A stretch of DNA of 64,000 nucleotides from an uncultured Draconibacterium sp. (lineage in GTDB: Bacteria; Bacteroidota; Bacteroidia; Bacteroidales; Prolixibacteraceae). The notes below the pieces were generated by a model that had not been told where the DNA came from, did no database searches, and was given only the letters and a program-made list of their open reading frames with translations. The position numbers were made by a program, and so were the translations under genes. Of the stretch, positions 1 to 64,000 are shown one piece after another; within the stretch, counting starts at the first letter, position 1, and each line of letters starts with the position of its first letter. The stretch is from the NCBI RefSeq assembly GCF_963675585.1, contig NZ_OY776414.1, forward strand, positions 3,575,001-3,639,000. The letters run 5' to 3'.

Positions 1-139
1 TGGTGCTGACTCTCTTGACACTGTAGAATTAATCATGGAATTCGAGAAAGAATTTGATCTTGCTATTCCAGATGACGAAGCAGAAAAAATTTCAACAGTA
101 GGTGAAGCAGTTGCTCACATCGAGGCAGCAGTAAAGTAA
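1..139 (+). CDS. acpP: acyl carrier protein, C-terminal part
   Basis: This is the last 45 codons of an acyl carrier protein; the start lies outside the window. The visible peptide opens with [12 protein letters not shown], and the Ser of the DSL motif (codon at 11-13) is the site of 4'-phosphopantetheine attachment. The rest is the acidic helix II-IV region typical of ACP, ending in IEAAVK. It carries growing acyl chains for type II fatty acid synthesis in the cytoplasm. The next gene on the same strand is fabF, 22 bases away, the usual acpP-fabF order. The reading frame starts at base 2. Confidence 0.93.
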
Positions 140-161
140 TTTATATTCATAATTTTCATTT

Positions 162-1403
162 ATGGAATTGAAACGGGTAGTAATAACCGGAGCAGGAACC
201 ATTAACCCTCTTGGGAACTCTGTTGAAGAGTATTGGAAAAACCTGAAAAACGGAGTAAGTGGGGCAGGTCCTATAACTCACTTCGATGCCACGTTGCATA
301 CTACAAAGTTTGCATGCGAGGTAAAGGATTTCGATGCTATTCAATACATGGAGCGAAAAGAGATTCGCAAATATGATTTGTATACACAGTATGCATTTGC
401 GAGTACAGATCAAGCCATTAAGGACAGTGGTATCGATTTGGAGAAAATTGATGGTGACAGAGTCGGTGTAATTTGGGGAGCCGGAATTGGAGGCCTGCAA
501 ACTTTTTACGAAGAAGCAAGAGCTTACAAGGATGACAGGCCACGATTTTCACCGTTTTTTATCCCAAAAATGATTGCAAACATTGCGGGTGGTTTAGTTT
601 CTATTAAATATGGATTCAGAGGACCCAACTATACAACTGTAAGTGCGTGTGCGTCTGCATCGCATGCCATGATTGATGCTATGAACATGATTCGCATGGG
701 CAAAGCCGACATGATGATTACAGGTGGTTCTGAGGCCGGAGTAAACGAAGCTGGCGTTGCCGGTTTTAACTCAATGAGAGCCTTGTCTACCCGCAATGAT
801 GATCCGAAAACAGCCTCACGCCCATTCGATAAAGACCGCGACGGTTTTGTTATGGGTGAGGGTTCGGCAGCTTTTGTATTCGAAGAGTATGAAAGTGCTG
901 TAAAACGAGGTGCTAAAATTTACGCAGAAGTAGTTGGTGGCGGCATGTCGGCTGACGCATTTCACATGACTGCTCCCGATCCGGACGGAAAAGGTGCACA
1001 ATTGGTTATGAAATGGGCGCTCGAAGACGCAGGTCTGAAACCAGAAGACGTTGATTACATTAACGTACACGGAACATCTACTCCACTGGGTGATATTGCA
1101 GAACCAAAAGCAATTCTTAGCACTTTTGGCGAACATGCTTATAAATTAAGCATTAGTTCAACAAAATCAATGACAGGGCACTTACTTGGTGCTGCCGGTG
1201 CCGTTGAAGGACTTGCCAGTGTTTTGGCGATACAAAACAACACTGTACCTCCTACTATTAACCACTTTACTGATGATCCTGAAATTGACAGCAAACTGGA
1301 TTTTACATTCAATGTTGCCAAAGAAAGGGAAATTAATGTTGCTATTAGCAATACATTTGGTTTTGGTGGTCACAATGCAACTGTAGTTTTCAAAAAACTA
1401 TAA
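162..1403 (+). CDS. fabF: beta-ketoacyl-ACP synthase II (FabF)
   Basis: FabF elongates fatty acids by condensing malonyl-ACP with acyl-ACP in the cytoplasm. The 413-aa product has the full thiolase fold and the catalytic triad at the same numbering as E. coli FabF: Cys163 in VSACASASH, His303 in NVHGTSTPLGD and His340 in KSMTGHLLGAAGA. The glycine-rich C-terminal motif NTFGFGGHNA is present. The ATG start gives a normal-length N-terminus (MELKRVVITGAG). It lies between acpP and rnc on the same strand with short gaps, so the three are probably co-transcribed. Confidence 0.96.
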   Translation: MELKRVVITGAGTINPLGNSVEEYWKNLKNGVSGAGPITHFDATLHTTKFACEVKDFDAIQYMERKEIRKYDLYTQYAFASTDQAIKDSGIDLEKIDGDRVGVIWGAGIGGLQTFYEEARAYKDDRPRFSPFFIPKMIANIAGGLVSIKYGFRGPNYTTVSACASASHAMIDAMNMIRMGKADMMITGGSEAGVNEAGVAGFNSMRALSTRNDDPKTASRPFDKDRDGFVMGEGSAAFVFEEYESAVKRGAKIYAEVVGGGMSADAFHMTAPDPDGKGAQLVMKWALEDAGLKPEDVDYINVHGTSTPLGDIAEPKAILSTFGEHAYKLSISSTKSMTGHLLGAAGAVEGLASVLAIQNNTVPPTINHFTDDPEIDSKLDFTFNVAKEREINVAISNTFGFGGHNATVVFKKL

Positions 1404-1409
1404 TACACT

Positions 1410-2150
1410 GTGGTAAGAAAAATAGTACAACGAGTAAAACTCTTTTCGTCTGATCGGAAAGAGTTTTACTTGTTTTTAAAAGAACTTCTTGGTTTTTATC
1501 CCCAAAATTTAAGGCTATACGATTTAGCGTTTATTCATAAGTCGGCATCTACTGTTGATTCGCAAGGGAATTACGTTAACAACGAACGACTGGAATATCT
1601 TGGCGACGCTATTTTGGGTGCCATTATTGCCGATTTCCTTTACAACCGCTTTCCGCAAGAGGATGAAGGATTTCTTACAAAAACCCGCTCAAAACTTGTA
1701 AACCGATCGTTTCTTACTCAGCTCACTTTCGACATGGGTCTGAATGTTTTTATCGATTCAAATACAACAAAAAACATCGATAAAAGCCACATTTACGGCG
1801 ATGCACTCGAAGCTTTAATTGGCGCTATCTATCTGGATCGCGACTATCAGACCGTGAAATTTTTTGTGACCAAGAAAATTCTCTCGCAGTTTGTCGACCT
1901 GCAGTTAATTGAACAGGAAGACTCCAACTTTAAAAGTCAGCTGATTGAGTGGAGCCAAAAAAACAAACGCGAAATTGAGTTTGAGACAACGGAAGAGTCG
2001 GACGATAAATTAAAACAGCCCAAATTTAGAGCTGTGGTAAAAATCGACAATAAAGAAGTTGGCAAAGGAACAGGGTCTTCGAAAAAAGAAGCTCACCAAA
2101 ATGCAGCTCGCGAAACCCTCAAAAAATTAGATGTAGAAGATAGCATCTAA
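1410..2150 (+). CDS. rnc: ribonuclease III
   Basis: RNase III cleaves double-stranded RNA during rRNA and mRNA processing. The 246-aa protein has the endonuclease signature NERLEYLGDAIL near residues 58-69, the second acidic cluster GDALEALIGAIYLD near 130-145, and a C-terminal double-stranded RNA-binding domain from about 170 (SQLIEWSQKNK to KKEAHQNAA). The start is read as GTG at 1410, six bases after the fabF stop; no ATG is available before the RNase domain. The acpP-fabF-rnc order is common in Bacteroidota and elsewhere, which supports one transcript. Confidence 0.94.
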   Translation: MVRKIVQRVKLFSSDRKEFYLFLKELLGFYPQNLRLYDLAFIHKSASTVDSQGNYVNNERLEYLGDAILGAIIADFLYNRFPQEDEGFLTKTRSKLVNRSFLTQLTFDMGLNVFIDSNTTKNIDKSHIYGDALEALIGAIYLDRDYQTVKFFVTKKILSQFVDLQLIEQEDSNFKSQLIEWSQKNKREIEFETTEESDDKLKQPKFRAVVKIDNKEVGKGTGSSKKEAHQNAARETLKKLDVEDSI

Positions 2151-2176
2151 TCATAAAAAACGAAAAGCTTTATTAG

Positions 2177-2184
2177 TATATTTG
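2177..2184 (+). promoter_or_regulatory. putative -7 promoter box (TATATTTG)
   Basis: TATATTTG matches the Bacteroidota -7 consensus TAnnTTTG and lies 18 bases before the ATG at 2203. No convincing -33 TTTG is seen at the expected distance. Inference from motif only. Confidence 0.4.
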
Positions 2185-2202
2185 TGCCCTCATTAAAACA
2201 AA

Positions 2203-2889
2203 ATGAACAGCATTTTAATCATAGGTTTAGGTTTTCTGGCACAGGGATTATTTTTTATCCGCACCATTGCCCAGTGGTTCAAATCGGAACAAGAAGGCGA
2301 AGTGATTTCTCCCATTGTTTACTGGCAGATTAGTTTGGTGGCCTCCATTTTAATGCTTACCTACGGAATACTTAGAAACGACTTTGCAATAGTTGTTGGA
2401 CAGTCGTTGGTGTACAGTATTTACATTCGTAACCTTCAGCTAAAAAAGGTTTGGAATAAAATGCACCTAATTTCGAGGTCACTGTTTGTACTTATTCCCA
2501 TTGCCTACTGGGTCTGGTTAATCTACTCCGGAAATATAAACTCTATACTTAAAAACGAAAGCGTATCGTTGTTTTGGATGGTTTGGGGAACCATTGCCCA
2601 GTTGATTTTTATTTCGCGCTTTTTTTACCAGTGGATTCATTCCGAAAAAGAAAAAGAATCGTTGTTCCCGCTTGGCTTTTGGATCATCAGCACTTTTGGT
2701 TCCTTAATGATTTTTACCTACTCTGTTGCCCGGATTGATCCTGTTCTATTTGCTTCGCACAGTATGGGATTATTTGTTTATTTCAGAAACATTCTGCTGC
2801 ATTATGGCAAAGGAAGTTTGTTTGAAAAATTTGGCGACATTCCGGCCTTGAATAAGTTGATTGGCAAGGTTTCCAATAAAATAAAATAG
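2203..2889 (+). CDS. membrane protein with two lipid-A-biosynthesis N-terminal (LAB_N) domains
   Basis: The 228-aa integral membrane protein consists of two copies of the small LAB_N membrane domain. The first (about residues 1-80) has the GFLAQGLFFIRTIAQWFKSE motif. The second (about 125-205) has AQLIFISRFFYQWIHSEKE followed by PLGFWIISTFGSLMIFTYSVARIDPV. LAB_N is found at the N-terminus of some lipid-A-disaccharide synthases and as stand-alone proteins in Bacteroidota. No glycosyltransferase part is present. A role in lipid or envelope metabolism is an inference from the domain name; the substrate cannot be read from the sequence. It is transcribed separately from or after rnc. Confidence 0.75.
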   Translation: MNSILIIGLGFLAQGLFFIRTIAQWFKSEQEGEVISPIVYWQISLVASILMLTYGILRNDFAIVVGQSLVYSIYIRNLQLKKVWNKMHLISRSLFVLIPIAYWVWLIYSGNINSILKNESVSLFWMVWGTIAQLIFISRFFYQWIHSEKEKESLFPLGFWIISTFGSLMIFTYSVARIDPVLFASHSMGLFVYFRNILLHYGKGSLFEKFGDIPALNKLIGKVSNKIK

Positions 2890-2918
2890 GCCGGTTTTAT
2901 TCCAAAAACCAACCTATT
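2885..2918. terminator. imperfect hairpin between convergent genes
   Basis: Arms 2885-2898 and 2905-2918 pair over 14 positions with two mismatches. The arms carry AAAA/TTTT next to the loop. The hairpin overlaps the TAG stop of the plus-strand gene and lies downstream of the minus-strand gene ending at 2953. A weak bidirectional terminator is plausible. Confidence 0.4.
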
Positions 2919-2952
2919 CTACCTTTTCTGTTTCCTTTTTAATTTATTGTTT

Positions 2953-3357
2953 TCAGGTACTCTTCTGTTGAATAATCTCTTTCAACACGTAATAGAACAC
3001 AGTGGCAATAAAAAACACTATAAATCCCCATACCGGAGCATAGAAACTAACAATTGCACCTCCCATCACTATTTGCGGCGATACATCAGCAGCTGCACGA
3101 ATGGCTTCCAATGCCTGCACAATACCAACAATTTGAGAGAATAAGCCAAAGGCCAGAGCGAGTGAACCAGACATCCGAATTAATTCAAGAAATCTTGTGT
3201 TCGGTTTTTTCCCGGTTACCAATTCAACGATTTTCCAAACACCTAAACCCAGTGCCAGTAATCCAAAAATGGTAATCCAAAACATATATGGGCCGCCAAT
3301 TTTATAAGCTTCAACCATATAGCCAAATCCTGTACTTGTTTTGTCTAAGTCGATCAT
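2953..3357 (-). CDS. small MotA/TolQ/ExbB-like membrane protein
   Basis: The 134-aa protein has three predicted membrane segments: about residues 22-45 (YMFWITIFGLLALGLGVWKI), 63-85 (GSLALAFGLFSQIVGIVQAL) and 97-125. The middle segment resembles the glycine-rich proton-channel helix of the MotA/TolQ/ExbB family. No ExbD, TolR or TonB partner lies nearby. It faces away from the LytS/LytTR pair, sharing a 222-base divergent intergenic region. Family membership is likely; a proton-channel function is inferred. The protein is shorter than classical TolQ or ExbB (about 230 aa). Confidence 0.6.
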   Translation of the reverse strand: MIDLDKTSTGFGYMVEAYKIGGPYMFWITIFGLLALGLGVWKIVELVTGKKPNTRFLELIRMSGSLALAFGLFSQIVGIVQALEAIRAAADVSPQIVMGGAIVSFYAPVWGFIVFFIATVFYYVLKEIIQQKST

Positions 3358-3579
3358 GATTTTTCGATTTTTAAATTTACTGACTGCAAACTAATTCAAC
3401 ATCACAATTCCAACAGAATTTTATCGTTAAACAGCACAATACTACTTTTCAACTGCATTCTCTGCATCAAATAACGTACTATTAAACTTTTGGGTTGTTC
3501 ATCATTCATTTTGCGAATTTGAACGACAGAATTTTACAATTGATAAAATCTGTTATAAATTGCTATTTTAAAAAATACC

Positions 3580-4668
3580 ATGATCGATAAAACTCAAAAA
3601 ATAATAAGTCTGCTGCAAAGGTCGAAAACCATGCGGATTGTATACCACATTGTTTTTTGGGTGCTGGTTGTTTTTTTTAATTTTATTCTGTTTAGCTGGA
3701 ACAGCGAATTTCGCGAAGTTACAATTATCTTTTCGCTGGGACTTTTGCCTGTGGCCATTCTCGTTACTTATTTTTTCAACTACACCCTGGTGCCGAAATA
3801 CCTCCTGAAAAAACGATATGGCCGGTTTTTTCTGTTTAGTTTTTATACTTTACTGGCAGCCACCTGGCTCTCGTTTCTAATTGTATTTTTTGCCCTCATT
3901 TTTATTCTGAATAAAGAAGCTTCGCTTGATCCTGCAGTTTTACACCCTGAATTACAAGTTGTAACACTGTATTTTATTGTATTTTTTGCCATTGCCATAA
4001 AACAAGTGAAACGCGCATTTGTAATGCAACAGGAAAAAAGTGAGCTGGAAAAGAACAAACTCAACACCGAATTAAAATTGAAGGAAGCCGAATTAAAGCT
4101 TTTAAAAGCCCAGATTCATCCTCATTTTTTATTCAATACTTTAAATAATTTATACGGATTAACCCTCGAAAAATCAGACAAAGCACCTGATTTGGTTTTA
4201 CGGCTGTCCGATATTCTTGATTACATTTTATACCGCTGCGACGAAAAGCGCGTGTTGTTATCCGACGAGCTGGCCAACCTTAAAAATTACATTGAAATTG
4301 AGAAGATCAGGTATTCCGGGAAATTAAAAATGCAGGTTGATTTTCCGTCCGAAACAAACAATTTGCAAATAGCTCCGCTTATTATATTACCCTTTATCGA
4401 AAACGCATTTAAGCACGGAGTCAGCAATTACCCAGGCGTTGCATTTGTAAATATAAAACTTCACCTAATCGATCAAACTTTGATATTTAAGATTGAAAAC
4501 TCAAAAAACCAGGTTGTGAATGCAACTTCAAATCACTCGAAAGGCATTGGTTTAAAAAATGCCAGAAAACGCTTAGACCTTATCTTTCCGGAAAAATACA
4601 TTCTGAAAATAGATGACAAAACCGACTCCTTTTCTGTAAATTTAACCTTGAATCTGGAGGAACAATAA
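3580..4668 (+). CDS. LytS-type sensor histidine kinase
   Basis: Inner-membrane sensor kinase of the His_kinase (PF06580) class, 362 aa. Four hydrophobic segments occupy roughly residues 18-140. A charged coiled-coil linker (EKSELEKNKLNTELKLKEAELK) follows, then the phospho-acceptor region AQIHPHFLFNTLNNLYGL around 180-198. The HATPase part has an N-box (IENAFKHGV) and a GIGLKNARKRL G-box. No extracytoplasmic ligand domain is seen, so the signal may be sensed within the membrane. Its stop codon overlaps the start of the LytTR regulator (TAATG), showing translational coupling of a two-component pair. Confidence 0.9.
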   Translation: MIDKTQKIISLLQRSKTMRIVYHIVFWVLVVFFNFILFSWNSEFREVTIIFSLGLLPVAILVTYFFNYTLVPKYLLKKRYGRFFLFSFYTLLAATWLSFLIVFFALIFILNKEASLDPAVLHPELQVVTLYFIVFFAIAIKQVKRAFVMQQEKSELEKNKLNTELKLKEAELKLLKAQIHPHFLFNTLNNLYGLTLEKSDKAPDLVLRLSDILDYILYRCDEKRVLLSDELANLKNYIEIEKIRYSGKLKMQVDFPSETNNLQIAPLIILPFIENAFKHGVSNYPGVAFVNIKLHLIDQTLIFKIENSKNQVVNATSNHSKGIGLKNARKRLDLIFPEKYILKIDDKTDSFSVNLTLNLEEQ

Positions 4669-5381
4669 TGTACCGATGTATAATTATAGACGACGAACCC
4701 ATTGCAATCAGGGTAATTAAAAATCACCTTTCGGTTTTTACCAATTTCGAAATAGTTGCCGAATGCAACAACGCACTGGAGGCCATGCCTATTTTGGCAA
4801 AAGAAAAAATCGATTTATTGTTCTGCGATATTCAAATGCCACAAATAACCGGCGTTGATTTTGTGCGTACCTTGCAGCACCCGCCAAAAGTAATATTTAC
4901 AACAGCCTACCGCGATTATGCAGTTGATGCTTTCGAACTTAACGTTGTCGACTACCTGCTAAAACCCATTTCGTTTGAGCGATTTACAAAAGCCATTAAT
5001 TATTTTTTCGAACTCGAAACGGCTCAAAACAATACTACCAACACAGAATCACCTGACTCCGTTTCCCGTGAATTTATTTTTTTAAAAGCCGACAAAAAAC
5101 ATTACAAAGTAAACCTTACCGATGTTTTGTATTTCGAAAGTTTAGGCGATTATGTAATTGCTTTTACCACAAACAATAAAATTGTGACCAAAGAGCGGAT
5201 AAGTCATTTAGCCGAAAACCTACCCCGTGAACACTTTATTCAAATCCACCGCAGTTATATTGTTTCCATCGATAAAATTGAATCGGTAGGCCCCGGTTTT
5301 GTCGAAATCAACAAAAAGAAACTTCCCGTTGGCCGGAATTACAAACCCGAACTTTCCCGACTTCTACTAAACAATAATTGA
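4668..5381 (+). CDS. LytTR-family response regulator
   Basis: DNA-binding response regulator of 237 aa, partner of the kinase just upstream with which it overlaps by one base. The receiver domain (residues 1-120) has the acidic pair DDE at 8-10, phospho-acceptor Asp54 in LLFCDIQMPQ, and the conserved KPISFERF lysine. The LytTR domain (about 135-237) contains YFESLGDYVIAFT and HRSYIVSIDKIESV motifs. It binds DNA as a LytTR beta-fold; target genes cannot be read from sequence, although the divergent MotA/TolQ-like gene and the downstream efflux gene are candidates. Confidence 0.93.
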   Translation: MYRCIIIDDEPIAIRVIKNHLSVFTNFEIVAECNNALEAMPILAKEKIDLLFCDIQMPQITGVDFVRTLQHPPKVIFTTAYRDYAVDAFELNVVDYLLKPISFERFTKAINYFFELETAQNNTTNTESPDSVSREFIFLKADKKHYKVNLTDVLYFESLGDYVIAFTTNNKIVTKERISHLAENLPREHFIQIHRSYIVSIDKIESVGPGFVEINKKKLPVGRNYKPELSRLLLNNN

Positions 5382-5382
5382 C

Positions 5383-5390
5383 TATTTTTG
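5383..5390 (+). promoter_or_regulatory. putative -7 promoter box (TATTTTTG)
   Basis: TATTTTTG fits TAnnTTTG and starts right after the LytTR stop, 22 bases before the cation-efflux start codon, suggesting that gene can be transcribed separately. No clear -33 element was seen. Confidence 0.35.
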
Positions 5391-5412
5391 TATCTTTAAT
5401 TCATAATAACAT

Positions 5413-6285
5413 ATGAAAGAGAAGCAAAAATACATTCTCCGGGCAGGCTGGCTTTCAATTTTTGGAAATCTTATTTTGTCAGGAATTAAATACTGGGCAG
5501 GTATTTCTACCGGATCGCTCGCATTGGTTGCTGATGCCTGGCATTCTTTATCCGATATAATCACTTCGGCTATTGTTCTGATTGGAGGTAAGATTTCGCG
5601 CAAACCAGCCGACGACGAGCATCCGTTTGGGCACGGAAGAGCGGAACGTATCGCATCGGTTATAATTGGCGTTTTACTTGCCATTGTAGCTTTTGACTTT
5701 TTGGTTGGCGCCATTGAGAAATTTAGCAAACACGAACAAACCACTTACAATACATTTGCCTGGATCGCAACAATTATTTCCATTCTTGCAAACGAAGGAA
5801 TGACACAGTACGCATTTTACGCGGCAAAAAAAACAGGTTCGTCGATGTTAAAGGCCGATGGCTGGCACCACCGCACCGACTCACTCTCTTCGCTTGTAAT
5901 TTTAATTGGTATCGCTGTTGGGGGTTCGTTTTGGTGGACCGACGCCGTATTAAGTGTTATTGTTGCCTTAATGATTGGTTGGGCAAGCTGGGAGATAATT
6001 TCAAAAGAATTTACATCCTTACTTGGCGAAAGTCCATCCGAAGACTTACTTCTTTCCATTCGCGAAACGGCACAAAAAGCATGTATCCAACCCATTCATT
6101 TACACCACATTCATATTCACGATTACGGACAACACACCGAAATGAGTTGCCACATTAAACTCCCGCCTGCCATGACATTAAACGAAGCTCATGAAATTTG
6201 CACAAAAATAGAGGCAGCCATAAAAAGTGAATTTGGCTATATTTCAACCATTCATCCGGAACCAATTACCTGGGAAAATCCTTAA
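5413..6285 (+). CDS. cation diffusion facilitator (CDF) family transporter
   Basis: Proton-coupled divalent-metal efflux pump of the inner membrane (FieF/ZitB type), 290 aa. The signature SLALVADAWHSLSDIITS places a metal-site HxxxD in the second membrane helix. The second site is ADGWHHRTDSLSS near residue 160. The cytoplasmic DEHPFGHGRAE loop and the C-terminal domain with HLHHIHIHDYGQHTEMSCHI (histidine-rich metal-binding region) are present. Length and layout are normal for the family. The metal (Zn, Fe or Mn) cannot be assigned by eye. It lies 31 bases after the LytTR gene, but a promoter-like box sits in that gap. Confidence 0.92.
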   Translation: MKEKQKYILRAGWLSIFGNLILSGIKYWAGISTGSLALVADAWHSLSDIITSAIVLIGGKISRKPADDEHPFGHGRAERIASVIIGVLLAIVAFDFLVGAIEKFSKHEQTTYNTFAWIATIISILANEGMTQYAFYAAKKTGSSMLKADGWHHRTDSLSSLVILIGIAVGGSFWWTDAVLSVIVALMIGWASWEIISKEFTSLLGESPSEDLLLSIRETAQKACIQPIHLHHIHIHDYGQHTEMSCHIKLPPAMTLNEAHEICTKIEAAIKSEFGYISTIHPEPITWENP

Positions 6286-6431
6286 TTTTCATACCGCTTT
6301 TTATCTCTCCTTCCATTTCGAACAAAACCAATCATCATTTATAAATAAAAATATACGTATACTTGCAGAATTGGAAAAAGTACAACACTTCCAAATTTTA
6401 TTATTTTAGCACCTTCTAAACTGAGCCGAAA

Positions 6432-7022
6432 TTGAATCATTTGAATAAAATAGACGATGCAGATCTTACCCGCCGGGTAAAATCCGGCGAAAAAGAAGCC
6501 TATCAGGCATTGTTCGAAAGGTACGCACCAAAAATTTATCATTTTGCACTTTCCTACCTCAAAAGTACTGCCGATTCGGAAGAACTCGTTCAGGATGTAT
6601 TTTTAAAGGTTTGGGAAAAACGAGAAATATTGGATGCCACCCAAAATATAAAAGCCTTCGTTTTCAAAATTGCCATTAATACCATTTACGATTTTATTCG
6701 TCGTAAAAACATTGAAAATGCATTTCAGGAATTTTCGAAAGCCAACTATGCAGCCGATTCAAACAATACCTGGGACACGCTAATCTTTGAAGAAATGCAG
6801 ACTACCATTAACAGCCTGGTTGCACAAATGCCCGAACAACGAAAAAAGATTTTTAAGCTTAGCAAAAACAAGGGGTTGTCGAACGACGAAATTGCGCAAG
6901 AGCTAAATCTTTCAAAACGAACCGTTGAGAATCAATTATATAGGGCATTGCTTTTTCTGAAAGAGCATTTACGTAACGAGTCGGCCATTGCTTTACTTTT
7001 TTTCTTTCTCTTTTACAGTTAA
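6432..7022 (+). CDS. ECF-type RNA polymerase sigma factor (PUL regulator)
   Basis: Extracytoplasmic-function sigma factor, 196 aa. Region 2 spans about residues 15-85 (YQALFERYAPKIYHFALSYL, SEELVQDVFLKVWEKRE). Region 4 spans about 125-180 (MPEQRKKIFKLSKNKGLSNDEIAQELNLSKRTVE as a helix-turn-helix). The hydrophobic tail after 180 (AIALLFFFLFYS) is seen in several Bacteroidota SusC-linked sigma factors. The start is read as TTG at 6432; a second TTG at 6441 is also possible, and no ATG precedes region 2. The next gene is its FecR anti-sigma factor, so it probably activates the SusC/SusD genes downstream. Confidence 0.9.
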   Translation: MNHLNKIDDADLTRRVKSGEKEAYQALFERYAPKIYHFALSYLKSTADSEELVQDVFLKVWEKREILDATQNIKAFVFKIAINTIYDFIRRKNIENAFQEFSKANYAADSNNTWDTLIFEEMQTTINSLVAQMPEQRKKIFKLSKNKGLSNDEIAQELNLSKRTVENQLYRALLFLKEHLRNESAIALLFFFLFYS

Positions 7023-7145
7023 GCTTTTCCCTAAATAATTTGCTTTTTTTTATTGCTCAAGTGAGTAAATAGAAAACTATGTCCGTATCTCATGTAGAAT
7101 TCAGTTTAGAAGATTTTTGCATAGATAGATTTAGTTAAGTTAGTT

Positions 7146-7182
7146 AAACCGCTCGTTGCTCTTTTGTAAAGAGCGGTTTTTT
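7146..7182 (+). terminator. hairpin with T-run between the sigma factor and FecR genes
   Basis: Arms AAACCGCTC (7146-7154) and GAGCGGTTT (7171-7179) form a 9-bp perfect stem followed by TTTTTT. It ends 59 bases before the FecR start and could be a sigma-factor terminator or an attenuator within one transcript. Confidence 0.7.
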
Positions 7183-7241
7183 CAAAAAGGCAATTTAAGC
7201 GCGAATTCACGAAAGACTATTTAATACTGACAGAAAGAAGA

Positions 7242-8234
7242 ATGCAAAATAGAATCGAACATATTCTGGAGAAAGGGAAAGCGGAGAACGCAAGTGCTGC
7301 GGAGGAAAAGCAAATGTATGCGCTTTTTCACCAAGACGAGAATGAATTCGAACTCAAAGATTTACTACTTCAGGAACTACATAATACCGAAATACCGGAA
7401 ACGACTTCAAACCCATTCAAAAAACTATTCGACAAACTTTGGTCTAAAATCGAAAAGAAAAAAACCAAAATACTTACACACAAACATTTTATATCAACAT
7501 TCGGAAAAATTGCTGCAGCAGTGGTAATCGGGCTTTTTATGGGACTTTATGTTTCCACGCTAAGAAGCAATAAAGCGCCTGAATATTATGCAGCTTCTGC
7601 ACCCAAAGGTTCCATCTCGGAAATAGTACTCCCCGACAGTTCGTTAATTGTTTTAAATGCAGGCTCCTCCGTGAAATACAGCATCAATGGAGAAAAAGGT
7701 ACCCGCGAAGTATTTCTCGACGGTGAAGCCTGGTTTGATGTTCATAAAAACAAAAAGAAACCTTTTGTAGTACACACTCCCTTTTACGATGTTAATGTAA
7801 CCGGCACACAGTTTAATGTAAAAGCTTATAAATCGGAAAAACAAGTTACCACAACGCTTGAAGAAGGAAGTGTAATTATCCAGTCGACCGAAGAATGCAA
7901 ACTGGCAAATTCAATTTCTATGGTTCCGGGCGAACAGCTGACTTTTGATAAGGAAACAAAAAACATTGCCATTAAAAAAATTAATACCAGGTGGGTAACA
8001 GCATGGAAAGACAACAAACTCATTTTTGTTAACATGAGTTTAAAAGAGTTGGTGGTATTGTTGGAACGAAAATACGGAGTTGAGATTGATGTGAAAAACG
8101 AAGCCATACTCGATCTCCATTTTGACGGAACATTTAAAGACGAAACGATACTTGAAATTCTTGACATACTGGAAAGAACATTACCAATTGACTACAAAAT
8201 AATAGATCAAAAAATAGAAATAACAACCAAATAA
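7242..8234 (+). CDS. FecR-family anti-sigma factor
   Basis: Inner-membrane anti-sigma factor, 330 aa. The N-terminal cytoplasmic part (residues 1-85) would bind the ECF sigma factor. A single membrane helix lies at about 87-107 (KIAAAVVIGLFMGLYVSTL). The periplasmic FecR domain (about 115-215) includes LPDSSLIVLNAGSSVKYS and GEAWFDV. The C-terminal DUF4974 part (about 255-330) contains MSLKELVVLLERKYGVEID and resembles an STN fold. It should sequester the sigma factor until a TonB-dependent receptor with an STN domain signals substrate binding. That partner is most likely the SusC at 14811, because the SusC at 8379 lacks an STN domain. Confidence 0.92.
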   Translation: MQNRIEHILEKGKAENASAAEEKQMYALFHQDENEFELKDLLLQELHNTEIPETTSNPFKKLFDKLWSKIEKKKTKILTHKHFISTFGKIAAAVVIGLFMGLYVSTLRSNKAPEYYAASAPKGSISEIVLPDSSLIVLNAGSSVKYSINGEKGTREVFLDGEAWFDVHKNKKKPFVVHTPFYDVNVTGTQFNVKAYKSEKQVTTTLEEGSVIIQSTEECKLANSISMVPGEQLTFDKETKNIAIKKINTRWVTAWKDNKLIFVNMSLKELVVLLERKYGVEIDVKNEAILDLHFDGTFKDETILEILDILERTLPIDYKIIDQKIEITTK

Positions 8235-8242
8235 AAAACAAC

Positions 8243-8334
8243 AAAGGAGGTGCAAATGAATTAAATCCCGGATGATAAAAAAAAGGCGGGAAGGTGCGGA
8301 CACACCAACCAGCCCATTTTGTTTCGAATACTAG
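8243..8334 (+). promoter_or_regulatory. susC leader: strong Shine-Dalgarno, minimal ORFs and hairpin
   Basis: The leader before SusC1 holds AAAGGAGGTG (8243-8252), a near-perfect anti-16S match that is rare in this phylum. It is followed by ATG AAT TAA at 8256-8264, then a 20-codon open frame from ATG 8272 to TAG 8334. Inside lies a hairpin with GGTG/CACC arms (8293-8296, 8303-8306) and outer GGC/GCC pairing. No known function; an attenuating or stability role is an inference. Confidence 0.35.
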
Positions 8335-8378
8335 GTGATAAATCGCCTATAATGCTATTAATCAAAACAATCAAATTT

Positions 8379-11300
8379 ATGAAAAAAAATGGTATATCCT
8401 CTTTTCTATTCTGTAGAAAGGGAAAAAAATTAACACTTACCATGAGATTAACAATCCTACTTCTACTAGTAGGTTTCATGCAGGTTTCAGCAGTTGATTC
8501 AAAACACAATTCAAATAAAAACAGTGAAAGTGTTGCTACGGAATCGGCAATTAATATGGATCAACAAATGGTGTCGGGAGTTATAACCGACAAAGACGGA
8601 GAGCTAATTCCAGGAGTTACTGTTCGCGTAAAAGGAACAACAATCGGTACAGTTACCGACATTGATGGAAAGTACTCTGTTGCTGTTGATGGAGCAGACG
8701 CAACTCTTGTTTTTTCTTTTGTTGGTATGCTAACACAGGAAATTAGCGTTGGTGGTCAAACGCAAATCAACGTTACCATGCAAACCGATGCCATTGGTTT
8801 GGAAGAAGTGGTAGTAGTTGGTTACGGTACAATGAAAAAAAGAGACGTAACCGGCGCAGTAACTCAGGTTACCGAAGAACGTTTACTCGACCGCCCTGCT
8901 TTTAACGTTGCCCAGGCAATTGGAGGTAAAGTAGCGGGTGTGAAAGTAATCGAACGCTCGGGTGCACCGGGTAGCGAACCAATGATTCGTGTTCGTGGTA
9001 CTAACTCAATTAACTCAAACAACGACCCTTTATTTGTGGTTGACGGTGTGGTTGGAGTTGGTAATGCACTTCGTATGCTTAATCCAAACGAAATTGAAAC
9101 CATGGATGTATTAAAAGATGCATCGGCTACTGCAATTTACGGAGCACGTGGTTCTAATGGTGTTATTATTATTACCACTAAACGTGGTGTTTCGGGCGAG
9201 CCAACCGTTGAGTACAATGGTTATGTTACCCGTTCAACAATGAACCGGAAATTTTATGTTCTGGATGCCGAACAAATGATGTATGTAACTACTCAGGCAT
9301 GGATGAACGTAAAAAAATATGCTTCTTCGCCAAACTGGCCAGCTCAGTTCGATTATTCTATCGATCCTTCGGCTGCCGGTCACAGTTATGCACAAATGCC
9401 TCACTTGTTTGAGCAGGGAAGTTATTCAATTCCTTTAATTGGTGACGATGGACAAACGTATCGTCCTCGTTTCGATACCAACTGGGAATCTGAAATTTTC
9501 AAACCATCTACTTCAACCAACCACCAGTTAAACATTCGCGGTGGTAACGATAAAGCCAAATTTGGTTTGTTCATGGGTTACGGACTTGAAAACGGTTTAT
9601 TACTTGATTCGAAAATTAATCGCTATTCATTTAAAATTAATGGCGACATGAAAGTAAACGACTGGCTATCAGTAAGCGCAAACCTGGGGACCAATAAAAA
9701 CAAGGAACTGGTTAACGATGTTTCGTATTTTAGTGGTGGTATTGCCCGTGCAGCTGTTGAAGCTTATTCCATTCTTCCGATTCAGTATCCTAACGATGAA
9801 AGTATTTATGGGAACTATGCAGGCAAATGGTCTTCAAATGCCGATTTCCCTGCCGGAGAAACACCACACAACCCGGTGCATATTACAAATGATACAGAAA
9901 GATATACTGACCGTACCCAAATTACAGGTGATGTAACTTTCAATTTTAAAATTACCGAAGACCTTTCGTTTAGAACCAACCTTGCATTTGATGCAAGCAA
10001 CAGAAAATGGAACGAATATTCAGGAAGATTAATCGACACCAGAGGTACCGCTTACATCGAGACTGAAAACAATTTCTACTGGCAAAACGAAAACTATTTC
10101 AACTACATGAAAACATTTGGCGATCATTCAGTTACAGGAATGGTTGGTTTGTCGTGGTCGGAATATACATGGGAAAATGTAAATGCACGTAACCGTTATT
10201 TCTTCGATGATTTTTACGGATGGCACAACCTTGAAGTAGGAACCGATGCCCGTCCGCAAGTAAGAAGTTGGGATGGTAAAAATGCCTTGAATTCTTATTT
10301 TGCACGTGCTACATACAGCTACAAAAACAAATACCTTTTAACTGCCACCGGCCGTTATGATGGTTCTTCTAAATTTGGTGAAAATTCGAAATATGGTTTC
10401 TTCCCTTCAGGATCGATCGCATGGAGAATTCTGGAAGAAGATTTTATGCAAGACATTAGTGCTTTGTCGAACTTAAAACTTCGTTTGAGTGTGGGTAAAA
10501 CCGGTAACCAGGAAATTGGTAGTTATGTAACTCAAACATTTGTTGGATCATCTAACGTTGCTCTTGGCGATGCAGTTTATCCGGGATTGTACCCTGATTC
10601 GTTTGGTAACCCCGATTTAAAATGGGAAACCACCACGCAGTACAACGCAGGTTTGGATATTGGCTTGTTCAACAGCCGGATCAACGGTTCGTTTGAAGTG
10701 TATTACAAATTAACCGAAGACATGCTTTTGGATGTACCTCTTCCTCTGTCAACAACAACAGGTACCGTTCGAATGAACTATGGTGAAGTTGAGAACAAAG
10801 GGGTTGAATTTACCATCAATACACATAACATTAAAAGCAAAGACCTGAATTGGTTTACTGATGTAACTTTTGCTGCCAACCACAACGAGATTAAAAAACT
10901 TGGGCCAACAGGCGCAAATATTTACCGCAACTACTGGGTAGGTGGAGCAAACACTGTACTAAGCGAAGGCGAATCGGTTGCTTCTTTCTTTGGATTAAAT
11001 CGTTTGGGAACATACGGAACCGACGAAGCTTCGTTGGCTGCCCGCTACGGATTTGTTCCGGGTGATGTAAAATACGAAGATGTAAACGGCGATGGTATCA
11101 TTAGTTTTCAGGACGATGGTAAAATTGTAGGAAGCGCATTCCCAATTTTCGACATGAACATCAACAACAACGTAACGTATAAAAACTTCGACTTTAATAT
11201 CGACATCCGTTTTTCTTATGGTGCGAAAAAAGAGAACAGAACCAACCACTCGTCTGAAGACCGTCAGGCTATGGCAAATGGTAAAAACTCGATCCTGAAT

Positions 11301-11651
11301 GCATGGCGTCCTGATCATCAGGATACTGACATTGGCCAGGTTCGTCCGGGTAACGGTGGTGCATACTACCAAACTTATCCTGACACACACTGGATTGAAG
11401 ATTGTTCATTCATCAGAGGTGAAGGTATGACTCTCGGATACACATTCTCAGAATCAATTCTAAAAAGAGTTGGCTTGCAGAAACTAAGAATTTATGGTAC
11501 TGCCAAGAACTTCTTTGTACTTACCGAATACACAGGTTACGATCCTGAAGGTAGCGACTCGGGCAACATGGATTCAATTACTCCGGGTATGGACTTCTTT
11601 ATGTACCCTCGTCCTACTACTTATACATTCGGTATAAATGTCATTTTCTAA
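8379..11651 (+). CDS. SusC-type TonB-dependent outer-membrane transporter (no STN domain)
   Basis: Outer-membrane beta-barrel that imports a glycan or oligosaccharide with SusD, energised by TonB. The ATG at 8379 gives 1090 aa with an N-terminal signal region (TMRLTILLLLVGFMQVSA). A carboxypeptidase-like regulatory domain (about 45-130; GVITDKDGELIPGVTVRVKG) comes next. The TonB box/plug follows, with EEVVVVGYGTMKKRDVTGAV, IRVRGTNSIN, VVDGV, MDVLKDASATAIYGARGSNGVI. The rest is barrel ending in aromatic FGINVIF. It lacks the STN domain present in the second SusC. It sits directly after FecR and is followed by its SusD at a 10-base gap. Confidence 0.95.
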   Translation: MKKNGISSFLFCRKGKKLTLTMRLTILLLLVGFMQVSAVDSKHNSNKNSESVATESAINMDQQMVSGVITDKDGELIPGVTVRVKGTTIGTVTDIDGKYSVAVDGADATLVFSFVGMLTQEISVGGQTQINVTMQTDAIGLEEVVVVGYGTMKKRDVTGAVTQVTEERLLDRPAFNVAQAIGGKVAGVKVIERSGAPGSEPMIRVRGTNSINSNNDPLFVVDGVVGVGNALRMLNPNEIETMDVLKDASATAIYGARGSNGVIIITTKRGVSGEPTVEYNGYVTRSTMNRKFYVLDAEQMMYVTTQAWMNVKKYASSPNWPAQFDYSIDPSAAGHSYAQMPHLFEQGSYSIPLIGDDGQTYRPRFDTNWESEIFKPSTSTNHQLNIRGGNDKAKFGLFMGYGLENGLLLDSKINRYSFKINGDMKVNDWLSVSANLGTNKNKELVNDVSYFSGGIARAAVEAYSILPIQYPNDESIYGNYAGKWSSNADFPAGETPHNPVHITNDTERYTDRTQITGDVTFNFKITEDLSFRTNLAFDASNRKWNEYSGRLIDTRGTAYIETENNFYWQNENYFNYMKTFGDHSVTGMVGLSWSEYTWENVNARNRYFFDDFYGWHNLEVGTDARPQVRSWDGKNALNSYFARATYSYKNKYLLTATGRYDGSSKFGENSKYGFFPSGSIAWRILEEDFMQDISALSNLKLRLSVGKTGNQEIGSYVTQTFVGSSNVALGDAVYPGLYPDSFGNPDLKWETTTQYNAGLDIGLFNSRINGSFEVYYKLTEDMLLDVPLPLSTTTGTVRMNYGEVENKGVEFTINTHNIKSKDLNWFTDVTFAANHNEIKKLGPTGANIYRNYWVGGANTVLSEGESVASFFGLNRLGTYGTDEASLAARYGFVPGDVKYEDVNGDGIISFQDDGKIVGSAFPIFDMNINNNVTYKNFDFNIDIRFSYGAKKENRTNHSSEDRQAMANGKNSILNAWRPDHQDTDIGQVRPGNGGAYYQTYPDTHWIEDCSFIRGEGMTLGYTFSESILKRVGLQKLRIYGTAKNFFVLTEYTGYDPEGSDSGNMDSITPGMDFFMYPRPTTYTFGINVIF

Positions 11652-11661
11652 ACCTGATAAA

Positions 11662-13278
11662 ATGAAAAAGATGAAACATATATATTTAATACTATTCGGA
11701 CTTGCATTAATGCTTGGTTCGTGCGACGAATTTTTGCAAGAGACACCAACAGGTTCTCTTACTGATGAATCACAAATAACCAGTACTTCAGGTGGAGAAG
11801 CCTTGGCAACTGGTGCTTACAGGGCACTTCCCGAATGGACCGGCGGTTCGGTTTGGTGGGGTGGTAACCGTGCAAACGCACTGGAATATGCAACCGGAAA
11901 AGCGTACTCGCAATACCAGGGTGCTGAACTTTGGAAATTTGAACAAAACAGTGAAAGTGGCGACAGCGAATATTTTGTACATCCATGGAACATGTGGTAC
12001 AAAGGTGTTCGGGATTGTAACCTTGCGCTTAAAATGCTTCCCGGTGTAACGGAACTTAACGAAGATCAGTTGTCTGGCCTTTTGGGTGAAGTAAGAACTT
12101 TACGTGCATTTTACTATTTCTGTTTGGTTCGTCATTATGGCGATGTTGTTTACAACACTGAAATTGTAACCGATTTGGCCGATGCTCCAAGAGGACGTTC
12201 AAGTTTGGTAAAAATTTACGACGAAATAATTGTTCCCGATTTGGAATTTGCAGTAAACGAGAGTGCTTTGGCTGATGAACAATCGTCAGACGGTAGAGTT
12301 ACAAAACATACTGCAAGAGCTATTTTGTCTGATGTGTATTTAACCATGTCGGGTTATCCTTACCAGGAAGCGGCAACCGATACAACAAAAGCATGGTGCG
12401 AAGATGGTCTTTGGAACATGACCGGCTATCCTGTTGGATCGTCAAGCTCGACAGCGCTTTTACAAAAAGCAAAAACGCAACTCGACTTTTTATATGGCAA
12501 ATACCAGTTGGGTAGTTTCGATGACATTCGTAACCCTGCCATGGACAACAAAGGCGAAGCTATTTTCCAGATTCAATACATTGCAGGTTTAAGAAACAAC
12601 GATATTATTTCAACAACTCTTCCACTTGCAAGTCAGATTTCGATGTTTGGAGACGAAAACGGTACAGGTGTACCAAGTGTGGCCTATTACGAATCGTACA
12701 ACGCTGCCGACAAACGAATTCAAGATCGCGTATATTTCTTCGAGGATGATACAAAATCGTTAAAATACGATCAGAACGAAAGTCCTGCCGCAAAATTTGC
12801 AGTTAAATTCCTGTACAAATACTACGATACTGAAGCAATTAAAGTATCCGGTAATTCGGGATTGAATTTCAATATTTACCGTTATTCTGATATTCTTTTA
12901 ATGCACAGCGAGGTGTACTGGGCGCTGGGAATTAACAGCGAAGACGAGGTAAAAGGGATCAACCAAATCAGAACCCGCGCAGGTTTACCAACATTCCAGC
13001 CCGGAGAACTTACCTTGTTGGATATTATGAGCGAACGTGCCTATGAACTAATCTGGGAAAACAAAATGCTTTTTGATATGAGACGTACCCGTACTGCTCT
13101 TATCGATGGCGCCGGCGAATTTGCAGGATTGGAAAGTTTTGTGGGTCATCAGCCTACTTCATTCAATTTCGAGTTTAGTGCAAAACACCTTTTGGCTCCT
13201 GTTTCATCAACCGAAATTGATAACAACAGAATGTGCTCTCAGAATTACGGCTGGATGCCTCAACAAGTTGCTCAATAA
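11662..13278 (+). CDS. SusD-type outer-membrane glycan-binding lipoprotein
   Basis: Surface lipoprotein of the RagB/SusD family, 538 aa, which lids the SusC barrel and binds substrate. Signal peptide II is MKKMKHIYLILFGLALMLGSC with acylated Cys. SusD hallmarks are an N-terminal TPR-like region (NLALKMLPGVTELNEDQ, GEVRTLRAFYYFCLVRHYGDV) and the C-terminal RagB/SusD block with NIYRYSDILLMHSEVYWALG and ERAYELIWENKMLFDMRRT. The start at 11662 is chosen because it opens the lipoprotein signal; an upstream in-frame start overlaps susC. It pairs with the preceding SusC. Confidence 0.95.
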   Translation: MKKMKHIYLILFGLALMLGSCDEFLQETPTGSLTDESQITSTSGGEALATGAYRALPEWTGGSVWWGGNRANALEYATGKAYSQYQGAELWKFEQNSESGDSEYFVHPWNMWYKGVRDCNLALKMLPGVTELNEDQLSGLLGEVRTLRAFYYFCLVRHYGDVVYNTEIVTDLADAPRGRSSLVKIYDEIIVPDLEFAVNESALADEQSSDGRVTKHTARAILSDVYLTMSGYPYQEAATDTTKAWCEDGLWNMTGYPVGSSSSTALLQKAKTQLDFLYGKYQLGSFDDIRNPAMDNKGEAIFQIQYIAGLRNNDIISTTLPLASQISMFGDENGTGVPSVAYYESYNAADKRIQDRVYFFEDDTKSLKYDQNESPAAKFAVKFLYKYYDTEAIKVSGNSGLNFNIYRYSDILLMHSEVYWALGINSEDEVKGINQIRTRAGLPTFQPGELTLLDIMSERAYELIWENKMLFDMRRTRTALIDGAGEFAGLESFVGHQPTSFNFEFSAKHLLAPVSSTEIDNNRMCSQNYGWMPQQVAQ

Positions 13279-13288
13279 TTTATTAATC

Positions 13289-14482
13289 ATGAAATACTTG
13301 AAGAAAATGAAAAAGTTAATAATAATTATAAGTGTTCTGTTTGCAATGGTTAGTTGTAACGAACAAGCCTACTACGAGATACCATTAGATGAAAACGGCA
13401 ACGTTTTATTGACAGGCGTATCGAGCACCGAAGGAACAGGCATTAGCACATTGGACGATGAATTTACTGTTACAGCAACATTTGCAACAGCAAAATCGGG
13501 CGATGTTATGATGGTTGAATTGCTTCAATTACAATTCCCACCTGAAGGAGGAACTGCAAAACAGTTGCTGCCAATGGCCGGAACTCAAAAAGAAGTAACT
13601 GTTGGAGGCGATTTAACAGCTTCGGTTACATACACCAGAAACCAGGCAAATTTAAACGGCCCGGGCGACAATGTTCGTGTTATTTACAATGGTGCAACTG
13701 ATTTTGCAAATGCATCAGTTGTTATGGTTGCTGCTGCAAAGAGTTCAAAACCTAAAGTAGGTGATATTGAAATTGATGTGGCACGTACTTCGGAAACAGC
13801 CTTTTTTAATGTTACCGTTGAGCCTAAATCTGGAACTTACGCGGGTAGCTTAATTGCACAACGTCGCAATGGTACAACCGGAACATGGGAAGATGTACCG
13901 GGATCACCTTTTACAGGTACTCAACCTTTTATGGTTCCGATTTCGGGTGACGATTTTGAAATTGGCAAAGACACAATGGACTATCGTTTCAGTTCAACAT
14001 TAGGTAGTTATACCGATGTAATTGAATCAAAAATTATCGTTCGCGATCCTTACTTCTTCCTTAAAAAACAAGCAGAAGTGGTACTTGGCGGAAGTTCTGC
14101 GGGAAGAAACCTAATTAACAACTCGGCAGTTGCCGAAGACGATCCAAATGCCATGGTAGCAGTTTTGGGTTCGTTAATGATTAAAGGAGGTTCTGCCTGG
14201 TTAGCAGCCGGTAATACAATTGAATTTGTTGAAGGAACAAAACTTTTATACGATAAAAACAATTCAACCGATATTATTGCCGCATTCGATGCAGGAACTC
14301 CTGCAACCGAAGCCGATCCTATCGCAGGTGCAGGTTACTACATTTACAAAGCAGTAACCGGAACAAATGCTGAAGATACTTTTTATGGTATGATTAAAAT
14401 GACAAATGTAACACCGAATTCATCGGTATCATTTGAATACAGAATTGGTGACCAGTATGCTCACCTTGCTGTAATTGAATAG
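13289..14482 (+). CDS. SusE/SusF-position surface lipoprotein (unknown glycan-binding type)
   Basis: 397-aa lipoprotein: the signal ends KLIIIISVLFAMVSC, with Cys as acylation site. The body is beta-rich with many Gly, Thr and Ser residues, suggesting tandem immunoglobulin-like or DUF domains, such as the stretch with EFTVTATFATAKSGDVMMVEL near residue 50. Its place right after SusD is that of SusE/SusF surface glycan-binding proteins, but I do not recognise the family. The ATG at 13289 is chosen; a second ATG at 13307 would also retain the signal peptide. The gene ends the first SusC/D unit, followed by a strong terminator. Confidence 0.7.
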   Translation: MKYLKKMKKLIIIISVLFAMVSCNEQAYYEIPLDENGNVLLTGVSSTEGTGISTLDDEFTVTATFATAKSGDVMMVELLQLQFPPEGGTAKQLLPMAGTQKEVTVGGDLTASVTYTRNQANLNGPGDNVRVIYNGATDFANASVVMVAAAKSSKPKVGDIEIDVARTSETAFFNVTVEPKSGTYAGSLIAQRRNGTTGTWEDVPGSPFTGTQPFMVPISGDDFEIGKDTMDYRFSSTLGSYTDVIESKIIVRDPYFFLKKQAEVVLGGSSAGRNLINNSAVAEDDPNAMVAVLGSLMIKGGSAWLAAGNTIEFVEGTKLLYDKNNSTDIIAAFDAGTPATEADPIAGAGYYIYKAVTGTNAEDTFYGMIKMTNVTPNSSVSFEYRIGDQYAHLAVIE

Positions 14483-14491
14483 TTGATATAA

Positions 14492-14537
14492 GAAAGAGCA
14501 CTGCTTGGATAGGTACAGTGCTCTTTCCTTTTTTTAT
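14492..14537 (+). terminator. intrinsic terminator after the first Sus unit
   Basis: A perfect 12-bp stem (GAAAGAGCACTG at 14492-14503, CAGTGCTCTTTC at 14516-14527) with a 12-base loop is followed by CCTTTTTTTAT. It separates transcription of the first and second SusC/SusD units. Confidence 0.92.
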
Positions 14538-14774
14538 ACCAATCCAACTTCTATGATTCACTCCTCTGCTATTCTTAATAAACAAGTCCACACTTCCGAA
14601 AAACAGACAAATCAACCGGTTATTCTACTCTCCAAATTCACCAAAATACCTTCTCTGCTTGTTTTTCTTTCGCCAAACGTAAAAATGAAAGCAATACATT
14701 TTCTTCCTTATTACAAGTAGTTTAAAAATGAATGAATTAGGTAAAAATCATAGATACAATATAACATTTATCAT

Positions 14775-14782
14775 TACTTTTG
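14775..14782 (+). promoter_or_regulatory. putative -7 box of the second Sus unit (TACTTTTG)
   Basis: TACTTTTG followed by C fits TAnnTTTGC and lies 28 bases before the SusC2 start codon. A -33 TTTG is not obvious, so the promoter may be weak or activator-dependent. Confidence 0.5.
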
Positions 14783-14810
14783 CGATGAACTAACGAACCT
14801 AAGAATTGTG

Positions 14811-17800
14811 ATGAAACTTGCCAACCTAGCTATCTTTATTAGTCTTTTATTGGCGCCTGCTTTAGTGTCTTCCCAAACGATCACTTTTAATTTAAAAGCC
14901 AGAGACCAAAAGATTGTTGAAGTCTTGAAAGAGATCGAGCAATCGAGCAAGTTCCGGTTTTTTTATGTTCGCGAACAAGTAAATGTTGAACTGCCCGCAA
15001 CCGTCAGTGTTCGAAACGCAAGTATTCAGGAGATTTTAGATGATCTTTTTGCCGGACAAGGCATTTCTTACCAAATAATGGATGACTACCTTATTCTGTT
15101 AAGTCCCGATAAAACCAACTACGAAAAAGCAATAAAATCGCAAAATCAGAAAACGATAACCGGCGAGGTTACTGATGAAACAGGAATTCCGATAACTGGT
15201 GTAAATGTTTTGATAAAAGGAACAACGCGTGGAACAACCACCGATGCCAATGGTTACTACTCTCTTTCAAAAGTCGCCACCAACGAAACCCTGGTTTATT
15301 CTTTTATTGGAATGATCACACAAGAAATACCGCTTTCCGCAGCAGATGTCATAAATGTTGTAATGACCACCGATGCCATCGGAATTGAGGAGGTTATTGC
15401 GGTTGGATATGGCGTTCAGCGTAAATCGGATGTAACCGGTTCGGTTGGTATGATTGAAGCCAACAGTCTTTTGGAAAGGCCCGTTTTTAATGCTCTCCAG
15501 GGAATAAAAGGCAAAATTGCCGGGGTAAATGTATTTTCAAATTCCGGCTCTCCATCGGGCAGCACCCGTATTATTATCAGAGGAATAAATTCGATTGAAA
15601 CGACTTCTGATCCCTTGTACATTGTAGACGGAGTGGCAATGGAAGAATTTCAGCACATGAATCCGTACGACATTGAACGAATTGAGGTGTTAAAAGATGC
15701 ATCATCGGCGGCAATTTACGGAGCACGGGGTTCCAACGGAGTTATACTGGTAACCACAAAACGAGGCGCAAAAAATGGCGAAGTTGTTATTAAATACGAC
15801 GGTTACATAAGCGTTGGGCACATGCGTAACAAGCTGGATTTGCTAAACTCCGAAGAATGGCTCGAAGTAATAAAACAAGGTTATGAGAATGCCCCCAAAT
15901 ACCGCGATTACAGTCCTGACGAAATTCCACACATTGATTTTACCGATCCCAATTTATTCGACGAAAACGGCAAACCGTTGTACAACACCGATTGGCAGGC
16001 CGAAGCCACCCGAACCTCAATATCACACAATCACCAGTTTAGCATTCAGCAAGGTACCTCAAAATCGTCGGTTGGTGCTTTCCTGAATTATACCGACAAC
16101 GAGGGAATAATGCTTAACTCGTGGTTAAAACGGATAAACGCCAAAATTGCCTACGATGCGCAACCCGTTAACTGGTTAGATTTTGGAATGAATATGCTCA
16201 TCAACCGAACTTCGCAAAACGAAGTTGAAGAAGGCCAGGCTTACCAGATGCCACGAAGAACAATGATCGAATTTGTACCGATTTTGCCCGTTAAAATGCC
16301 CGACGGCAACTGGAGCAACTCATCGAGCACCTCTAATTTTGCGCTCGAAGGTATGGCCAATCCGGTTCATGTGCTCGAAAGCCAGGACCGCTTACGAAAC
16401 CGAACCCAGTTTTTTGGCAACGTATTTCTAAACTTTCATATTTTACCTGAATTGCAGTTAAAAACCCAGTTCGGAACCGACATTCATATTTCAAAAAACA
16501 GAGATTACAATCCAACGGATTTATTAAATATCTCGTTTCCAAACGCTTTTGCGCGCATACAAAACACCGACATTGTTTACTGGCAACAAGAAACATTTCT
16601 AAACTACGACAAAACGTTTGACAAGCACCGGATCAGTTCAGTACTCGGGTTAAGCTGGCAGGAAAGGACTTACAGTTTTAATACCATGTCGAGCACCGGA
16701 TTTTCAAACGATTTTTACAAATTCAACAACATTGGAGCGGCAAATGATCCGAATGCTCCTGAGTCGGGCTACGAAAAATGGTCGATGAATTCGTCCTTTT
16801 TTCGATTCAACTATTCATACAACGATAAATACCTGGCTACATTCACGGCACGTGCCGATGGATCTTCACGTTTTGGGACTAATAAAAAATACGGATTTTT
16901 CCCTTCAGCCGGATTGGGATGGGTAGTTTCGGAAGAAGATTTTATGAGTGACAACTTGTTTTTCGACTACATAAAATTGCGCACAAGTTATGGGGTTACC
17001 GGAAATACCGAATTGGGAGTTTACAGGTCGTTGGCAACAATACGCAGCGGAACAGTGCTTTTAAATGGTGTGCGCGAGAATTACAGCGAGGTAACCAAGT
17101 TGCCAAATCCCGATTTGGAATGGGAAAAAACATCACAATTTAACTTAGGATTAAATACCGCCTTTCTTAACAACCGAATCTCAATCGAATTCGATTATTA
17201 TTACAAACTTACAAGAGACCTTCTGCTAAACCGCCCGGTGCCTCACTCCACCGGATTTACTTCGGTAATGGACAACATTGGCGCAGTTTCGAACGAAGGC
17301 CTGGAAATACTTTTACAGACAACAAACATGAATAAAAAAGATTTTATCTGGAATACTGCATTAAATATTAATTACAACAAAAACAAGATTGAAAAACTTG
17401 GAGAAAATGACGAAGACATTTTGCCCGGTCCCTGGTGGGTATCGGGAAGTCAGACCATTTTACGGGTTGGCGAGGCGCTAAGTACATTTTGGGGCTACCG
17501 AAGACTGGGAACCTGGGGAACCGACGAAGCGGCTGAAGCAGCTGCGGTTGGTGCTGTTCCGGGTGTGGCAAAACGATCGGAAGAAAGAGAGATTATCGGG
17601 AAAGGAGTTCCTGATGTAACCGGCAGCCTGATAAACCGTTTTCAATACAAAAACTTTGACTTTTCAATCGACTTGCAATTTGTTGCCGGTGTTGACATTA
17701 TGCAACAGTTTTTTCATTCAACCGAAGACAGAACGGGTTATGCCAACGGTTTGACTTCAATTTTGTACGACAGCTGGACTGAAAACAACCAGAACACCAT

Positions 17801-18122
17801 GGTTCAACAAATACGAAATGCCCCGCTAAACGGGCAGAACAGCGAAGTTGATGACCATTGGGTGGTTGATGGTTCTTATTTACGGGGAGCACTTTTTTCG
17901 GTAGGTTATAACTTCGATAAAGCCTTGTTTAAAAACTCTCTTGTAAATTCACTTCGGATTTATGCCAATCTTGAAAATGCTTTTGTAATCGATTCGAAAG
18001 ATTTTAAAGGATACGACCCCGAGGCTACATCGTGGGAAAACAATTTGTGGGGACAGAATATCTTTTTCTTCCAGTACCCCAAACCTACCACATTGTCGTT
18101 TGGAGTAAGTGCAGTATTTTAA
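14811..18122 (+). CDS. SusC-type TonB-dependent transporter with STN signalling domain
   Basis: 1103-aa outer-membrane transporter. The signal peptide (ISLLLAPALVSSQ) is followed by an STN domain (about residues 24-100; FNLKARDQKIVEVLKEIEQS through GISYQIMDDYLILLS). A carboxypeptidase-like regulatory domain (about 115-195) and the TonB plug (EEVIAVGYGVQRKSDVTGSV, IIIRGINSIE, IVDGVAMEEF, IEVLKDASSAAIYGARGSNGVI) follow, then the barrel ending FGVSAVF. STN domains pass substrate information to FecR anti-sigma factors, so this protein is the better partner of the FecR at 7242 than SusC1 is. The start is ATG 14811; GTG 14808 directly before it is also in frame. Confidence 0.95.
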   Translation: MKLANLAIFISLLLAPALVSSQTITFNLKARDQKIVEVLKEIEQSSKFRFFYVREQVNVELPATVSVRNASIQEILDDLFAGQGISYQIMDDYLILLSPDKTNYEKAIKSQNQKTITGEVTDETGIPITGVNVLIKGTTRGTTTDANGYYSLSKVATNETLVYSFIGMITQEIPLSAADVINVVMTTDAIGIEEVIAVGYGVQRKSDVTGSVGMIEANSLLERPVFNALQGIKGKIAGVNVFSNSGSPSGSTRIIIRGINSIETTSDPLYIVDGVAMEEFQHMNPYDIERIEVLKDASSAAIYGARGSNGVILVTTKRGAKNGEVVIKYDGYISVGHMRNKLDLLNSEEWLEVIKQGYENAPKYRDYSPDEIPHIDFTDPNLFDENGKPLYNTDWQAEATRTSISHNHQFSIQQGTSKSSVGAFLNYTDNEGIMLNSWLKRINAKIAYDAQPVNWLDFGMNMLINRTSQNEVEEGQAYQMPRRTMIEFVPILPVKMPDGNWSNSSSTSNFALEGMANPVHVLESQDRLRNRTQFFGNVFLNFHILPELQLKTQFGTDIHISKNRDYNPTDLLNISFPNAFARIQNTDIVYWQQETFLNYDKTFDKHRISSVLGLSWQERTYSFNTMSSTGFSNDFYKFNNIGAANDPNAPESGYEKWSMNSSFFRFNYSYNDKYLATFTARADGSSRFGTNKKYGFFPSAGLGWVVSEEDFMSDNLFFDYIKLRTSYGVTGNTELGVYRSLATIRSGTVLLNGVRENYSEVTKLPNPDLEWEKTSQFNLGLNTAFLNNRISIEFDYYYKLTRDLLLNRPVPHSTGFTSVMDNIGAVSNEGLEILLQTTNMNKKDFIWNTALNINYNKNKIEKLGENDEDILPGPWWVSGSQTILRVGEALSTFWGYRRLGTWGTDEAAEAAAVGAVPGVAKRSEEREIIGKGVPDVTGSLINRFQYKNFDFSIDLQFVAGVDIMQQFFHSTEDRTGYANGLTSILYDSWTENNQNTMVQQIRNAPLNGQNSEVDDHWVVDGSYLRGALFSVGYNFDKALFKNSLVNSLRIYANLENAFVIDSKDFKGYDPEATSWENNLWGQNIFFFQYPKPTTLSFGVSAVF

Positions 18123-18131
18123 AGTTAAAAC

Positions 18132-19712
18132 ATGAAAAAAATTATTCTCATATTCATCAGTCTTGCATTCCTGGCCGCTTGCAACGATTTCCTTACCGAA
18201 GAACCGGGCAGCGAAATGAGAGCAGAAGAATTTTTCACCAGTTCGGCACACGCCTACGATGCTGTAAATATTTTATACCGCCGCGGATGTACAAACTTTT
18301 ACAGCGCAGGAATTTTTTCCGGATCGCGTGCAATGCTTGGCAGTTACATGACGGGCTTATTCGACAACGAATACAAAGGGCAGGAAGTGCATGTACAACA
18401 CAGCCAAAACCTTACTTTAAACGGGCACAACCTGGCCGGTTATTTCGATGGAATTTGGGACGAATGTTACGATGCCATTTCAAAGGCAAACCTTGCAATA
18501 ACTAACATTCCAAATACTCCCGGACTGACTGATATCGAACGAAATAATTTAATTGCACAGGCACGGTTTTTCAGGGCATTTAATTATTTCCACCTCATAA
18601 AAACCTTTGGCGATGTTCCGTTAATTCTTGAAGCTTATTCGTCGCTGGAAAATATGTATGTTCAACGAACAGCTACAAAACTGGTGTACGACCAGATAAT
18701 TGTTGATTTGTTGTTTGCCAAGGATCAGGGCGGACTAAATGATTTACCAATGCCCAGAAACGAGTTTCGTATTTCGAAAGGTTCGGTTGAAATGTTGCTT
18801 GCCGATGTGTACCTAAACATGAGTGGATACCCCGTTCAAATGCAGAAATACAAAGAAGCTGCACAGGTTGCCCGAATGGCAATAAACAGTCACAATTACA
18901 AACTAATTACTCACCACGGACATTCGCCTCAATCCAGTGCGTACAATGTAATGCGCGTTTCTGATGTGGAAGATGAATACATGTATTCGGTTGAATACGA
19001 TGCCAATATTGAAACCAACAATGCTCAACCTCGAATTTGCTACCCAACTGAAGCCATTTCGTGGGGAATATTTAAATCGTCGGTAACCAATAATGCGTTT
19101 AAACCTTCGAAACAATTGTTGTGGATTTACGATCCTGAAAAAGATTTGCGAATTCAGGAAAAACAATTTTTTCATTCTTCATTAACCTATACGCAGGACG
19201 GTGTTGAAATAACAAAACAATTTGAAACGGCACCGTATTTATGGCACGATGACGAAGCCCTTTTTATAACCGGGAAAACCAGTAAAGACATGGTGGTTTA
19301 CCGTTATGCCGAATTACTATTAATTGCTGCCGAAGCCATTGCCCAAACCGAAGGAGTAACCGCAGAAGCCGTTGAATACCTCGCAGATGTGCGTTCGCGT
19401 GGATACTGGAACACCGATCGAAACGAAATAGTTGCTGAACTTTCGGGCTTGCCGGTCATCGATTTTATTCACGAGGTATGGAAAGAACGCCTACGCGAAT
19501 TTCCGCTCGAATACAGAATATGGTCCGATATTCAGCGTACACACAAATTCCCCGTAACTTCGGAAGAATCGAAAGGTGAAATAACCTTTGTTGATGCAAT
19601 TGGACATACCACAATATGGGGAAAAACCATTGAGAAAAAACATTTGCTCTTTCCCATATCAGAAAACGAAGTACAGCGAAACCCAAACCTGATTCAAAAC
19701 AGTGGATATTAA
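18132..19712 (+). CDS. SusD-type outer-membrane glycan-binding lipoprotein (second pair)
   Basis: RagB/SusD family lipoprotein of 526 aa, partner of the STN-containing SusC nine bases upstream. Lipoprotein signal: MKKIILIFISLAFLAAC followed by NDFLTEEPGSEM. SusD motifs include NLAITNIPNT, ARFFRAFNYFHLIKTFGDVPLI near residue 140, EMLLADVYLNMSGYPV, and the C-terminal YRYAELLLIAAEAIAQ and VWKERLREFPLEYRIWSDIQRT. The substrate cannot be deduced. The unit continues into an exported Gfo/Idh/MocA protein 18 bases downstream. Confidence 0.95.
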   Translation: MKKIILIFISLAFLAACNDFLTEEPGSEMRAEEFFTSSAHAYDAVNILYRRGCTNFYSAGIFSGSRAMLGSYMTGLFDNEYKGQEVHVQHSQNLTLNGHNLAGYFDGIWDECYDAISKANLAITNIPNTPGLTDIERNNLIAQARFFRAFNYFHLIKTFGDVPLILEAYSSLENMYVQRTATKLVYDQIIVDLLFAKDQGGLNDLPMPRNEFRISKGSVEMLLADVYLNMSGYPVQMQKYKEAAQVARMAINSHNYKLITHHGHSPQSSAYNVMRVSDVEDEYMYSVEYDANIETNNAQPRICYPTEAISWGIFKSSVTNNAFKPSKQLLWIYDPEKDLRIQEKQFFHSSLTYTQDGVEITKQFETAPYLWHDDEALFITGKTSKDMVVYRYAELLLIAAEAIAQTEGVTAEAVEYLADVRSRGYWNTDRNEIVAELSGLPVIDFIHEVWKERLREFPLEYRIWSDIQRTHKFPVTSEESKGEITFVDAIGHTTIWGKTIEKKHLLFPISENEVQRNPNLIQNSGY

Positions 19713-19730
19713 TCTTATAAAAAAATAATC

Positions 19731-21251
19731 ATGGAAAACGAGAAACAAGTCCCACGACGCGATTTTATAAAAACTACTGCAGTAGTAGCAACGGTGGCGG
19801 CAATACCGGGTATTCTTTCCTCCGGTTGTGCAGAAACAGAACAAACTGAAGGCCCCAAAGTTTGGCCCGAAAACAAACTTAACATCGCTGTTATCGGAGT
19901 TGGCATGGGCCATGCAAACATGCAAAATTGTTTAGACGAAAATATTGTGGCATTGTGCGATGTTGATTTAAATCGTGTAGCCATCCGTATCAATAAATTT
20001 AAAGAAGAACATCCGGATAAAACAGTTCCCTATCAATACCAGAACTACAAAACCATGTTTGCCGAAATCGGTGATTTAATTGATGCGGTTATTATTGCAA
20101 CTCCCGACCATACTCACGCACGAATTACACTCGATGCGATGAAATTAGGGAAACACGTTTACTGCCAGAAACCGCTCACCCACTCGGTTTACGAAAGCAG
20201 AATATTAACGCAGGCTGCCGAAAAATACAATGTGGCAACGCAAATGGGAAACCAGGGTGCCTCTGGCAACGACACTTCGTGGGTATGCGAAAGCATATGG
20301 AATGGCGACATTGGTGAAGTTACCGAAGTACACGCCTGGACCAACCGTCCGATTTGGCCACAATGTTTAAATCGTCCGGAAGAAACACCAAGTACTCCCA
20401 AAGGTTTGGACTGGGATTTATGGCTCGGCCCCGCTCCTGCCCGACCCTATTCTCCAATGTACCATCCCTGGAACTGGCGCGGCTGGTTCGATTTCGGAAC
20501 CGGTGCTTTAGGTGATATGGCTTGCCATATTCTTGATGTTGCCATGCGCAGTTTACGACTCCAATACCCAACCGGAATTCAGGCCAGTTCAACCAAATGG
20601 ACGCTGGAATCTCCACCTGAATCGGAAAAAGTTACCTACTATTTTCCTGAAAGAGAAAAATACAGAAATGTGGAAATGCCCGAAGTTAAATTGACCTGGT
20701 ACGATGGCGGATTAATGCCGGATCGTCCGTTGGAACTTGAAGATGGCGAAATGATGGGCGATAACGACGGCGGTGTATTGTTTGTTGGAACCAAAGGAAA
20801 AATTATGTGCGGTTGTTATGCAAAAAATGCAAAACGTTTGCCAACAAAAGACTTCAAAGATTATAGTCCAACCATAAACGAACGCCTTGTTGAAGGAGGA
20901 ATTGGAGGTCATGAAAAAGACTGGATACGGGCTTGTAAAGAAGATCCTGCCACCCGTGTAAAAACCAAATCGCATTTTGGTTACGCCGGACCATTTAACG
21001 AAGTAGTGGTTATGGGAACTGTGGCAGCTCGCTTATCCGGTTTGCAACGTGTGTTAAAATGGAATGGAGAAGAAATGGTATTTACCAATATTCAACCCGG
21101 CGAAAAAATGAGAGTGCCGCTATCGGTTAAACTCGACGAAACTAAAGTACCGCCAAATTACAATTCGGAGTATGGTATGATTGATGCTTACGAATATGCA
21201 AAAAGTCTGATCAATCAAATGCCTCGTAAAGGTTGGGAGTTGGAAATCTGA
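19731..21251 (+). CDS. Tat-exported Gfo/Idh/MocA-family oxidoreductase
   Basis: NAD(P)-binding sugar oxidoreductase-like protein, 506 aa. The N-terminus has a twin-arginine signal (VPRRDFIKTTAVVATVAAIPGIL), and a Cys in LSSGCAE may also be a lipidation site. The Rossmann domain begins KLNIAVIGVGMGHANM, with later ATPDHTHA and the family motif KHVYCQKPLTH (Lys of EKP-type motif) near residue 145. The C-terminal domain follows with GALGDMACHILDVAMRS, where His is conserved. Exported members of this family are found in Bacteroidota glycan loci. It ends the second Sus unit and is the only candidate enzyme in the locus; substrate unknown. Confidence 0.9.
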   Translation: MENEKQVPRRDFIKTTAVVATVAAIPGILSSGCAETEQTEGPKVWPENKLNIAVIGVGMGHANMQNCLDENIVALCDVDLNRVAIRINKFKEEHPDKTVPYQYQNYKTMFAEIGDLIDAVIIATPDHTHARITLDAMKLGKHVYCQKPLTHSVYESRILTQAAEKYNVATQMGNQGASGNDTSWVCESIWNGDIGEVTEVHAWTNRPIWPQCLNRPEETPSTPKGLDWDLWLGPAPARPYSPMYHPWNWRGWFDFGTGALGDMACHILDVAMRSLRLQYPTGIQASSTKWTLESPPESEKVTYYFPEREKYRNVEMPEVKLTWYDGGLMPDRPLELEDGEMMGDNDGGVLFVGTKGKIMCGCYAKNAKRLPTKDFKDYSPTINERLVEGGIGGHEKDWIRACKEDPATRVKTKSHFGYAGPFNEVVVMGTVAARLSGLQRVLKWNGEEMVFTNIQPGEKMRVPLSVKLDETKVPPNYNSEYGMIDAYEYAKSLINQMPRKGWELEI

Positions 21252-21281
21252 TTTTAGAGAAAAAAGAATCGATATTATAAA

Positions 21282-21311
21282 AAGCGCCGGATTAATTGAA
21301 ATCCGGCGCTT
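21282..21311. terminator. bidirectional intrinsic terminator
   Basis: Perfect 12-bp stem: AAGCGCCGGATT (21282-21293) with AATCCGGCGCTT (21300-21311), six-base loop, A-rich on the left and TTCTATTTT on the right. It lies between the converging oxidoreductase and pseudouridine synthase genes and ends the Sus locus. Confidence 0.88.
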
Positions 21312-21357
21312 CTATTTTAATGTCTTTCACAAAAACAGCGTTAAAATATGTTCTTGT

Positions 21358-22293
21358 TTATTTGAATATTCGCATAAATTCTTCCGGAATTTTCGATTCA
21401 AAGAAAAGCTTTTTCCCCGAAAGCGGATGCGAAAATGAAAGTTGCTGAGCATGCAATCCAAGTCTTTTAATCGGGCTTCCGGTTGCTCCGTACTTTCTAT
21501 CGCCAACAATGCTGTGCCCGATGTCTTGCATGTGCACACGAATCTGGTTTTTTCGCCCGGTATCCAAATTAACTTTCAACAACGAATAACCGCGTTTGCG
21601 TTGGAGTGTTGTAAAATTTGTAATGGCTTTTTTCCCGGCTTTCGGGTTTTGCGACGAGTGCATAACAAAGGTTTTCCCTTCAACCAGGTACGAAGTAATT
21701 ACTCCCTCATCGTCTTTTACATAACCTTCAACCACAGCAATATAATTTCGCTCAATAACAGTGTTGGCCCACAATTCCTGAAGATGAAATTTAATCTCAT
21801 CGTTTTTGGCAAACATCATAAGCCCCGAAGTTTCCCTGTCGAGACGGTGAACTACAAATAATTTATTTTCCGGATCCTGCTGTTTTACATAGTCGCTTAA
21901 CAAACTGTAGGCTGTGGCACGCTTTTCTTTGTCGGTGCCGATCGAAAGCAGTCCGGCCGGTTTTTCAATCACAATTAGTTCTGCATCTTCATAAACAATT
22001 GATAATTCGCGGGCTTGTTTTACCGCTTTATACGTTTCCTGCTTTCCTTTACTTATGTCTATCTGTTGGTTGGGCAGCAGCAAATGATTGAATTGCGAGA
22101 TGGGTGTTCCGTCAACAATCACTTGTTTGCGGCTCAGCAACAACTTAATTTTATTTCGGCTTTTACCCGGCATTTGAGCCATTAAAAACTCCATTAATGT
22201 TGTTTCTTCCTTAACCCGGAACATCGCACCCTTTTTCGTTTCGGGTCCACTCTTCGCCTTGCCACTTACAGGTTTTTTACCTTTTCTATTCAT
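21358..22293 (-). CDS. RluA-family pseudouridine synthase
   Basis: Converts specific uridines in rRNA or tRNA to pseudouridine, cytoplasmic. 311 aa with a basic N-terminal tail, an S4 RNA-binding domain (about residues 28-82; TTLMEFLMAQMPGKSRNKIKLLL), and the catalytic RluA domain. The motif VVHRLDRETSGLMMF contains the catalytic Asp at residue 152, and the NQIRVHMQDIGHSIVGD block follows. It most resembles the RluC/RluD group; the exact target cannot be assigned. Transcription would start from the minus-strand box at 22319-22326. Confidence 0.92.
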   Translation of the reverse strand: MNRKGKKPVSGKAKSGPETKKGAMFRVKEETTLMEFLMAQMPGKSRNKIKLLLSRKQVIVDGTPISQFNHLLLPNQQIDISKGKQETYKAVKQARELSIVYEDAELIVIEKPAGLLSIGTDKEKRATAYSLLSDYVKQQDPENKLFVVHRLDRETSGLMMFAKNDEIKFHLQELWANTVIERNYIAVVEGYVKDDEGVITSYLVEGKTFVMHSSQNPKAGKKAITNFTTLQRKRGYSLLKVNLDTGRKNQIRVHMQDIGHSIVGDRKYGATGSPIKRLGLHAQQLSFSHPLSGKKLFFESKIPEEFMRIFK

Positions 22294-22317
22294 GAAAATT
22301 GTTGTGATAATTGTTTT

Positions 22318-22326
22318 GCAAAAGTA
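22318..22326 (-). promoter_or_regulatory. putative -7 box for the pseudouridine synthase gene
   Basis: On the minus strand TACTTTTGC lies 25 bases before the ATG at 22293 and fits TAnnTTTG with the frequent trailing C. Confidence 0.5.
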
Positions 22327-22477
22327 AGGGAATTATCGACACAAACGATACGGATCGTTTTCCGGAATAAATTGCCCTTCAAATTGGTTTTTAATACTTG
22401 CCAAGAACTGCACCACCGCGCGTTATTACTTTGTATTTCTGTCACTTACCATCACATCCAATCAAATTGACATTCGG

Positions 22478-22508
22478 TTTTGGGTTGTAGAACATTTTTA
22501 TATCTTTG
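22478..22508 (+). promoter_or_regulatory. promoter of the queuosine operon
   Basis: TTTTG at 22478-22482 (-33 element) and TATCTTTG at 22501-22508 (-7 element, followed by C) are separated by 18 bases, close to the Bacteroidota consensus TTTG-N19-TAnnTTTG. A transcript would start near 22515, leaving a leader of about 43 bases, almost all of it the preQ1 riboswitch. Confidence 0.7.
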
Positions 22509-22522
22509 CGGCCATTATTAAT

Positions 22523-22556
22523 CACGTGTTCTTGATAACCACGTAAAAAACAAGAG
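22523..22556 (+). promoter_or_regulatory. class I preQ1 riboswitch, translational type
   Basis: P1 is ACGTG (22524-22528) pairing with CACGT (22540-22544). The L1 loop TTCTTGATAAC ends in the C (22539) that would pair with preQ1; the TAAC-plus-P1 arrangement matches the Thermoanaerobacter tengcongensis aptamer. An A6 tail (22545-22550) would lie in the P1 groove. P2 is a pseudoknot between CTTG in the loop (22531-22534) and CAAG in the tail (22551-22554), extendable by U-A (22530/22555). The tail ends just before the ATG at 22558. Queuosine-precursor genes follow. Ligand binding would pull the bases before the start codon into P2 and lower translation (inferred). Confidence 0.85.
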
Positions 22557-22557
22557 T

Positions 22558-23250
22558 ATGAAAAACAAAGTTTCTGTATTGTTTATGCTGACAGGTATTT
22601 TATTCGCAGCCTGTCTTCTTCTCTCCAACATCCTTGCTTCAAAAATTATGATGATCGGGCCATGGTCGGCGCCGGCAGGTGTTCTAATTTTTCCACTGGC
22701 TTACATTATCAACGACGTTTTGGTTGAAGTTTGGGGTTATCAGAAAACCCGTCTTATCATTTGGGCAGGTTTTGGAGTAAATGTACTGGCCGTACTATTT
22801 TTTACCCTGGCTATTTCGGTAACTGCTGCACCGTTCTGGCAAAACCAGGATGCATTTACAACTGTTTTGGGAAGCACTCCTCGAATTGTAGCAGCCAGTA
22901 TGCTGGCTTACCTTTTAGGATCGTTTCTTAATGCGTATGTAATGAGCAAATTTAAAGTACTTACCAAAGGAAAAGGTTTTTCAATTCGCGCCATTTTATC
23001 AACTTTGGTTGGCGAAGGTGCCGATTCTTTGATTTTTATTTCCATTGCTTTCGCCGGACTGTTTCCTGTAAAAGTAATTCTTGGAATGATTGTTACACAA
23101 GCTTTAATGAAAACTGTTTACGAAATTGCTGTACTACCGCTTACCATCTGGACAGTGAACAAGGTTAAAAAGATGGAAGGAATTGATACTTTCGATTACT
23201 CGGTTTCTTACAATCCATTTCGTTTAAAACAAATTGAAAATGCCAACTAA
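22558..23250 (+). CDS. yhhQ: queuosine precursor transporter (YhhQ/VUT-1 family)
   Basis: Membrane protein of 230 aa with about six helices, e.g. residues 7-28 (VLFMLTGILFAACLLLSNIL) and 37-55. Family hallmarks are SNILASKIM near the start, PLAYIINDVLVEVWGYQKTR after helix two, and GSFLNAYVMSKFK with STLVGEGADSLIFI later. YhhQ proteins take up queuosine precursors such as preQ0 or preQ1. This fits the following queC and queF genes, with which it overlaps (11 bases) and must be co-transcribed. A preQ1-I riboswitch lies in its leader, so uptake and synthesis would both fall when preQ1 is plentiful. Confidence 0.92.
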   Translation: MKNKVSVLFMLTGILFAACLLLSNILASKIMMIGPWSAPAGVLIFPLAYIINDVLVEVWGYQKTRLIIWAGFGVNVLAVLFFTLAISVTAAPFWQNQDAFTTVLGSTPRIVAASMLAYLLGSFLNAYVMSKFKVLTKGKGFSIRAILSTLVGEGADSLIFISIAFAGLFPVKVILGMIVTQALMKTVYEIAVLPLTIWTVNKVKKMEGIDTFDYSVSYNPFRLKQIENAN

Positions 23251-23896
23251 CAAAGCACTGGTTGTTTTTTCCGGAGGACAAGATTCAACAACCTGCCTTT
23301 TCTGGGCAAAACAGAATTTTGAAAATGTGTGGGCCGTGGCATTTGATTACGGGCAACGCCACAAAATTGAACTGGAAGCTGCCCGCCATATTTCGGAGAA
23401 TGCAGGAGTTCCCTTGCAAATTTTCAAAATGGATTTATTGTCGCAGTTAACAGTAAATGCACTTACCTCATCAGGAATCGAAGTTGAAAAACAAAAGCCG
23501 GATGAACGTCCACCCAATACTTTGGTGGAAGGCAGAAACATGCTTTTTCTGACCTACGCTGCCATTTATGCCAAAGCAAACAATATCGCCAATCTGGTTA
23601 CCGGTGTTGGTGAAGCCGATTTTAGCGGCTACCCCGATTGCCGAAATGATTTTATTGTTTCGCTCAATCAAACCTTAAACCTGTCGATGAATTTTGACTA
23701 CAAAATACACACTCCACTAATGTGGAGAAATAAAACCCAAATTTGGCAACTTGCCGATGAATTGGGCGTATTTGAGATTGTAAAAGACCAGACAGTAACC
23801 TGCTACAATGGAATAAAAGGAGCAGGCTGCGGCGAATGCCCTGCTTGCGGATTACGAAACAAAGGATTGCAAAACTACTTAGCACAAAAACAATGA
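23240..23896 (+). CDS. queC: 7-cyano-7-deazaguanine synthase QueC
   Basis: ATP-dependent enzyme that turns 7-carboxy-7-deazaguanine into preQ0 in queuosine synthesis. 218 aa from the ATG at 23240 (an in-frame TTG at 23234 would add two residues). The PP-loop is [16 protein letters not shown] at residues 8-23. [15 protein letters not shown] and [16 protein letters not shown] are typical. The C-terminal zinc site [17 protein letters not shown] supplies four cysteines. It overlaps the transporter start-to-stop by 11 bases and overlaps queF by ATGA. QueD and QueE are not in the window. Confidence 0.96.
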
Positions 23897-24363
23897 GCGA
23901 ACTAAAAAACCTGGGACAGGAAACCAATTACCTGTTTGATTACAAACCTGAAGTTTTGGAATCGTTTGACAACAAACACCCCGAAAACGACTACTGGGTA
24001 AAATTTAACTGCCCCGAATTTACGAGCTTGTGCCCCATTACCGGGCAGCCCGATTTTGCAACCATCTACCTGAGTTACATCCCCGACGAAAAGCTGGTGG
24101 AAAGTAAAAGTTTGAAATTGTACTTGTTCAGTTTCCGTAATCACGGTGCTTTTCACGAAGACTGCATCAATATTATTATGAAGGATTTAATTCAGTTAAT
24201 GAATCCGAAATACATTGAAGTATGGGGCAAATTCCTGCCACGTGGCGGCCTGAGCATCGATCCGTTTAGTAACTACGGAAAACCCGGAACAAAATACGAA
24301 GAGATGGCCTGGTATCGTATGCAAAACCACGATTTAAATCCGGAGAGAATTACTAACAGGTAA
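23893..24363 (+). CDS. queF: NADPH-dependent 7-cyano-7-deazaguanine reductase QueF
   Basis: Reduces the nitrile of preQ0 to the amine of preQ1. The 156-aa protein is the short single-domain type (B. subtilis-like). The catalytic Cys is in [13 protein letters not shown] near residue 53, and the QueF motif [18 protein letters not shown] follows, with substrate-binding Glu-Ser and His. The ATG at 23893 overlaps the queC stop (ATGA). Its product preQ1 is the predicted ligand of the leader riboswitch, making a feedback loop within the operon. Confidence 0.96.
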
Positions 24364-24366
24364 TTA

Positions 24367-25365
24367 TTAGATGTGCAGGTAACACAATTTAATTGTTTCC
24401 AGTGCCGATTCCGGACTGTACTTTTCCGTTAAAACTCCGGAATGAATACTTTCAGCAAAGAGGGCAATTTCATTAAAATATCCATCTCCCAAATCGTTTG
24501 CATTTATTGATACACGTTCGGTATCATTGTCAATGTAAATCGATTCCGAATCGTCGGTTGAAAAACTTACGGTTGCCTTTTCAAACACAGCCTGGTATCC
24601 GGCCTGAAATGGGAAATTTGCATGAAAGATATTTCCTCCCTCAATTTTAACTTTTATATTTTTCCCGGGATAAGTCCAGATTGCATTTATATAATCATGC
24701 TCACTAAGTTTACCGGGCAAAACTGTACTTTCAACTTTCTCCGGAGTTTCGCCCAACACAAAAGCAGCAAAATCAATGTCGTGAATGACCAAATCAAACA
24801 AGGCACCACCACTGCTGCCAAAGTCCTTTTGTTTTTCTTTCCACTGCCCCCAAACCGGAAGCCCGGAAAAACGGGTCAACGAAAGGAACGAAGGCTTTCC
24901 ATACTTTTCTGAATGAATGATTTCAACCAGCTTTTTGTAGGGCGACATAAACCGAACCACATGCGCAACCATTAAAATCAGATTCTTCCTGCGAGCCAGC
25001 TCAATCAGCTCTTCTCCTTTCTCTACATCCAAAACAAAAGGTTTTTCAACCAGCACATGCAGTCCGTTATTCAGCGCCTCTTTTACCAACGAATAATGCA
25101 AATTGGTATGAACGCAAATGTGCACTGCATCAATTTCGTGTTTATTTAAACAGGCCTGCAACGACGGGTAAACCGGAACTTTCCCAAGCGCTTCCACATC
25201 TGTTTCTCCGGTAGTAAAATTGCCCTCCGGATCGTCAATTTTACGAGTAACCGAATCAACATCCTTTTCTACAATTGCACACAGCTCGAGGCCTTCCGTT
25301 TGAAGGATATTTTTGCTGTGTGTAATACCCATAAAACCAAATCCAATAACCGCTACTCTTTTCAT
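24367..25365 (-). CDS. Gfo/Idh/MocA-family oxidoreductase (cytoplasmic)
   Basis: 332-aa NAD(P)-dependent dehydrogenase-like protein without a signal peptide. The Rossmann start MKRVAVIGFGFMGITHSKNIL is followed by AVHICVHTNLHYSLVKEAL and the family motif HVLVEKPFVLD (EKP Lys near residue 107). GGALFDLVIHDIDFAAFVLG supplies the conserved Asp/His of the second domain. The substrate is probably a sugar or cyclitol, but cannot be read. It ends three bases after queF in convergent orientation and is the distal gene of a pair with the BNR-repeat lipoprotein. Confidence 0.92.
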   Translation of the reverse strand: MKRVAVIGFGFMGITHSKNILQTEGLELCAIVEKDVDSVTRKIDDPEGNFTTGETDVEALGKVPVYPSLQACLNKHEIDAVHICVHTNLHYSLVKEALNNGLHVLVEKPFVLDVEKGEELIELARRKNLILMVAHVVRFMSPYKKLVEIIHSEKYGKPSFLSLTRFSGLPVWGQWKEKQKDFGSSGGALFDLVIHDIDFAAFVLGETPEKVESTVLPGKLSEHDYINAIWTYPGKNIKVKIEGGNIFHANFPFQAGYQAVFEKATVSFSTDDSESIYIDNDTERVSINANDLGDGYFNEIALFAESIHSGVLTEKYSPESALETIKLCYLHI

Positions 25366-25428
25366 TTGTCCGTTTTTTTACCTATCCTTTGTATTTAGAC
25401 GAATAAAAATACAAGTCTACCCAAAAAC

Positions 25429-26475
25429 TTACCGGGCAATAAAGTTTACTTTTGAAATTTTTCCATCGGCCCCGGCAGCAAAACCTTGCAACTGTCCGTT
25501 TACAGCACGAAAAGTATAGAACCCGGTTTCGTTTAAAAACTGCCAGTTTATTCCATTGTCTGTTGAAAAATCGCATCCGGTTTTACCAATGGCAAACGCA
25601 AACGATTTTTCCCCCGAAACCTGCTGCACGCACGAACGGTATTCTTTTGGCATTGTTACAGCCGGCAACCATGTTTTGCCGCCGTCGAAAGTGTAGGCTG
25701 CACAATTTGTATTTATTTCAGGCTGGTCGTAAATTCCGCCAACTATCATTCCTTCACGCTCGTTTTTAAACGAAACAGAAAAAATACCGGACGATGCCAG
25801 TCCCCGAATCATTGGAGTTTTTGCCACTTCCCACGACTTTCCAAAATCGCCGGAATAAAAAACACGTGCCGCTTTTCCTCCACTGGCAATCCAGGCTTTT
25901 CCTGAAGGCAAATAGTCAATACAGGTATTTGATGCAGCAAAGTTGGCCTCTCCATCCTCTACCGGTGGCAACTGGGTTACCCTTTCCCAGTTTTCTCCCC
26001 CATCTTCAGTACGCAAAACAAAGAACTTACCGTCGATTGGATCGCTAACCGCCAAACCGTTTTTAGCATCCGCAAATTTCAGGCTGTTAAAAAACAATCC
26101 TTGTGTAGTATCCTGAAAAACAACTTCCCACGAATTCCCACCGTCTTCGGTTTTGTAGCCAAATTCGGGACCGGCAACTCCAAAAACCATTGCACGCTTT
26201 TCGTCCCAGGCATAAATACTTCTGAAATCATTTGCTTCCGCTCCCGAAACTTCATTCACTTTCCATGTTTCTCCTCCATCCTTCGACAGCAAAATCGTTC
26301 CTCCGACTCCGCTTGCCCACACCACATTTTTGTCAACTACATGAAGGCCGCGTAAACTGGCAGAAGTATTGGTTTTTAAGTCGGTAAACTGAACCTCAAC
26401 TGAAGTTCCGGAATTTGAATTACATCCGAAACAAAAGAATAAAACAACAATTGGTATAAAATAAACTAGCTTCAT
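25429..26475 (-). CDS. BNR/YCF48-repeat lipoprotein
   Basis: 348-aa lipoprotein: the signal ends IVVLFFCFGC with acylated Cys18. The body is a predicted beta-propeller with repeated Asp-box motifs: LSKDGGETW near 65, TEDGGNSW near 112, TEDGGENW near 163, SGDFGKSW, TFDGGKTW, STDNGINW. Such propellers resemble YCF48/HCF136 photosystem assembly factors and sialidase-like folds. In non-photosynthetic Bacteroidota they are annotated as oxidoreductases or stability factors without known function. 63 bases separate it from the oxidoreductase downstream on the same strand, so an operon is likely. Confidence 0.85.
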   Translation of the reverse strand: MKLVYFIPIVVLFFCFGCNSNSGTSVEVQFTDLKTNTSASLRGLHVVDKNVVWASGVGGTILLSKDGGETWKVNEVSGAEANDFRSIYAWDEKRAMVFGVAGPEFGYKTEDGGNSWEVVFQDTTQGLFFNSLKFADAKNGLAVSDPIDGKFFVLRTEDGGENWERVTQLPPVEDGEANFAASNTCIDYLPSGKAWIASGGKAARVFYSGDFGKSWEVAKTPMIRGLASSGIFSVSFKNEREGMIVGGIYDQPEINTNCAAYTFDGGKTWLPAVTMPKEYRSCVQQVSGEKSFAFAIGKTGCDFSTDNGINWQFLNETGFYTFRAVNGQLQGFAAGADGKISKVNFIAR

Positions 26476-26724
26476 TTTAAAATCTTAAATCATCAGAATC
26501 TTAAATTGCACCCAAATCACGGTACACTTTTTCACCCCGCAATTTACTTTAAATCCAATCAAATACCGAATCAGAACGCACTGATTACACAAACAAGAAC
26601 GGCGCCCACAAACAACTGGTAATAAGAGCTTAAGGCATTCAGAATTTATTTTGTTAATGAAAAGTAAATTTTAATTTAGGTATTAACTTTTTACTACTTT
26701 CGCTTAATTATTACATCAAAAAAG

Positions 26725-27651
26725 ATGAAGAAATATTTATTGTATCTTTTTGTTTTTGTGTTGTTTAGCTGCGAATCAGATGGCCAGCATGTATTGTCTA
26801 CGCCTGACGATTCAGAAATTTCCTTACCGTTTAAAATCAAGCGCGAGGATGTAAAACCTCTTTGGTCCCTGGCAAACAACGAGCTTCAAACCGAGCTTCA
26901 AACTGTAATTAACGCTGAGCCGAAATGGAAAAGACTGGTGCAGCAAAACAAAATGGCTGTTGGCCTTGTACTTTTAAACGATACAAGCGACATAAAATTT
27001 GCACGTATAAACGGCAGCAATATTATGTATGCCGCCAGCTTACCTAAAATTGCCATTCTACTTGCCGCAATGGATGCACTTGATAAAGGTGAAATTGAAG
27101 AAACCGAAGAATTAAGAAACGACATGCGACTTATGATCGCGCGGTCGGATAATGCTGCCTCTACGCGAACCATGGATTTACTGGGTTTCGAGAAAATTGA
27201 AAAAGTGCTGACCGATCCGAACTATTTACTATACGACGAGGAAAATGGCGGCGGACTGTGGGTAGGTAAAAGGTATGCCAAAACCGGCAGACGTTATCCT
27301 GAACCCATTAAAGGAATTAGCCATGCCGCTACCGTAACGCAGGTTTGCCGTTTCTACTATTTGCTTATAAACGGGCAGCTGGTTAATTTCGACCGCTCGT
27401 CGCAAATGCTCGATATTATGGAAAACCCGGAGATTCACCACAAATTTGTAAACTCGCTCGAAAAAGTAGCGCCCAAAGCAAAACTCTTCCGGAAATCGGG
27501 AAGTTGGCAGAATTACCATGCCGATTCGATTTTGGTTTGGGGCCCCGAAAGGAAATACATTTTAGTGGCCCTGACTGAAGACCCCGATGGTGAAAAGATC
27601 TTACGCAACCTTGCATTAAAAATCGACAATATTATTATCAACCCAAATTAA
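26725..27651 (+). CDS. exported serine hydrolase, class A beta-lactamase fold
   Basis: 308-aa lipoprotein (signal YLLYLFVFVLFSC). The three active-site motifs of the beta-lactamase2/penicillin-binding fold are present: S105-LPK108 (SxxK), S141DN143 and K257SG259. It could be a beta-lactamase, a D,D-peptidase or a peptidoglycan or ester hydrolase; the spacing fits the class A-like group, but no omega-loop ExxxN motif is obvious. It starts a plus-strand operon with the ADP/ATP-translocase-like gene 38 bases downstream. A second hydrolase of the same fold lies in the facing operon. Confidence 0.85.
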   Translation: MKKYLLYLFVFVLFSCESDGQHVLSTPDDSEISLPFKIKREDVKPLWSLANNELQTELQTVINAEPKWKRLVQQNKMAVGLVLLNDTSDIKFARINGSNIMYAASLPKIAILLAAMDALDKGEIEETEELRNDMRLMIARSDNAASTRTMDLLGFEKIEKVLTDPNYLLYDEENGGGLWVGKRYAKTGRRYPEPIKGISHAATVTQVCRFYYLLINGQLVNFDRSSQMLDIMENPEIHHKFVNSLEKVAPKAKLFRKSGSWQNYHADSILVWGPERKYILVALTEDPDGEKILRNLALKIDNIIINPN

Positions 27652-27689
27652 TTCATATCTTTTCATTCTAACTTGTTTTTGCAATAGTC

Positions 27690-30536
27690 ATGAAAAACAG
27701 CCAGTTGATCTGGAATAATGAAACAATAGGAAAAGCTATTAAATATTTACTTTCAAGGTTTTTCGATTTACGTGAAGGTGAATACAAGCGGGCATTTCTG
27801 ATGCAGCTGAATATTTTTCTGATTATATCTACTTTACTCATTGTAAAACCGGCTGTAAATGGCTTATTTATTGCAAAATTCGGAGTTGAGAACCTGCCTT
27901 TGGCATTTGTTTTAGTCGCAATTTCTGCATCGGCTCTATCCATTTATTATTCGCGAAAACTGGTAAAACTAACTTTTTACCTGCTCATGCGGCGCACCCT
28001 TCTTATTTCGGTTATTACCCTTATTGTTTTCGGATTTTTACTCACTTTTAATTTTCTCGAAGGCTGGGTTGTTTACCTGTTTTACCTTTGGGTGGCACTT
28101 TTTGCTGTTCTTTCTGCATCTCAATTCTGGATTTTGGCCAACCTTGTTTTTAATCCGCGCGAGGCAAAACGGCTTTTTGGTTTTATCGGTGCTGGCGCCA
28201 TTGCCGGGGGAATTTTTGGAGGCTATTTAACGTCCTTACTGGCACCAGTTCTGGGAAGCGAAAACCTACTTTTTGTGAGTGCCTTTCTGTTGTCGTTTTG
28301 TTTACCAATTACAAGAATCGTGTGGCACGAAAATTTGAGTGGGAAAAACAATCCGTTCAAAAATAAAAACAAACTTAAGGAAGTGGTGGAAAGCCCGTTC
28401 CAGCTGATCCGCAAGTCGAAACACCTGACTTACCTGGCCGGAATTATTGGGGTTGGAGTAATTGTTGCAAAGCTGGTTGATTACCAGTTTAACGCCATTG
28501 CATCCTTAAAAATATCGGATCCCGATGAACTCACCGCCTTTTTTGGATTCTGGTTTTCAAACTTCAATGTATTTTCGCTACTGATTCAGTTATTTTTAAC
28601 CCGCAGAGTGGTTGGTGTTTTTGGCGTGGGTACCTCCCTGTTTTTTCTGCCTGCCGGAATATTTATTGGTGCGGCACTGGTTTTATTTGCACCTACACTT
28701 TTTGCTGCTATCCTGATAAAAATGGCCGATGGCAGTTTAAAACAATCCATTAATAAATCGGCAGTTGAATTGCTTGCACTTCCAATTCCTCTGTCAATAA
28801 AAAACAAAACCAAAACCTTTATCGATGTTTTTGTCGACAGTGTTGCCACAGGAATTGGAGGTATAATTCTTATTCTGATCGTAAACGCATTTCAACTTTC
28901 AACCTCTTTTATCAGTTTAATTATTCTGGCAATTCTTGGTGTTTGGATCTTTTTTGCCATAAAAATTCGGAAAGAGTACATCAAATCGTTTCAATTAAAA
29001 CTTAAACAAACCAGTCATAAAAAAGGCAGTAAAAAAATAAATATTGCAAACGAATCGGTTATAAGAGGCCTTCAAAATGTGCTCGAAAATGGCAACGAAG
29101 ATCAAATAATGTGGGTACTTCAGAAAACCAAAGAAAAACCGAACGAAAAGTTATTCGCCCCTATTTTTCAACTGCTAAAACACCCCGGCGCCAACATAAG
29201 AGCCGAAGCCCTTCGAAACCTTTATTTTCATCAGCAAAAATCAGTTGTTGACATTGCTTACCAGATGATCTCAGATCCGGCTCAGGAAGTTAAAATAAGT
29301 GCTTTTGAATACTTACTGGAACATCATCCTGAAAACAGGGTTGAATTGATGCAGCAATTTCTTTTGGATGACGATTATAAAATTAATGCGGCAGCACTGC
29401 TTAGTCTTGCCGGCGAAATGCGCGACAACCCCGAGCTAAAAAAACAATACGAACTGCGCCGGATAGTTGCCGAAAAAGTGGAAGCTTTAAAAGCAGAAAA
29501 AGATACCGAAATCAAACTATTCAAAACAAAATTGTTGCTTGAAGTTATTGGCAAAGGCAACATGCCCGGCTTTTACAATTTTATTCAGGATGGATTAAAC
29601 CACAACAACGAAGAGATCGTTAACCAGGCAATTAAAGCAGCCGGGTTATCAATGGCACCCGAGTTTATCGATCCACTTATTCAATTTGTTTCAAAACCCC
29701 AGTTTTCTGAAAATGCAACGCTGGCTTTGGCGCAATATGGTGTAGAAATTATCACCTTTTTAAGATCGGTTTTAGCAGACAATACCAAAATTGAAATCCA
29801 AAGAAAAATCCCCGGAATTGTTGAGAATATTGAATCGCAACATTCTGTTCTTTTCCTTTTTGAGTTGATGGAATCGGAAGATTTTCAGCTTCGGAATAAA
29901 GCTTTAACATCACTTGGCATTTTAAAAATCAAGTTTCCTTTTTTGTATTTCGACAAAAAAATAGTGATCCAGCGCATTTTAGAGGAAGTGCGTGTATTGC
30001 AGGATACTTTGTCGATTCTGTACCTTCAAACCAAACTGGAACAGGAAACAGAAAATCCGGCAAACGATTTATCAGACGCCAGAAAAAGTTTAATCGACCT
30101 GTTGGAACGAAGATTGGATGGAGGTTTGAAACGTATTTTTGGCTTGCTCGGATTAAAATATCCAAACGAGGAAATCAACTCGGCTTATCAAAGTTTCCAA
30201 AGTAACAAAGCCGATATTAGAATTAGCAGCATCGAATTTTTGGACAACCTGCTCGATACAAAATTAAAACGTGTTTTGATACCCATTTTGGAAACCACTA
30301 TTCTGGAAACTCTTTCTGACACAGCACTAAAACAGCTCAACATTGATATTCCGGGCGAAAAAGAATGTTACAACATGCTGCTCGAAGGAAACGACATTAA
30401 AATAAAACTGGCTGTTTTATACCTTGTTGCGCAACTTAAAAATCCCGATTATCTTCCTTTGATTGAGCGGTATCGAAAAAATAAAAATCAAAAAGTACGC
30501 GATTTTGCAGAAAAGGCTTTTCTGGCTTTGCAATAA
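27690..30536 (+). CDS. ATP/ADP-translocase-like (NTT) membrane protein fused to HEAT repeats
   Basis: 948-aa protein with two halves. Residues about 28-430 hold roughly 12 hydrophobic helices (e.g. AFLMQLNIFLIISTLLIVKPAVNGL, FGFIGAGAIAGGIFGGYLTSLL) resembling nucleotide transporters of the NTT/Npt family, with the pattern FNAIASLKISDPDELTAFFG seen in that group. Residues about 450-948 are soluble and helical, with HEAT-type units such as HPGANIRAEALRNLYFHQQ, DPAQEVKISAFEYLLEHHPE and KINAAALLSLAGEM. Transport of nucleotides is an inference from family resemblance; the HEAT half may bind a partner. It is the second gene of the operon begun by the serine hydrolase. Confidence 0.78.
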   Translation: MKNSQLIWNNETIGKAIKYLLSRFFDLREGEYKRAFLMQLNIFLIISTLLIVKPAVNGLFIAKFGVENLPLAFVLVAISASALSIYYSRKLVKLTFYLLMRRTLLISVITLIVFGFLLTFNFLEGWVVYLFYLWVALFAVLSASQFWILANLVFNPREAKRLFGFIGAGAIAGGIFGGYLTSLLAPVLGSENLLFVSAFLLSFCLPITRIVWHENLSGKNNPFKNKNKLKEVVESPFQLIRKSKHLTYLAGIIGVGVIVAKLVDYQFNAIASLKISDPDELTAFFGFWFSNFNVFSLLIQLFLTRRVVGVFGVGTSLFFLPAGIFIGAALVLFAPTLFAAILIKMADGSLKQSINKSAVELLALPIPLSIKNKTKTFIDVFVDSVATGIGGIILILIVNAFQLSTSFISLIILAILGVWIFFAIKIRKEYIKSFQLKLKQTSHKKGSKKINIANESVIRGLQNVLENGNEDQIMWVLQKTKEKPNEKLFAPIFQLLKHPGANIRAEALRNLYFHQQKSVVDIAYQMISDPAQEVKISAFEYLLEHHPENRVELMQQFLLDDDYKINAAALLSLAGEMRDNPELKKQYELRRIVAEKVEALKAEKDTEIKLFKTKLLLEVIGKGNMPGFYNFIQDGLNHNNEEIVNQAIKAAGLSMAPEFIDPLIQFVSKPQFSENATLALAQYGVEIITFLRSVLADNTKIEIQRKIPGIVENIESQHSVLFLFELMESEDFQLRNKALTSLGILKIKFPFLYFDKKIVIQRILEEVRVLQDTLSILYLQTKLEQETENPANDLSDARKSLIDLLERRLDGGLKRIFGLLGLKYPNEEINSAYQSFQSNKADIRISSIEFLDNLLDTKLKRVLIPILETTILETLSDTALKQLNIDIPGEKECYNMLLEGNDIKIKLAVLYLVAQLKNPDYLPLIERYRKNKNQKVRDFAEKAFLALQ

Positions 30537-30584
30537 CGGTAACCTGCGTAAAGTTGAGTAATCGAAACAACAACTCCGATTCTT

Positions 30585-31880
30585 CTATTTTCGAATCAGA
30601 TCGTCAATCCGCGTTGCCAGGGTTTGATGGTCGATGTTTGAGTTTTTACGCAGTACATTCGACATCAACACAACTAAATAAACTGTTCCGTCGGGGTGTT
30701 CCACAATGGCCACCGAGTTCATATAATTTTCAACATTACCAGCATATTTTTTGCATTCGTAACCTTCTTCGGGTTTGCATTTGTACAAACTACCCGATTT
30801 AAAATACAAGGCTGCATTTACCAGTCGCGGCGATGTTCCGTACCGAATCCTACGGTCGGTCATGTAAAGCAAACGTTTCATTTCCAGGCTCGATTTTTCA
30901 TCCACAATTTTGCCACGTTCCAAAGCGGTAAGGAATTTCATTAATCCCAGCGGCGTACCAATGCTTCCACCTATTCCCGGAATTATTGATTTTGCACCAT
31001 GCGTAAACATACTGCCCAATCGCCACTCTTCTTTTGTTATTCCCAATTGTAAAAGCGGCTCGTTCACAACTGCCACAGCCATATTTTGCAAAGTAGCCCT
31101 CGGCGTGGTTTTAAAAAATTCGTTCGCCTGTTCTTCGGTCAACCCCGGGTAATCCTTCCCAAACTGCCGCATTAACAAAACTTCGCGCCAAACCACACTT
31201 GCAGCTCCGTTGTTACTAACCGAAACCATGTGATCGACCCATTCATACAGCGAAAAAACATCCTCTTCTTTTACCGTTCGTTTTACCAAAACCTTTGTTT
31301 CCGGATCGAAAAAAGGTACTGTGTGAACATCGGAAATGGCCCAACGCCCGGCACGCACAAATTTGGTTTTTAATAAATCCTGCCGCTTTTCAAACGACTC
31401 GGGATAAATGCGTTGCAACTCGGTAAAAAGTCCGCTTAATACAGCCAGTTTCCCAACGCTTCCCGGCTGAAATCCACGGGTTTCCTGCCTGCAGGCATAA
31501 CGCAGTTTTTTCCCGGGAGTAATATCCAAAAGTGTAAGCGAGTAACTTTCGTCCAGGTTCGGAAACAGGATGTTCAGTTTTTTTTGCAATTCAGAATCCG
31601 GAGTTGGAAGTGCGATCAAACTGTCGCCCTTCGGATTTAACAGTTGCAAATGAATATCATTTATACTTTTGCGCGCACCTTCAATGGGTTTTGTATCTTT
31701 TATATCACCACTTAAAACAAGCTGCAGCCGAACAAGACGCCTTATCCCGGTAAGAAAAAAACCATCGATTGGATATGCACCCACACTTTCGGCAAAAAAT
31801 AACATCATAAAAATGAAAACCAGTTTTTGTAGTCGAATTACTTTTTTAGCCTGTAAACAGCCTTTAAATAATGTTTTCAT
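30585..31880 (-). CDS. exported serine hydrolase, beta-lactamase fold (second)
   Basis: 431-aa protein with an N-terminal hydrophobic export segment (LVFIFMMLFFAESVGA). A roughly 90-residue extra region precedes the hydrolase domain. Active-site motifs: S141-VGK144 (SxxK) in FQPGSVGKLAVLSG, SVSNNGAAS (SxN equivalent) and YFKSGSLYKC (KSG). Same fold as the hydrolase at 26725 but clearly diverged. It starts two bases after the stop of the PEP-synthase-like gene on the same strand, so the two are translationally linked. Substrate unknown; a cell-wall role is possible. Confidence 0.85.
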   Translation of the reverse strand: MKTLFKGCLQAKKVIRLQKLVFIFMMLFFAESVGAYPIDGFFLTGIRRLVRLQLVLSGDIKDTKPIEGARKSINDIHLQLLNPKGDSLIALPTPDSELQKKLNILFPNLDESYSLTLLDITPGKKLRYACRQETRGFQPGSVGKLAVLSGLFTELQRIYPESFEKRQDLLKTKFVRAGRWAISDVHTVPFFDPETKVLVKRTVKEEDVFSLYEWVDHMVSVSNNGAASVVWREVLLMRQFGKDYPGLTEEQANEFFKTTPRATLQNMAVAVVNEPLLQLGITKEEWRLGSMFTHGAKSIIPGIGGSIGTPLGLMKFLTALERGKIVDEKSSLEMKRLLYMTDRRIRYGTSPRLVNAALYFKSGSLYKCKPEEGYECKKYAGNVENYMNSVAIVEHPDGTVYLVVLMSNVLRKNSNIDHQTLATRIDDLIRK

Positions 31881-31882
31881 TT

Positions 31883-34780
31883 TTACAGATTTTCGGTGAG
31901 TGAAATAATTTTTGTCTCATCTGTTTTCGGAGAAATCGACTCCAGATAAACGCTGCCTGCCGCATTTTTGTTTTCAACAAACGGACGTACCTGAAACAGC
32001 CAAAGTTTGTCGTTTAAAAAGCCCATTTCAACATCAAAAGGCCCTTGCATTCCGTTGGTTTCTTTCATTTTTTGCTTTAGTTTTTTACTAAAATCGCGAA
32101 TATCAGCAAGGTTTTGTTCGTTCAGAATGGGTGTTTCAAAAGTAGCGGGCAATTTCCCCGTTCCTCCGGTAAGCGGCAGCTGGTTGTAATAGGGTTCGCG
32201 CGATGGAGCCAATAATTTATTTTCGCCCGATAATTTTAAGTGATACGATTCGGCAGCTTGTCCGTCAACGGCGCCACCTGCACCACGGCTAAAAGCGATG
32301 GTTAAATCAGCTGCATTTCCGGCTCCAACTCCTTTTGTAATCAGTACTCCGGAATAATCAACATTTACAGTTGGAATAACCAGAATAGAAGGATACACAT
32401 TCTCCGGATTGAGCAAATAACTCTGCCTCCACCTAAAACTGCGTTCGGAATACGGCGATGCCCACACCTGTTTAATGCCCTGTTTAATTTTCGCAGCTTC
32501 GGAAACATTAAACAAGGTAAGATTAAGTCCTGCCCCGGTAAAATCTTTCAGGTCTTCCATGTTTGTATCGCTACGCAGAAAAACCGGCAAACTACCCGTT
32601 TCTTTTCCTAAAACGCTTCGGAACCGGGTATTAAAATCGGCCTCAAATTCAGGTAAAAAAGGCATTTTCAAAATCGCCTCACGAAGTTGCTGCAGTTTAT
32701 TTAAAACAAAACCATCTATTTCTTCTTTGTTTGTTCCCGACTTTTCCATTCGTGTGGCTTCGGCAAAAGCAGCATTTAAAAATTGCCAGTAACTTTTGCT
32801 CTCGCCCGGCATTTGCTGTTCCATGTGTTGCCTGAAAATGCCAAACGGTATAACCAGGCCTTCCACCACATTTTCGGGAAACATAAGTTTTAACTGCCCA
32901 AGGTTGGCTGCTTTAGGGCCACATATTTTTCCTGAACTGGCAGCATTTACCTCTCGAAGACTCAAAACCTTTTTCTGGTTTAAATCCAGTTTATCTACTT
33001 CTACTCTGATTTTTTTCTCCACCCTTTTTTTAGTCTCAAACAACGCGTTTTCTTCAGCCGTCATATTTTTTGCCTCTTTCATCAACACAGTTCCTTTATC
33101 CGAAACGGCATAAAAAATCGGCTTGCCTGCGTATTGTTTTAAGGCAGCCAGGTTTTGTTGCGACAGCACAGCATTTGGAATTCCCAGGTTGCGTGCAAGC
33201 AGCTGCACATGCGAAACCAGGTTTCCTTCCGAAACGGTTGCAATACCGGCTACGGGTTTTAAATCGGCCGGCGGATGCTGAAAAACGTAAATTTTATCAG
33301 CAGAAACTTCGAGGCCTTCCGGAGAATCGGCAACAACCAGCTCGCCCCTGGCAAAACCCGGATTTAAACCGCGAAAATGACTTTGATTGTCGATGGTAAA
33401 AACCTGATTGGAAAGTCCGGAATAGCTTGCAATAAAATTCCCCAGTTCGCCAACACTCAAACCCAAATGCAACAATACGGACGACCGGATTATATCGTCG
33501 GAGAAACCCGAAGCCAGAGGTTCAAAACCTTCAAAGCGTTTAATCTCTGCCCCGTAATTTGCCCGAATCATTCCGGTACTCCACTCTACCACACCTCTCG
33601 CCAGTGCAAGCGACTCATTCAACTGACCTACTGAAAGCTCTGTTAATAAAGAAGGGTTGAGGGCACTTTCTATTTTTTCCCACTCCCATATTTCAATGTA
33701 TCCGGCTCCGGCAGCAGCCATTGACAGCACATAATTTTTCTTTAATATGTCGGCCAAAGTGCTTACCTGCCAATTTGGGAGCTCTTTAAATATCAGTTCT
33801 TCGGTTTTATTTGAAAGATCAAACAAGGCCATTTTCGACTTTGGTGTTGCAGCCGGAATATGTTTCCGTGTTTCCAAAAGCACCCAAGCACCAATTTCAA
33901 TTTTTTGTGCCGCTGTTTGCGCTTTCGATAATTCGCCCAGTGATTTCTGCAAACTTTTACCGGCATCAGTAGTAACTCCAATTGGTTTAATAAAATTTTC
34001 CAGCGACTGCCAGTTTGCAGGTTTAAAAAGCATTTCCATTTCGGAAATCAACTGCTTAAATTTTTCTTCTGTTGCAGAATTCAAAATTGCAGCATTTTTT
34101 ACTTTAAAATCTTTAACTGCCTGAATGTCGTCCGCTGCAGGCTGACCATGTATTTTAATCCGCAGCTTCATAAACGACGGAATACTATCCGCCAGTTCCA
34201 TGGAAAGCGATCTCACTTTCCGGATATTTGCGTTCTCGGTTTTGTGAGGAATATCCTTAAACGACTGGCGCAAGAGGTAAAAATTACTTTCGCCAAGCTG
34301 TTTATTAAGCAACGCCCATTTCAGAAAATCTTCTCCCCAGGCATTTTCATCTTCATCCTGAAAAGCGCCCCTGTAGAATTTTGCCTTTTGCTGAATCCAG
34401 CCGTTGTCAATACTTTCAATATAATTTTCAAGCTGGTATTGTTTCAAACGTGAAAACTGATGCTGTTCATCCAAAAAATCATCAAAATTGGTTGCAGCCA
34501 AAATCTGTCCCAGGTAAATCCCATTTGATTTGGCCAGATCGTCGACCCATTTTTTATAGGTTGCACGTTGAACACCGGGTTCGGGGCATCGCATTTGCGG
34601 AGGTACTTTTGAGCCGTCGGGACAAAACCACATGATTTGCTGATAAGGTCCTTTTGCATCGTTTTTAAATGCTGCTATTTTTTCACTAATCTCCTTATTG
34701 GAAACAACTTGCGAAAAAGAAGAACCAACCGAGATCATCAAAAACAATACACTTAACAAGCTTATTTTTACTGTTTTCAT
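31883..34780 (-). CDS. exported PEP/pyruvate-binding (PEP synthase-like) protein with rearranged domains
   Basis: 965-aa protein beginning with a clear Sec signal peptide (ISLLSVLFLMISVGSSFSQ). Residues 25-460 are a helical region I do not recognise. Residues about 470-570 are a PEP-utilising swivelling domain with the phospho-His motif EGNLVSHVQLLARNLGIP (His524). Residues about 615-960 are a PPDK/PEP-synthase ATP-grasp domain: GPKAANLGQL, FLRSDTNMEDLKDFTGAG, and the closing FDVEMGFLNDKLWLFQVRP. In classic PEP synthase and PPDK the ATP-grasp comes first, so this order is reversed. No C-terminal PEP/pyruvate barrel is present. The reaction is unknown. It is co-transcribed with the serine hydrolase at 30585. 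Confidence 0.82.
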   Translation of the reverse strand: MKTVKISLLSVLFLMISVGSSFSQVVSNKEISEKIAAFKNDAKGPYQQIMWFCPDGSKVPPQMRCPEPGVQRATYKKWVDDLAKSNGIYLGQILAATNFDDFLDEQHQFSRLKQYQLENYIESIDNGWIQQKAKFYRGAFQDEDENAWGEDFLKWALLNKQLGESNFYLLRQSFKDIPHKTENANIRKVRSLSMELADSIPSFMKLRIKIHGQPAADDIQAVKDFKVKNAAILNSATEEKFKQLISEMEMLFKPANWQSLENFIKPIGVTTDAGKSLQKSLGELSKAQTAAQKIEIGAWVLLETRKHIPAATPKSKMALFDLSNKTEELIFKELPNWQVSTLADILKKNYVLSMAAAGAGYIEIWEWEKIESALNPSLLTELSVGQLNESLALARGVVEWSTGMIRANYGAEIKRFEGFEPLASGFSDDIIRSSVLLHLGLSVGELGNFIASYSGLSNQVFTIDNQSHFRGLNPGFARGELVVADSPEGLEVSADKIYVFQHPPADLKPVAGIATVSEGNLVSHVQLLARNLGIPNAVLSQQNLAALKQYAGKPIFYAVSDKGTVLMKEAKNMTAEENALFETKKRVEKKIRVEVDKLDLNQKKVLSLREVNAASSGKICGPKAANLGQLKLMFPENVVEGLVIPFGIFRQHMEQQMPGESKSYWQFLNAAFAEATRMEKSGTNKEEIDGFVLNKLQQLREAILKMPFLPEFEADFNTRFRSVLGKETGSLPVFLRSDTNMEDLKDFTGAGLNLTLFNVSEAAKIKQGIKQVWASPYSERSFRWRQSYLLNPENVYPSILVIPTVNVDYSGVLITKGVGAGNAADLTIAFSRGAGGAVDGQAAESYHLKLSGENKLLAPSREPYYNQLPLTGGTGKLPATFETPILNEQNLADIRDFSKKLKQKMKETNGMQGPFDVEMGFLNDKLWLFQVRPFVENKNAAGSVYLESISPKTDETKIISLTENL

Positions 34781-34877
34781 ACTTACTTACATTGTATTTA
34801 AATATACAACAATTTACAATCCGTTTTCAAATTCTAACCCTTTGTTATTTGAATTTCCGTTAATAGTTACAATGAGA

Positions 34878-34962
34878 CGTCTCCCTGAATTTTTTCAGGA
34901 TCTTTTTGAAAATGTGTTGATTGTCAAAGATGGCAAGATGCTGAAACAAGTTCAGCATGACG
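34878..34962. repeat. two-hairpin intergenic repeat, copy 1
   Basis: Bounded by CGTC (34878-34881) and GACG (34959-34962). Hairpin one is CCTGAA/TTCAGG (34884-34889, 34894-34899) with a T4 loop, followed by ATCTT. Hairpin two is ATGCTGAA/TTCAGCAT (34938-34945, 34951-34958). The same plan occurs at 56692-56762 with a different stem-one sequence. It lies between two diverging genes. Confidence 0.7.
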
Positions 34963-35019
34963 ACCAAATAAAGGTTGTGACTTTCTACGGATATTCATTA
35001 TTCGTAATAATAAAAAACA

Positions 35020-35027
35020 TACATTTG
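35020..35027 (+). promoter_or_regulatory. putative -7 box (TACATTTG) of the PH-domain gene pair
   Basis: TACATTTG fits TAnnTTTG and lies 41 bases before the ATG at 35069. No strong -33 element was seen. Confidence 0.4.
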
Positions 35028-35068
35028 AAATTGACAAAATACAGTATAAAAATATTAGTTCAACTTAA

Positions 35069-35590
35069 ATGGAAAACTTCACCAATTCAATACTACTTCC
35101 TGAAGAATTACCGGAAATTGATGCGAAAACATTTAATCCGCTCGACAAAAAATACCTAAAGCTCACCTTTATTCGAATGGCTGTATTTTTTGTTGTTTTA
35201 GTCGGAGGATTTATTAGCTTTATCTTCATATCGGAAGGAAATATTCCAAAAACTCCACTAATAATCATTTCGTCGGTTCTGGCTGTTTTACTAATTTTTT
35301 CAGTCGTTTATACTTTCTTGTCATTTCCCCGGAAAGGCTACCTCGTGCGCGAAAAAGACATTTCGTTTCAACGGGGACTAATTACCTATAAATTAACCAC
35401 CGTTCCGTTTAACCGAATCCAACACGTTGAAGTGAACCAGGGAGTGCTTGCCAAACTATTTGCTCTTTCGTCGCTAAAACTTTTTACTGCCGGAGGAAAT
35501 GCCAGCGACCTGTCGATTCACGGATTACCCCGGGATGTGGCGCTAAACTTAAAAGCCTTTTTATCGGAAAAAATAAGTGAACATGAGTAA
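35069..35590 (+). CDS. bacterial PH-domain (DUF304, YdbS-like) membrane protein
   Basis: 173 aa with two membrane helices (about residues 30-53 and 63-84; FIRMAVFFVVLVGGFISFIFI, IIISSVLAVLLIFSVVYTFL). A bPH_2 (DUF304) domain follows with KGYLVREKDISFQRGLITYKLTTVPFNRIQHVEVNQG, the conserved RIQHVE core. YdbS-type proteins are membrane-attached and of unknown or envelope-related function; in Bacillus the YdbST pair protects against an antimicrobial peptide. The next gene (YdbT-like) overlaps by 8 bases, confirming the two-gene module. Confidence 0.88.
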   Translation: MENFTNSILLPEELPEIDAKTFNPLDKKYLKLTFIRMAVFFVVLVGGFISFIFISEGNIPKTPLIIISSVLAVLLIFSVVYTFLSFPRKGYLVREKDISFQRGLITYKLTTVPFNRIQHVEVNQGVLAKLFALSSLKLFTAGGNASDLSIHGLPRDVALNLKAFLSEKISEHE

Positions 35591-37067
35591 AATGGATTTA
35601 AGCACACCCACGCGGCAATCGATAAAAGGATTGGTTTTTATTTTCCTGCAAACCGTTCGGCAAGCCGTGCGTATGTTCTGGGCACTTATTGCAGTTGTAA
35701 TACTTCAGAAAAACCTGGTTGAATACAAAACACTACTTCCCATTGCAGTAGTTGTTATTTTTGTACTTTTTGTTGTGCACTCTGTTTTGTATTACCTCAA
35801 CTTTTATTTTTATGTGAAAGACGGTGAGTTTATCCTTCAGAAAGGTTATTTACGAAAAAAGGTACTTACCATTCCGTTGGAACGGATACAAAGTGTGAAT
35901 ACCAAACAAAACCTCATTCAGCAGGTTTTAGATGTTGTTGCGCTTGAAATAGATACAGCGGGTACTGTCGGGAAAGAGTTAAAAATTCATGCACTCGAAA
36001 AATCTTTTGCCAATGCTTTGCACGACCAGTTAAGCAACAATGCTGTAAGTTCAGAAGCAGAAGAAAATATCGAATCCCGGGCAACTTCAACTACCGAAAG
36101 ATTAATTTTAAAGCTTGAACCAATTGATTTGTTAAAGATCGGAATCAGCCAAAACCATTTGCGAACCGGACTGATTATTCTTGCCTTTGGCTACCAGATT
36201 TTTAACCAGGTTCAGGAAATTTTTAAAGATAAAGCCGATGAATACTCCAACGAGTTTGTAAATTTCATGTCGAATTCGAGTCTTGCCCTGATTGTCTTTC
36301 TGGGTATATTTTTCCTGCTCGTTTCCATTCTAATCTCTCTGCTGCGCACCCTGGTAAAGTATTTCGATTTTAAGCTGATGAAAAAAGAAAATGCATACCG
36401 TGTTGAGGCCGGTATCATTAACAAACGAAATGTGGTTTTGCCGCACAACAAAATTCAGGAACTAAACTGGGAAACCGGCCCCATAAAAAAACAGTTTGGA
36501 ATATATGCACTGGTATTTAAACAGGCCGTTAGCGGGCAAAACAAAAAAGTGCAGCTGGTTGATGCACCGGGTTGTTTAACACAACACCTGGAACTGCTAA
36601 AAAACGATTTGTTTGGTGAAGACAAACTTTCGAGCGCAAGCAAAATTTTCACAAATTCATACTACTTCAGACGATTGTGGCTATTTATGGGATGGCTGCC
36701 GGTGGTTTTAGCTGCTCCGTTTATATATTTCGAATGGCTGATCGGGCTCGCTGCTCTTGTCTGGCTCCTTGCCACTGCGGCTTACAGCTATTTAATTCTG
36801 AAAAAAAGTTATTTCAAAATAAACGAAGATCAGATCCGCGTTTCATCGGGTGCTATTTCACACACCTGGAAGCAGATGGAACTATTCAAAATACAATCGG
36901 TAGAATTTAAACAAACATTTTTTCAGAAACGCCGGTCGCTTGCCAGTTTAAAATTAATGAATGCTTCCGGGACTATTCGTATTCCATACATTCATCAAGA
37001 CCTTGCAAAACAGATATACAATTACTTGCTTTTCCATACCGAAATTTCAAATAAAAGCTGGATGTAA
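35583..37067 (+). CDS. YdbT-like membrane protein with three bPH (DUF304) domains
   Basis: 494-aa inner-membrane protein with about six membrane helices in three pairs (near 30-75, 205-262 and 360-405). Each pair is followed by a bacterial PH domain: EFILQKGYLRKKVLTIPLERIQSVNTKQN near 90, YRVEAGIINKRNVVLPHNKIQELNWETG near 275, and IRVSSGAISHTWKQMELFKIQSVEFKQT near 420. This is the YdbT architecture. The ATG at 35583 overlaps the end of the YdbS-like gene; a GTG at 35577 would also fit. Function in the envelope is inferred from the family. Confidence 0.88.
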   Translation: MSKMDLSTPTRQSIKGLVFIFLQTVRQAVRMFWALIAVVILQKNLVEYKTLLPIAVVVIFVLFVVHSVLYYLNFYFYVKDGEFILQKGYLRKKVLTIPLERIQSVNTKQNLIQQVLDVVALEIDTAGTVGKELKIHALEKSFANALHDQLSNNAVSSEAEENIESRATSTTERLILKLEPIDLLKIGISQNHLRTGLIILAFGYQIFNQVQEIFKDKADEYSNEFVNFMSNSSLALIVFLGIFFLLVSILISLLRTLVKYFDFKLMKKENAYRVEAGIINKRNVVLPHNKIQELNWETGPIKKQFGIYALVFKQAVSGQNKKVQLVDAPGCLTQHLELLKNDLFGEDKLSSASKIFTNSYYFRRLWLFMGWLPVVLAAPFIYFEWLIGLAALVWLLATAAYSYLILKKSYFKINEDQIRVSSGAISHTWKQMELFKIQSVEFKQTFFQKRRSLASLKLMNASGTIRIPYIHQDLAKQIYNYLLFHTEISNKSWM

Positions 37068-37138
37068 GTGCTTAATTATTATTTTAAGGGTTTGATTTTT
37101 GTTGAAACTAAAGAACTAAAGAATAAGACTAATTTATC

Positions 37139-38335
37139 ATGAGCTCAAGAGACCAATTTTTAAAAACTGTTAATCACCAACAATCCAACCGGGTAGTTCT
37201 TGATTTTGGAGCTACCGCAGTAAGTGGAATTCATGTAGAAACCCTTTCAAAATTACGTCGCCATTATGGGCTGCAGCGTAAACCCATTCGTATTATTGAG
37301 CCCTATCAAATGCTTGGTGAAGTAGGTTGGGAATTAATCGATTCGATTGGCATTGATATAATTGGTGCCTGGGGAAAAAATAACCGATTCGGATTTCACA
37401 ACCATGCCCCGTTTAAAGAGTGGAAAACTCCATGGGGACAGCGAGTTATGCTTCCTTTAAAATTTAATACAAGCGGCAACTCAACCGGCGATGTTCTAAT
37501 GCATTTGGGTGGAGATACTTCGCAGGCGGTATGTGCTACAATGCCCAAAACAGCCTATGAGTTTGAAAGTATTGAGAAAGAACCAGAGGATAAAACTGCT
37601 AAGATTGAATTGACAATACCTGATCTGATTTCAGAAACGGATTTGGAACACTGGCGGGTGGAAGTGGACAAAGCTTATTTTTCGGGGAAAGCTGTAATTG
37701 CTGATTTTGGTGGCACTTCGCTGGGAAATATCCCTGAACTCTACCAGAAAAAGTCAATCCAATTCGACAAAATAAAAATCCACCTGGAACGGTTGGGAGA
37801 ACGGGCCATTGAAAATTTGAAACGAATTTTTGCAGTGCTTGGAAATAAAGTGAATGCCGTTGTACTGTGCGACACCAATTTTGGCACTGAAAAAACTTCC
37901 TATAGCTCAGCGGAGCAGTTCGATGCATTTTATCTGCCTTATTACAAACAGCTAAACGAATGGATTCACGAAAATACACAATGGAAAACCTTTAAACACT
38001 CAAAGGGAATTGTGGATAAACTGCTTGAAAGTTTTGTAAAGGCTGGATTTGACATTATTAATCCGGTTGAAACATTTGCTTCGGGCCTGCCTCTCGAAAA
38101 GCTAAAAGAAAAATTTGGGAAAGACCTTGTATTTTGGGGCGGTGGAATCGACACTCGTACTGTTCTTCCTTTTGGTAAACCCGAAGATGTGCGTGCTCAG
38201 GTTTTGAACAACTGCGAAATTTTATCAAAAAATGGCGGTTTTGTTTTTAGTCCGGTCAATAATATTCCGCCAAATGTTCCGGTTGAAAATATGGTTGCTT
38301 TGTTTGAAGCCATAAAAGAATTTAACGGAAAATAA
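37139..38335 (+). CDS. uroporphyrinogen decarboxylase (URO-D) family protein
   Basis: 398-aa TIM-barrel protein of the URO-D/methylcobamide methyltransferase superfamily. It starts with SSRDQFLKTVNHQQSNRVVLDFGATAVSGIH, in place of the URO-D RPPVW motif, so haem synthesis is unlikely. Later blocks are HSKGIVDKLLESFVKAGFDIINPVE and DLVFWGGGIDTRTVLPFGKPEDVRAQV, both typical of the family. Similar proteins are frequent near glycan-degradation genes in Bacteroidota, with no established reaction. It is bounded by a terminator and sits before an alpha-L-fucosidase gene, so a shared role is possible but not shown. Confidence 0.85.
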   Translation: MSSRDQFLKTVNHQQSNRVVLDFGATAVSGIHVETLSKLRRHYGLQRKPIRIIEPYQMLGEVGWELIDSIGIDIIGAWGKNNRFGFHNHAPFKEWKTPWGQRVMLPLKFNTSGNSTGDVLMHLGGDTSQAVCATMPKTAYEFESIEKEPEDKTAKIELTIPDLISETDLEHWRVEVDKAYFSGKAVIADFGGTSLGNIPELYQKKSIQFDKIKIHLERLGERAIENLKRIFAVLGNKVNAVVLCDTNFGTEKTSYSSAEQFDAFYLPYYKQLNEWIHENTQWKTFKHSKGIVDKLLESFVKAGFDIINPVETFASGLPLEKLKEKFGKDLVFWGGGIDTRTVLPFGKPEDVRAQVLNNCEILSKNGGFVFSPVNNIPPNVPVENMVALFEAIKEFNGK

Positions 38336-38347
38336 TTATACTTTTAC

Positions 38348-38386
38348 AGTCGCAGTCTCAAAATCAGAAGATTGCGACTTTTTTTA
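38348..38386 (+). terminator. intrinsic terminator after the URO-D gene
   Basis: Stem AGTCGCA.TCT pairs with AGA.TGCGACT (38348-38358 and 38369-38379), with one internal G/T mismatch, followed by an eight-T tract. It separates the URO-D and fucosidase genes. Confidence 0.85.
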
Positions 38387-38404
38387 TAACCTAATCAATT
38401 AAAC

Positions 38405-39781
38405 ATGAAAAAGATTCTCCTTCTTCTTGTTGTTCTTCTATTTGTTATTAGCGGCTATTCGCAGCAATATAAAAACAACTGGAAATCAATTGACAGCCGA
38501 CCTGTTCCCGAATGGTTCGAAGATGTAAAGTTTGGAATTTTTATCCATTGGGGTGTTTATTCCGTTCCGGCCTGGGCTCCTGCCAATGCCGATATTGGAG
38601 TGTATGCAAAATACTCGGAATGGTACTGGAGTCGTATTAACGACAACAGCGATGCCGGCAAACTTTTCCGCGAATACCACAACACGATGTATGGAGAAGA
38701 TTTTCAGTACCAGGATTTTGCGCCGCAATTTAAAGCACAACACTGGGATCCGGAACAATGGGCCGAACTTTTTAAACGTGCCGGGGCCAAATATGTGGTT
38801 TTAACATCGAAACACCACGAAGGGTTTACTTTGTGGCCCAGCGAACAAAGCTGGAACTGGAACAGTGTTGACATTGGTCCGCATCGCGATATTTGCGGCG
38901 ATTTAACAAAAGCAGTAAAAGATGCCGGTTTACACATGGGATTTTATTACTCGCTATACGAATGGTACAATCCGCTTTACCACAACAATCTTGAAAAATA
39001 CGTCGACGACCACATGATTCCGCAAATGAAAGATTTGGTTAACAGTTACAAACCCGATCTTTTATGGACGGACGGCGAATGGGACCACCCAAGTGAGAAG
39101 TGGAAAAGCACGGAGTTTTTGGCCTGGCTGTACGACGATTCGCCTGTAAAAAACAGCATTTGTGTAAACGATCGCTGGGGAAAAGAAACGCGCAGTAAAC
39201 ACGGAGGTTTTTATACCACCGAATACGATCTGGTTCACGAAGGGCAAAAAGGTGAAATACAAAAAGCCTGGGAAGAGTGCCGCGGCATTGGAACTTCGTT
39301 TGGATACAACCAAATGGAAACTCCTGACAATTATATGACTTCGGATGCCTTAATTGATATGCTTGTTGCAAAAGTAGCCGACGGCGGAAATCTTTTACTC
39401 GATGTAGGACCAACTGCCGATGGCCGCATACCCGCCATTCAGCAACAACGACTTTTTGATATTGGCGACTGGCTGCAACTAAATGGCGAAGCCATTTACG
39501 GCACCCGGAAATGGAACGATGCCGATGAAAACAAACACGACAATGTTTATTACACACGAAAAGGGAACGATTTATATGTGCTTTGTACCCGTTTCCCCGA
39601 ATCTTCGATCGAAATTAAAGGAATTAAAAAAGTTTCGAACGTGAATTTGTTGGGATTTAACGGAGAAGTGAATTATAAGAAATCGGGCAAAAAAGTGACG
39701 ATAAACATTCCTCAACTTTCGCCGCTTACAAACCCAAGCGAATATGCCTGGGTATTTAAAATTGAAAACGCATTTAAATAA
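38405..39781 (+). CDS. alpha-L-fucosidase, GH29 family
   Basis: Secreted glycoside hydrolase (458 aa) that removes alpha-L-fucose. A signal peptide (ILLLLVVLLFVISGYS) ends near residue 19. GH29 features: PEWFEDVKFGIFIHWGVYSVPAWAP near 35-60, YVVLTSKHHEGFTLWPSE near 130, and the nucleophile Asp223 in PDLLWTDGEWD. The acid/base residue cannot be fixed by eye. The C-terminal beta domain starts near 385. The hexokinase gene begins seven bases after its stop, forming an operon. Confidence 0.94.
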   Translation: MKKILLLLVVLLFVISGYSQQYKNNWKSIDSRPVPEWFEDVKFGIFIHWGVYSVPAWAPANADIGVYAKYSEWYWSRINDNSDAGKLFREYHNTMYGEDFQYQDFAPQFKAQHWDPEQWAELFKRAGAKYVVLTSKHHEGFTLWPSEQSWNWNSVDIGPHRDICGDLTKAVKDAGLHMGFYYSLYEWYNPLYHNNLEKYVDDHMIPQMKDLVNSYKPDLLWTDGEWDHPSEKWKSTEFLAWLYDDSPVKNSICVNDRWGKETRSKHGGFYTTEYDLVHEGQKGEIQKAWEECRGIGTSFGYNQMETPDNYMTSDALIDMLVAKVADGGNLLLDVGPTADGRIPAIQQQRLFDIGDWLQLNGEAIYGTRKWNDADENKHDNVYYTRKGNDLYVLCTRFPESSIEIKGIKKVSNVNLLGFNGEVNYKKSGKKVTINIPQLSPLTNPSEYAWVFKIENAFK

Positions 39782-39788
39782 AATACAA

Positions 39789-41066
39789 ATGACTAAAGCA
39801 ACTAACTTTTTAAGATCACACAAAATGACTGCTGACGATATTAATATCAAGGAAATGGTCAGCACTTTTTTATCGGAAATGGAAAATGGTTTAGCCGGCA
39901 AAGAAAGCTCGCTTTTAATGCTGCCAACCTATATTGAAGCCGACGGCGAAGTAAAAGCCAACGAACCAGTTATTGCAATTGATGCAGGAGGAACAAACTT
40001 TAGAGCTGCCAAAGTATATTTCGATGAAAATCTGAAACTGGTAACAGAAAACATTCAGAAGGCAAAAATGCCGGGTATTGATGTGGAATTATCGAAGGAA
40101 GAATTCTTCAGCACCTTTGCCGATTATTTAAAAGATTATAAATCGGTTTCGGAAAAGGTAGGTTTTTGCTTTTCGTATTCAGCCGAAATTTTTCCAAACA
40201 AAGATGGAAAGCTAATTGAATGGAGCAAGGAAGTAAAAGCCCCCGAAGTTATTGGAACTATGATTGGTGAAGAGCTTCTGGCTGCCATGGGCACACCCGA
40301 AAAACAATTGGTTTTAATGAACGATACGGTTTCAACTCTGTTGGCCGGGAAAGCTGCTCGCGCCGTAAAAGCGTACGATACTTACATTGGCTTTATTCTG
40401 GGTACCGGTACAAATACCAGCTACATTGAGGCAAACAAAAACATCACAAAAACGGCTGACCTGGATATGGAAGACAGCCAGATTATAAACATCGAATCTG
40501 GTGCGTTTGGCAAGGCTCCACGTACCGATATTGATGTTGCCTTTGACAATACCACAAAAAATCCGGGACGTTATGCTTTTGAGAAAATGTTTTCGGGAGG
40601 TTACCTGGGCGGACTTTGCACAACGGCATTAAAAACTGCCGCAGCCGAAGGTGTTTTCGACGACGCCTCTGCCTTTGTAAATCTGGAAGAACTCAGCACC
40701 GAAGATGTAAACAAATATGTACACGGAATTGAAGATGCCAAAAGCATTTTACCAGGTGTATTTACACACGAATCGGACAAACTGGTGGCTGCCGAAATTA
40801 TTGACGGATTAATTGAACGCGCTGCAAAACTGGTTGCTGCAAATATTGCAGCGGTAATCTTAAAAACCGGCAAAGCTAAGTCGCACGAAAAACCTGTTTT
40901 AATGACCATTGAAGGAACTACCTTTTACAAACTTCATGGTTTCAGAACCATGTTTGAAAAATTCCTGCAAGACTTCCTGTCGGGCGAGAACAAACGTTAT
41001 TACGAGATTGTAGAAGTTGAAAACTCGAGCTTACTTGGCGCTGCCATTGCAGCCATTGTAAATTAG
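39789..41066 (+). CDS. hexokinase-family sugar kinase
   Basis: Cytoplasmic ATP-dependent hexose kinase of the eukaryotic-like hexokinase family, 425 aa. Motifs: IAIDAGGTNFRAAKV (phosphate-1, residue about 70-84), VLMNDTVSTLLAGKAA (substrate/adenosine region), FILGTGTNTSYIE (phosphate-2) and TIEGTTFYKLHGFR. The start ATG 39789 is seven bases after the fucosidase stop; an upstream in-frame start would overlap it. The pairing of a fucosidase with a hexokinase is unusual, since L-fucose is not a hexokinase substrate; other released sugars such as glucose, galactose or mannose would be. Ends at a strong terminator. Confidence 0.92.
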   Translation: MTKATNFLRSHKMTADDINIKEMVSTFLSEMENGLAGKESSLLMLPTYIEADGEVKANEPVIAIDAGGTNFRAAKVYFDENLKLVTENIQKAKMPGIDVELSKEEFFSTFADYLKDYKSVSEKVGFCFSYSAEIFPNKDGKLIEWSKEVKAPEVIGTMIGEELLAAMGTPEKQLVLMNDTVSTLLAGKAARAVKAYDTYIGFILGTGTNTSYIEANKNITKTADLDMEDSQIINIESGAFGKAPRTDIDVAFDNTTKNPGRYAFEKMFSGGYLGGLCTTALKTAAAEGVFDDASAFVNLEELSTEDVNKYVHGIEDAKSILPGVFTHESDKLVAAEIIDGLIERAAKLVAANIAAVILKTGKAKSHEKPVLMTIEGTTFYKLHGFRTMFEKFLQDFLSGENKRYYEIVEVENSSLLGAAIAAIVN

Positions 41067-41103
41067 CAAAAAGGCTTCAGTCTCAGCGGCTGTAAACAGA
41101 ATT

Positions 41104-41152
41104 AAGGATGCCATCCATGTTTTTTCAAACACAGGGATGGCATCCTTTTTTT
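41104..41152 (+). terminator. intrinsic terminator after hexokinase
   Basis: Perfect 13-bp stem: AAGGATGCCATCC (41104-41116) with GGATGGCATCCTT (41135-41147), followed by TTTTT. The loop is 18 bases. Confidence 0.92.
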
Positions 41153-41161
41153 GTGAAACAA

Positions 41162-41902
41162 TTAAACCAACTGCAACACTTTTGATTTCATTAAATCAAG
41201 TAGAAAAACGTGCTGGAACCGCGATTGAAAATTTTCGTGAAGGATTTTATTACTTAGATTAAAACTTTTTACACCACGAAGACGGTCGGTGGTAATTAGC
41301 AGCCAGTAATAATTCAAATGCTGTTTTTGATACAAGCGTAGTTTTTCGTCCTTTTTATAAATGGATTGCCGTATATCGTCAACTACATCATTGGAAATCC
41401 CCAGATTGTTTGCGCGTTCCCAAATGGCCGTTTCCAGCTTTGGATGATGAACCATCAGAATTCCGTTTAATCCGTCGGGCAATTCATTTTTTGGTATTAC
41501 GATTTTGTAAAAACTATTCTCCTTTTTGCCAGTTAATTTATTACGCATCAAAGCCGACACCTGTGCAATTACTGCAATTTCGCGTTCCGGACTTATTTTT
41601 TTATGCTCTGAAAACATAAACTTCACAAACAATTTTACTTTACTGTGGTGTTCAAAAAGTTCTTTTGCAGCTAAAATAAGTCCATTCCGAAAACCAATTT
41701 CTTCACGTTGTTCTTCGTCGGGGATAGTTGCACTGGCAGGATTTAAACGGGTAAGTTCAATTCCCAGCAAGTGTTTGTTTTTCATTTTAACAATAAAATC
41801 AGGCGACTCGGACGGAACAGCGCTTCCTGTTGGGAATTCAGGATAACACGACCTAAAATAATCCATCAATAAAATTTCGAGCTGCTTTTTTTCTTCTTGC
41901 AT
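41162..41902 (-). CDS. hypothetical protein with a possible PD-(D/E)XK nuclease-like motif
   Basis: 246-aa soluble protein I do not recognise. Residues 34-51 run PDFIVKMKNKHLLGIELT: Pro-Asp (34-35), then a beta-strand-like stretch and Glu49-Leu-Thr51. This resembles the D...(E/Q)xK-type core of PD-(D/E)XK nuclease-like folds, with Thr in place of Lys. The rest (residues 100-246) is mixed helix and strand, including DEKLRLYQKQHLNYYWLLITTDRLRG. No export signal or membrane helix. It lies 13 bases after the nucleoside hydrolase gene on the same strand, so co-transcription is likely. The nuclease idea is only a pattern. Confidence 0.6.
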   Translation of the reverse strand: MQEEKKQLEILLMDYFRSCYPEFPTGSAVPSESPDFIVKMKNKHLLGIELTRLNPASATIPDEEQREEIGFRNGLILAAKELFEHHSKVKLFVKFMFSEHKKISPEREIAVIAQVSALMRNKLTGKKENSFYKIVIPKNELPDGLNGILMVHHPKLETAIWERANNLGISNDVVDDIRQSIYKKDEKLRLYQKQHLNYYWLLITTDRLRGVKSFNLSNKILHENFQSRFQHVFLLDLMKSKVLQLV

Positions 41903-41915
41903 AATTTTACCGAAG

Positions 41916-42926
41916 CTATTTTTCAGGGCTTGTTTTTTTCATCAACTCAAATAAATCGTTCACAATGGCATCCCTGTTAAAATTCTCCCAAATAATTACT
42001 TTAGACTGATTGTCGGGTTGCTCTTCCCAGGCTGTGCCAATTAGTTTGGGAGCGGGAATTTCCTGTTTCTGCCCCCATTTTTCATTTTTCAGAATGGCTA
42101 AAACCACCATGTCGAACAGTGCCCGTGAAGGCGGATTTCCATACATTTCGGCCTTTGCAAAAAGATGAGCGGAATAATCGCCAAAACGGTTAAAATCACC
42201 ACCGTGGCGGCCTGTAATTGTTTGCGACGAAATTGGCCCGGCTCCTTTCATGTGTGCATCCATTTCGGCCGGAGTAACAGTTACCGATGCAGTTCCACTT
42301 GGCTCGCCATAACGTACGGTAACCATTTCAAACTCAACTCCCGACTCAATTACCGGATTTACAGAGCTAATGTCGTTTTCAAGGTTATATTCCCCCGGAT
42401 CGGGATAATTGCCACCCAGCCAAACCACACGAACTTTATCAATAATTTTAGGCTCTTTTAAAATGGCTAAAGCAATATTTGTAAGCTTCCCAATGGGAAC
42501 AAGCACCAACTTTTCATCCTTCATTTTCATGGCCTCGCTGATAATAAAATCAACTGCCGGCTGACCGTCAAAACCGGGTTGCGAAATGCTTGGGGCAATT
42601 TCTTCGTAACTTTTGTCGGCACCCATAAAAAGCGGAACTTTTTCGCCCAAATCAAACAAAGTTATAATCCGTTCAGCCTCATCGTACTGCCCCTGAATTC
42701 CAAAACCGTTGGCTGTGTTATTTACGGTAACACCAAGCACATCAAAAACATCGGGATTTAAAAATGCATACGCCAAAGCATGTTGGTCGTCCAATTCGTT
42801 GTTTGCATCGGTATCAATCAGGATTTTTAGCTTTTTAACAGAATTATTTTTAGCTTTTTCGGAAGTAGGTTTGCATGCAGCCAATAAAAATAAGGCCAGT
42901 AAGCATATCGAAATATTTTTCACCAT
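41916..42926 (-). CDS. nucleoside hydrolase-family lipoprotein
   Basis: 336-aa exported lipoprotein: signal ICLLALFLLAAC with Cys18. The calcium-binding nucleoside hydrolase motif is DTDANNELDDQHAL (Asp38, Asp40, Asp46, Asp47), a variant of DTDPGIDD, and GVTVNN and VRVVWLGGNYPDPGEYNLENDISS near residues 170-195 complete the fold. Related exported members cleave ribonucleosides or act on other ribosides. The ATG at 42926 starts the signal peptide; a longer upstream frame has no signal. It precedes the hypothetical gene and diverges from the small membrane protein at 43012. Confidence 0.85.
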   Translation of the reverse strand: MVKNISICLLALFLLAACKPTSEKAKNNSVKKLKILIDTDANNELDDQHALAYAFLNPDVFDVLGVTVNNTANGFGIQGQYDEAERIITLFDLGEKVPLFMGADKSYEEIAPSISQPGFDGQPAVDFIISEAMKMKDEKLVLVPIGKLTNIALAILKEPKIIDKVRVVWLGGNYPDPGEYNLENDISSVNPVIESGVEFEMVTVRYGEPSGTASVTVTPAEMDAHMKGAGPISSQTITGRHGGDFNRFGDYSAHLFAKAEMYGNPPSRALFDMVVLAILKNEKWGQKQEIPAPKLIGTAWEEQPDNQSKVIIWENFNRDAIVNDLFELMKKTSPEK

Positions 42927-43011
42927 TTTATGATTGTTTTGTTCAAATATAAAAACTATTTCAAAGCTTATTTGTAGTAGTAATACAATATATTTAAAAA
43001 ATAGAAAAACG

Positions 43012-43452
43012 ATGTACACAGGTCTTTTACACGCACATAATGGTTTCCGGTGGTTGGTATTGCTGGCATTGCTAATTTCAATAGTTTTAGCCTTCACGGG
43101 ATGGTTTGGCAAACGTGACTGGAATAAAAGTGATAAACTAAGTGGTTTGTTACTTGTGCTTTTTATGGATTTACAATTCTTAATTGGAATTGTATTGTAT
43201 GCATTTGTGAGCCCGCTTACAAAAAGTGCCTTTAACGATTTTGGGGCTGCCATGGGTAATTCAGAACTGCGTTTTTATGCGGTGGAACACATTTTAATGA
43301 TGATAGTGGCTTTGGCTCTGGTCCACATTGGACGAGCAAAATCGAAAAAAGATGTTGCTTCGTGGAAAAAACATCGTTCGGCTGCAATTTTTTACACCAT
43401 AGGATTGGTACTTATTTTGGCCGCCATTCCATGGGACCGAGCCTTTGTTTAA
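43012..43452 (+). CDS. small four-helix membrane protein
   Basis: 146-aa integral membrane protein with about four helices (residues 13-33, 43-64, 87-106, 122-142). Conserved-looking histidines lie near the helix ends: LLHAHNGFRW at 5-14, AVEHILMM near 88 and LVHIGRAKS near 103, a pattern often seen in heme-binding membrane proteins. I do not recognise a named family with confidence. It is a single gene with a terminator directly after it (43464-43487) and a gap of 85 bases to the diverging nucleoside hydrolase gene. Confidence 0.7.
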   Translation: MYTGLLHAHNGFRWLVLLALLISIVLAFTGWFGKRDWNKSDKLSGLLLVLFMDLQFLIGIVLYAFVSPLTKSAFNDFGAAMGNSELRFYAVEHILMMIVALALVHIGRAKSKKDVASWKKHRSAAIFYTIGLVLILAAIPWDRAFV

Positions 43453-43463
43453 AAACTAAAAAA

Positions 43464-43489
43464 GCTGCGAAAAATTCATTTCGCAGCCT
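43464..43489. terminator. hairpin between converging genes
   Basis: GCTGCGAAA (43464-43472) pairs with TTTCGCAGC (43479-43487), A-rich before and CTTT after. It may serve both the membrane protein gene and the acyl-CoA synthetase gene. Confidence 0.7.
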
Positions 43490-43528
43490 TTCAAAAGTTT
43501 GGTTCAGCTGTGCTTGTGCACAAATATT

Positions 43529-45319
43529 TTAGCCATTTCGGCTCACCGAATAAATATCTTCAATTAAGTTTTGGTATTTAACGGCAACCATATTTCGTCG
43601 TAATTTAAGTGTTGGCGACAATTCACCTGTAGCAGGCGACCACTCTTCACACACCAGGCGAATACGGCTAATTTGCTCGTGCGAGCCCAGTGTTTTATTT
43701 ATACTTGCCACCTCTTTTTGCATTTTACTTATTACCTCCGGATTTTTAATAAGGTCTTTATTGTCCTCGAAATGGATTTTGTGATCGGCTGCCCAGTCGT
43801 GCAATATTGGGAAGCAGGGAGAAATTAAGGCACTGGCAAATTTTTCGTTGGCGCCAATCACCATCACCTGCTCAATCATATTCGACGACTTCAGTTTGTT
43901 TTCGATCATTTGCGGAGCAATGTATTTTCCTCCCGAAAGTTTGAAAATTTCTTTTTTGCGGTCTGTAATTTTCAGGAATTTATCGTCTTCCAGAATCCCG
44001 ATATCACCGGTATGAAACCAGCCATTTTCATCGATCACCTCGTCGGTCATTTCAGGTGCTTTGTAATACCCTTTCATTACCCCGGGACCTTTACAAAGGA
44101 TTTCGCCATCGTTCGCAATTTTTACTTCATAACCTTCTAAAATCGGACCAACGGTTCCGATCTTCATTTCGTTTAAGGCAGGATTATTAACTGCAATTAC
44201 CGGCGAAGTTTCGGTTAAACCATATCCTTCGAGGTTAAACATTTTTGCCATTCCCAAAACACGGGCAATCTTTGGTTGCAAAGCTGCACCGCCCGAAACA
44301 ACGTAAACAATGTTTCCCCCCAAAGCTTCCCGCCATTTGGAATAAATAAGTTTATCAGCAATTTTTATTTTAAGCGATAAAATAGGACCGTATTTTTTGT
44401 TGTATTCAAAATGGCGTGTCAGGTTTAGCGCCCAAAAATACAGAGCCTTTTTAATCCCGCTTAATTCTTTCCCTTTGGCAACAAAACCATCGTAAACTTT
44501 CTCAAGCAAACGAGGTACTGAATTAAACATGTGTGGTTTTATTTCTTTAATTGCCGAAACAATTTGCGATAAATTTCCTACGTAATAAACGCCCATTCCT
44601 TTGTACTGAAAATGATAGTTTACACTTCGTTCGTACACATGGCAAAGTGGTAAGAAACTTATTACCCGGTGGTCTTTTCCCAAATGGTGCATTTTTGCAT
44701 GGGCAGTAAAATTCGAAACCAGGTTCCGCTGAGTGAGCATAACTCCCTTTGGTACTCCGGTTGTTCCCGATGTATAAATTAAAGTAGCCAGATCATCCGG
44801 TGTAATGGATTTTTTAATTTCTTCAAGCTCCGGTTCAAATTCCTTCCTTTGGGCTTCTCCAAGGTCAAGAATTTCTTTGTAATTTTTTGCACGATCAACT
44901 TCATCAAACGTATACACAATGTCTAAACCATCGAGCATATTTGCCAAAGGCACCAGTTTCTCGTAAAGCTTTCTGTCGCCAAGAATCAGGATTTTAACCT
45001 CGGCATGTTTTAAAATGTATTTGTATTCGTCTTCGCCCAAAGTGGGATAAATGGGAACATGTACTACACCCGTCATGGCCATTCCCATATCGGCAAAATT
45101 CCATTCAGGACGGTTGGTTGTTACTGTGGCTACCTTATCGCCCTTTTTTAATCCCAGTGCCATTAAACCCATCGCAAACTGGTGCGACTTGGTATTGTAC
45201 TCTTCCGTAGAATATGTGTACCATTTCCCATCGTTTTTACCACCCATGGCATCTTTTCGGGGAAATTCATTTAAAGCTCGCTCGAGGATATCAAAAGTGC
45301 GTGTAACTGTCTGTCCCAT
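43529..45319 (-). CDS. long-chain fatty acid-CoA ligase (AMP-forming)
   Basis: 596-aa member of the ANL adenylate-forming family that activates fatty acids with CoA through an acyl-AMP. The P-loop-like motif TLIYTSGTTGVPKGVMLTQ lies near residues 185-203. The A5-like EGYGLTETSPVIAVN near 360, the A7/A8 motifs WFHTGDIGILEDDKFLKITDRKKE near 430 (linker hinge Asp-Arg-Lys), and a C-terminal lysine region are all present. It is closer to FadD15-type enzymes than to FadD of E. coli. Cytoplasmic or membrane-associated. It is a single-gene unit in this window, with no beta-oxidation genes beside it. Confidence 0.94.
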   Translation of the reverse strand: MGQTVTRTFDILERALNEFPRKDAMGGKNDGKWYTYSTEEYNTKSHQFAMGLMALGLKKGDKVATVTTNRPEWNFADMGMAMTGVVHVPIYPTLGEDEYKYILKHAEVKILILGDRKLYEKLVPLANMLDGLDIVYTFDEVDRAKNYKEILDLGEAQRKEFEPELEEIKKSITPDDLATLIYTSGTTGVPKGVMLTQRNLVSNFTAHAKMHHLGKDHRVISFLPLCHVYERSVNYHFQYKGMGVYYVGNLSQIVSAIKEIKPHMFNSVPRLLEKVYDGFVAKGKELSGIKKALYFWALNLTRHFEYNKKYGPILSLKIKIADKLIYSKWREALGGNIVYVVSGGAALQPKIARVLGMAKMFNLEGYGLTETSPVIAVNNPALNEMKIGTVGPILEGYEVKIANDGEILCKGPGVMKGYYKAPEMTDEVIDENGWFHTGDIGILEDDKFLKITDRKKEIFKLSGGKYIAPQMIENKLKSSNMIEQVMVIGANEKFASALISPCFPILHDWAADHKIHFEDNKDLIKNPEVISKMQKEVASINKTLGSHEQISRIRLVCEEWSPATGELSPTLKLRRNMVAVKYQNLIEDIYSVSRNG

Positions 45320-45611
45320 ATTTCAATTTTAAAAAAACAGCGAAATATAAGTGTTTTGTTGCATCACTTTAAATGAAAAGAATGGTGAGATTTACAACAG
45401 TTACTATTTATAACAACTCTAAATAACTACAAAACACTCACTTACTGATAGTTAAGAAATACACTATCGACTTTCGGAGCAATATGTTCTAAATTTTAAA
45501 AAACAACGGGCTCATACGCACAATTTTTTTGCTGAAATAACATGCCTCATTTGTTGCAAAATAAATCTTCAATGACGAAAACACCACATTGTTTCCAACT
45601 TAACCATAAAG
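45320..45611. other. intergenic region upstream of the acyl-CoA ligase
   Basis: 292 bases between the ligase start and the end of the cytochrome c gene. It is A/T-rich. On the minus strand TATATTTC (45342-45349) lies 23-30 bases before the ligase start and resembles a -7 box with the final G replaced. No open frame or RNA gene was recognised. Confidence 0.4.
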
Positions 45612-47291
45612 CTACTCCAGAGTGTTTTCCTTTTCGTATTTTGAATTTTTAATGTAGGCCCAAATCATTAAACCGGCCAGCAAAACAATAGCTCCCGGCA
45701 CGGCAGGATTAACGCCATCGGCAACACCTTTACCATACGAATGCAATCCGGTGAGGTAATAATTTACACCAAAGTAGGTCATCATTACTGAAGCAAAACT
45801 GATTATTGATGCCACATTGTAATTGTAAATGCCTTTTAACGATGGAATTAAACGCATATGTACAACAAACGAATAAATAAGCACAGTTATCAGCGACCAG
45901 GTTTCTTTTGGATCCCAGCCCCAGTAACGTCCCCAACTTTCGTTGGCCCAAATACCCCCCAGAAAAGTTCCAATGGTAAGGAAATACAATCCTACGGTGG
46001 CAGACATTTCGTTAATGGTAGTAAGCTGGTCGATAAATCCGGTAACTTTTACCTGATTTCTGCTGTTTCGCATTACAATTAAAATCATAACCAAAACTCC
46101 AAGAAACATACTAAGCCCAATAAAACCATAACTTGCCGTAATTACCGCCACATGAATGGTGAGCCAATAGGATTTTAACACCGGAACCAGGTTCGTAACT
46201 TCGGGACTCATCCAACTTAAATGAGCCACAAACAAGGCAATACCTGATAAGAAAGCCGCAGTACCAACTACCATTGGATATTTTCGTCCAAAAATCAGTC
46301 CGGCCAACATGGCAGCCCAGGCCACATACACAACCGACTCGTAACCATTACTCCACGGAGCATGTCCGGAAATGTACCAGCGAAGAATTAATCCAATAGT
46401 ATGCACTAAAAACAATAGAACGATTAAGCCAAAGAAAGAATAGCGCAGAATATGCGGCAGTTGTTTTTGCCGGAATATATTCACGAAAAGCACAAACAAC
46501 AGTAAAAATCCAAAAAGTAAGTAGAATGGAAAAATTCGTTTAAACGGATTTACTTTATTGAACGTGATTTCAGCTCTCTTTTTCGAATCGGACGGCAACA
46601 AATCTGAGCCGTATTTAATTTGAAAATTGCCCACAGCATCTAATACCTGAACGGCATCGGAAGAATTGTTTTCTACAATGGATTGTATGAGCAACTGAAA
46701 TCCGCTTTTTATAAAAATGGAATCGCCGGCAGTATATTCTTCCGCCTGTGCTCCGGGTGTGTACCAGGTATCTTCTTTTTGTTCGCGTGGAAACAGGTGA
46801 AACAACGATCCCTGAAAGACCATAAAACAAATATTCACACGCTCGTCTACATAAATGTATTCCTTTTCAACCCGATTACGAAATGCCGGTGTTTTTGCAT
46901 AAGCTGCCCGAACTGCTTCTGAAATTTTATAATTTCCCTGCTCGTCGAAAAGCGACTGAATGGTGATGAATTTGTTTTGTGCCCCTAAAATTGATTCCAG
47001 TGTAGAATTAGACACTTTAATAATTGGTAGGGTTTGCCAAATTTCAGGATGCGCGATCATGCTTAAAACAACTTCGTCGGATGATTTGCCATACAACGAT
47101 GCTTTTTTGCTGACTTTACGCACAATTTCGCTGGTTAAAGTAGAAACCGGCTCAATTCTTCCATCAACACCCTGCACCCACAACTCACTAAATTCAGTTA
47201 CAACATTGTCGTCAATATCCGGAATAATGGCTTCCATTCCGCCTTGTGCCGAACTTTGGTACGACAAACCTCCCAAAAGTAAAATTGCCAA
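45612..47291 (-). pseudogene. ccsA: CcsA-like C-terminal part of a ResB-CcsA (CcsBA) gene, separated by a frameshift
   Basis: C-terminal heme-handling part of a cytochrome c maturation synthetase, read as 559 codons from TTG 47291. The region has the periplasmic module (VQGVDGRIEPVSTLTSEIVRKVS) and multiple membrane helices. The WWD motif is in GGIWANESWGRYWGWDPKETW, with HMRLIPSLKG histidines around it. The TTG start falls inside what looks like a continuous membrane segment (KTVLAILLLGGLSYQSS). The preceding frame (47292-48204) runs directly into it through a six-A run (47297-47302), so the TTG start is probably an artefact of a broken gene. Full restored length is about 1020 aa. Confidence 0.82.
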
Positions 47292-47296
47292 TACTG

Positions 47297-48273
47297 TTTT
47301 TTACGGAATTCTCTTTTAGACGCCGAACCAAATACTGGAAATATGATCCTTTATTTACCAGCGACGAAATAAATCCTATAATCATTAAAGCATATCCCAA
47401 ATATGAAATCCACGTTCCCCAAAAATCATGATTTACCGAAAGGATGGTTCCCTGCTCGTCCATATCGTATGACGATTGAAAGAATTTATATCCGCGATGA
47501 TTTAGTGTATTATTCATAAAAATACGAATGTTCTGATCAATCCCTTTTCCTTCGTCTTTTAATGTTACTTCGCTGGCAAACGACGATGGCGACTGCGATC
47601 CGGGATAACGCTCAAGTTGAAAATCATTCAGATGAATACTAAACGGCACCGACAAAGGCAATGCACCGTAAGCAAGTTTTAGTGTTCCATTTCCAAGCGG
47701 AATACGAAGTGTATCCGGCTCAACTCCTGAGTGCCCGAACACAGGTACAACTTGTTTTTTAATTCCATCCGAAATTTGAATCATTACGGCATCTTCACGC
47801 GTTTCAACCTGACTTTTAACCGCAGTAAATGTAGCTTTTGGCATAAAACTCCGGATTAAAAACCGGAAATCGCCATAACCATACAAAAACATTGGTTTTA
47901 CCGGAATGGTATCGCCAGCCGGGAAAGAAACAGTTTCCTGTGTTGCCATTGTGGTTTCTTCCAACTGTGCAAACGAAGTCATAAAAAGCTGATCGCCCTG
48001 CCTGAAAAAGTTAACCACTCTGGTATCATTTACTTCAAATCCGGCTGTAAAACCCGGATAATCCAAAGCCTCTCCTTTTCGGAAAGAGTAGGATTGCATT
48101 CCTTGTACTCCGGGCGCCGAAAATACAAAATCGATTACCGCTTCGCCGGTTTCTGAAGCAATTGCTTTTCGCTCAGCCTCTTTTATATAACCAACCGCTT
48201 TCACTTTTACGGTTTGTCCGTTTACATCAAATTTTGCTGCAAATTGTTTGGGTGTAAGTTCCGAAAAACGAAC
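47297..48273 (-). pseudogene. ccsB: ResB-like middle part of the same ResB-CcsA gene, frameshifted on both sides
   Basis: Read from the ATG at 48204 this is 330 aa, but the in-frame sequence extends upstream to the eight-A run at 48274-48281. The ResB-type periplasmic domain (for example EVNDTRVVNFFRQGDQLF and DTIPVKPMFLYG) is followed by the membrane segment HDFWGTWISYLGYALMIIGFI. After residue about 300 the frame ends in non-homologous sequence past the six-A run. It is the middle of the haem-transport protein CcsBA and would not work alone. The joined frame reads through when one A is removed from each run. Confidence 0.8.
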
Positions 48274-48676
48274 TTTTTTTTACCTTTTCCTGATTTTCAA
48301 ATCCGGCATAAAAGTAATCGTTGGACGACAGAATAAAATTTGCACTTTGATTTTCGCGAATATGCATCACTCCTTCGAAACTAAAAAAGCGGGTAACCGC
48401 AGCACCCAAAATCATTACAATAAATGCGATATGAAACAAACCAAGTGTGAACCTTCGTCGGGTAAAAAATTTATACTTAACCAGGTTGTTTAACAGGTTT
48501 AAGGCAAACAAAGCCCAAAGAGCTTCGAACCAACGCGTGTTGTAAACCAGCGCCCGTGCGGTGGATGTTCCGTAACTGCTTTCAACAAAAGTGGCAATGG
48601 CCATTGAAAAAGCAAGCGCTAAAAATAGAAATGCCATAACAGGCAAAGAAGTTATAAAGGAATACAATTTCTTCAT
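48227..48676 (-). pseudogene. ccsB: N-terminal fragment of a ResB-CcsA cytochrome c biogenesis gene
   Basis: 149-codon start of the same gene, from ATG 48676. Two membrane helices (LPVMAFLFLALAFSMAIATFVE and FHIAFIVMILGAAVTRFF) and the ResB-type start SYGTSTARALVYNTRWFEALWALFALNLLNNL are present. After FENQEKVKK the frame leaves the homologous sequence at the eight-A run (48274-48281) and stops at 48227. Restoring the frame there joins it to KVRFSELTPKQF and the middle part. It is either a true pseudogene, a slippage-read gene or a sequencing artefact. Confidence 0.8.
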
Positions 48677-48785
48677 TGCAATTTGAAATTTAGTCGGAAG
48701 TCAGAAGCCCGAAGCCCGAAAGTTTTATCGAGGCTGAAAATAGTTCTTATTTAGATTAATTCCAAAAAAAGAATAAAAACAAAAA

Positions 48786-48818
48786 ACCCGTTCCTTATCG
48801 TTAAAATAAGAAACGGGT
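48786..48818 (-). terminator. terminator of alaS
   Basis: On the minus strand ACCCGTT (48812-48818) pairs with AACGGGT (48786-48792), extended by CTTAT/ATAAG across one mismatch, followed by a run of T interrupted by G and then more T. It lies 60 bases after the alaS stop. Confidence 0.8.
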
Positions 48819-48832
48819 ATTCGAATTTAAAT

Positions 48833-48867
48833 TAGTCATACTCTCACTCAAAGTGAGGGTATGACTA
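48833..48867. repeat. long near-perfect inverted repeat after alaS
   Basis: Sixteen bases at 48833-48848 (TAGTCATACTCTCACT) pair with 48852-48867 with one G-T wobble and a three-base loop. It has no T tail, so it is not a simple terminator. A second terminator-like hairpin follows on the minus strand. Confidence 0.6.
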
Positions 48868-48878
48868 GTGTATTTTGT

Positions 48879-51500
48879 TTATTGCAGAAATGAAAGCGCT
48901 TTTTCGATTGCAGCTTCCAACCCACTTACATCTTTTCCTCCGGCAGTTGCGTAGAAAGGCTGGCCACCGCCACCTCCTTTTATTTCTTTTCCTGCTTCGC
49001 GAACAATCTGACCGGCGTTTAACCCTTTTTCGGCAACTATATTATCCGAAATCATAATTGTAAGATTGGGTTTGCCATCTACCTCGGCACCAATTACCAG
49101 GAATAAATCGTCCACTTCACCCTTTAACTGAAAAGCTAAATCTTTAACCAAGGCCGCATTTTCAATACTTATTTTGTCGGCAATGATATTTACGCCGCGC
49201 TCCATCAAAATTTTACTTTTTAAGTTGGCTTTTACGATTTTCAGATTTTCGCGTTGGAAATTTTCAATCTGTTTCGAAAGCTCCGAATTTTGTTTGCTCA
49301 GTGTTACAACACTTCCCAATACATCTTTCGATCCTTTTAATGCATCTTTAATACTTTCCAATAAATCAAGCTGATCGTTGATGTATTTTTCGGCACGTGC
49401 TGCAGTAATGGCTTCAATACGACGCACACCGGCTGCAATGGCACTTTCCGAAACAATTTTCAACATTCCGATCTGGCCGGTTGCACCAACGTGCGTTCCA
49501 CCACACAATTCAACTGATTCGCCAAACTTAATTACGCGCACTGCATCGCCATATTTTTCGCCAAAAAGCATCATTGCGCCACTTTCTTTTGCAGCTTCAA
49601 TTGGCATAGCTCTGTTTTCTTCCAGAACCGAATTCAGACGAATTTTTTCGTTTACAATTTTTTCCACTTTTTTAATTTCCTTATCGCTCAATTTCTGAAA
49701 ATGAGAAAAGTCGAAACGCAGGTGATCGGCATTTACCAGCGATCCCTTTTGTTCAACATGTGTACCAAGCACTTCGCGTAAAGCAGCGTGCAACAAGTGG
49801 GTTGCAGTGTGGTTATTTGCAATATTGGTGCGACGGTTTGTATTTACAACTGCTGTAAAATATTCTTCCGGATTTTCAGGTAATTTTTCAACCAGGTGTA
49901 CAATCAGGTTATTTTCTTTTTGTGTATCGAAGATCGATGTTTTTACACCTTCAAACTCGATGTAACCGGTGTCGCCAACCTGACCTCCCGATTCGCCATA
50001 AAACGGAGTCTGATCGAAAACCAACTGGAAAAATGATTTTTTCTTTTGAGTCACTTTTCGGTAGCGCGAAATACGTATTTCCGCCTCTAGTTTATCGTAT
50101 CCTAAAAATTCAGTCTGTTCAATTTTGCGCAATTCCACCCAATCATCGGTTTCCTGTGCTGCCGCATTTCTCGACCGGTCTTTTTGAGCCTGCATTTCTA
50201 CTGCAAAACCTTTTTCATCTACACCTAAACCATTTTCGCGTGTAATCAGTTCGGTTAAATCCAAAGGAAATCCAAAAGTATCATACAATACAAAAGCATC
50301 TTTCCCTTCAATCTGTGTAAGACTATCTTTTTTGGCTTTTGCAATTATATCATCCAACAATTTAATACCTGTTGAAAGAGTACGTAAGAATGATTCTTCT
50401 TCTTCCTTAATTACTTTTTCAATTAATTGTTGCTGACTAACCAACTCGGCGAAAGCATCGCCCATATTTTGTTTTAATGCTTCTACCAACCGGTACATAA
50501 ACGCCTCTTTAAATCCGAGGAAAGTATAACCGTAACGAACGGCGCGGCGCAAAATACGACGAATTACATAACCGGCTTTGTTGTTCGATGGCAACTGTCC
50601 GTCGGCAATGGCAAAAGCAACTGCACGCAAGTGGTCGGCAATAACACGCATGGCAATGTCTGCTTTTTCCTCTTCTCCATATTTTTTATTGCATAATTTT
50701 CCAAGTTCAGCAATTGTGTTCTGAAAAACATCGGTATCGTAATTCGATTGAACACCTTGTAATACCATACACAAACGCTCGAAACCCATTCCGGTATCCA
50801 CATGTTTGTCGGGCAAATTCTCCAGACTTCCGTTTGCTTTTCGGTTAAACTGAATAAATACCAGATTCCAGATTTCAATTACCTGCGGATGATCCATGTT
50901 TACCAGGTCTTTTCCGGGCACTTTTGCACGTTCTTCTTCCGAACGAATATCAACATGCACTTCCGAACATGGTCCGCAAGGTCCGGTTTCACCCATTTCC
51001 CAAAAGTTGTCCTTTTTATTTCCGTTAAGAATCCGGTCTTTGGGTAAATATTGTTCCCAGTAACCGGCAGCTTCGTTATCGCGCTCCTGATTATCATCGG
51101 CACTTCCTTCAAAAACGGTAGCATACAAACGGTCTTCCGAAATTCCCATGTTGGTTACCAAAAATTCCCAGGCCCAGTCAATGGCTTCCTTTTTAAAATA
51201 ATCGCCAAACGACCAGTTTCCAAGCATCTCGAACATGGTATGATGATAAGTATCCAAACCAACTTCTTCCAGGTCGTTGTGCTTTCCCGAAACACGCAAA
51301 CACTTCTGAGTATCGGCAACACGAGGGTATTTAACGGGTTCATTTCCTAAAAACTGATCTTTGAACTGGTTCATCCCCGCATTGGTAAACATTAGTGTTG
51401 GATCGCCCTTCACAACCATGGGTGCCGAGTTAACAATCTGGTGTTCTTTCTCGGTAAAAAAGTCGAGAAAAGCTTTACGTATCTCCTTAGAAGTCTTCAT
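48879..51500 (-). CDS. alaS: alanyl-tRNA synthetase
   Basis: Charges tRNA-Ala, 873 aa, full length for the family. The class II catalytic core opens with [24 protein letters not shown]. The editing domain has [17 protein letters not shown] (His pair) near residue 560 and [17 protein letters not shown] near 665. The C-Ala domain near residues 730-873 ends [20 protein letters not shown]. The ATG start at 51500 is normal. A divergent intergenic region separates it from the M23 peptidase gene. Confidence 0.97.
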
Positions 51501-51580
51501 TTTCCGTCTGTGTATTTTATAATTCTGTTAAAAAAATCTAATGCAAAGAAAACAAATTCACTGTTTATGAGTTAATTACT

Positions 51581-51588
51581 TATCTTTG
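51581..51588 (+). promoter_or_regulatory. -7 box of the M23 peptidase gene (TATCTTTG)
   Basis: TATCTTTG followed by CGC fits TAnnTTTG. It lies 91 bases before the ATG at 51679, leaving an untranslated leader of about 80 bases with no recognised structure. Confidence 0.45.
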
Positions 51589-51678
51589 CGCGATGAAAAA
51601 TCACGATTTTTTAAATTCCTGCAAAGTTATAGGATTTAATTAATCATTTTTAGAAACAGAAAAAAAACTGGCCTTTCT

Positions 51679-52659
51679 ATGGCAAAGAAAAAATATAAGT
51701 TTAATCCGGACACCCTCAGTTACGAAAGTGTAGGCCTAACCTGGAAGTCGAAATTATGGAAGGTAGTAACTTATTTTTCGAGTAGTTTGGCGCTTGCTTT
51801 AATTATGGTTGTAGTGTTCGTTAACTTTTACGAAACGCCTAAATCAAAAGCCTTAAAGCGGGAGAATAAACAATTACTTACGCAATACGAGTTGCTGTCG
51901 AAAGATTTAAACAAAATTGAAGGCGTATTAACTGAACTACAACAACGCGACGACAATATTTACCGTGTTATTTTTGAGGCAGAACCAATTCCTTCAACGG
52001 TGCGTAAAGCCGGTTTTGGAGGAGCAAATAAATACTCTCATCTTGAAAATCTGAACAATGCAGAGCTGGTTATTGCAACTGCGAGCAAATTAGATGTAAT
52101 TTCAAAAGAGGCCTATATTCAGTCGAAATCATACGATGAAGTATTAGAACTTGCTTTAAATAAAGAAAAAATGCTGGCTGCATTACCGGCCATTCAACCC
52201 ATTACCAACAAAGACCTGAAACGGATTTCAAGTGGTTGGGGATACCGTATACACCCCATTTACAAAGTGCGGAAAATGCACTGGGGACAAGACTTTACAG
52301 CACCGGTTGGAACGCCTGTTTTTGCTACCGGAGACGGTGTAATTGAGGACATTCAGGGTTCTAAAAGAAGCAGAGTAGGATTGGGATTGAACATTAAAAT
52401 GGACCATGGTTTCGGTTACGAAACGGTTTATGGTCATTTAAGCGGATTTAATGTAAAACGCGGACAAAAAGTTAAACGTGGCGAAATAATTGGCTACGTA
52501 GGAAGTTCTGGCGGTTCTACAGCTCCTCACCTTCATTACGAAGTGCATAAAAACGGCAAAAAAGTAAATCCGGCTTATTATTTATTTAAAGACCTAACTC
52601 CACAGGAATACGATAAAATGATCGCTATTTCTTCGAATATCGGTCAGTCGCTGGATTAA
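51679..52659 (+). CDS. M23-family metallopeptidase (membrane-anchored)
   Basis: 326-aa envelope protein. A basic N-terminus precedes one membrane helix (about 33-50; YFSSSLALALIMVVVFVNF). A coiled-coil stretch follows (about 58-95). The C-terminal M23 domain (about 180-300) has HWGQDFTAPVGTPV (zinc His and Asp), GFGYETVYGHLSGF and HLHYEVHKNGK (HxH). M23 enzymes cut peptidoglycan cross-bridges and act at the cell wall. It lies before the MerR-type gene on the same strand with a 63-base gap, so the start of a new unit is possible. Confidence 0.93.
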   Translation: MAKKKYKFNPDTLSYESVGLTWKSKLWKVVTYFSSSLALALIMVVVFVNFYETPKSKALKRENKQLLTQYELLSKDLNKIEGVLTELQQRDDNIYRVIFEAEPIPSTVRKAGFGGANKYSHLENLNNAELVIATASKLDVISKEAYIQSKSYDEVLELALNKEKMLAALPAIQPITNKDLKRISSGWGYRIHPIYKVRKMHWGQDFTAPVGTPVFATGDGVIEDIQGSKRSRVGLGLNIKMDHGFGYETVYGHLSGFNVKRGQKVKRGEIIGYVGSSGGSTAPHLHYEVHKNGKKVNPAYYLFKDLTPQEYDKMIAISSNIGQSLD

Positions 52660-52722
52660 TTTTCATTAGCTTTTTAATCAAGGTTTTATTATTTTTCCCT
52701 CGTAAATAAGAACAGAAAAATT

Positions 52723-53076
52723 GTGCCCTACAAAAAGCCCAAAATAGAAAAGATTTACTATACCATTGGAGAAGTGGCCAAAATGATGGATGTGGGAACT
52801 CCTACAATTCGATATTGGGAAAATGAGTTTGAAGCGTTGAAGCCATTCAAAAACAAAAAGGGCAACCGGATGTTTACTCCAGAGGACATTGAAACAGTTC
52901 GCTTTATTCATTACCTGGTAAAAACGCGCGGACTAACAATTAAAGGGGCAAAAAAGAAATTAAAAGAAAACCGTACTGAAACAATCGACAATTACGAAAT
53001 TGTTAAGCGACTGGAAGATATAAAACAAGAGTTAATAGAAATTCGGGACGGATTAAACGCGAATGACAAAGATTAA
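52723..53076 (+). CDS. MerR-family transcriptional regulator
   Basis: 117-aa DNA-binding protein with an N-terminal MerR winged helix (residues about 12-80; YTIGEVAKMMDVGTPTIRYWENEFEALKPFKNKKGNRMFTPEDI). A short coiled-coil tail without a metal- or drug-binding domain follows. GTG start at 52723; no ATG is in place before the helix-turn-helix. It overlaps the NIF3 gene by 14 bases, so the two are translated together. Target unknown. Confidence 0.9.
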   Translation: MPYKKPKIEKIYYTIGEVAKMMDVGTPTIRYWENEFEALKPFKNKKGNRMFTPEDIETVRFIHYLVKTRGLTIKGAKKKLKENRTETIDNYEIVKRLEDIKQELIEIRDGLNANDKD

Positions 53077-54160
53077 AAACATAAGTAGCTTTTTCGAAAA
53101 TCTGGCACCACTGCAGTTGCAAGAGTCATATGATAATGCCGGTTTAATTGTTGGCGATTATAATGCCGAAGTAGACACGGTGCTGGTAACTCTCGATGTT
53201 ACTGAGGAAGTGATTGATGAAGCCATTCGTAAAAAAGCAGGTCTAATAGTAGCCCACCATCCTATTGTTTTTTCGGGTCTAAAAAAAATTACCGGCAAAA
53301 ATTATGTGGAACGCACACTTTTAAAAGCCATTAAAAACGACATCGCCATTTATGCGGCTCATACAAACCTCGACAGTGTTGAGGGTGGTGTTAACGGAAA
53401 AATATGTGAAAAACTTGGCCTCGAAAATTGTAAAATATTGCAGCCGGCAGGCGGACAGTTAAAAAAACTGGTAACCTTTATTCCGGTTGAACAGGCCCCA
53501 CAAGTGCGTGAAGCTGTATTTGCTGCCGGAGCCGGAAACATTGGCAATTACGATTCGTGCGGATTCGACATGGAAGGCAAAGGAACTTTCAGAGGAAACG
53601 AACTTACAAATCCTTTTGTTGGAGAGAAAGGAGAAATACATACCGAAAAAGAAATTCGCTTTGAAACCATTTTCCCGGCATACATTCAAGGTAAAGTGAT
53701 CAGCGCCCTCCTAAATGCTCATCCTTACGAAGAAGTTGCCTACGATATTTATTCGCTCGACAACAAATTTAACAAAGTGGGGATGGGAATGATCGGTACG
53801 CTGCCGGAAGAGAAAAACGAGACCGATTTCCTGCAGCAATTAAAATCAACATTTAATACCGGAGTGATAAAACATACTGCTTTAAAAAACAAAAAAGTTA
53901 AAAAAGTGGCGGTTTGCGGAGGCGCCGGCTCATTCCTTCTATACCAGGCAATTGCAGCCGGAGCAGATGTTTTTGTGAGCGGTGACTTTAAATACCATCA
54001 GTTTTTTGATGCAGAAAATAAAATAGTTATTGCAGATATCGGACATTTTGAGAGTGAACAATTCACTAAAGAACTTTTTTATGAGTTACTTACGAAAAAT
54101 TTCCCTAAATTTGCAATCCATTTGTCAGAGGTGAGTACCAACCCGGTTTTTTACTTCTGA
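53063..54160 (+). CDS. NIF3-family (Nif3-like dinuclear metal centre hexameric) protein
   Basis: 365 aa, with the NIF3 domain split by an inserted middle domain. The N-terminal part has IVAHHPIVFSGLKKITG (metal-binding HH near residue 65) and YAAHTNLD. The insertion (about 140-240) is of the YqfO/CutA-like kind and includes LLNAHPYEEVAYDIYSLD. The C-terminal NIF3 half has VAVCGGAGSFLLYQAIAAGADVFVSGDFKYHQFF and ADIGHFESEQ. Members are annotated as GTP cyclohydrolase I type 2, but the true reaction is unclear. It overlaps the MerR gene and lies 31 bases before the zinc-ribbon gene, a frequent Bacteroidota order. Confidence 0.92.
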   Translation: MTKIKNISSFFENLAPLQLQESYDNAGLIVGDYNAEVDTVLVTLDVTEEVIDEAIRKKAGLIVAHHPIVFSGLKKITGKNYVERTLLKAIKNDIAIYAAHTNLDSVEGGVNGKICEKLGLENCKILQPAGGQLKKLVTFIPVEQAPQVREAVFAAGAGNIGNYDSCGFDMEGKGTFRGNELTNPFVGEKGEIHTEKEIRFETIFPAYIQGKVISALLNAHPYEEVAYDIYSLDNKFNKVGMGMIGTLPEEKNETDFLQQLKSTFNTGVIKHTALKNKKVKKVAVCGGAGSFLLYQAIAAGADVFVSGDFKYHQFFDAENKIVIADIGHFESEQFTKELFYELLTKNFPKFAIHLSEVSTNPVFYF

Positions 54161-54191
54161 TTTTTTAGTTTGAAATTAATAATTTAGAGCG

Positions 54192-54974
54192 ATGAATAAG
54201 CAATATTCAAGGCAAGAAGAAAAAGACATATCAATAGAAGAAAAATTACGCGCATTGCACGAATTGCAAAGTGTAGTTTCCGAAGTTGACAAAATAAAAA
54301 CCCTAAGGGGTGAGCTTCCTTTGGAAGTTCAGGATTTGGAAGACGACATTGCCGGTTTAAAAACGAGGTTAACAAATCTTGATGACGAGATTAAAAATCT
54401 TGACACAGCAATTAACAACAAAAAAATTGCGATCAAAGATTCGCAGGCCTTAATTGTAAAATATACCGAGCAGCAAAACAATGTTCGTAACAACCGTGAG
54501 TTTGATTCACTTTCGAAAGAAATTGAATTCCAAAATCTTGAAATCGAACTTTCTGAAAAGAGGATTAAAGAATTTACGGCAGAAATGAGTGAAAAGAAAG
54601 AAGCTGTAACTACTTCTAAAGTTCAACTTACTGAGCGTGAAGAAGATCTTGAAAGAAAGAAAACAGAACTTTCGGAGATTACTGCAGAGACCAAAATTGA
54701 AGAGGAAAAATTAAAGTCTAAATCAGAAAAAATCGAGTCGTTTGTAGAAGCTCGTTTGCTTCAGGCTTTTAAACGTATCCGCAAAAATGCCAGAAATGGT
54801 TTGGCCGTTGTAACGATTCAGCGTGATGCTTGCGGTGGTTGTTTTAACAAAATTCCACCACAGCGCCAGATGGATATTGCCAGCCGTAAAAAAATTATTG
54901 TTTGCGAATATTGCGGACGTATTTTGGTTGACGAAAAAATCAACGTTGTTGAAGATTTGGATATAGCTGATTAA
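54192..54974 (+). CDS. coiled-coil protein with C4 zinc ribbon
   Basis: 260 aa. Residues about 20-195 form long coiled coils (LRALHELQSVVSEVDKIKTL, DDEIKNLDTAINNKKIAIK). The last 60 residues carry a C4 zinc ribbon: CGGCFNKIPP and VCEYCGRIL. This is the YbgI-linked/CdsZ-type zinc-ribbon family that often follows NIF3. It is a soluble cytoplasmic protein, possibly RNA- or protein-binding. The start at 54192 is a normal ATG. The gene ends at a terminator (54995-55027). Confidence 0.9.
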   Translation: MNKQYSRQEEKDISIEEKLRALHELQSVVSEVDKIKTLRGELPLEVQDLEDDIAGLKTRLTNLDDEIKNLDTAINNKKIAIKDSQALIVKYTEQQNNVRNNREFDSLSKEIEFQNLEIELSEKRIKEFTAEMSEKKEAVTTSKVQLTEREEDLERKKTELSEITAETKIEEEKLKSKSEKIESFVEARLLQAFKRIRKNARNGLAVVTIQRDACGGCFNKIPPQRQMDIASRKKIIVCEYCGRILVDEKINVVEDLDIAD

Positions 54975-55416
54975 GCTAATTCTAAGATATAAGTAGCCGG
55001 TTCAATTTATTTTGAACCGGCTTTTTTATACCCCAACTTATCGAAGTTTAAGTTTCAGGAAAACTCTGGATCAGATGGAATTTACGGTGGATAAGAATGT
55101 TTCACTCCAGAAGTTTCAAAATTGAATTAAGTCAGTCACCATATGCAAATACTTTTGGCTTATCAGCCAGATTCGTCTTTGCATCAAGGCAAAGATGAAG
55201 GCCTCCGGCAGGAAAAATATTAATAATTTCAGGATAGTTAATTTTTTACTCCAACCAATTTTTGAATTTAAACCAAAAACCAAAAAAAAATCGCTCCTTA
55301 AAAAAGAAACGATTCTACTAGCTTGAACATTGTAAATTGGGAAATCCCAATGTTTTATATAATTCTCCTTTGCTGCAAAAGCAACTCCGGATAACTCTTT
55401 ACATTTAACAGGTGTT
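54975..55416. other. intergenic region after the zinc-ribbon gene
   Basis: 442 bases without a recognised gene. It starts with the terminator at 54995-55027. The remainder contains several A-runs. A minus-strand frame (55116-55517) overlaps the TPM gene out of frame and carries no recognisable domain, so I do not call it a gene. Confidence 0.55.
54995..55027 (+). terminator. intrinsic terminator of the zinc-ribbon gene
   Basis: AGCCGGTTCAA (54995-55005) pairs with TTGAACCGGCT (55012-55022), perfect 11-bp stem with a six-base loop, followed by TTTTTT. Confidence 0.92.
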
Positions 55417-56208
55417 CTACCAACTTCCACCGGCACCACCGCCGCCAAAACTTCCTCCGCCGAAACCGCCAAAGCCGCCGCCACCAAAGCCACCACTTCC
55501 TGACGAAAAATTACCAAACGAGCCCGATGAACGACCTCCTCCCGACATCATTCCCATAGCCAACCAAAAAGGTAAACTTCTTCCCGGCGAATACATTCTT
55601 CTGCTTCTGCTCCTGCCAAACAAAGAGAAAATCACCACAAATAAGATAATTAGAAATGGAATTCCTCCGCTTCTGCCACTGCTTACTTTTTCTTTGTAAT
55701 TTTCTGCGGTATATTCTCCGCCGGCAATGTCCATCATTACATTTAATCCGGCAGCTAAACCTCCAAAATAGTCGTTTTGTTTAAAACGTGGAATCATCTC
55801 ATTATCTACAACAGCGCCGTTTAAAATGGCATCGGGCAATACACCTTCAAGCCCATAACCGGTTGCTATAAATATTTCACCGCGGCTATTGTTGGTTTTT
55901 GGTTTTAACAAAACAACCAAACCATTGTCTTTGCCTTTTTGTCCCACACCCCACTTTTCTCCTATTTGATACGCAAAATCAGCTTTATCGTACCCCTGTA
56001 AATCGGGCACTGTTACAATTACAAATTGAGTTGATGTTTTGCGGGCAAAGTCGGTGAGTGAATTTTCTATCTGGTTTACCTGATCCTTACTCAGCACATG
56101 GGCAAAGTCGTTAACCAAACGCTGTGGCGTTGGTCTATCCGGAATCTGAGCCAAAGAAACTGTAGTAAAACCAAGTAATGCAATTAGTATTGTTATAATG
56201 TTTTTCAT
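55417..56208 (-). CDS. TPM-domain membrane protein with Gly-rich tail
   Basis: 263 aa. A signal peptide (IITILIALLGFTTVSLAQ) leads to a TPM domain (about residues 30-170: IPDRPTPQRLVNDFAHVLSKDQ, QFVIVTVPDLQGYDKADFAYQIGEKWGVGQKGKDNG, TGYGLEGVLPDAIL). One membrane helix follows (about 190-206; GGIPFLIILFVVIFSLFGR). The tail is glycine- and phenylalanine-rich (SGSGGFGGGGFGGFGGGS). This is the YgcG/TPM arrangement, previously tied to photosystem or envelope maintenance; the function in this organism is unknown. Third gene of the LemA operon. Confidence 0.92.
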   Translation of the reverse strand: MKNIITILIALLGFTTVSLAQIPDRPTPQRLVNDFAHVLSKDQVNQIENSLTDFARKTSTQFVIVTVPDLQGYDKADFAYQIGEKWGVGQKGKDNGLVVLLKPKTNNSRGEIFIATGYGLEGVLPDAILNGAVVDNEMIPRFKQNDYFGGLAAGLNVMMDIAGGEYTAENYKEKVSSGRSGGIPFLIILFVVIFSLFGRSRSRRMYSPGRSLPFWLAMGMMSGGGRSSGSFGNFSSGSGGFGGGGFGGFGGGSFGGGGAGGSW

Positions 56209-56219
56209 TTTTCTTTCTC

Positions 56220-56660
56220 CTAATTTTTCCCAAACGAAATCTCATCTGAAAGCTCGTTTACGTCATCATCCTGATATGGAAAATTCGCTTTTAACTGTTC
56301 TCCCGCCATTATTATACCATCCGAAAGCGCCTCGGCATACAATCCCTTTTTCAATTTTGAGATAACTACTTCTTTGGTACTTTCCCAAAAATCGTTGGCA
56401 ACTTTTGCATTAATTCCGCCGTCGCCAAGTATCGCAAATTTGTGATCTTCAACTGCCAGGTAAAAAAGCACTCCGTTACGAAGATCCGTTTTATGCATTT
56501 CCAGTTTTTCAAAAAGATATGCCGCCCGATCCAATACATCGCCTTTGCATCTGTTTTCGATGTGTACACGAATCTCGCCTGAAGTATTTGTTTCGGCAAC
56601 CCGAATCGCATTTGTTATTTGCAACTTGCTCTCCTCTGTAAAATATTTATGAACACTCAT
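56220..56660 (-). CDS. TPM-domain protein (short, cytoplasmic side)
   Basis: 146-aa protein with a TPM domain and no signal peptide or helix: FTEESKLQITNAIRVAETNTSGEIRVHIENRCKGDVLDRAAYLFEKLEMHKTDLRNGVLFYLAVEDHKFAILGDGGINAKV. It precedes the YgcG-type gene by 11 bases and follows the LemA gene, separated by the repeat at 56692-56762. The pair of TPM proteins with LemA is a common Bacteroidota arrangement. Confidence 0.92.
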   Translation of the reverse strand: MSVHKYFTEESKLQITNAIRVAETNTSGEIRVHIENRCKGDVLDRAAYLFEKLEMHKTDLRNGVLFYLAVEDHKFAILGDGGINAKVANDFWESTKEVVISKLKKGLYAEALSDGIIMAGEQLKANFPYQDDDVNELSDEISFGKN

Positions 56661-56691
56661 AATTTCTTTCCTTAATCTAATTTCGCAAGAA

Positions 56692-56762
56692 CGTCATTCC
56701 GAGCTTTTTTCGGAATCTTATTTAAGAAGATGCTGATCCGCCAGTTGGAGGTCAGCATGACG
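56692..56762. repeat. two-hairpin intergenic repeat, copy 2
   Basis: Bounded by CGTC (56692-56695) and GACG (56759-56762). Hairpin one is TTCCGA/TCGGAA (56697-56702, 56710-56715), followed by ATCTT. Hairpin two is ATGCTGA/TCAGCAT (56730-56736, 56752-56758). The same layout as 34878-34962, with compensating changes in stem one. It lies inside the LemA-TPM operon between the LemA and short TPM genes. Confidence 0.7.
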
Positions 56763-56777
56763 ATTCTGTCAATAACT

Positions 56778-57356
56778 TTAGAACTGTACTTCGGGTGCTT
56801 TTTCTGCTCCTTGCTGAGCTTCAAAATAGGTTTTCTTCTCGAAACCAAACCAACCGGCATAAATTACTCGTGGAAACTTCCGGATGTATGCATTGTAACC
56901 TTGTGTGGTTTCATTAAACTTACGACGTTCAACTGCAATGCGGTTTTCGGTGCCTTCCAATTGAGCCTGTAAATCCATAAAGTTCTGGTTGGCTTTTAAA
57001 TCGGGATATTTTTCAACAACCACCATCAAACGACTCAATGCCGAAGACAAACCTTCCTGAGCCTGGTTAAATTGTTGCAACATTTGAGGATTCATATTGG
57101 TCGGATCGATGTTTACTGAAGTTGCTTTCGAACGTGCTTCAATAACTCCTGTTAAAGTTTCCTGCTCGTGTGCCGCATAACCTTTCACCGTATTTACCAA
57201 ATTCGGAATTAAATCGGCACGGCGCTGATAAACGTTTTCTACCTGAGCCCACGATGCAGTTACCTGCTCGTCCATCTCAACCATCTTATTATAACCGCAG
57301 CTCGAAAACAAAAAGGCACTAACTAAAGCTATCAATACAATTTTTAATCGTTTCAT
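56778..57356 (-). CDS. LemA family protein
   Basis: 192-aa envelope protein. A hydrophobic N-terminus (VLIALVSAFLFSSC) contains a possible lipobox Cys. The LemA helical domain runs from about residue 25 with WAQVENVYQRRADLIPNLVNTVKGYAAHE, ARSKAT and RLMVVVEKYPDLKANQNF, ending VERRKFNETTQGYNAYIRKFPRVI. It is the first gene of the minus-strand LemA-TPM-TPM operon. Function in Bacteroidota is unknown. Confidence 0.93.
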   Translation of the reverse strand: MKRLKIVLIALVSAFLFSSCGYNKMVEMDEQVTASWAQVENVYQRRADLIPNLVNTVKGYAAHEQETLTGVIEARSKATSVNIDPTNMNPQMLQQFNQAQEGLSSALSRLMVVVEKYPDLKANQNFMDLQAQLEGTENRIAVERRKFNETTQGYNAYIRKFPRVIYAGWFGFEKKTYFEAQQGAEKAPEVQF

Positions 57357-57480
57357 CTATTACTATTTTTATGAATGAGCACAAATATTTTCAAAATCTG
57401 TTAAATATCAGAAGTAAATTCGGGGAAAGGCGATATTTTGCCGCTGTATTTCATCTAAATAAAGATAAAGTAATAAGATC

Positions 57481-59496
57481 ATGAATTCAGCAGACTTTAA
57501 AACAGCAATACTGGAAGGAATTCCAAACGAACTTCCCTTACCTTTACCTTACGAAACAACTATCAATCACGCTCCAAAACGAAAAGATATTCTTTCGGAC
57601 AAGGAGAAAAAGCTGGCTTTAAAAAATGCACTTCGCTATTTCCCCGAGCATTTTCATGAAGTGTTGGCACCTGAATTTTTGAATGAACTAAATATTTTTG
57701 GTCGAATATACATGTATCGTTTCCGCCCCGATTATAAAATGTATGCCCGACCTATTGATGAATATCCTGCAAAATCAAAACAGGCAGCTTCTATTATGCT
57801 AATGATTCAGAACAACCTGGATTATGCAGTGGCACAACATCCGCACGAATTGATTACCTACGGCGGAAATGGAGCCGTTTTTCAAAACTGGGCACAATAC
57901 CTGCTCACCATGAAATACCTGGCCGAAATTACCGACGAACAAACGCTGGTGATGTACTCGGGCCATCCGATGGGCTTGTATCCTTCGCATAAAAACGCGC
58001 CACGTGTTGTGGTTACCAACGGCATGGTAATTCCAAACTATTCGGGACGCGATGATTACGAACGAATGAATGCGCTGGGTGTTTCCCAATACGGACAAAT
58101 GACTGCCGGATCGTATATGTATATTGGCCCGCAGGGAATTGTGCACGGAACAACCATTACCGTAATGAACGCTGCACGTTTGCATTCGCCCGGCGATTTT
58201 GGAGGAAAAGTATTTGTTACAAGCGGCCTTGGAGGAATGTCGGGTGCGCAACCGAAAGCAACCGTTATTGCAGGAATGATCTGCCTGGTTGCCGAAATTA
58301 ATCCAAAAGTTGTTGAAGTGCGCCACAGCCAGGGATGGGTGGACGAAGTATTTACTGATTTAGATGAGTTACTGGCACGAACAAAAACGGCACAGCAAAA
58401 CAAAGAAGCCGTGTCGCTGGTGTACCAGGGAAACGTAATCGATCTTTGGGAAAAGCTGGCAGATTCAACCACTAAAATTGAATTGGGTTCCGATCAAACC
58501 TCGTTGCACAATCCGTTTGCAGGCGGTTACTACCCTGCCGGCTTAAGTTTTGAGGAAGCCAATAAAATGATGGCAGATGAACCTGAACAGTTTAAGGAGG
58601 AAGTATATAAATCGTTGCGCCGCCATGTTGCTGCGGTAAATAAAATGACAACGAACGGCATGTATTTCTGGGATTATGGCAATGCCTTTTTACTGGAAGC
58701 CAGCCGGGCAGGAGCAGACATCACCAATAACGATGGAGATTTTATTTACCCGTCGTATGTACAGGATATAATGGGCCCCTTGTTCTTCGATTACGGTTTT
58801 GGCCCATTCCGCTGGGTGTGTACCTCGGGCAAACCGGAAGATCTGGAAATTACCGACAAAATTGCCGCCGATGTACTCTCTGAATTGGCTCAATCGGCAC
58901 CGGATGAAATTACGCGACAAATGGAAGATAACATTCACTGGATACGCGAAGCCGGTAAAAACAAACTGGTAGTTGGTTCGCAGGCACGTATTTTATATGC
59001 CGACTGCAATGGCCGCACAAAAATTGCAAAAGCGTTTAACGATGCCATTCGCGATGGAAAAATTTCGGCACCCATTGTTTTGGGACGCGATCATCATGAT
59101 GTTTCGGGCACCGACTCGCCTTACCGCGAAACTTCAAATATTTACGATGGATCATCATTCACAGCTGATATGGCCGTACAGAATTTTGTGGGTGACGGGT
59201 TCCGGGGTGCCACCTGGATTTCGCTGCACAATGGCGGTGGTGTTGGCTGGGGCGAAGTAATTAACGGCGGTTTTGGCATGACGATAGATGGTTCAGCCGA
59301 GGCGGAAGAACGCCTGAAAATGATGCTGCACTGGGATGTAAACAATGGTATTTCGCGCCGAAGCTGGGCACGCAACAAACCGGCACTTTTTGCCATAAAA
59401 CAGGCCATGAAAGAAAATCCAAATTTAAAAGTGACACTGCCCAATGAAGCTGATGAGCATCTGCTGGATGGTTTGTTTAACGAACTGCTGAATTGA
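57481..59496 (+). CDS. hutU: urocanate hydratase
   Basis: Converts urocanate to imidazolone propionate in histidine degradation, with bound NAD. 671 aa, the longer Bacteroidota form. Recognisable blocks are FGGKVFVTSGLGGMSGAQPKAT (NAD-binding glycine stretch near residue 240), KVVEVRHSQGWVDEVFTDLDELL, GWGEVINGGFGM near the end, and RGATWISLHNGGG. Normal ATG start. No hutH, hutI or glutamate formiminotransferase is adjacent, so the gene stands alone in this window. Confidence 0.95.
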   Translation: MNSADFKTAILEGIPNELPLPLPYETTINHAPKRKDILSDKEKKLALKNALRYFPEHFHEVLAPEFLNELNIFGRIYMYRFRPDYKMYARPIDEYPAKSKQAASIMLMIQNNLDYAVAQHPHELITYGGNGAVFQNWAQYLLTMKYLAEITDEQTLVMYSGHPMGLYPSHKNAPRVVVTNGMVIPNYSGRDDYERMNALGVSQYGQMTAGSYMYIGPQGIVHGTTITVMNAARLHSPGDFGGKVFVTSGLGGMSGAQPKATVIAGMICLVAEINPKVVEVRHSQGWVDEVFTDLDELLARTKTAQQNKEAVSLVYQGNVIDLWEKLADSTTKIELGSDQTSLHNPFAGGYYPAGLSFEEANKMMADEPEQFKEEVYKSLRRHVAAVNKMTTNGMYFWDYGNAFLLEASRAGADITNNDGDFIYPSYVQDIMGPLFFDYGFGPFRWVCTSGKPEDLEITDKIAADVLSELAQSAPDEITRQMEDNIHWIREAGKNKLVVGSQARILYADCNGRTKIAKAFNDAIRDGKISAPIVLGRDHHDVSGTDSPYRETSNIYDGSSFTADMAVQNFVGDGFRGATWISLHNGGGVGWGEVINGGFGMTIDGSAEAEERLKMMLHWDVNNGISRRSWARNKPALFAIKQAMKENPNLKVTLPNEADEHLLDGLFNELLN

Positions 59497-59641
59497 AATA
59501 TATCATAGCGAGACAATAAATAAAGTCATGCATCACCAGATGCAGCCGATTTCTGCAAAAAGTAGTGGTCTCTTTTTTCTTTAGGATTAGACAAAAAAGA
59601 TTTAACTTAGGTTTTTTAATAATATAACTAAACCACAACCT

Positions 59642-60514
59642 ATGAAAAGTTCGATCTTGTTTGTTTTCGTTATAATTTTTGCGTTTGCCATACAGGCACA
59701 GGATTCAAAGATAAATATTGTTGTAATTGGAGCACATCCCGATGATGCAGATGTTGATGTGGGTGGAACAGCCTATCAGTTTGCTGAAATGGGGCACAAT
59801 GTTTTGTTTGTATCGCTTACAAATGGCGATGCGGGCCATTACAGCAAAGGTGGCGGTGCACTGGCAAAAATAAGAATGGCGGAAGCACAGGAAGCCGGGA
59901 AACGAATCGGAGTGACATACAAAGTACTCGATCATCACGATGCAGAACTGATGCCAACGCTTGAACTTCGGCATCAAATCATACGCCTTATTCGAAACTG
60001 GAATGCAGATGTTGTAATCACTCACCGTCCGTATGATTATCACCCCGACCACAGAAATACAGCAATTGCCGTTCAGGATGCTGCCTTTTTGGTTACCGTT
60101 CCGAATGTGGCTCCCGATGTCCCGGCGCTGCGAATCAACCCGGTATTTTTGTACTCGCACGACAACTTTCAAAAACCAAATCCTTTTCAACCCGATATTG
60201 CGGTAGACATTACTGCAGTGTACGACAAAAAGGTTTATGGAATGGCTGCACACGAATCGCAATTTTTTGAGTGGTTGCCCTGGCTCAACGGGGTGCTGAA
60301 TCAAGTACCGGATTCAGAAAAAGAAAGATTGGAATGGCTGGGCGAGGTTCGTTCTCAAAAAATTTCACCCGAAGCATACGCGACATTGGTGAAATGGTAT
60401 GGAAAAGAAAAAGCTGAACAGGTTCGAATGGCGGAAACTTTTGAAATTTGCGAGTTCGGAAAACATCCTTCGGATGAAGAGATTCGCCAACTGTTTCCAA
60501 TGCTTGAAAAATAA
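59642..60514 (+). CDS. exported PIG-L family deacetylase
   Basis: 290-aa LmbE/PIG-L-type zinc deacetylase with a signal peptide (ILFVFVIIFAFAIQAQ). Zinc and catalytic motifs are AHPDDADVDVGG (residues about 33-44), DHHDAELMP near 98 and THRPYDYHPDHRNTA near 128. Such enzymes remove N-acetyl groups from GlcNAc-type substrates. The export signal suggests action on a periplasmic or extracellular glycan. Followed by the sialate O-acetylesterase gene 197 bases downstream on the same strand. Confidence 0.92.
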   Translation: MKSSILFVFVIIFAFAIQAQDSKINIVVIGAHPDDADVDVGGTAYQFAEMGHNVLFVSLTNGDAGHYSKGGGALAKIRMAEAQEAGKRIGVTYKVLDHHDAELMPTLELRHQIIRLIRNWNADVVITHRPYDYHPDHRNTAIAVQDAAFLVTVPNVAPDVPALRINPVFLYSHDNFQKPNPFQPDIAVDITAVYDKKVYGMAAHESQFFEWLPWLNGVLNQVPDSEKERLEWLGEVRSQKISPEAYATLVKWYGKEKAEQVRMAETFEICEFGKHPSDEEIRQLFPMLEK

Positions 60515-60711
60515 ATTCATTCAACATTAAATTTGAAAAACTTTAACTCCCCACACTCTTTATGTACGATACACATAAAGTCTGCTACTAAAGGATTACA
60601 AAACACATCAGATTAAATTTTATGCTTTTTTATCTTCCTGATGGAAGAAAGATATGCTATATTTAGCACTTCAATTTGTCATCAAACAAAATCGAAATAA
60701 AAACCAAAATT

Positions 60712-62694
60712 ATGAGCTTACACAAACTCGTCTTATTCATTCTTTTTGTGAGTGCATTGGCAAGCTGCACCAAAACAACCTTTATTGAAACTCCCGAATT
60801 ATTTACCGACCACATGGTTTTACAGCAAAATACTGATGTGACCATTTGGGGAAAAAGTGATGCCGGCGCCGAAGTAACAATTACAGCTTCGTGGGGAGAG
60901 CAAGTAACCTGCATTGCCAACGATGCCGGCGAATGGACAGCCAAATTACCAACAATTGAATACGGTGGTCCATACGAATTAAGGGTTTCATCGGGCGAGA
61001 TAAGCAAAACATTTACCGATGTAATGCTGGGGGAAGTCTGGATTTGCTCGGGGCAATCGAACATGGAAATGCCGGTAATTGGCAACTGGGCGCATTTGGA
61101 CAATGCGGAAGAGGAAGTAGCAAACGCCAACTACCCAAACATTCGTTTGTTTACGGTTCAACGCGACATTGCCTTCACTCCAGTAGACACTATACAAACC
61201 ACAGGATGGGAGAAATGTGATCCAAATACCATTAAAAGCTTCTCGGCCACTGCTTATTTCTTTGGTCGCGAAATACACAAAAAGCTGCATGTTCCTGTTG
61301 GTTTAATTCACACTTCGTGGGGTGGAACCGTTGCCGAAGCCTGGACCAGTAAAAACAGTTTGCTGACTTTGGGCGATTTTGATGCCACCATGGAACGAAT
61401 CAGCCACATGGAAGGTTCGATGGAAAGCCTGACAAAACAGTTTGAAACAGAAACGGAACAAATGAAACGTGAAATCATGGAAGCCGATTTGGGACTGGAC
61501 AATGAAGTAGCTGTATTTGCTGCTCCTGATTTTGACGATTCGGACTGGACTACTATTGACTTACCCGGTATGTGGGAAGCTACTTCTCTGGGAAATTACG
61601 ACGGTTCGACCTGGTTTAGAAAGGAAGTTACCTTAACGCCAGCACTGGCAAAAAGCAAACTTACTTTACAATATGGTGCTCCCGACGATTACGATGAAGC
61701 CTGGTTTAACGGCGTAAAAGTGGGCGAAAATAAAACCTGGGACCAGTTACGCCAATACGAAATCCCGGCAGAATTGGTAAAAGCTGGAAAAAATGTAATC
61801 ACCATACGCGTATACGACAGCGGCGGCGGCGGTGGTTTTATGGGCGAAACCAAAGACTTTCAGTTGCTAAGCGACAATGGGCAGAGTTTGCCAATTGCCA
61901 AAAACTGGCTCGCTAAAAAAGGATTCGATTTTAAAGACATTAAGACCATACCTGTTTCGTTAAGCGATCCGAGCCAGCCAACGGTTTTATTCAATGCAAT
62001 GATAAATCCATTGTTACCTTACACCATTAAAGGAGCCATTTGGTACCAGGGAGAAAGTAATGCCGGACGTGCATTCCAGTACCGGAAGTTGTTTCAAACC
62101 ATGATTACCGACTGGCGTCAACAATGGAATTTAGGCGATTTTCCATTTTATTTTGTTCAGCTGGCCAACTACCAGCCGCGAAATGCACAACCGGTTGACG
62201 ATACCTGGGCCGAACTTCGTGAAGCACAAACAATGGCTTTAAGTTTACCAAATACCGGCATGGCAGTGGCCATCGATATCGGCAATCCACTTGACATTCA
62301 TCCCGGAAATAAACAAGAAGTTGGCCGACGTTTGGCTTTAAATGCGCTGGCTAAAACCTACGCACAAGAAGTAGCTTATAGTGGCCCCATGTACAAAAGT
62401 GTGGAGGTAAAAGACAATACCATCGAAATCAGTTTTTCAGATATCGACGGAGAATTAAGCACCTCGGATGGTAAAAATCCAGAAGGATTTGCCATTGCCG
62501 GAGCCGACAAAAAGTTTGTTTGGGCGAATGCTCAGATCAAAGGAAATAAAGTAATTGTATCGTCGCCAAAAATCAAAAATCCGGTGGCCGTTCGTTATGC
62601 ATGGTCATCAAATCCGGCCTGTAATTTAATCGACTCATCAAACTTACCGGCCTCTCCTTTCCGCACCGACAGCTGGAAAGGCATAACTGAATAA
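60712..62694 (+). CDS. sialate O-acetylesterase-type (SGNH) lipoprotein
   Basis: 660-aa lipoprotein (signal ends VSALASC) predicted to remove O-acetyl groups from sialic acids or other sugars. The SGNH nucleophile motif is VWICSGQSNMEM (Ser116), and WYQGESNAGRA comes later. A jelly-roll domain is inserted in the catalytic region (about residues 265-385; GMWEATSLGNYDGSTWFRKEVTLTP, WFNGVKVGENKTWD), a plan typical of Bacteroidota enzymes of this group. The ATG at 60712 starts the lipoprotein signal. Ends at a strong terminator. Confidence 0.9.
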   Translation: MSLHKLVLFILFVSALASCTKTTFIETPELFTDHMVLQQNTDVTIWGKSDAGAEVTITASWGEQVTCIANDAGEWTAKLPTIEYGGPYELRVSSGEISKTFTDVMLGEVWICSGQSNMEMPVIGNWAHLDNAEEEVANANYPNIRLFTVQRDIAFTPVDTIQTTGWEKCDPNTIKSFSATAYFFGREIHKKLHVPVGLIHTSWGGTVAEAWTSKNSLLTLGDFDATMERISHMEGSMESLTKQFETETEQMKREIMEADLGLDNEVAVFAAPDFDDSDWTTIDLPGMWEATSLGNYDGSTWFRKEVTLTPALAKSKLTLQYGAPDDYDEAWFNGVKVGENKTWDQLRQYEIPAELVKAGKNVITIRVYDSGGGGGFMGETKDFQLLSDNGQSLPIAKNWLAKKGFDFKDIKTIPVSLSDPSQPTVLFNAMINPLLPYTIKGAIWYQGESNAGRAFQYRKLFQTMITDWRQQWNLGDFPFYFVQLANYQPRNAQPVDDTWAELREAQTMALSLPNTGMAVAIDIGNPLDIHPGNKQEVGRRLALNALAKTYAQEVAYSGPMYKSVEVKDNTIEISFSDIDGELSTSDGKNPEGFAIAGADKKFVWANAQIKGNKVIVSSPKIKNPVAVRYAWSSNPACNLIDSSNLPASPFRTDSWKGITE

Positions 62695-62716
62695 AATCAA
62701 ATTTGCTGAGATAAAT

Positions 62717-62761
62717 AAAAGACCCGTTTTGTATACTAAGTTTATATAAAACGGGTCTTTT
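62717..62761 (+). terminator. intrinsic terminator after the esterase gene
   Basis: Perfect 14-bp stem: AAAAGACCCGTTTT (62717-62730) with AAAACGGGTCTTTT (62748-62761). The right arm ends in TTTT followed by CTTAT. Confidence 0.88.
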
Positions 62762-62891
62762 CTTATGATAATTGGGGATTTTTCCAATCGTTAATTTGAT
62801 AAAGTTCTGTACTTTTAAGCAGCAAACGAAATCTCTTTTAATATACATTCAAACTTGTTCGGCTTGAAAAGAGAATGAACATCAAATTACA

Positions 62892-64000
62892 ATGAAAAAA
62901 TATGCCACCCTACTTTCCCAATTAACTGTATGCCTGTTTTGTAGTTACTTCATCGTTTCGTGCTCAGAAACGGAGACGATTAAAGGACTCACTCTTTATC
63001 CTTCAAACAAACAGCAGAACGTAAATCCTGACACGCATTTAAAAATTACCTTTAGCAGCAAACCTACAATCGGAAACAAGGGTAAAATTCGCGTTTATGA
63101 CAGTGTCACCGATTCTTTGATTGATTTTCTGGACTTAAGTATTCCTGCCGGGCCAATCAAATCTCAGAGAAATCCGGAGGCGAGCTATACAGCGGAGCCA
63201 TACGAATACAGTTCGGGGCACTTTACCAATGCCAATACCAAACCCGGCACCCCGTCAGGAACAGCATTACCAACGTCCGACACCTTTCAGTTAAACATTA
63301 TTGGCGGATTTACTGATGCATTTCATTTCTACCCAATAATTGTACGCGAAAACACGGCAACCATCTATTTGCATAATAATCTTTTACAATACAACAAAGA
63401 CTATTATGTATTAATTGACAGTACCGTATTAACCACAGTTGAAAATCGATTTAAAGGAATTTACAACAAAAAAACATGGCAATTTAATACGCGTACAACT
63501 GCTCCTGACTTAAAACTCAACAAACTTATTGTTGATGACATGGGCTCCGGCGATTTTAACACAGTACAAGGTGCTATCGATTATATTCCTGATAATTATA
63601 ATGATACCGTTACCGTTTTTATAAAAAATGGTTTGTATGAAGAATTGATTTATTTCAGAAATAAATCGAATATTGTCATTCAAGGTGAAGATCGTGAAAA
63701 AGTAATTGTTCAGTATGCCAACAATGAAGTATTTAATCCTCATCCTTGGAATTTAAAAACCAATGAATGGCCGGGAACATTCCCTTCGCGCAGGGCAGCA
63801 TTTGCAATTGACAATTGTACAAAGATTCAGCTATTAAATTTAACCGTAAAAACCTTGCTGCAAGGGCAGGCCGAAGGGCTGCTTATTAACGGAGATAAAA
63901 TCTTTTTGAAGGGTGTTAATATTGTAGGCTCGGGCGATGCTTTGCAAACAAACGGGCCTGCCTACTTCGAGGATATAAAAATAGATGGTGGCGGAGATAT
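62892..64000 (+). CDS. pectinesterase-type protein, N-terminal part (runs off the window)
   Basis: About 369 codons visible, open to the window end. A lipoprotein signal ending YFIVSC leads to an N-terminal Ig-like region (about residues 30-115; LTLYPSNKQQNVNPDTHLKITFSSKP). The pectinesterase repeat opens with VDDMGSGDFNTVQGAIDYIP near residue 215. The active-site Gln block reads LQGQAEGLL (usually QAVAL), and the Asp region is NIVGSGDALQTNG (usually GFQDTLY). A pectinesterase fold with changed catalytic surroundings is likely; the second catalytic Asp and Arg lie beyond the window. Confidence 0.85.
   Translation, partial: MKKYATLLSQLTVCLFCSYFIVSCSETETIKGLTLYPSNKQQNVNPDTHLKITFSSKPTIGNKGKIRVYDSVTDSLIDFLDLSIPAGPIKSQRNPEASYTAEPYEYSSGHFTNANTKPGTPSGTALPTSDTFQLNIIGGFTDAFHFYPIIVRENTATIYLHNNLLQYNKDYYVLIDSTVLTTVENRFKGIYNKKTWQFNTRTTAPDLKLNKLIVDDMGSGDFNTVQGAIDYIPDNYNDTVTVFIKNGLYEELIYFRNKSNIVIQGEDREKVIVQYANNEVFNPHPWNLKTNEWPGTFPSRRAAFAIDNCTKIQLLNLTVKTLLQGQAEGLLINGDKIFLKGVNIVGSGDALQTNGPAYFEDIKIDGGGD

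Follow-up and report, generated by a model that had tools for sequence, protein, structure and literature searches.

Does the short leader that precedes yhhQ in a Draconibacterium-like genome form a preQ1 riboswitch, and how could such an element control translation where Shine-Dalgarno sequences are rarely used? An initial annotation of the window (the whole stretch of 64,000 nucleotides analyzed here) had proposed a minimal class I preQ1 riboswitch ahead of a YhhQ-QueC-QueF operon. That reading is supported by an RNA fold and pocket bases that are both conserved, by a fixed position relative to the AUG and by queuosine genes downstream. We consider it highly probable that a class I preQ1 riboswitch of type II in this leader controls translation of yhhQ-queC-queF, a reading within which we infer ligand binding, repression at the step of translation and coupling to queC and queF.

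The leader and its operon

Read from the sequence, the leader of the yhhQ-queC-queF operon has the order ACGTG-TT-CTTG-ATAAC-CACGT-AAAAAA-CAAG-AGT-ATG. The proposed parts (P1 ACGTG/CACGT, a loop ending in TAAC, an A6 tract and a CTTG/CAAG pseudoknot) are thus present letter for letter, and the element does lie directly before the start codon of the queuosine transporter, its P2 tail ending 3 nt upstream of the yhhQ ATG at 22558-22560. The features are as follows:

22501..22508, + strand: TATCTTTG box, TAnnTTTG-like; a sequence match, with similar boxes in the leaders of relatives
22524..22528, + strand: P1 5' arm, ACGTG; from the sequence, the Rfam alignment and pairing in relatives
22529..22539, + strand: P1 loop, ending in TAAC; from the sequence
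22529, + strand: L1 uridine, T in 75/75 sequences; counterpart of the ligand-edge uridine in solved preQ1-I structures (passages of PMC10622847)
22531..22534, + strand: P2 5' arm, CTTG (pseudoknot); from the sequence and pairing in relatives
22539, + strand: putative specificity cytidine, the A before it completing the type II 'AC', 75/75; signature from passages of PMC11625349
22540..22544, + strand: P1 3' arm, CACGT; from the sequence and pairing in relatives
22545..22550, + strand: L3 adenine tract, A6, at -13 to -8 relative to the AUG; from the sequence, and proposed also as an A-rich initiation enhancer
22551..22554, + strand: P2 3' arm, CAAG; from the sequence and pairing in relatives
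22558..23250, + strand: yhhQ, queuosine precursor transporter (PF02592, TIGR00697); passes the NCBIfam cut-off
23243..23896, + strand: queC, 7-cyano-7-deazaguanine synthase (TIGR00364); passes the NCBIfam cut-off
23893..24363, + strand: queF-II, preQ1 synthase (TIGR03139); passes the NCBIfam cut-off in profile searches run on 23896 onward, with the start read from the sequence

All three genes score above NCBIfam cut-offs; among named organisms, D. aestuarii has the closest YhhQ (93% identical). Because queC begins within the last codons of yhhQ (an overlap of 8 nt) and queF begins at an ATGA overlap with queC, a single initiation site could govern yhhQ, queC and queF. We take TATCTTTG to be a match to the Bacteroidota -7 box, TAnnTTTG, and its position makes a transcription start near 22512-22515 plausible; the leader would then be ~43-46 nt long.

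Conservation and covariation among relatives

A search with YhhQ across 101 genomes returned 39 matches of 42-100% identity, taken as orthologues, and the element stands before the start codon in 37 of them, the window being one. These comprise 30 leaders (29 found by a strict pattern and the variant L038) and L084, L111, L117, L121, L123, L124 and L150; the L111 element was read directly from its leader, and the yhhQ row that our script gave for that locus looked misregistered and was not used. The leaders of the orthologues L122 and L125 lack the element. A collection of named organisms, which overlaps the 101 genomes in organisms, has it in 27 of 29 loci; there the sequence of L055 ends 6 nt upstream of the gene, and the leader of L067, a Lachnospiraceae homologue of 46% identity, is without it. 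Among relatives the element is nearly unchanged while its flanks diverge.

Of 295 genomes of the order, 38 (20 family labels) had matches to a covariance model built from 16 versions of the element (R1), 45 in all at E <= 0.01; each match is on the coding strand, with yhhQ (37) or queC (8) downstream. A script assigned the downstream gene in 44 cases; it missed L117 (gap 3 nt), assigned separately, because the alignment start of that gene overlaps the element. Seven genomes (G120, G128, G164, G180, G225, G317 and G346) hold both yhhQ and queC copies. When R1 and a lineage model, R2, were run on the phylum and class, each matched in 9 of 395 genomes, and the matches outside the order were weak and had no que match nearby (L100, L103 and L104, E 0.006-0.034; L128 and L129, E 0.014-0.018); under strict filters and with lineage-specific models, this form of the element was therefore seen only in the order among the sampled genomes. 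One genome carries a second element (L131, G741:C1:475905-475939) 4 nt before a gene that by eye resembles queD, which would extend the regulon. In the window's own genome, the leaders of a queD-like gene (L144) and of a yhhQ-like paralogue (L153) show no such element by eye. Parses of the element in or before queC (e.g., L021, L069, L070, L077, L091 and L102) are probably chance or misregistered and were not used.

The leader was also examined singly. The suggested search with the Rfam PreQ1 model (RF00522) aligned it over its full length and in the right register and scored 13.4 bits, below the gathering score of 39; the corresponding E of 4.6 (4227 families, 401 bases) becomes ~0.001 for one family in one stretch, which is fair but not decisive. 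At least 24 other places in the genome score higher, at 14.3-18.7 bits, among the 150 of 2532 candidates scored, and single-leader folding gave a z-score of -0.17, no better than shuffled sequence. The Rfam model alone, being below threshold here and not discriminating genome-wide, was accordingly rejected as proof, and single-sequence folding as support. R2, which contains the window sequence as one of its rows, scores the locus at 51.6 bits and the next place listed at 16.7 bits (6.03 Mb genome, 150 of 6259 candidates scored). Judged by sequence comparison, the leader taken singly hardly beats chance, and with its relatives it clearly does.

R2 matches 78 of 82 chosen loci at E <= 0.001, yielding 75 distinct rows, which are mutually related and some of which were found by a model already containing P1. 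Pairing is found in 99.7% of cells for the inner four pairs of P1, in 99.3% for the four of P2 and in 99.5% for all 8 together; 4 pairs are changed on both sides. One P1 pair is C-G in 66 rows, A-U in 5, G-C in 2, U-G in 1 and unpaired in 1, another is U-A in 67 and A-U in 8, and the remaining two inner pairs are invariant. In P2, double changes occur in one sequence each: L112 has A-U in place of C-G, and L123 has A-U in place of U-A. There are 17 doubly changed cells, against a mean of 1.6 in shuffles, none of 500 of which reaches 17, and when the partner column is shifted by 1-3, such cells number no more than 5 and the score drops from 0.108 to 0.043 or lower. The doubly changed P1 spans six family labels (f4, f9, f19, f26, f60 and f105). 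The covariation looked for in both stems is therefore present as compensatory change: P1 covaries well, and P2 covariation rests on two sequences. The 5-bp helices first proposed can form at this locus, where T22530-A22555 is a possible fifth P2 pair, but the longer helices are not family features, because the fifth pair is standard in only 24/75 rows for P1 and 26/75 for P2. In most relatives the P1 sequence is nearly fixed, beyond what the fold alone requires.

The bases expected to hold the ligand are constant. Invariant in 75/75 rows are the L1 uridine (alignment position U8), the AC that precedes the 3' arm of P1 (A19 and C20), the final four adenines of L3 (A35-A38) and the closing G-C. 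Passages of PMC10622847 and PMC11625349 describe the conserved L2 cytidine as the specificity base and the L1 uridines and L3 adenines as readers of the ligand's edge, and C22539 is the cytidine expected to pair with preQ1.

Some relatives vary the theme. L038, L101, L102 and L118 have UUCUAG or UUCCAG loops with altered P2 pairing; they lack the CUUG/CAAG pairing and stand outside the model and the pair counts. In L038, L101 and L102 the tail is CAGGA and contains a Shine-Dalgarno-like word. Many relatives (L069, L070, L075, L078, L079, L084, L105 and others) carry an extra hairpin of unrelated sequence that ends at or next to P1; in the window leader no such hairpin is seen 5' of P1. Of 51 dissimilar leaders, 12 have a stem of at least 6 bp flush with P1, where 200 shuffles give 1.9 and never more than 5, and the counts at 1-4 nt from P1 are 11, 8, 9 and 6; because they fall so slowly with distance, the exact flushness is not sharp.

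Class assignment and competing explanations

The three types of class I preQ1 riboswitch were reportedly defined in a 2014 paper. The relatives combine a P1 hairpin with a covarying tail-loop pseudoknot P2 (75 sequences; 4 of 82 loci uncounted), a specificity C, an L1 U and L3 adenines (75/75 each), and a place upstream of queuosine synthesis or transport genes (45/45 R1 matches in the order), as is characteristic of class I. AC rather than UC before the P1 3' arm, which marks type II (passages of PMC11625349), is found in 75/75, and the P2 tail is CAAG rather than the sequestered AAGG Shine-Dalgarno of type III. With covarying leaders, invariant pocket positions and queuosine genes downstream, the leader looks like a class I preQ1 riboswitch of type II-like form that would bind preQ1. 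The initial annotation had been unsure how often the class is reported in Bacteroidota; a 2024 review lists this phylum for type I and describes the distribution of type II as similar (passages of PMC11625349), and because the review already does so, we regard the element as belonging to a known class rather than a new one, in a lineage form that lies below the Rfam cut-off and has a plausible Shine-Dalgarno-free output. Passages of PMC3766115 describe preQ1 motifs as mostly limited to Firmicutes, and the main text of PMC11089507 has no match for preQ1. Our literature search found no paper joining preQ1, riboswitch, Shine-Dalgarno and Bacteroidia, which does not in itself prove absence.

With the type II elements of T. 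tengcongensis and B. subtilis, the Bacteroidales form shares the H-type pseudoknot, an AC ahead of the 3' arm of P1, the L1 uridine, the A-rich L3 and a P2 made by the tail (passages of PMC11625349 and PMC10622847). It differs from them in a P1 usually of 4 bp with nearly fixed CGUG/CACG, a P2 of CUUG/CAAG in most rows, almost no Shine-Dalgarno-like words and scores below the RF00522 cut-off. Like the E. coli yhhQ type III element (passages of PMC11625349 and PMC10622847), it has yhhQ downstream, AC at the specificity base and a start codon adjoining; unlike it, the Bacteroidales form has a CAAG P2 tail and a loop beginning UNCUUG, whereas in type III the loop is rich in pyrimidines and P2 sequesters an AAGG Shine-Dalgarno. 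Under stricter filters, none of 291 genomes searched in the order has a match that reaches the RF00522 cut-off (36 have weaker ones, E <= 0.1), and of 395 searched in the phylum one does (G458); a B. subtilis control passed in both searches. In 20 chosen loci of relatives the model gave no match at E <= 1. The G458 match (L145) lies directly before a gene that by eye resembles a different YhhQ. Type I-like elements in the same order (L132, L134, L135, L137, L139, L140 and L152) share the pathway and the class I layout but differ in a GACAG/CUGUC P1, UC before the 3' arm and a CUAG or CUAAG tail; RF00522 scores the first six at 25.5-29.2 bits, under its cut-off. This GACAG/CUGUC form precedes divergent queC or yhhQ genes and is partly seen also in L133, L151 and L152.

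An inverted repeat near a promoter, strongly fixed in sequence, might instead be a DNA operator, CGTG...CACG, bound by a transcription factor that controls the queuosine genes, and the P1 changes would fit it too, since the two arms of a palindromic site may likewise vary in a symmetric way. Yet the constraint is asymmetric: beyond the repeat, CTTG, AC and the A-tract are conserved as strongly as the arms. The P2 arms, likewise not part of the repeat, show joint changes in L112 and in L123, P1 includes G-U pairs, and 45/45 R1 matches lie on the coding strand. Spacing likewise argues for an RNA acting near the AUG: in 81 distinct yhhQ leaders the P2 end lies 3.9 +/- 0.8 nt (range 2-6 nt) from the AUG, whereas the TAnnTTTG-like box, of which 72 of the 81 leaders have a loose match (TANNTT[TC][GA]) in the upstream 70 nt, lies 21 +/- 13 nt from P1, a contrast that is somewhat overstated, because the leaders were prefiltered for a gap of <12 nt and the last box match was taken, widening the spread, although the 2-6 nt gap stands. 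We regard an operator as very improbable. The tightest spacing seen is in L150 (G048), where CAAG abuts the AUG with no spacer (CAAGATG).

A class I fold might alternatively favor a different intermediate of the queuosine pathway, for instance preQ0. YhhQ proteins transport that compound along with preQ1, queC produces it, and earlier in-line probing had pointed to it for the type III element linked to yhhQ. Yet the same source reports preQ1 favored over preQ0 ~17-fold (Tte) and 138-fold (E. coli) (passages of PMC10622847), and the pocket positions named for preQ1 are unchanged here, so that we find such a preference unlikely. Only slightly less unlikely is a real aptamer that acts through transcription, by termination or pausing, or through mRNA decay, rather than through translation. 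The class has transcriptional members, such as B. subtilis (passages of PMC11625349), and in four relatives (L074, L082, L113 and L115) the element sits 72-169 nt upstream of the queC AUG, a distance that excludes direct occlusion, so that these loci need another output mechanism; no terminator is obvious by eye downstream of them. At the present locus, no terminator fits between aptamer and gene, because only 3 nt separate P2 from the AUG, and the 2-6 nt gap in the 81 yhhQ leaders speaks equally for control of translation.

Proposed translation control without a Shine-Dalgarno sequence

Under the preferred reading, a type II preQ1 riboswitch controlling translation, scarce preQ1 would leave the 3' tail (A6-CAAG) free and ribosomes would start at the AUG 3 nt downstream. 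When plentiful, preQ1 would pair with C22539 in the loop, the A-tract would dock along P1 and CUUG/CAAG would close the pseudoknot; with about -34 to -4 then folded, transporter synthesis would fall, and the overlapping queC and queF starts would probably pass the effect down the operon.

What would be hidden is the most interesting point. Bacteroidetes are described as lacking Shine-Dalgarno sequences, and initiation in F. johnsoniae is promoted by adenines at -3, -6, -12 and -13 and tuned by structure near the start (passages of PMC6847099). A Shine-Dalgarno-like word occurs in 4 of 43 mechanically called window genes against 2.2 expected, no clear excess, and 2 of the 81 element leaders have GGAG, GAGG or AGGA downstream of P1 and ahead of the AUG. 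From its position, the element could obstruct ribosomes that work independently of a Shine-Dalgarno. In 66 distinct element leaders, A occupies -13, -12 and -11 in 85, 95 and 100%; the 43 window genes, without a clear peak there, have 47, 49 and 51%. We tentatively suggest, at somewhat less than even confidence, that the L3 A-tract doubles as a Bacteroidota A-rich initiation enhancer, for which ligand and ribosome would compete with no separate expression platform, preQ1 thereby hiding the enhancer; the overlap is suggestive only, because the aptamer needs the A-tract anyway and the window genes show no clear peak.

These findings point to an annotation gap, in which a conserved queuosine regulon in one Bacteroidota order (20 family labels) is missed by the Rfam model. 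With ~45 nt from predicted start to AUG, the leader offers a compact natural test case for riboswitch control of translation where the Shine-Dalgarno is rarely used; in a phylum mostly without such sequences, its A-tract overlaps positions that promote initiation in F. johnsoniae, and its output may therefore be the feature of greatest interest.
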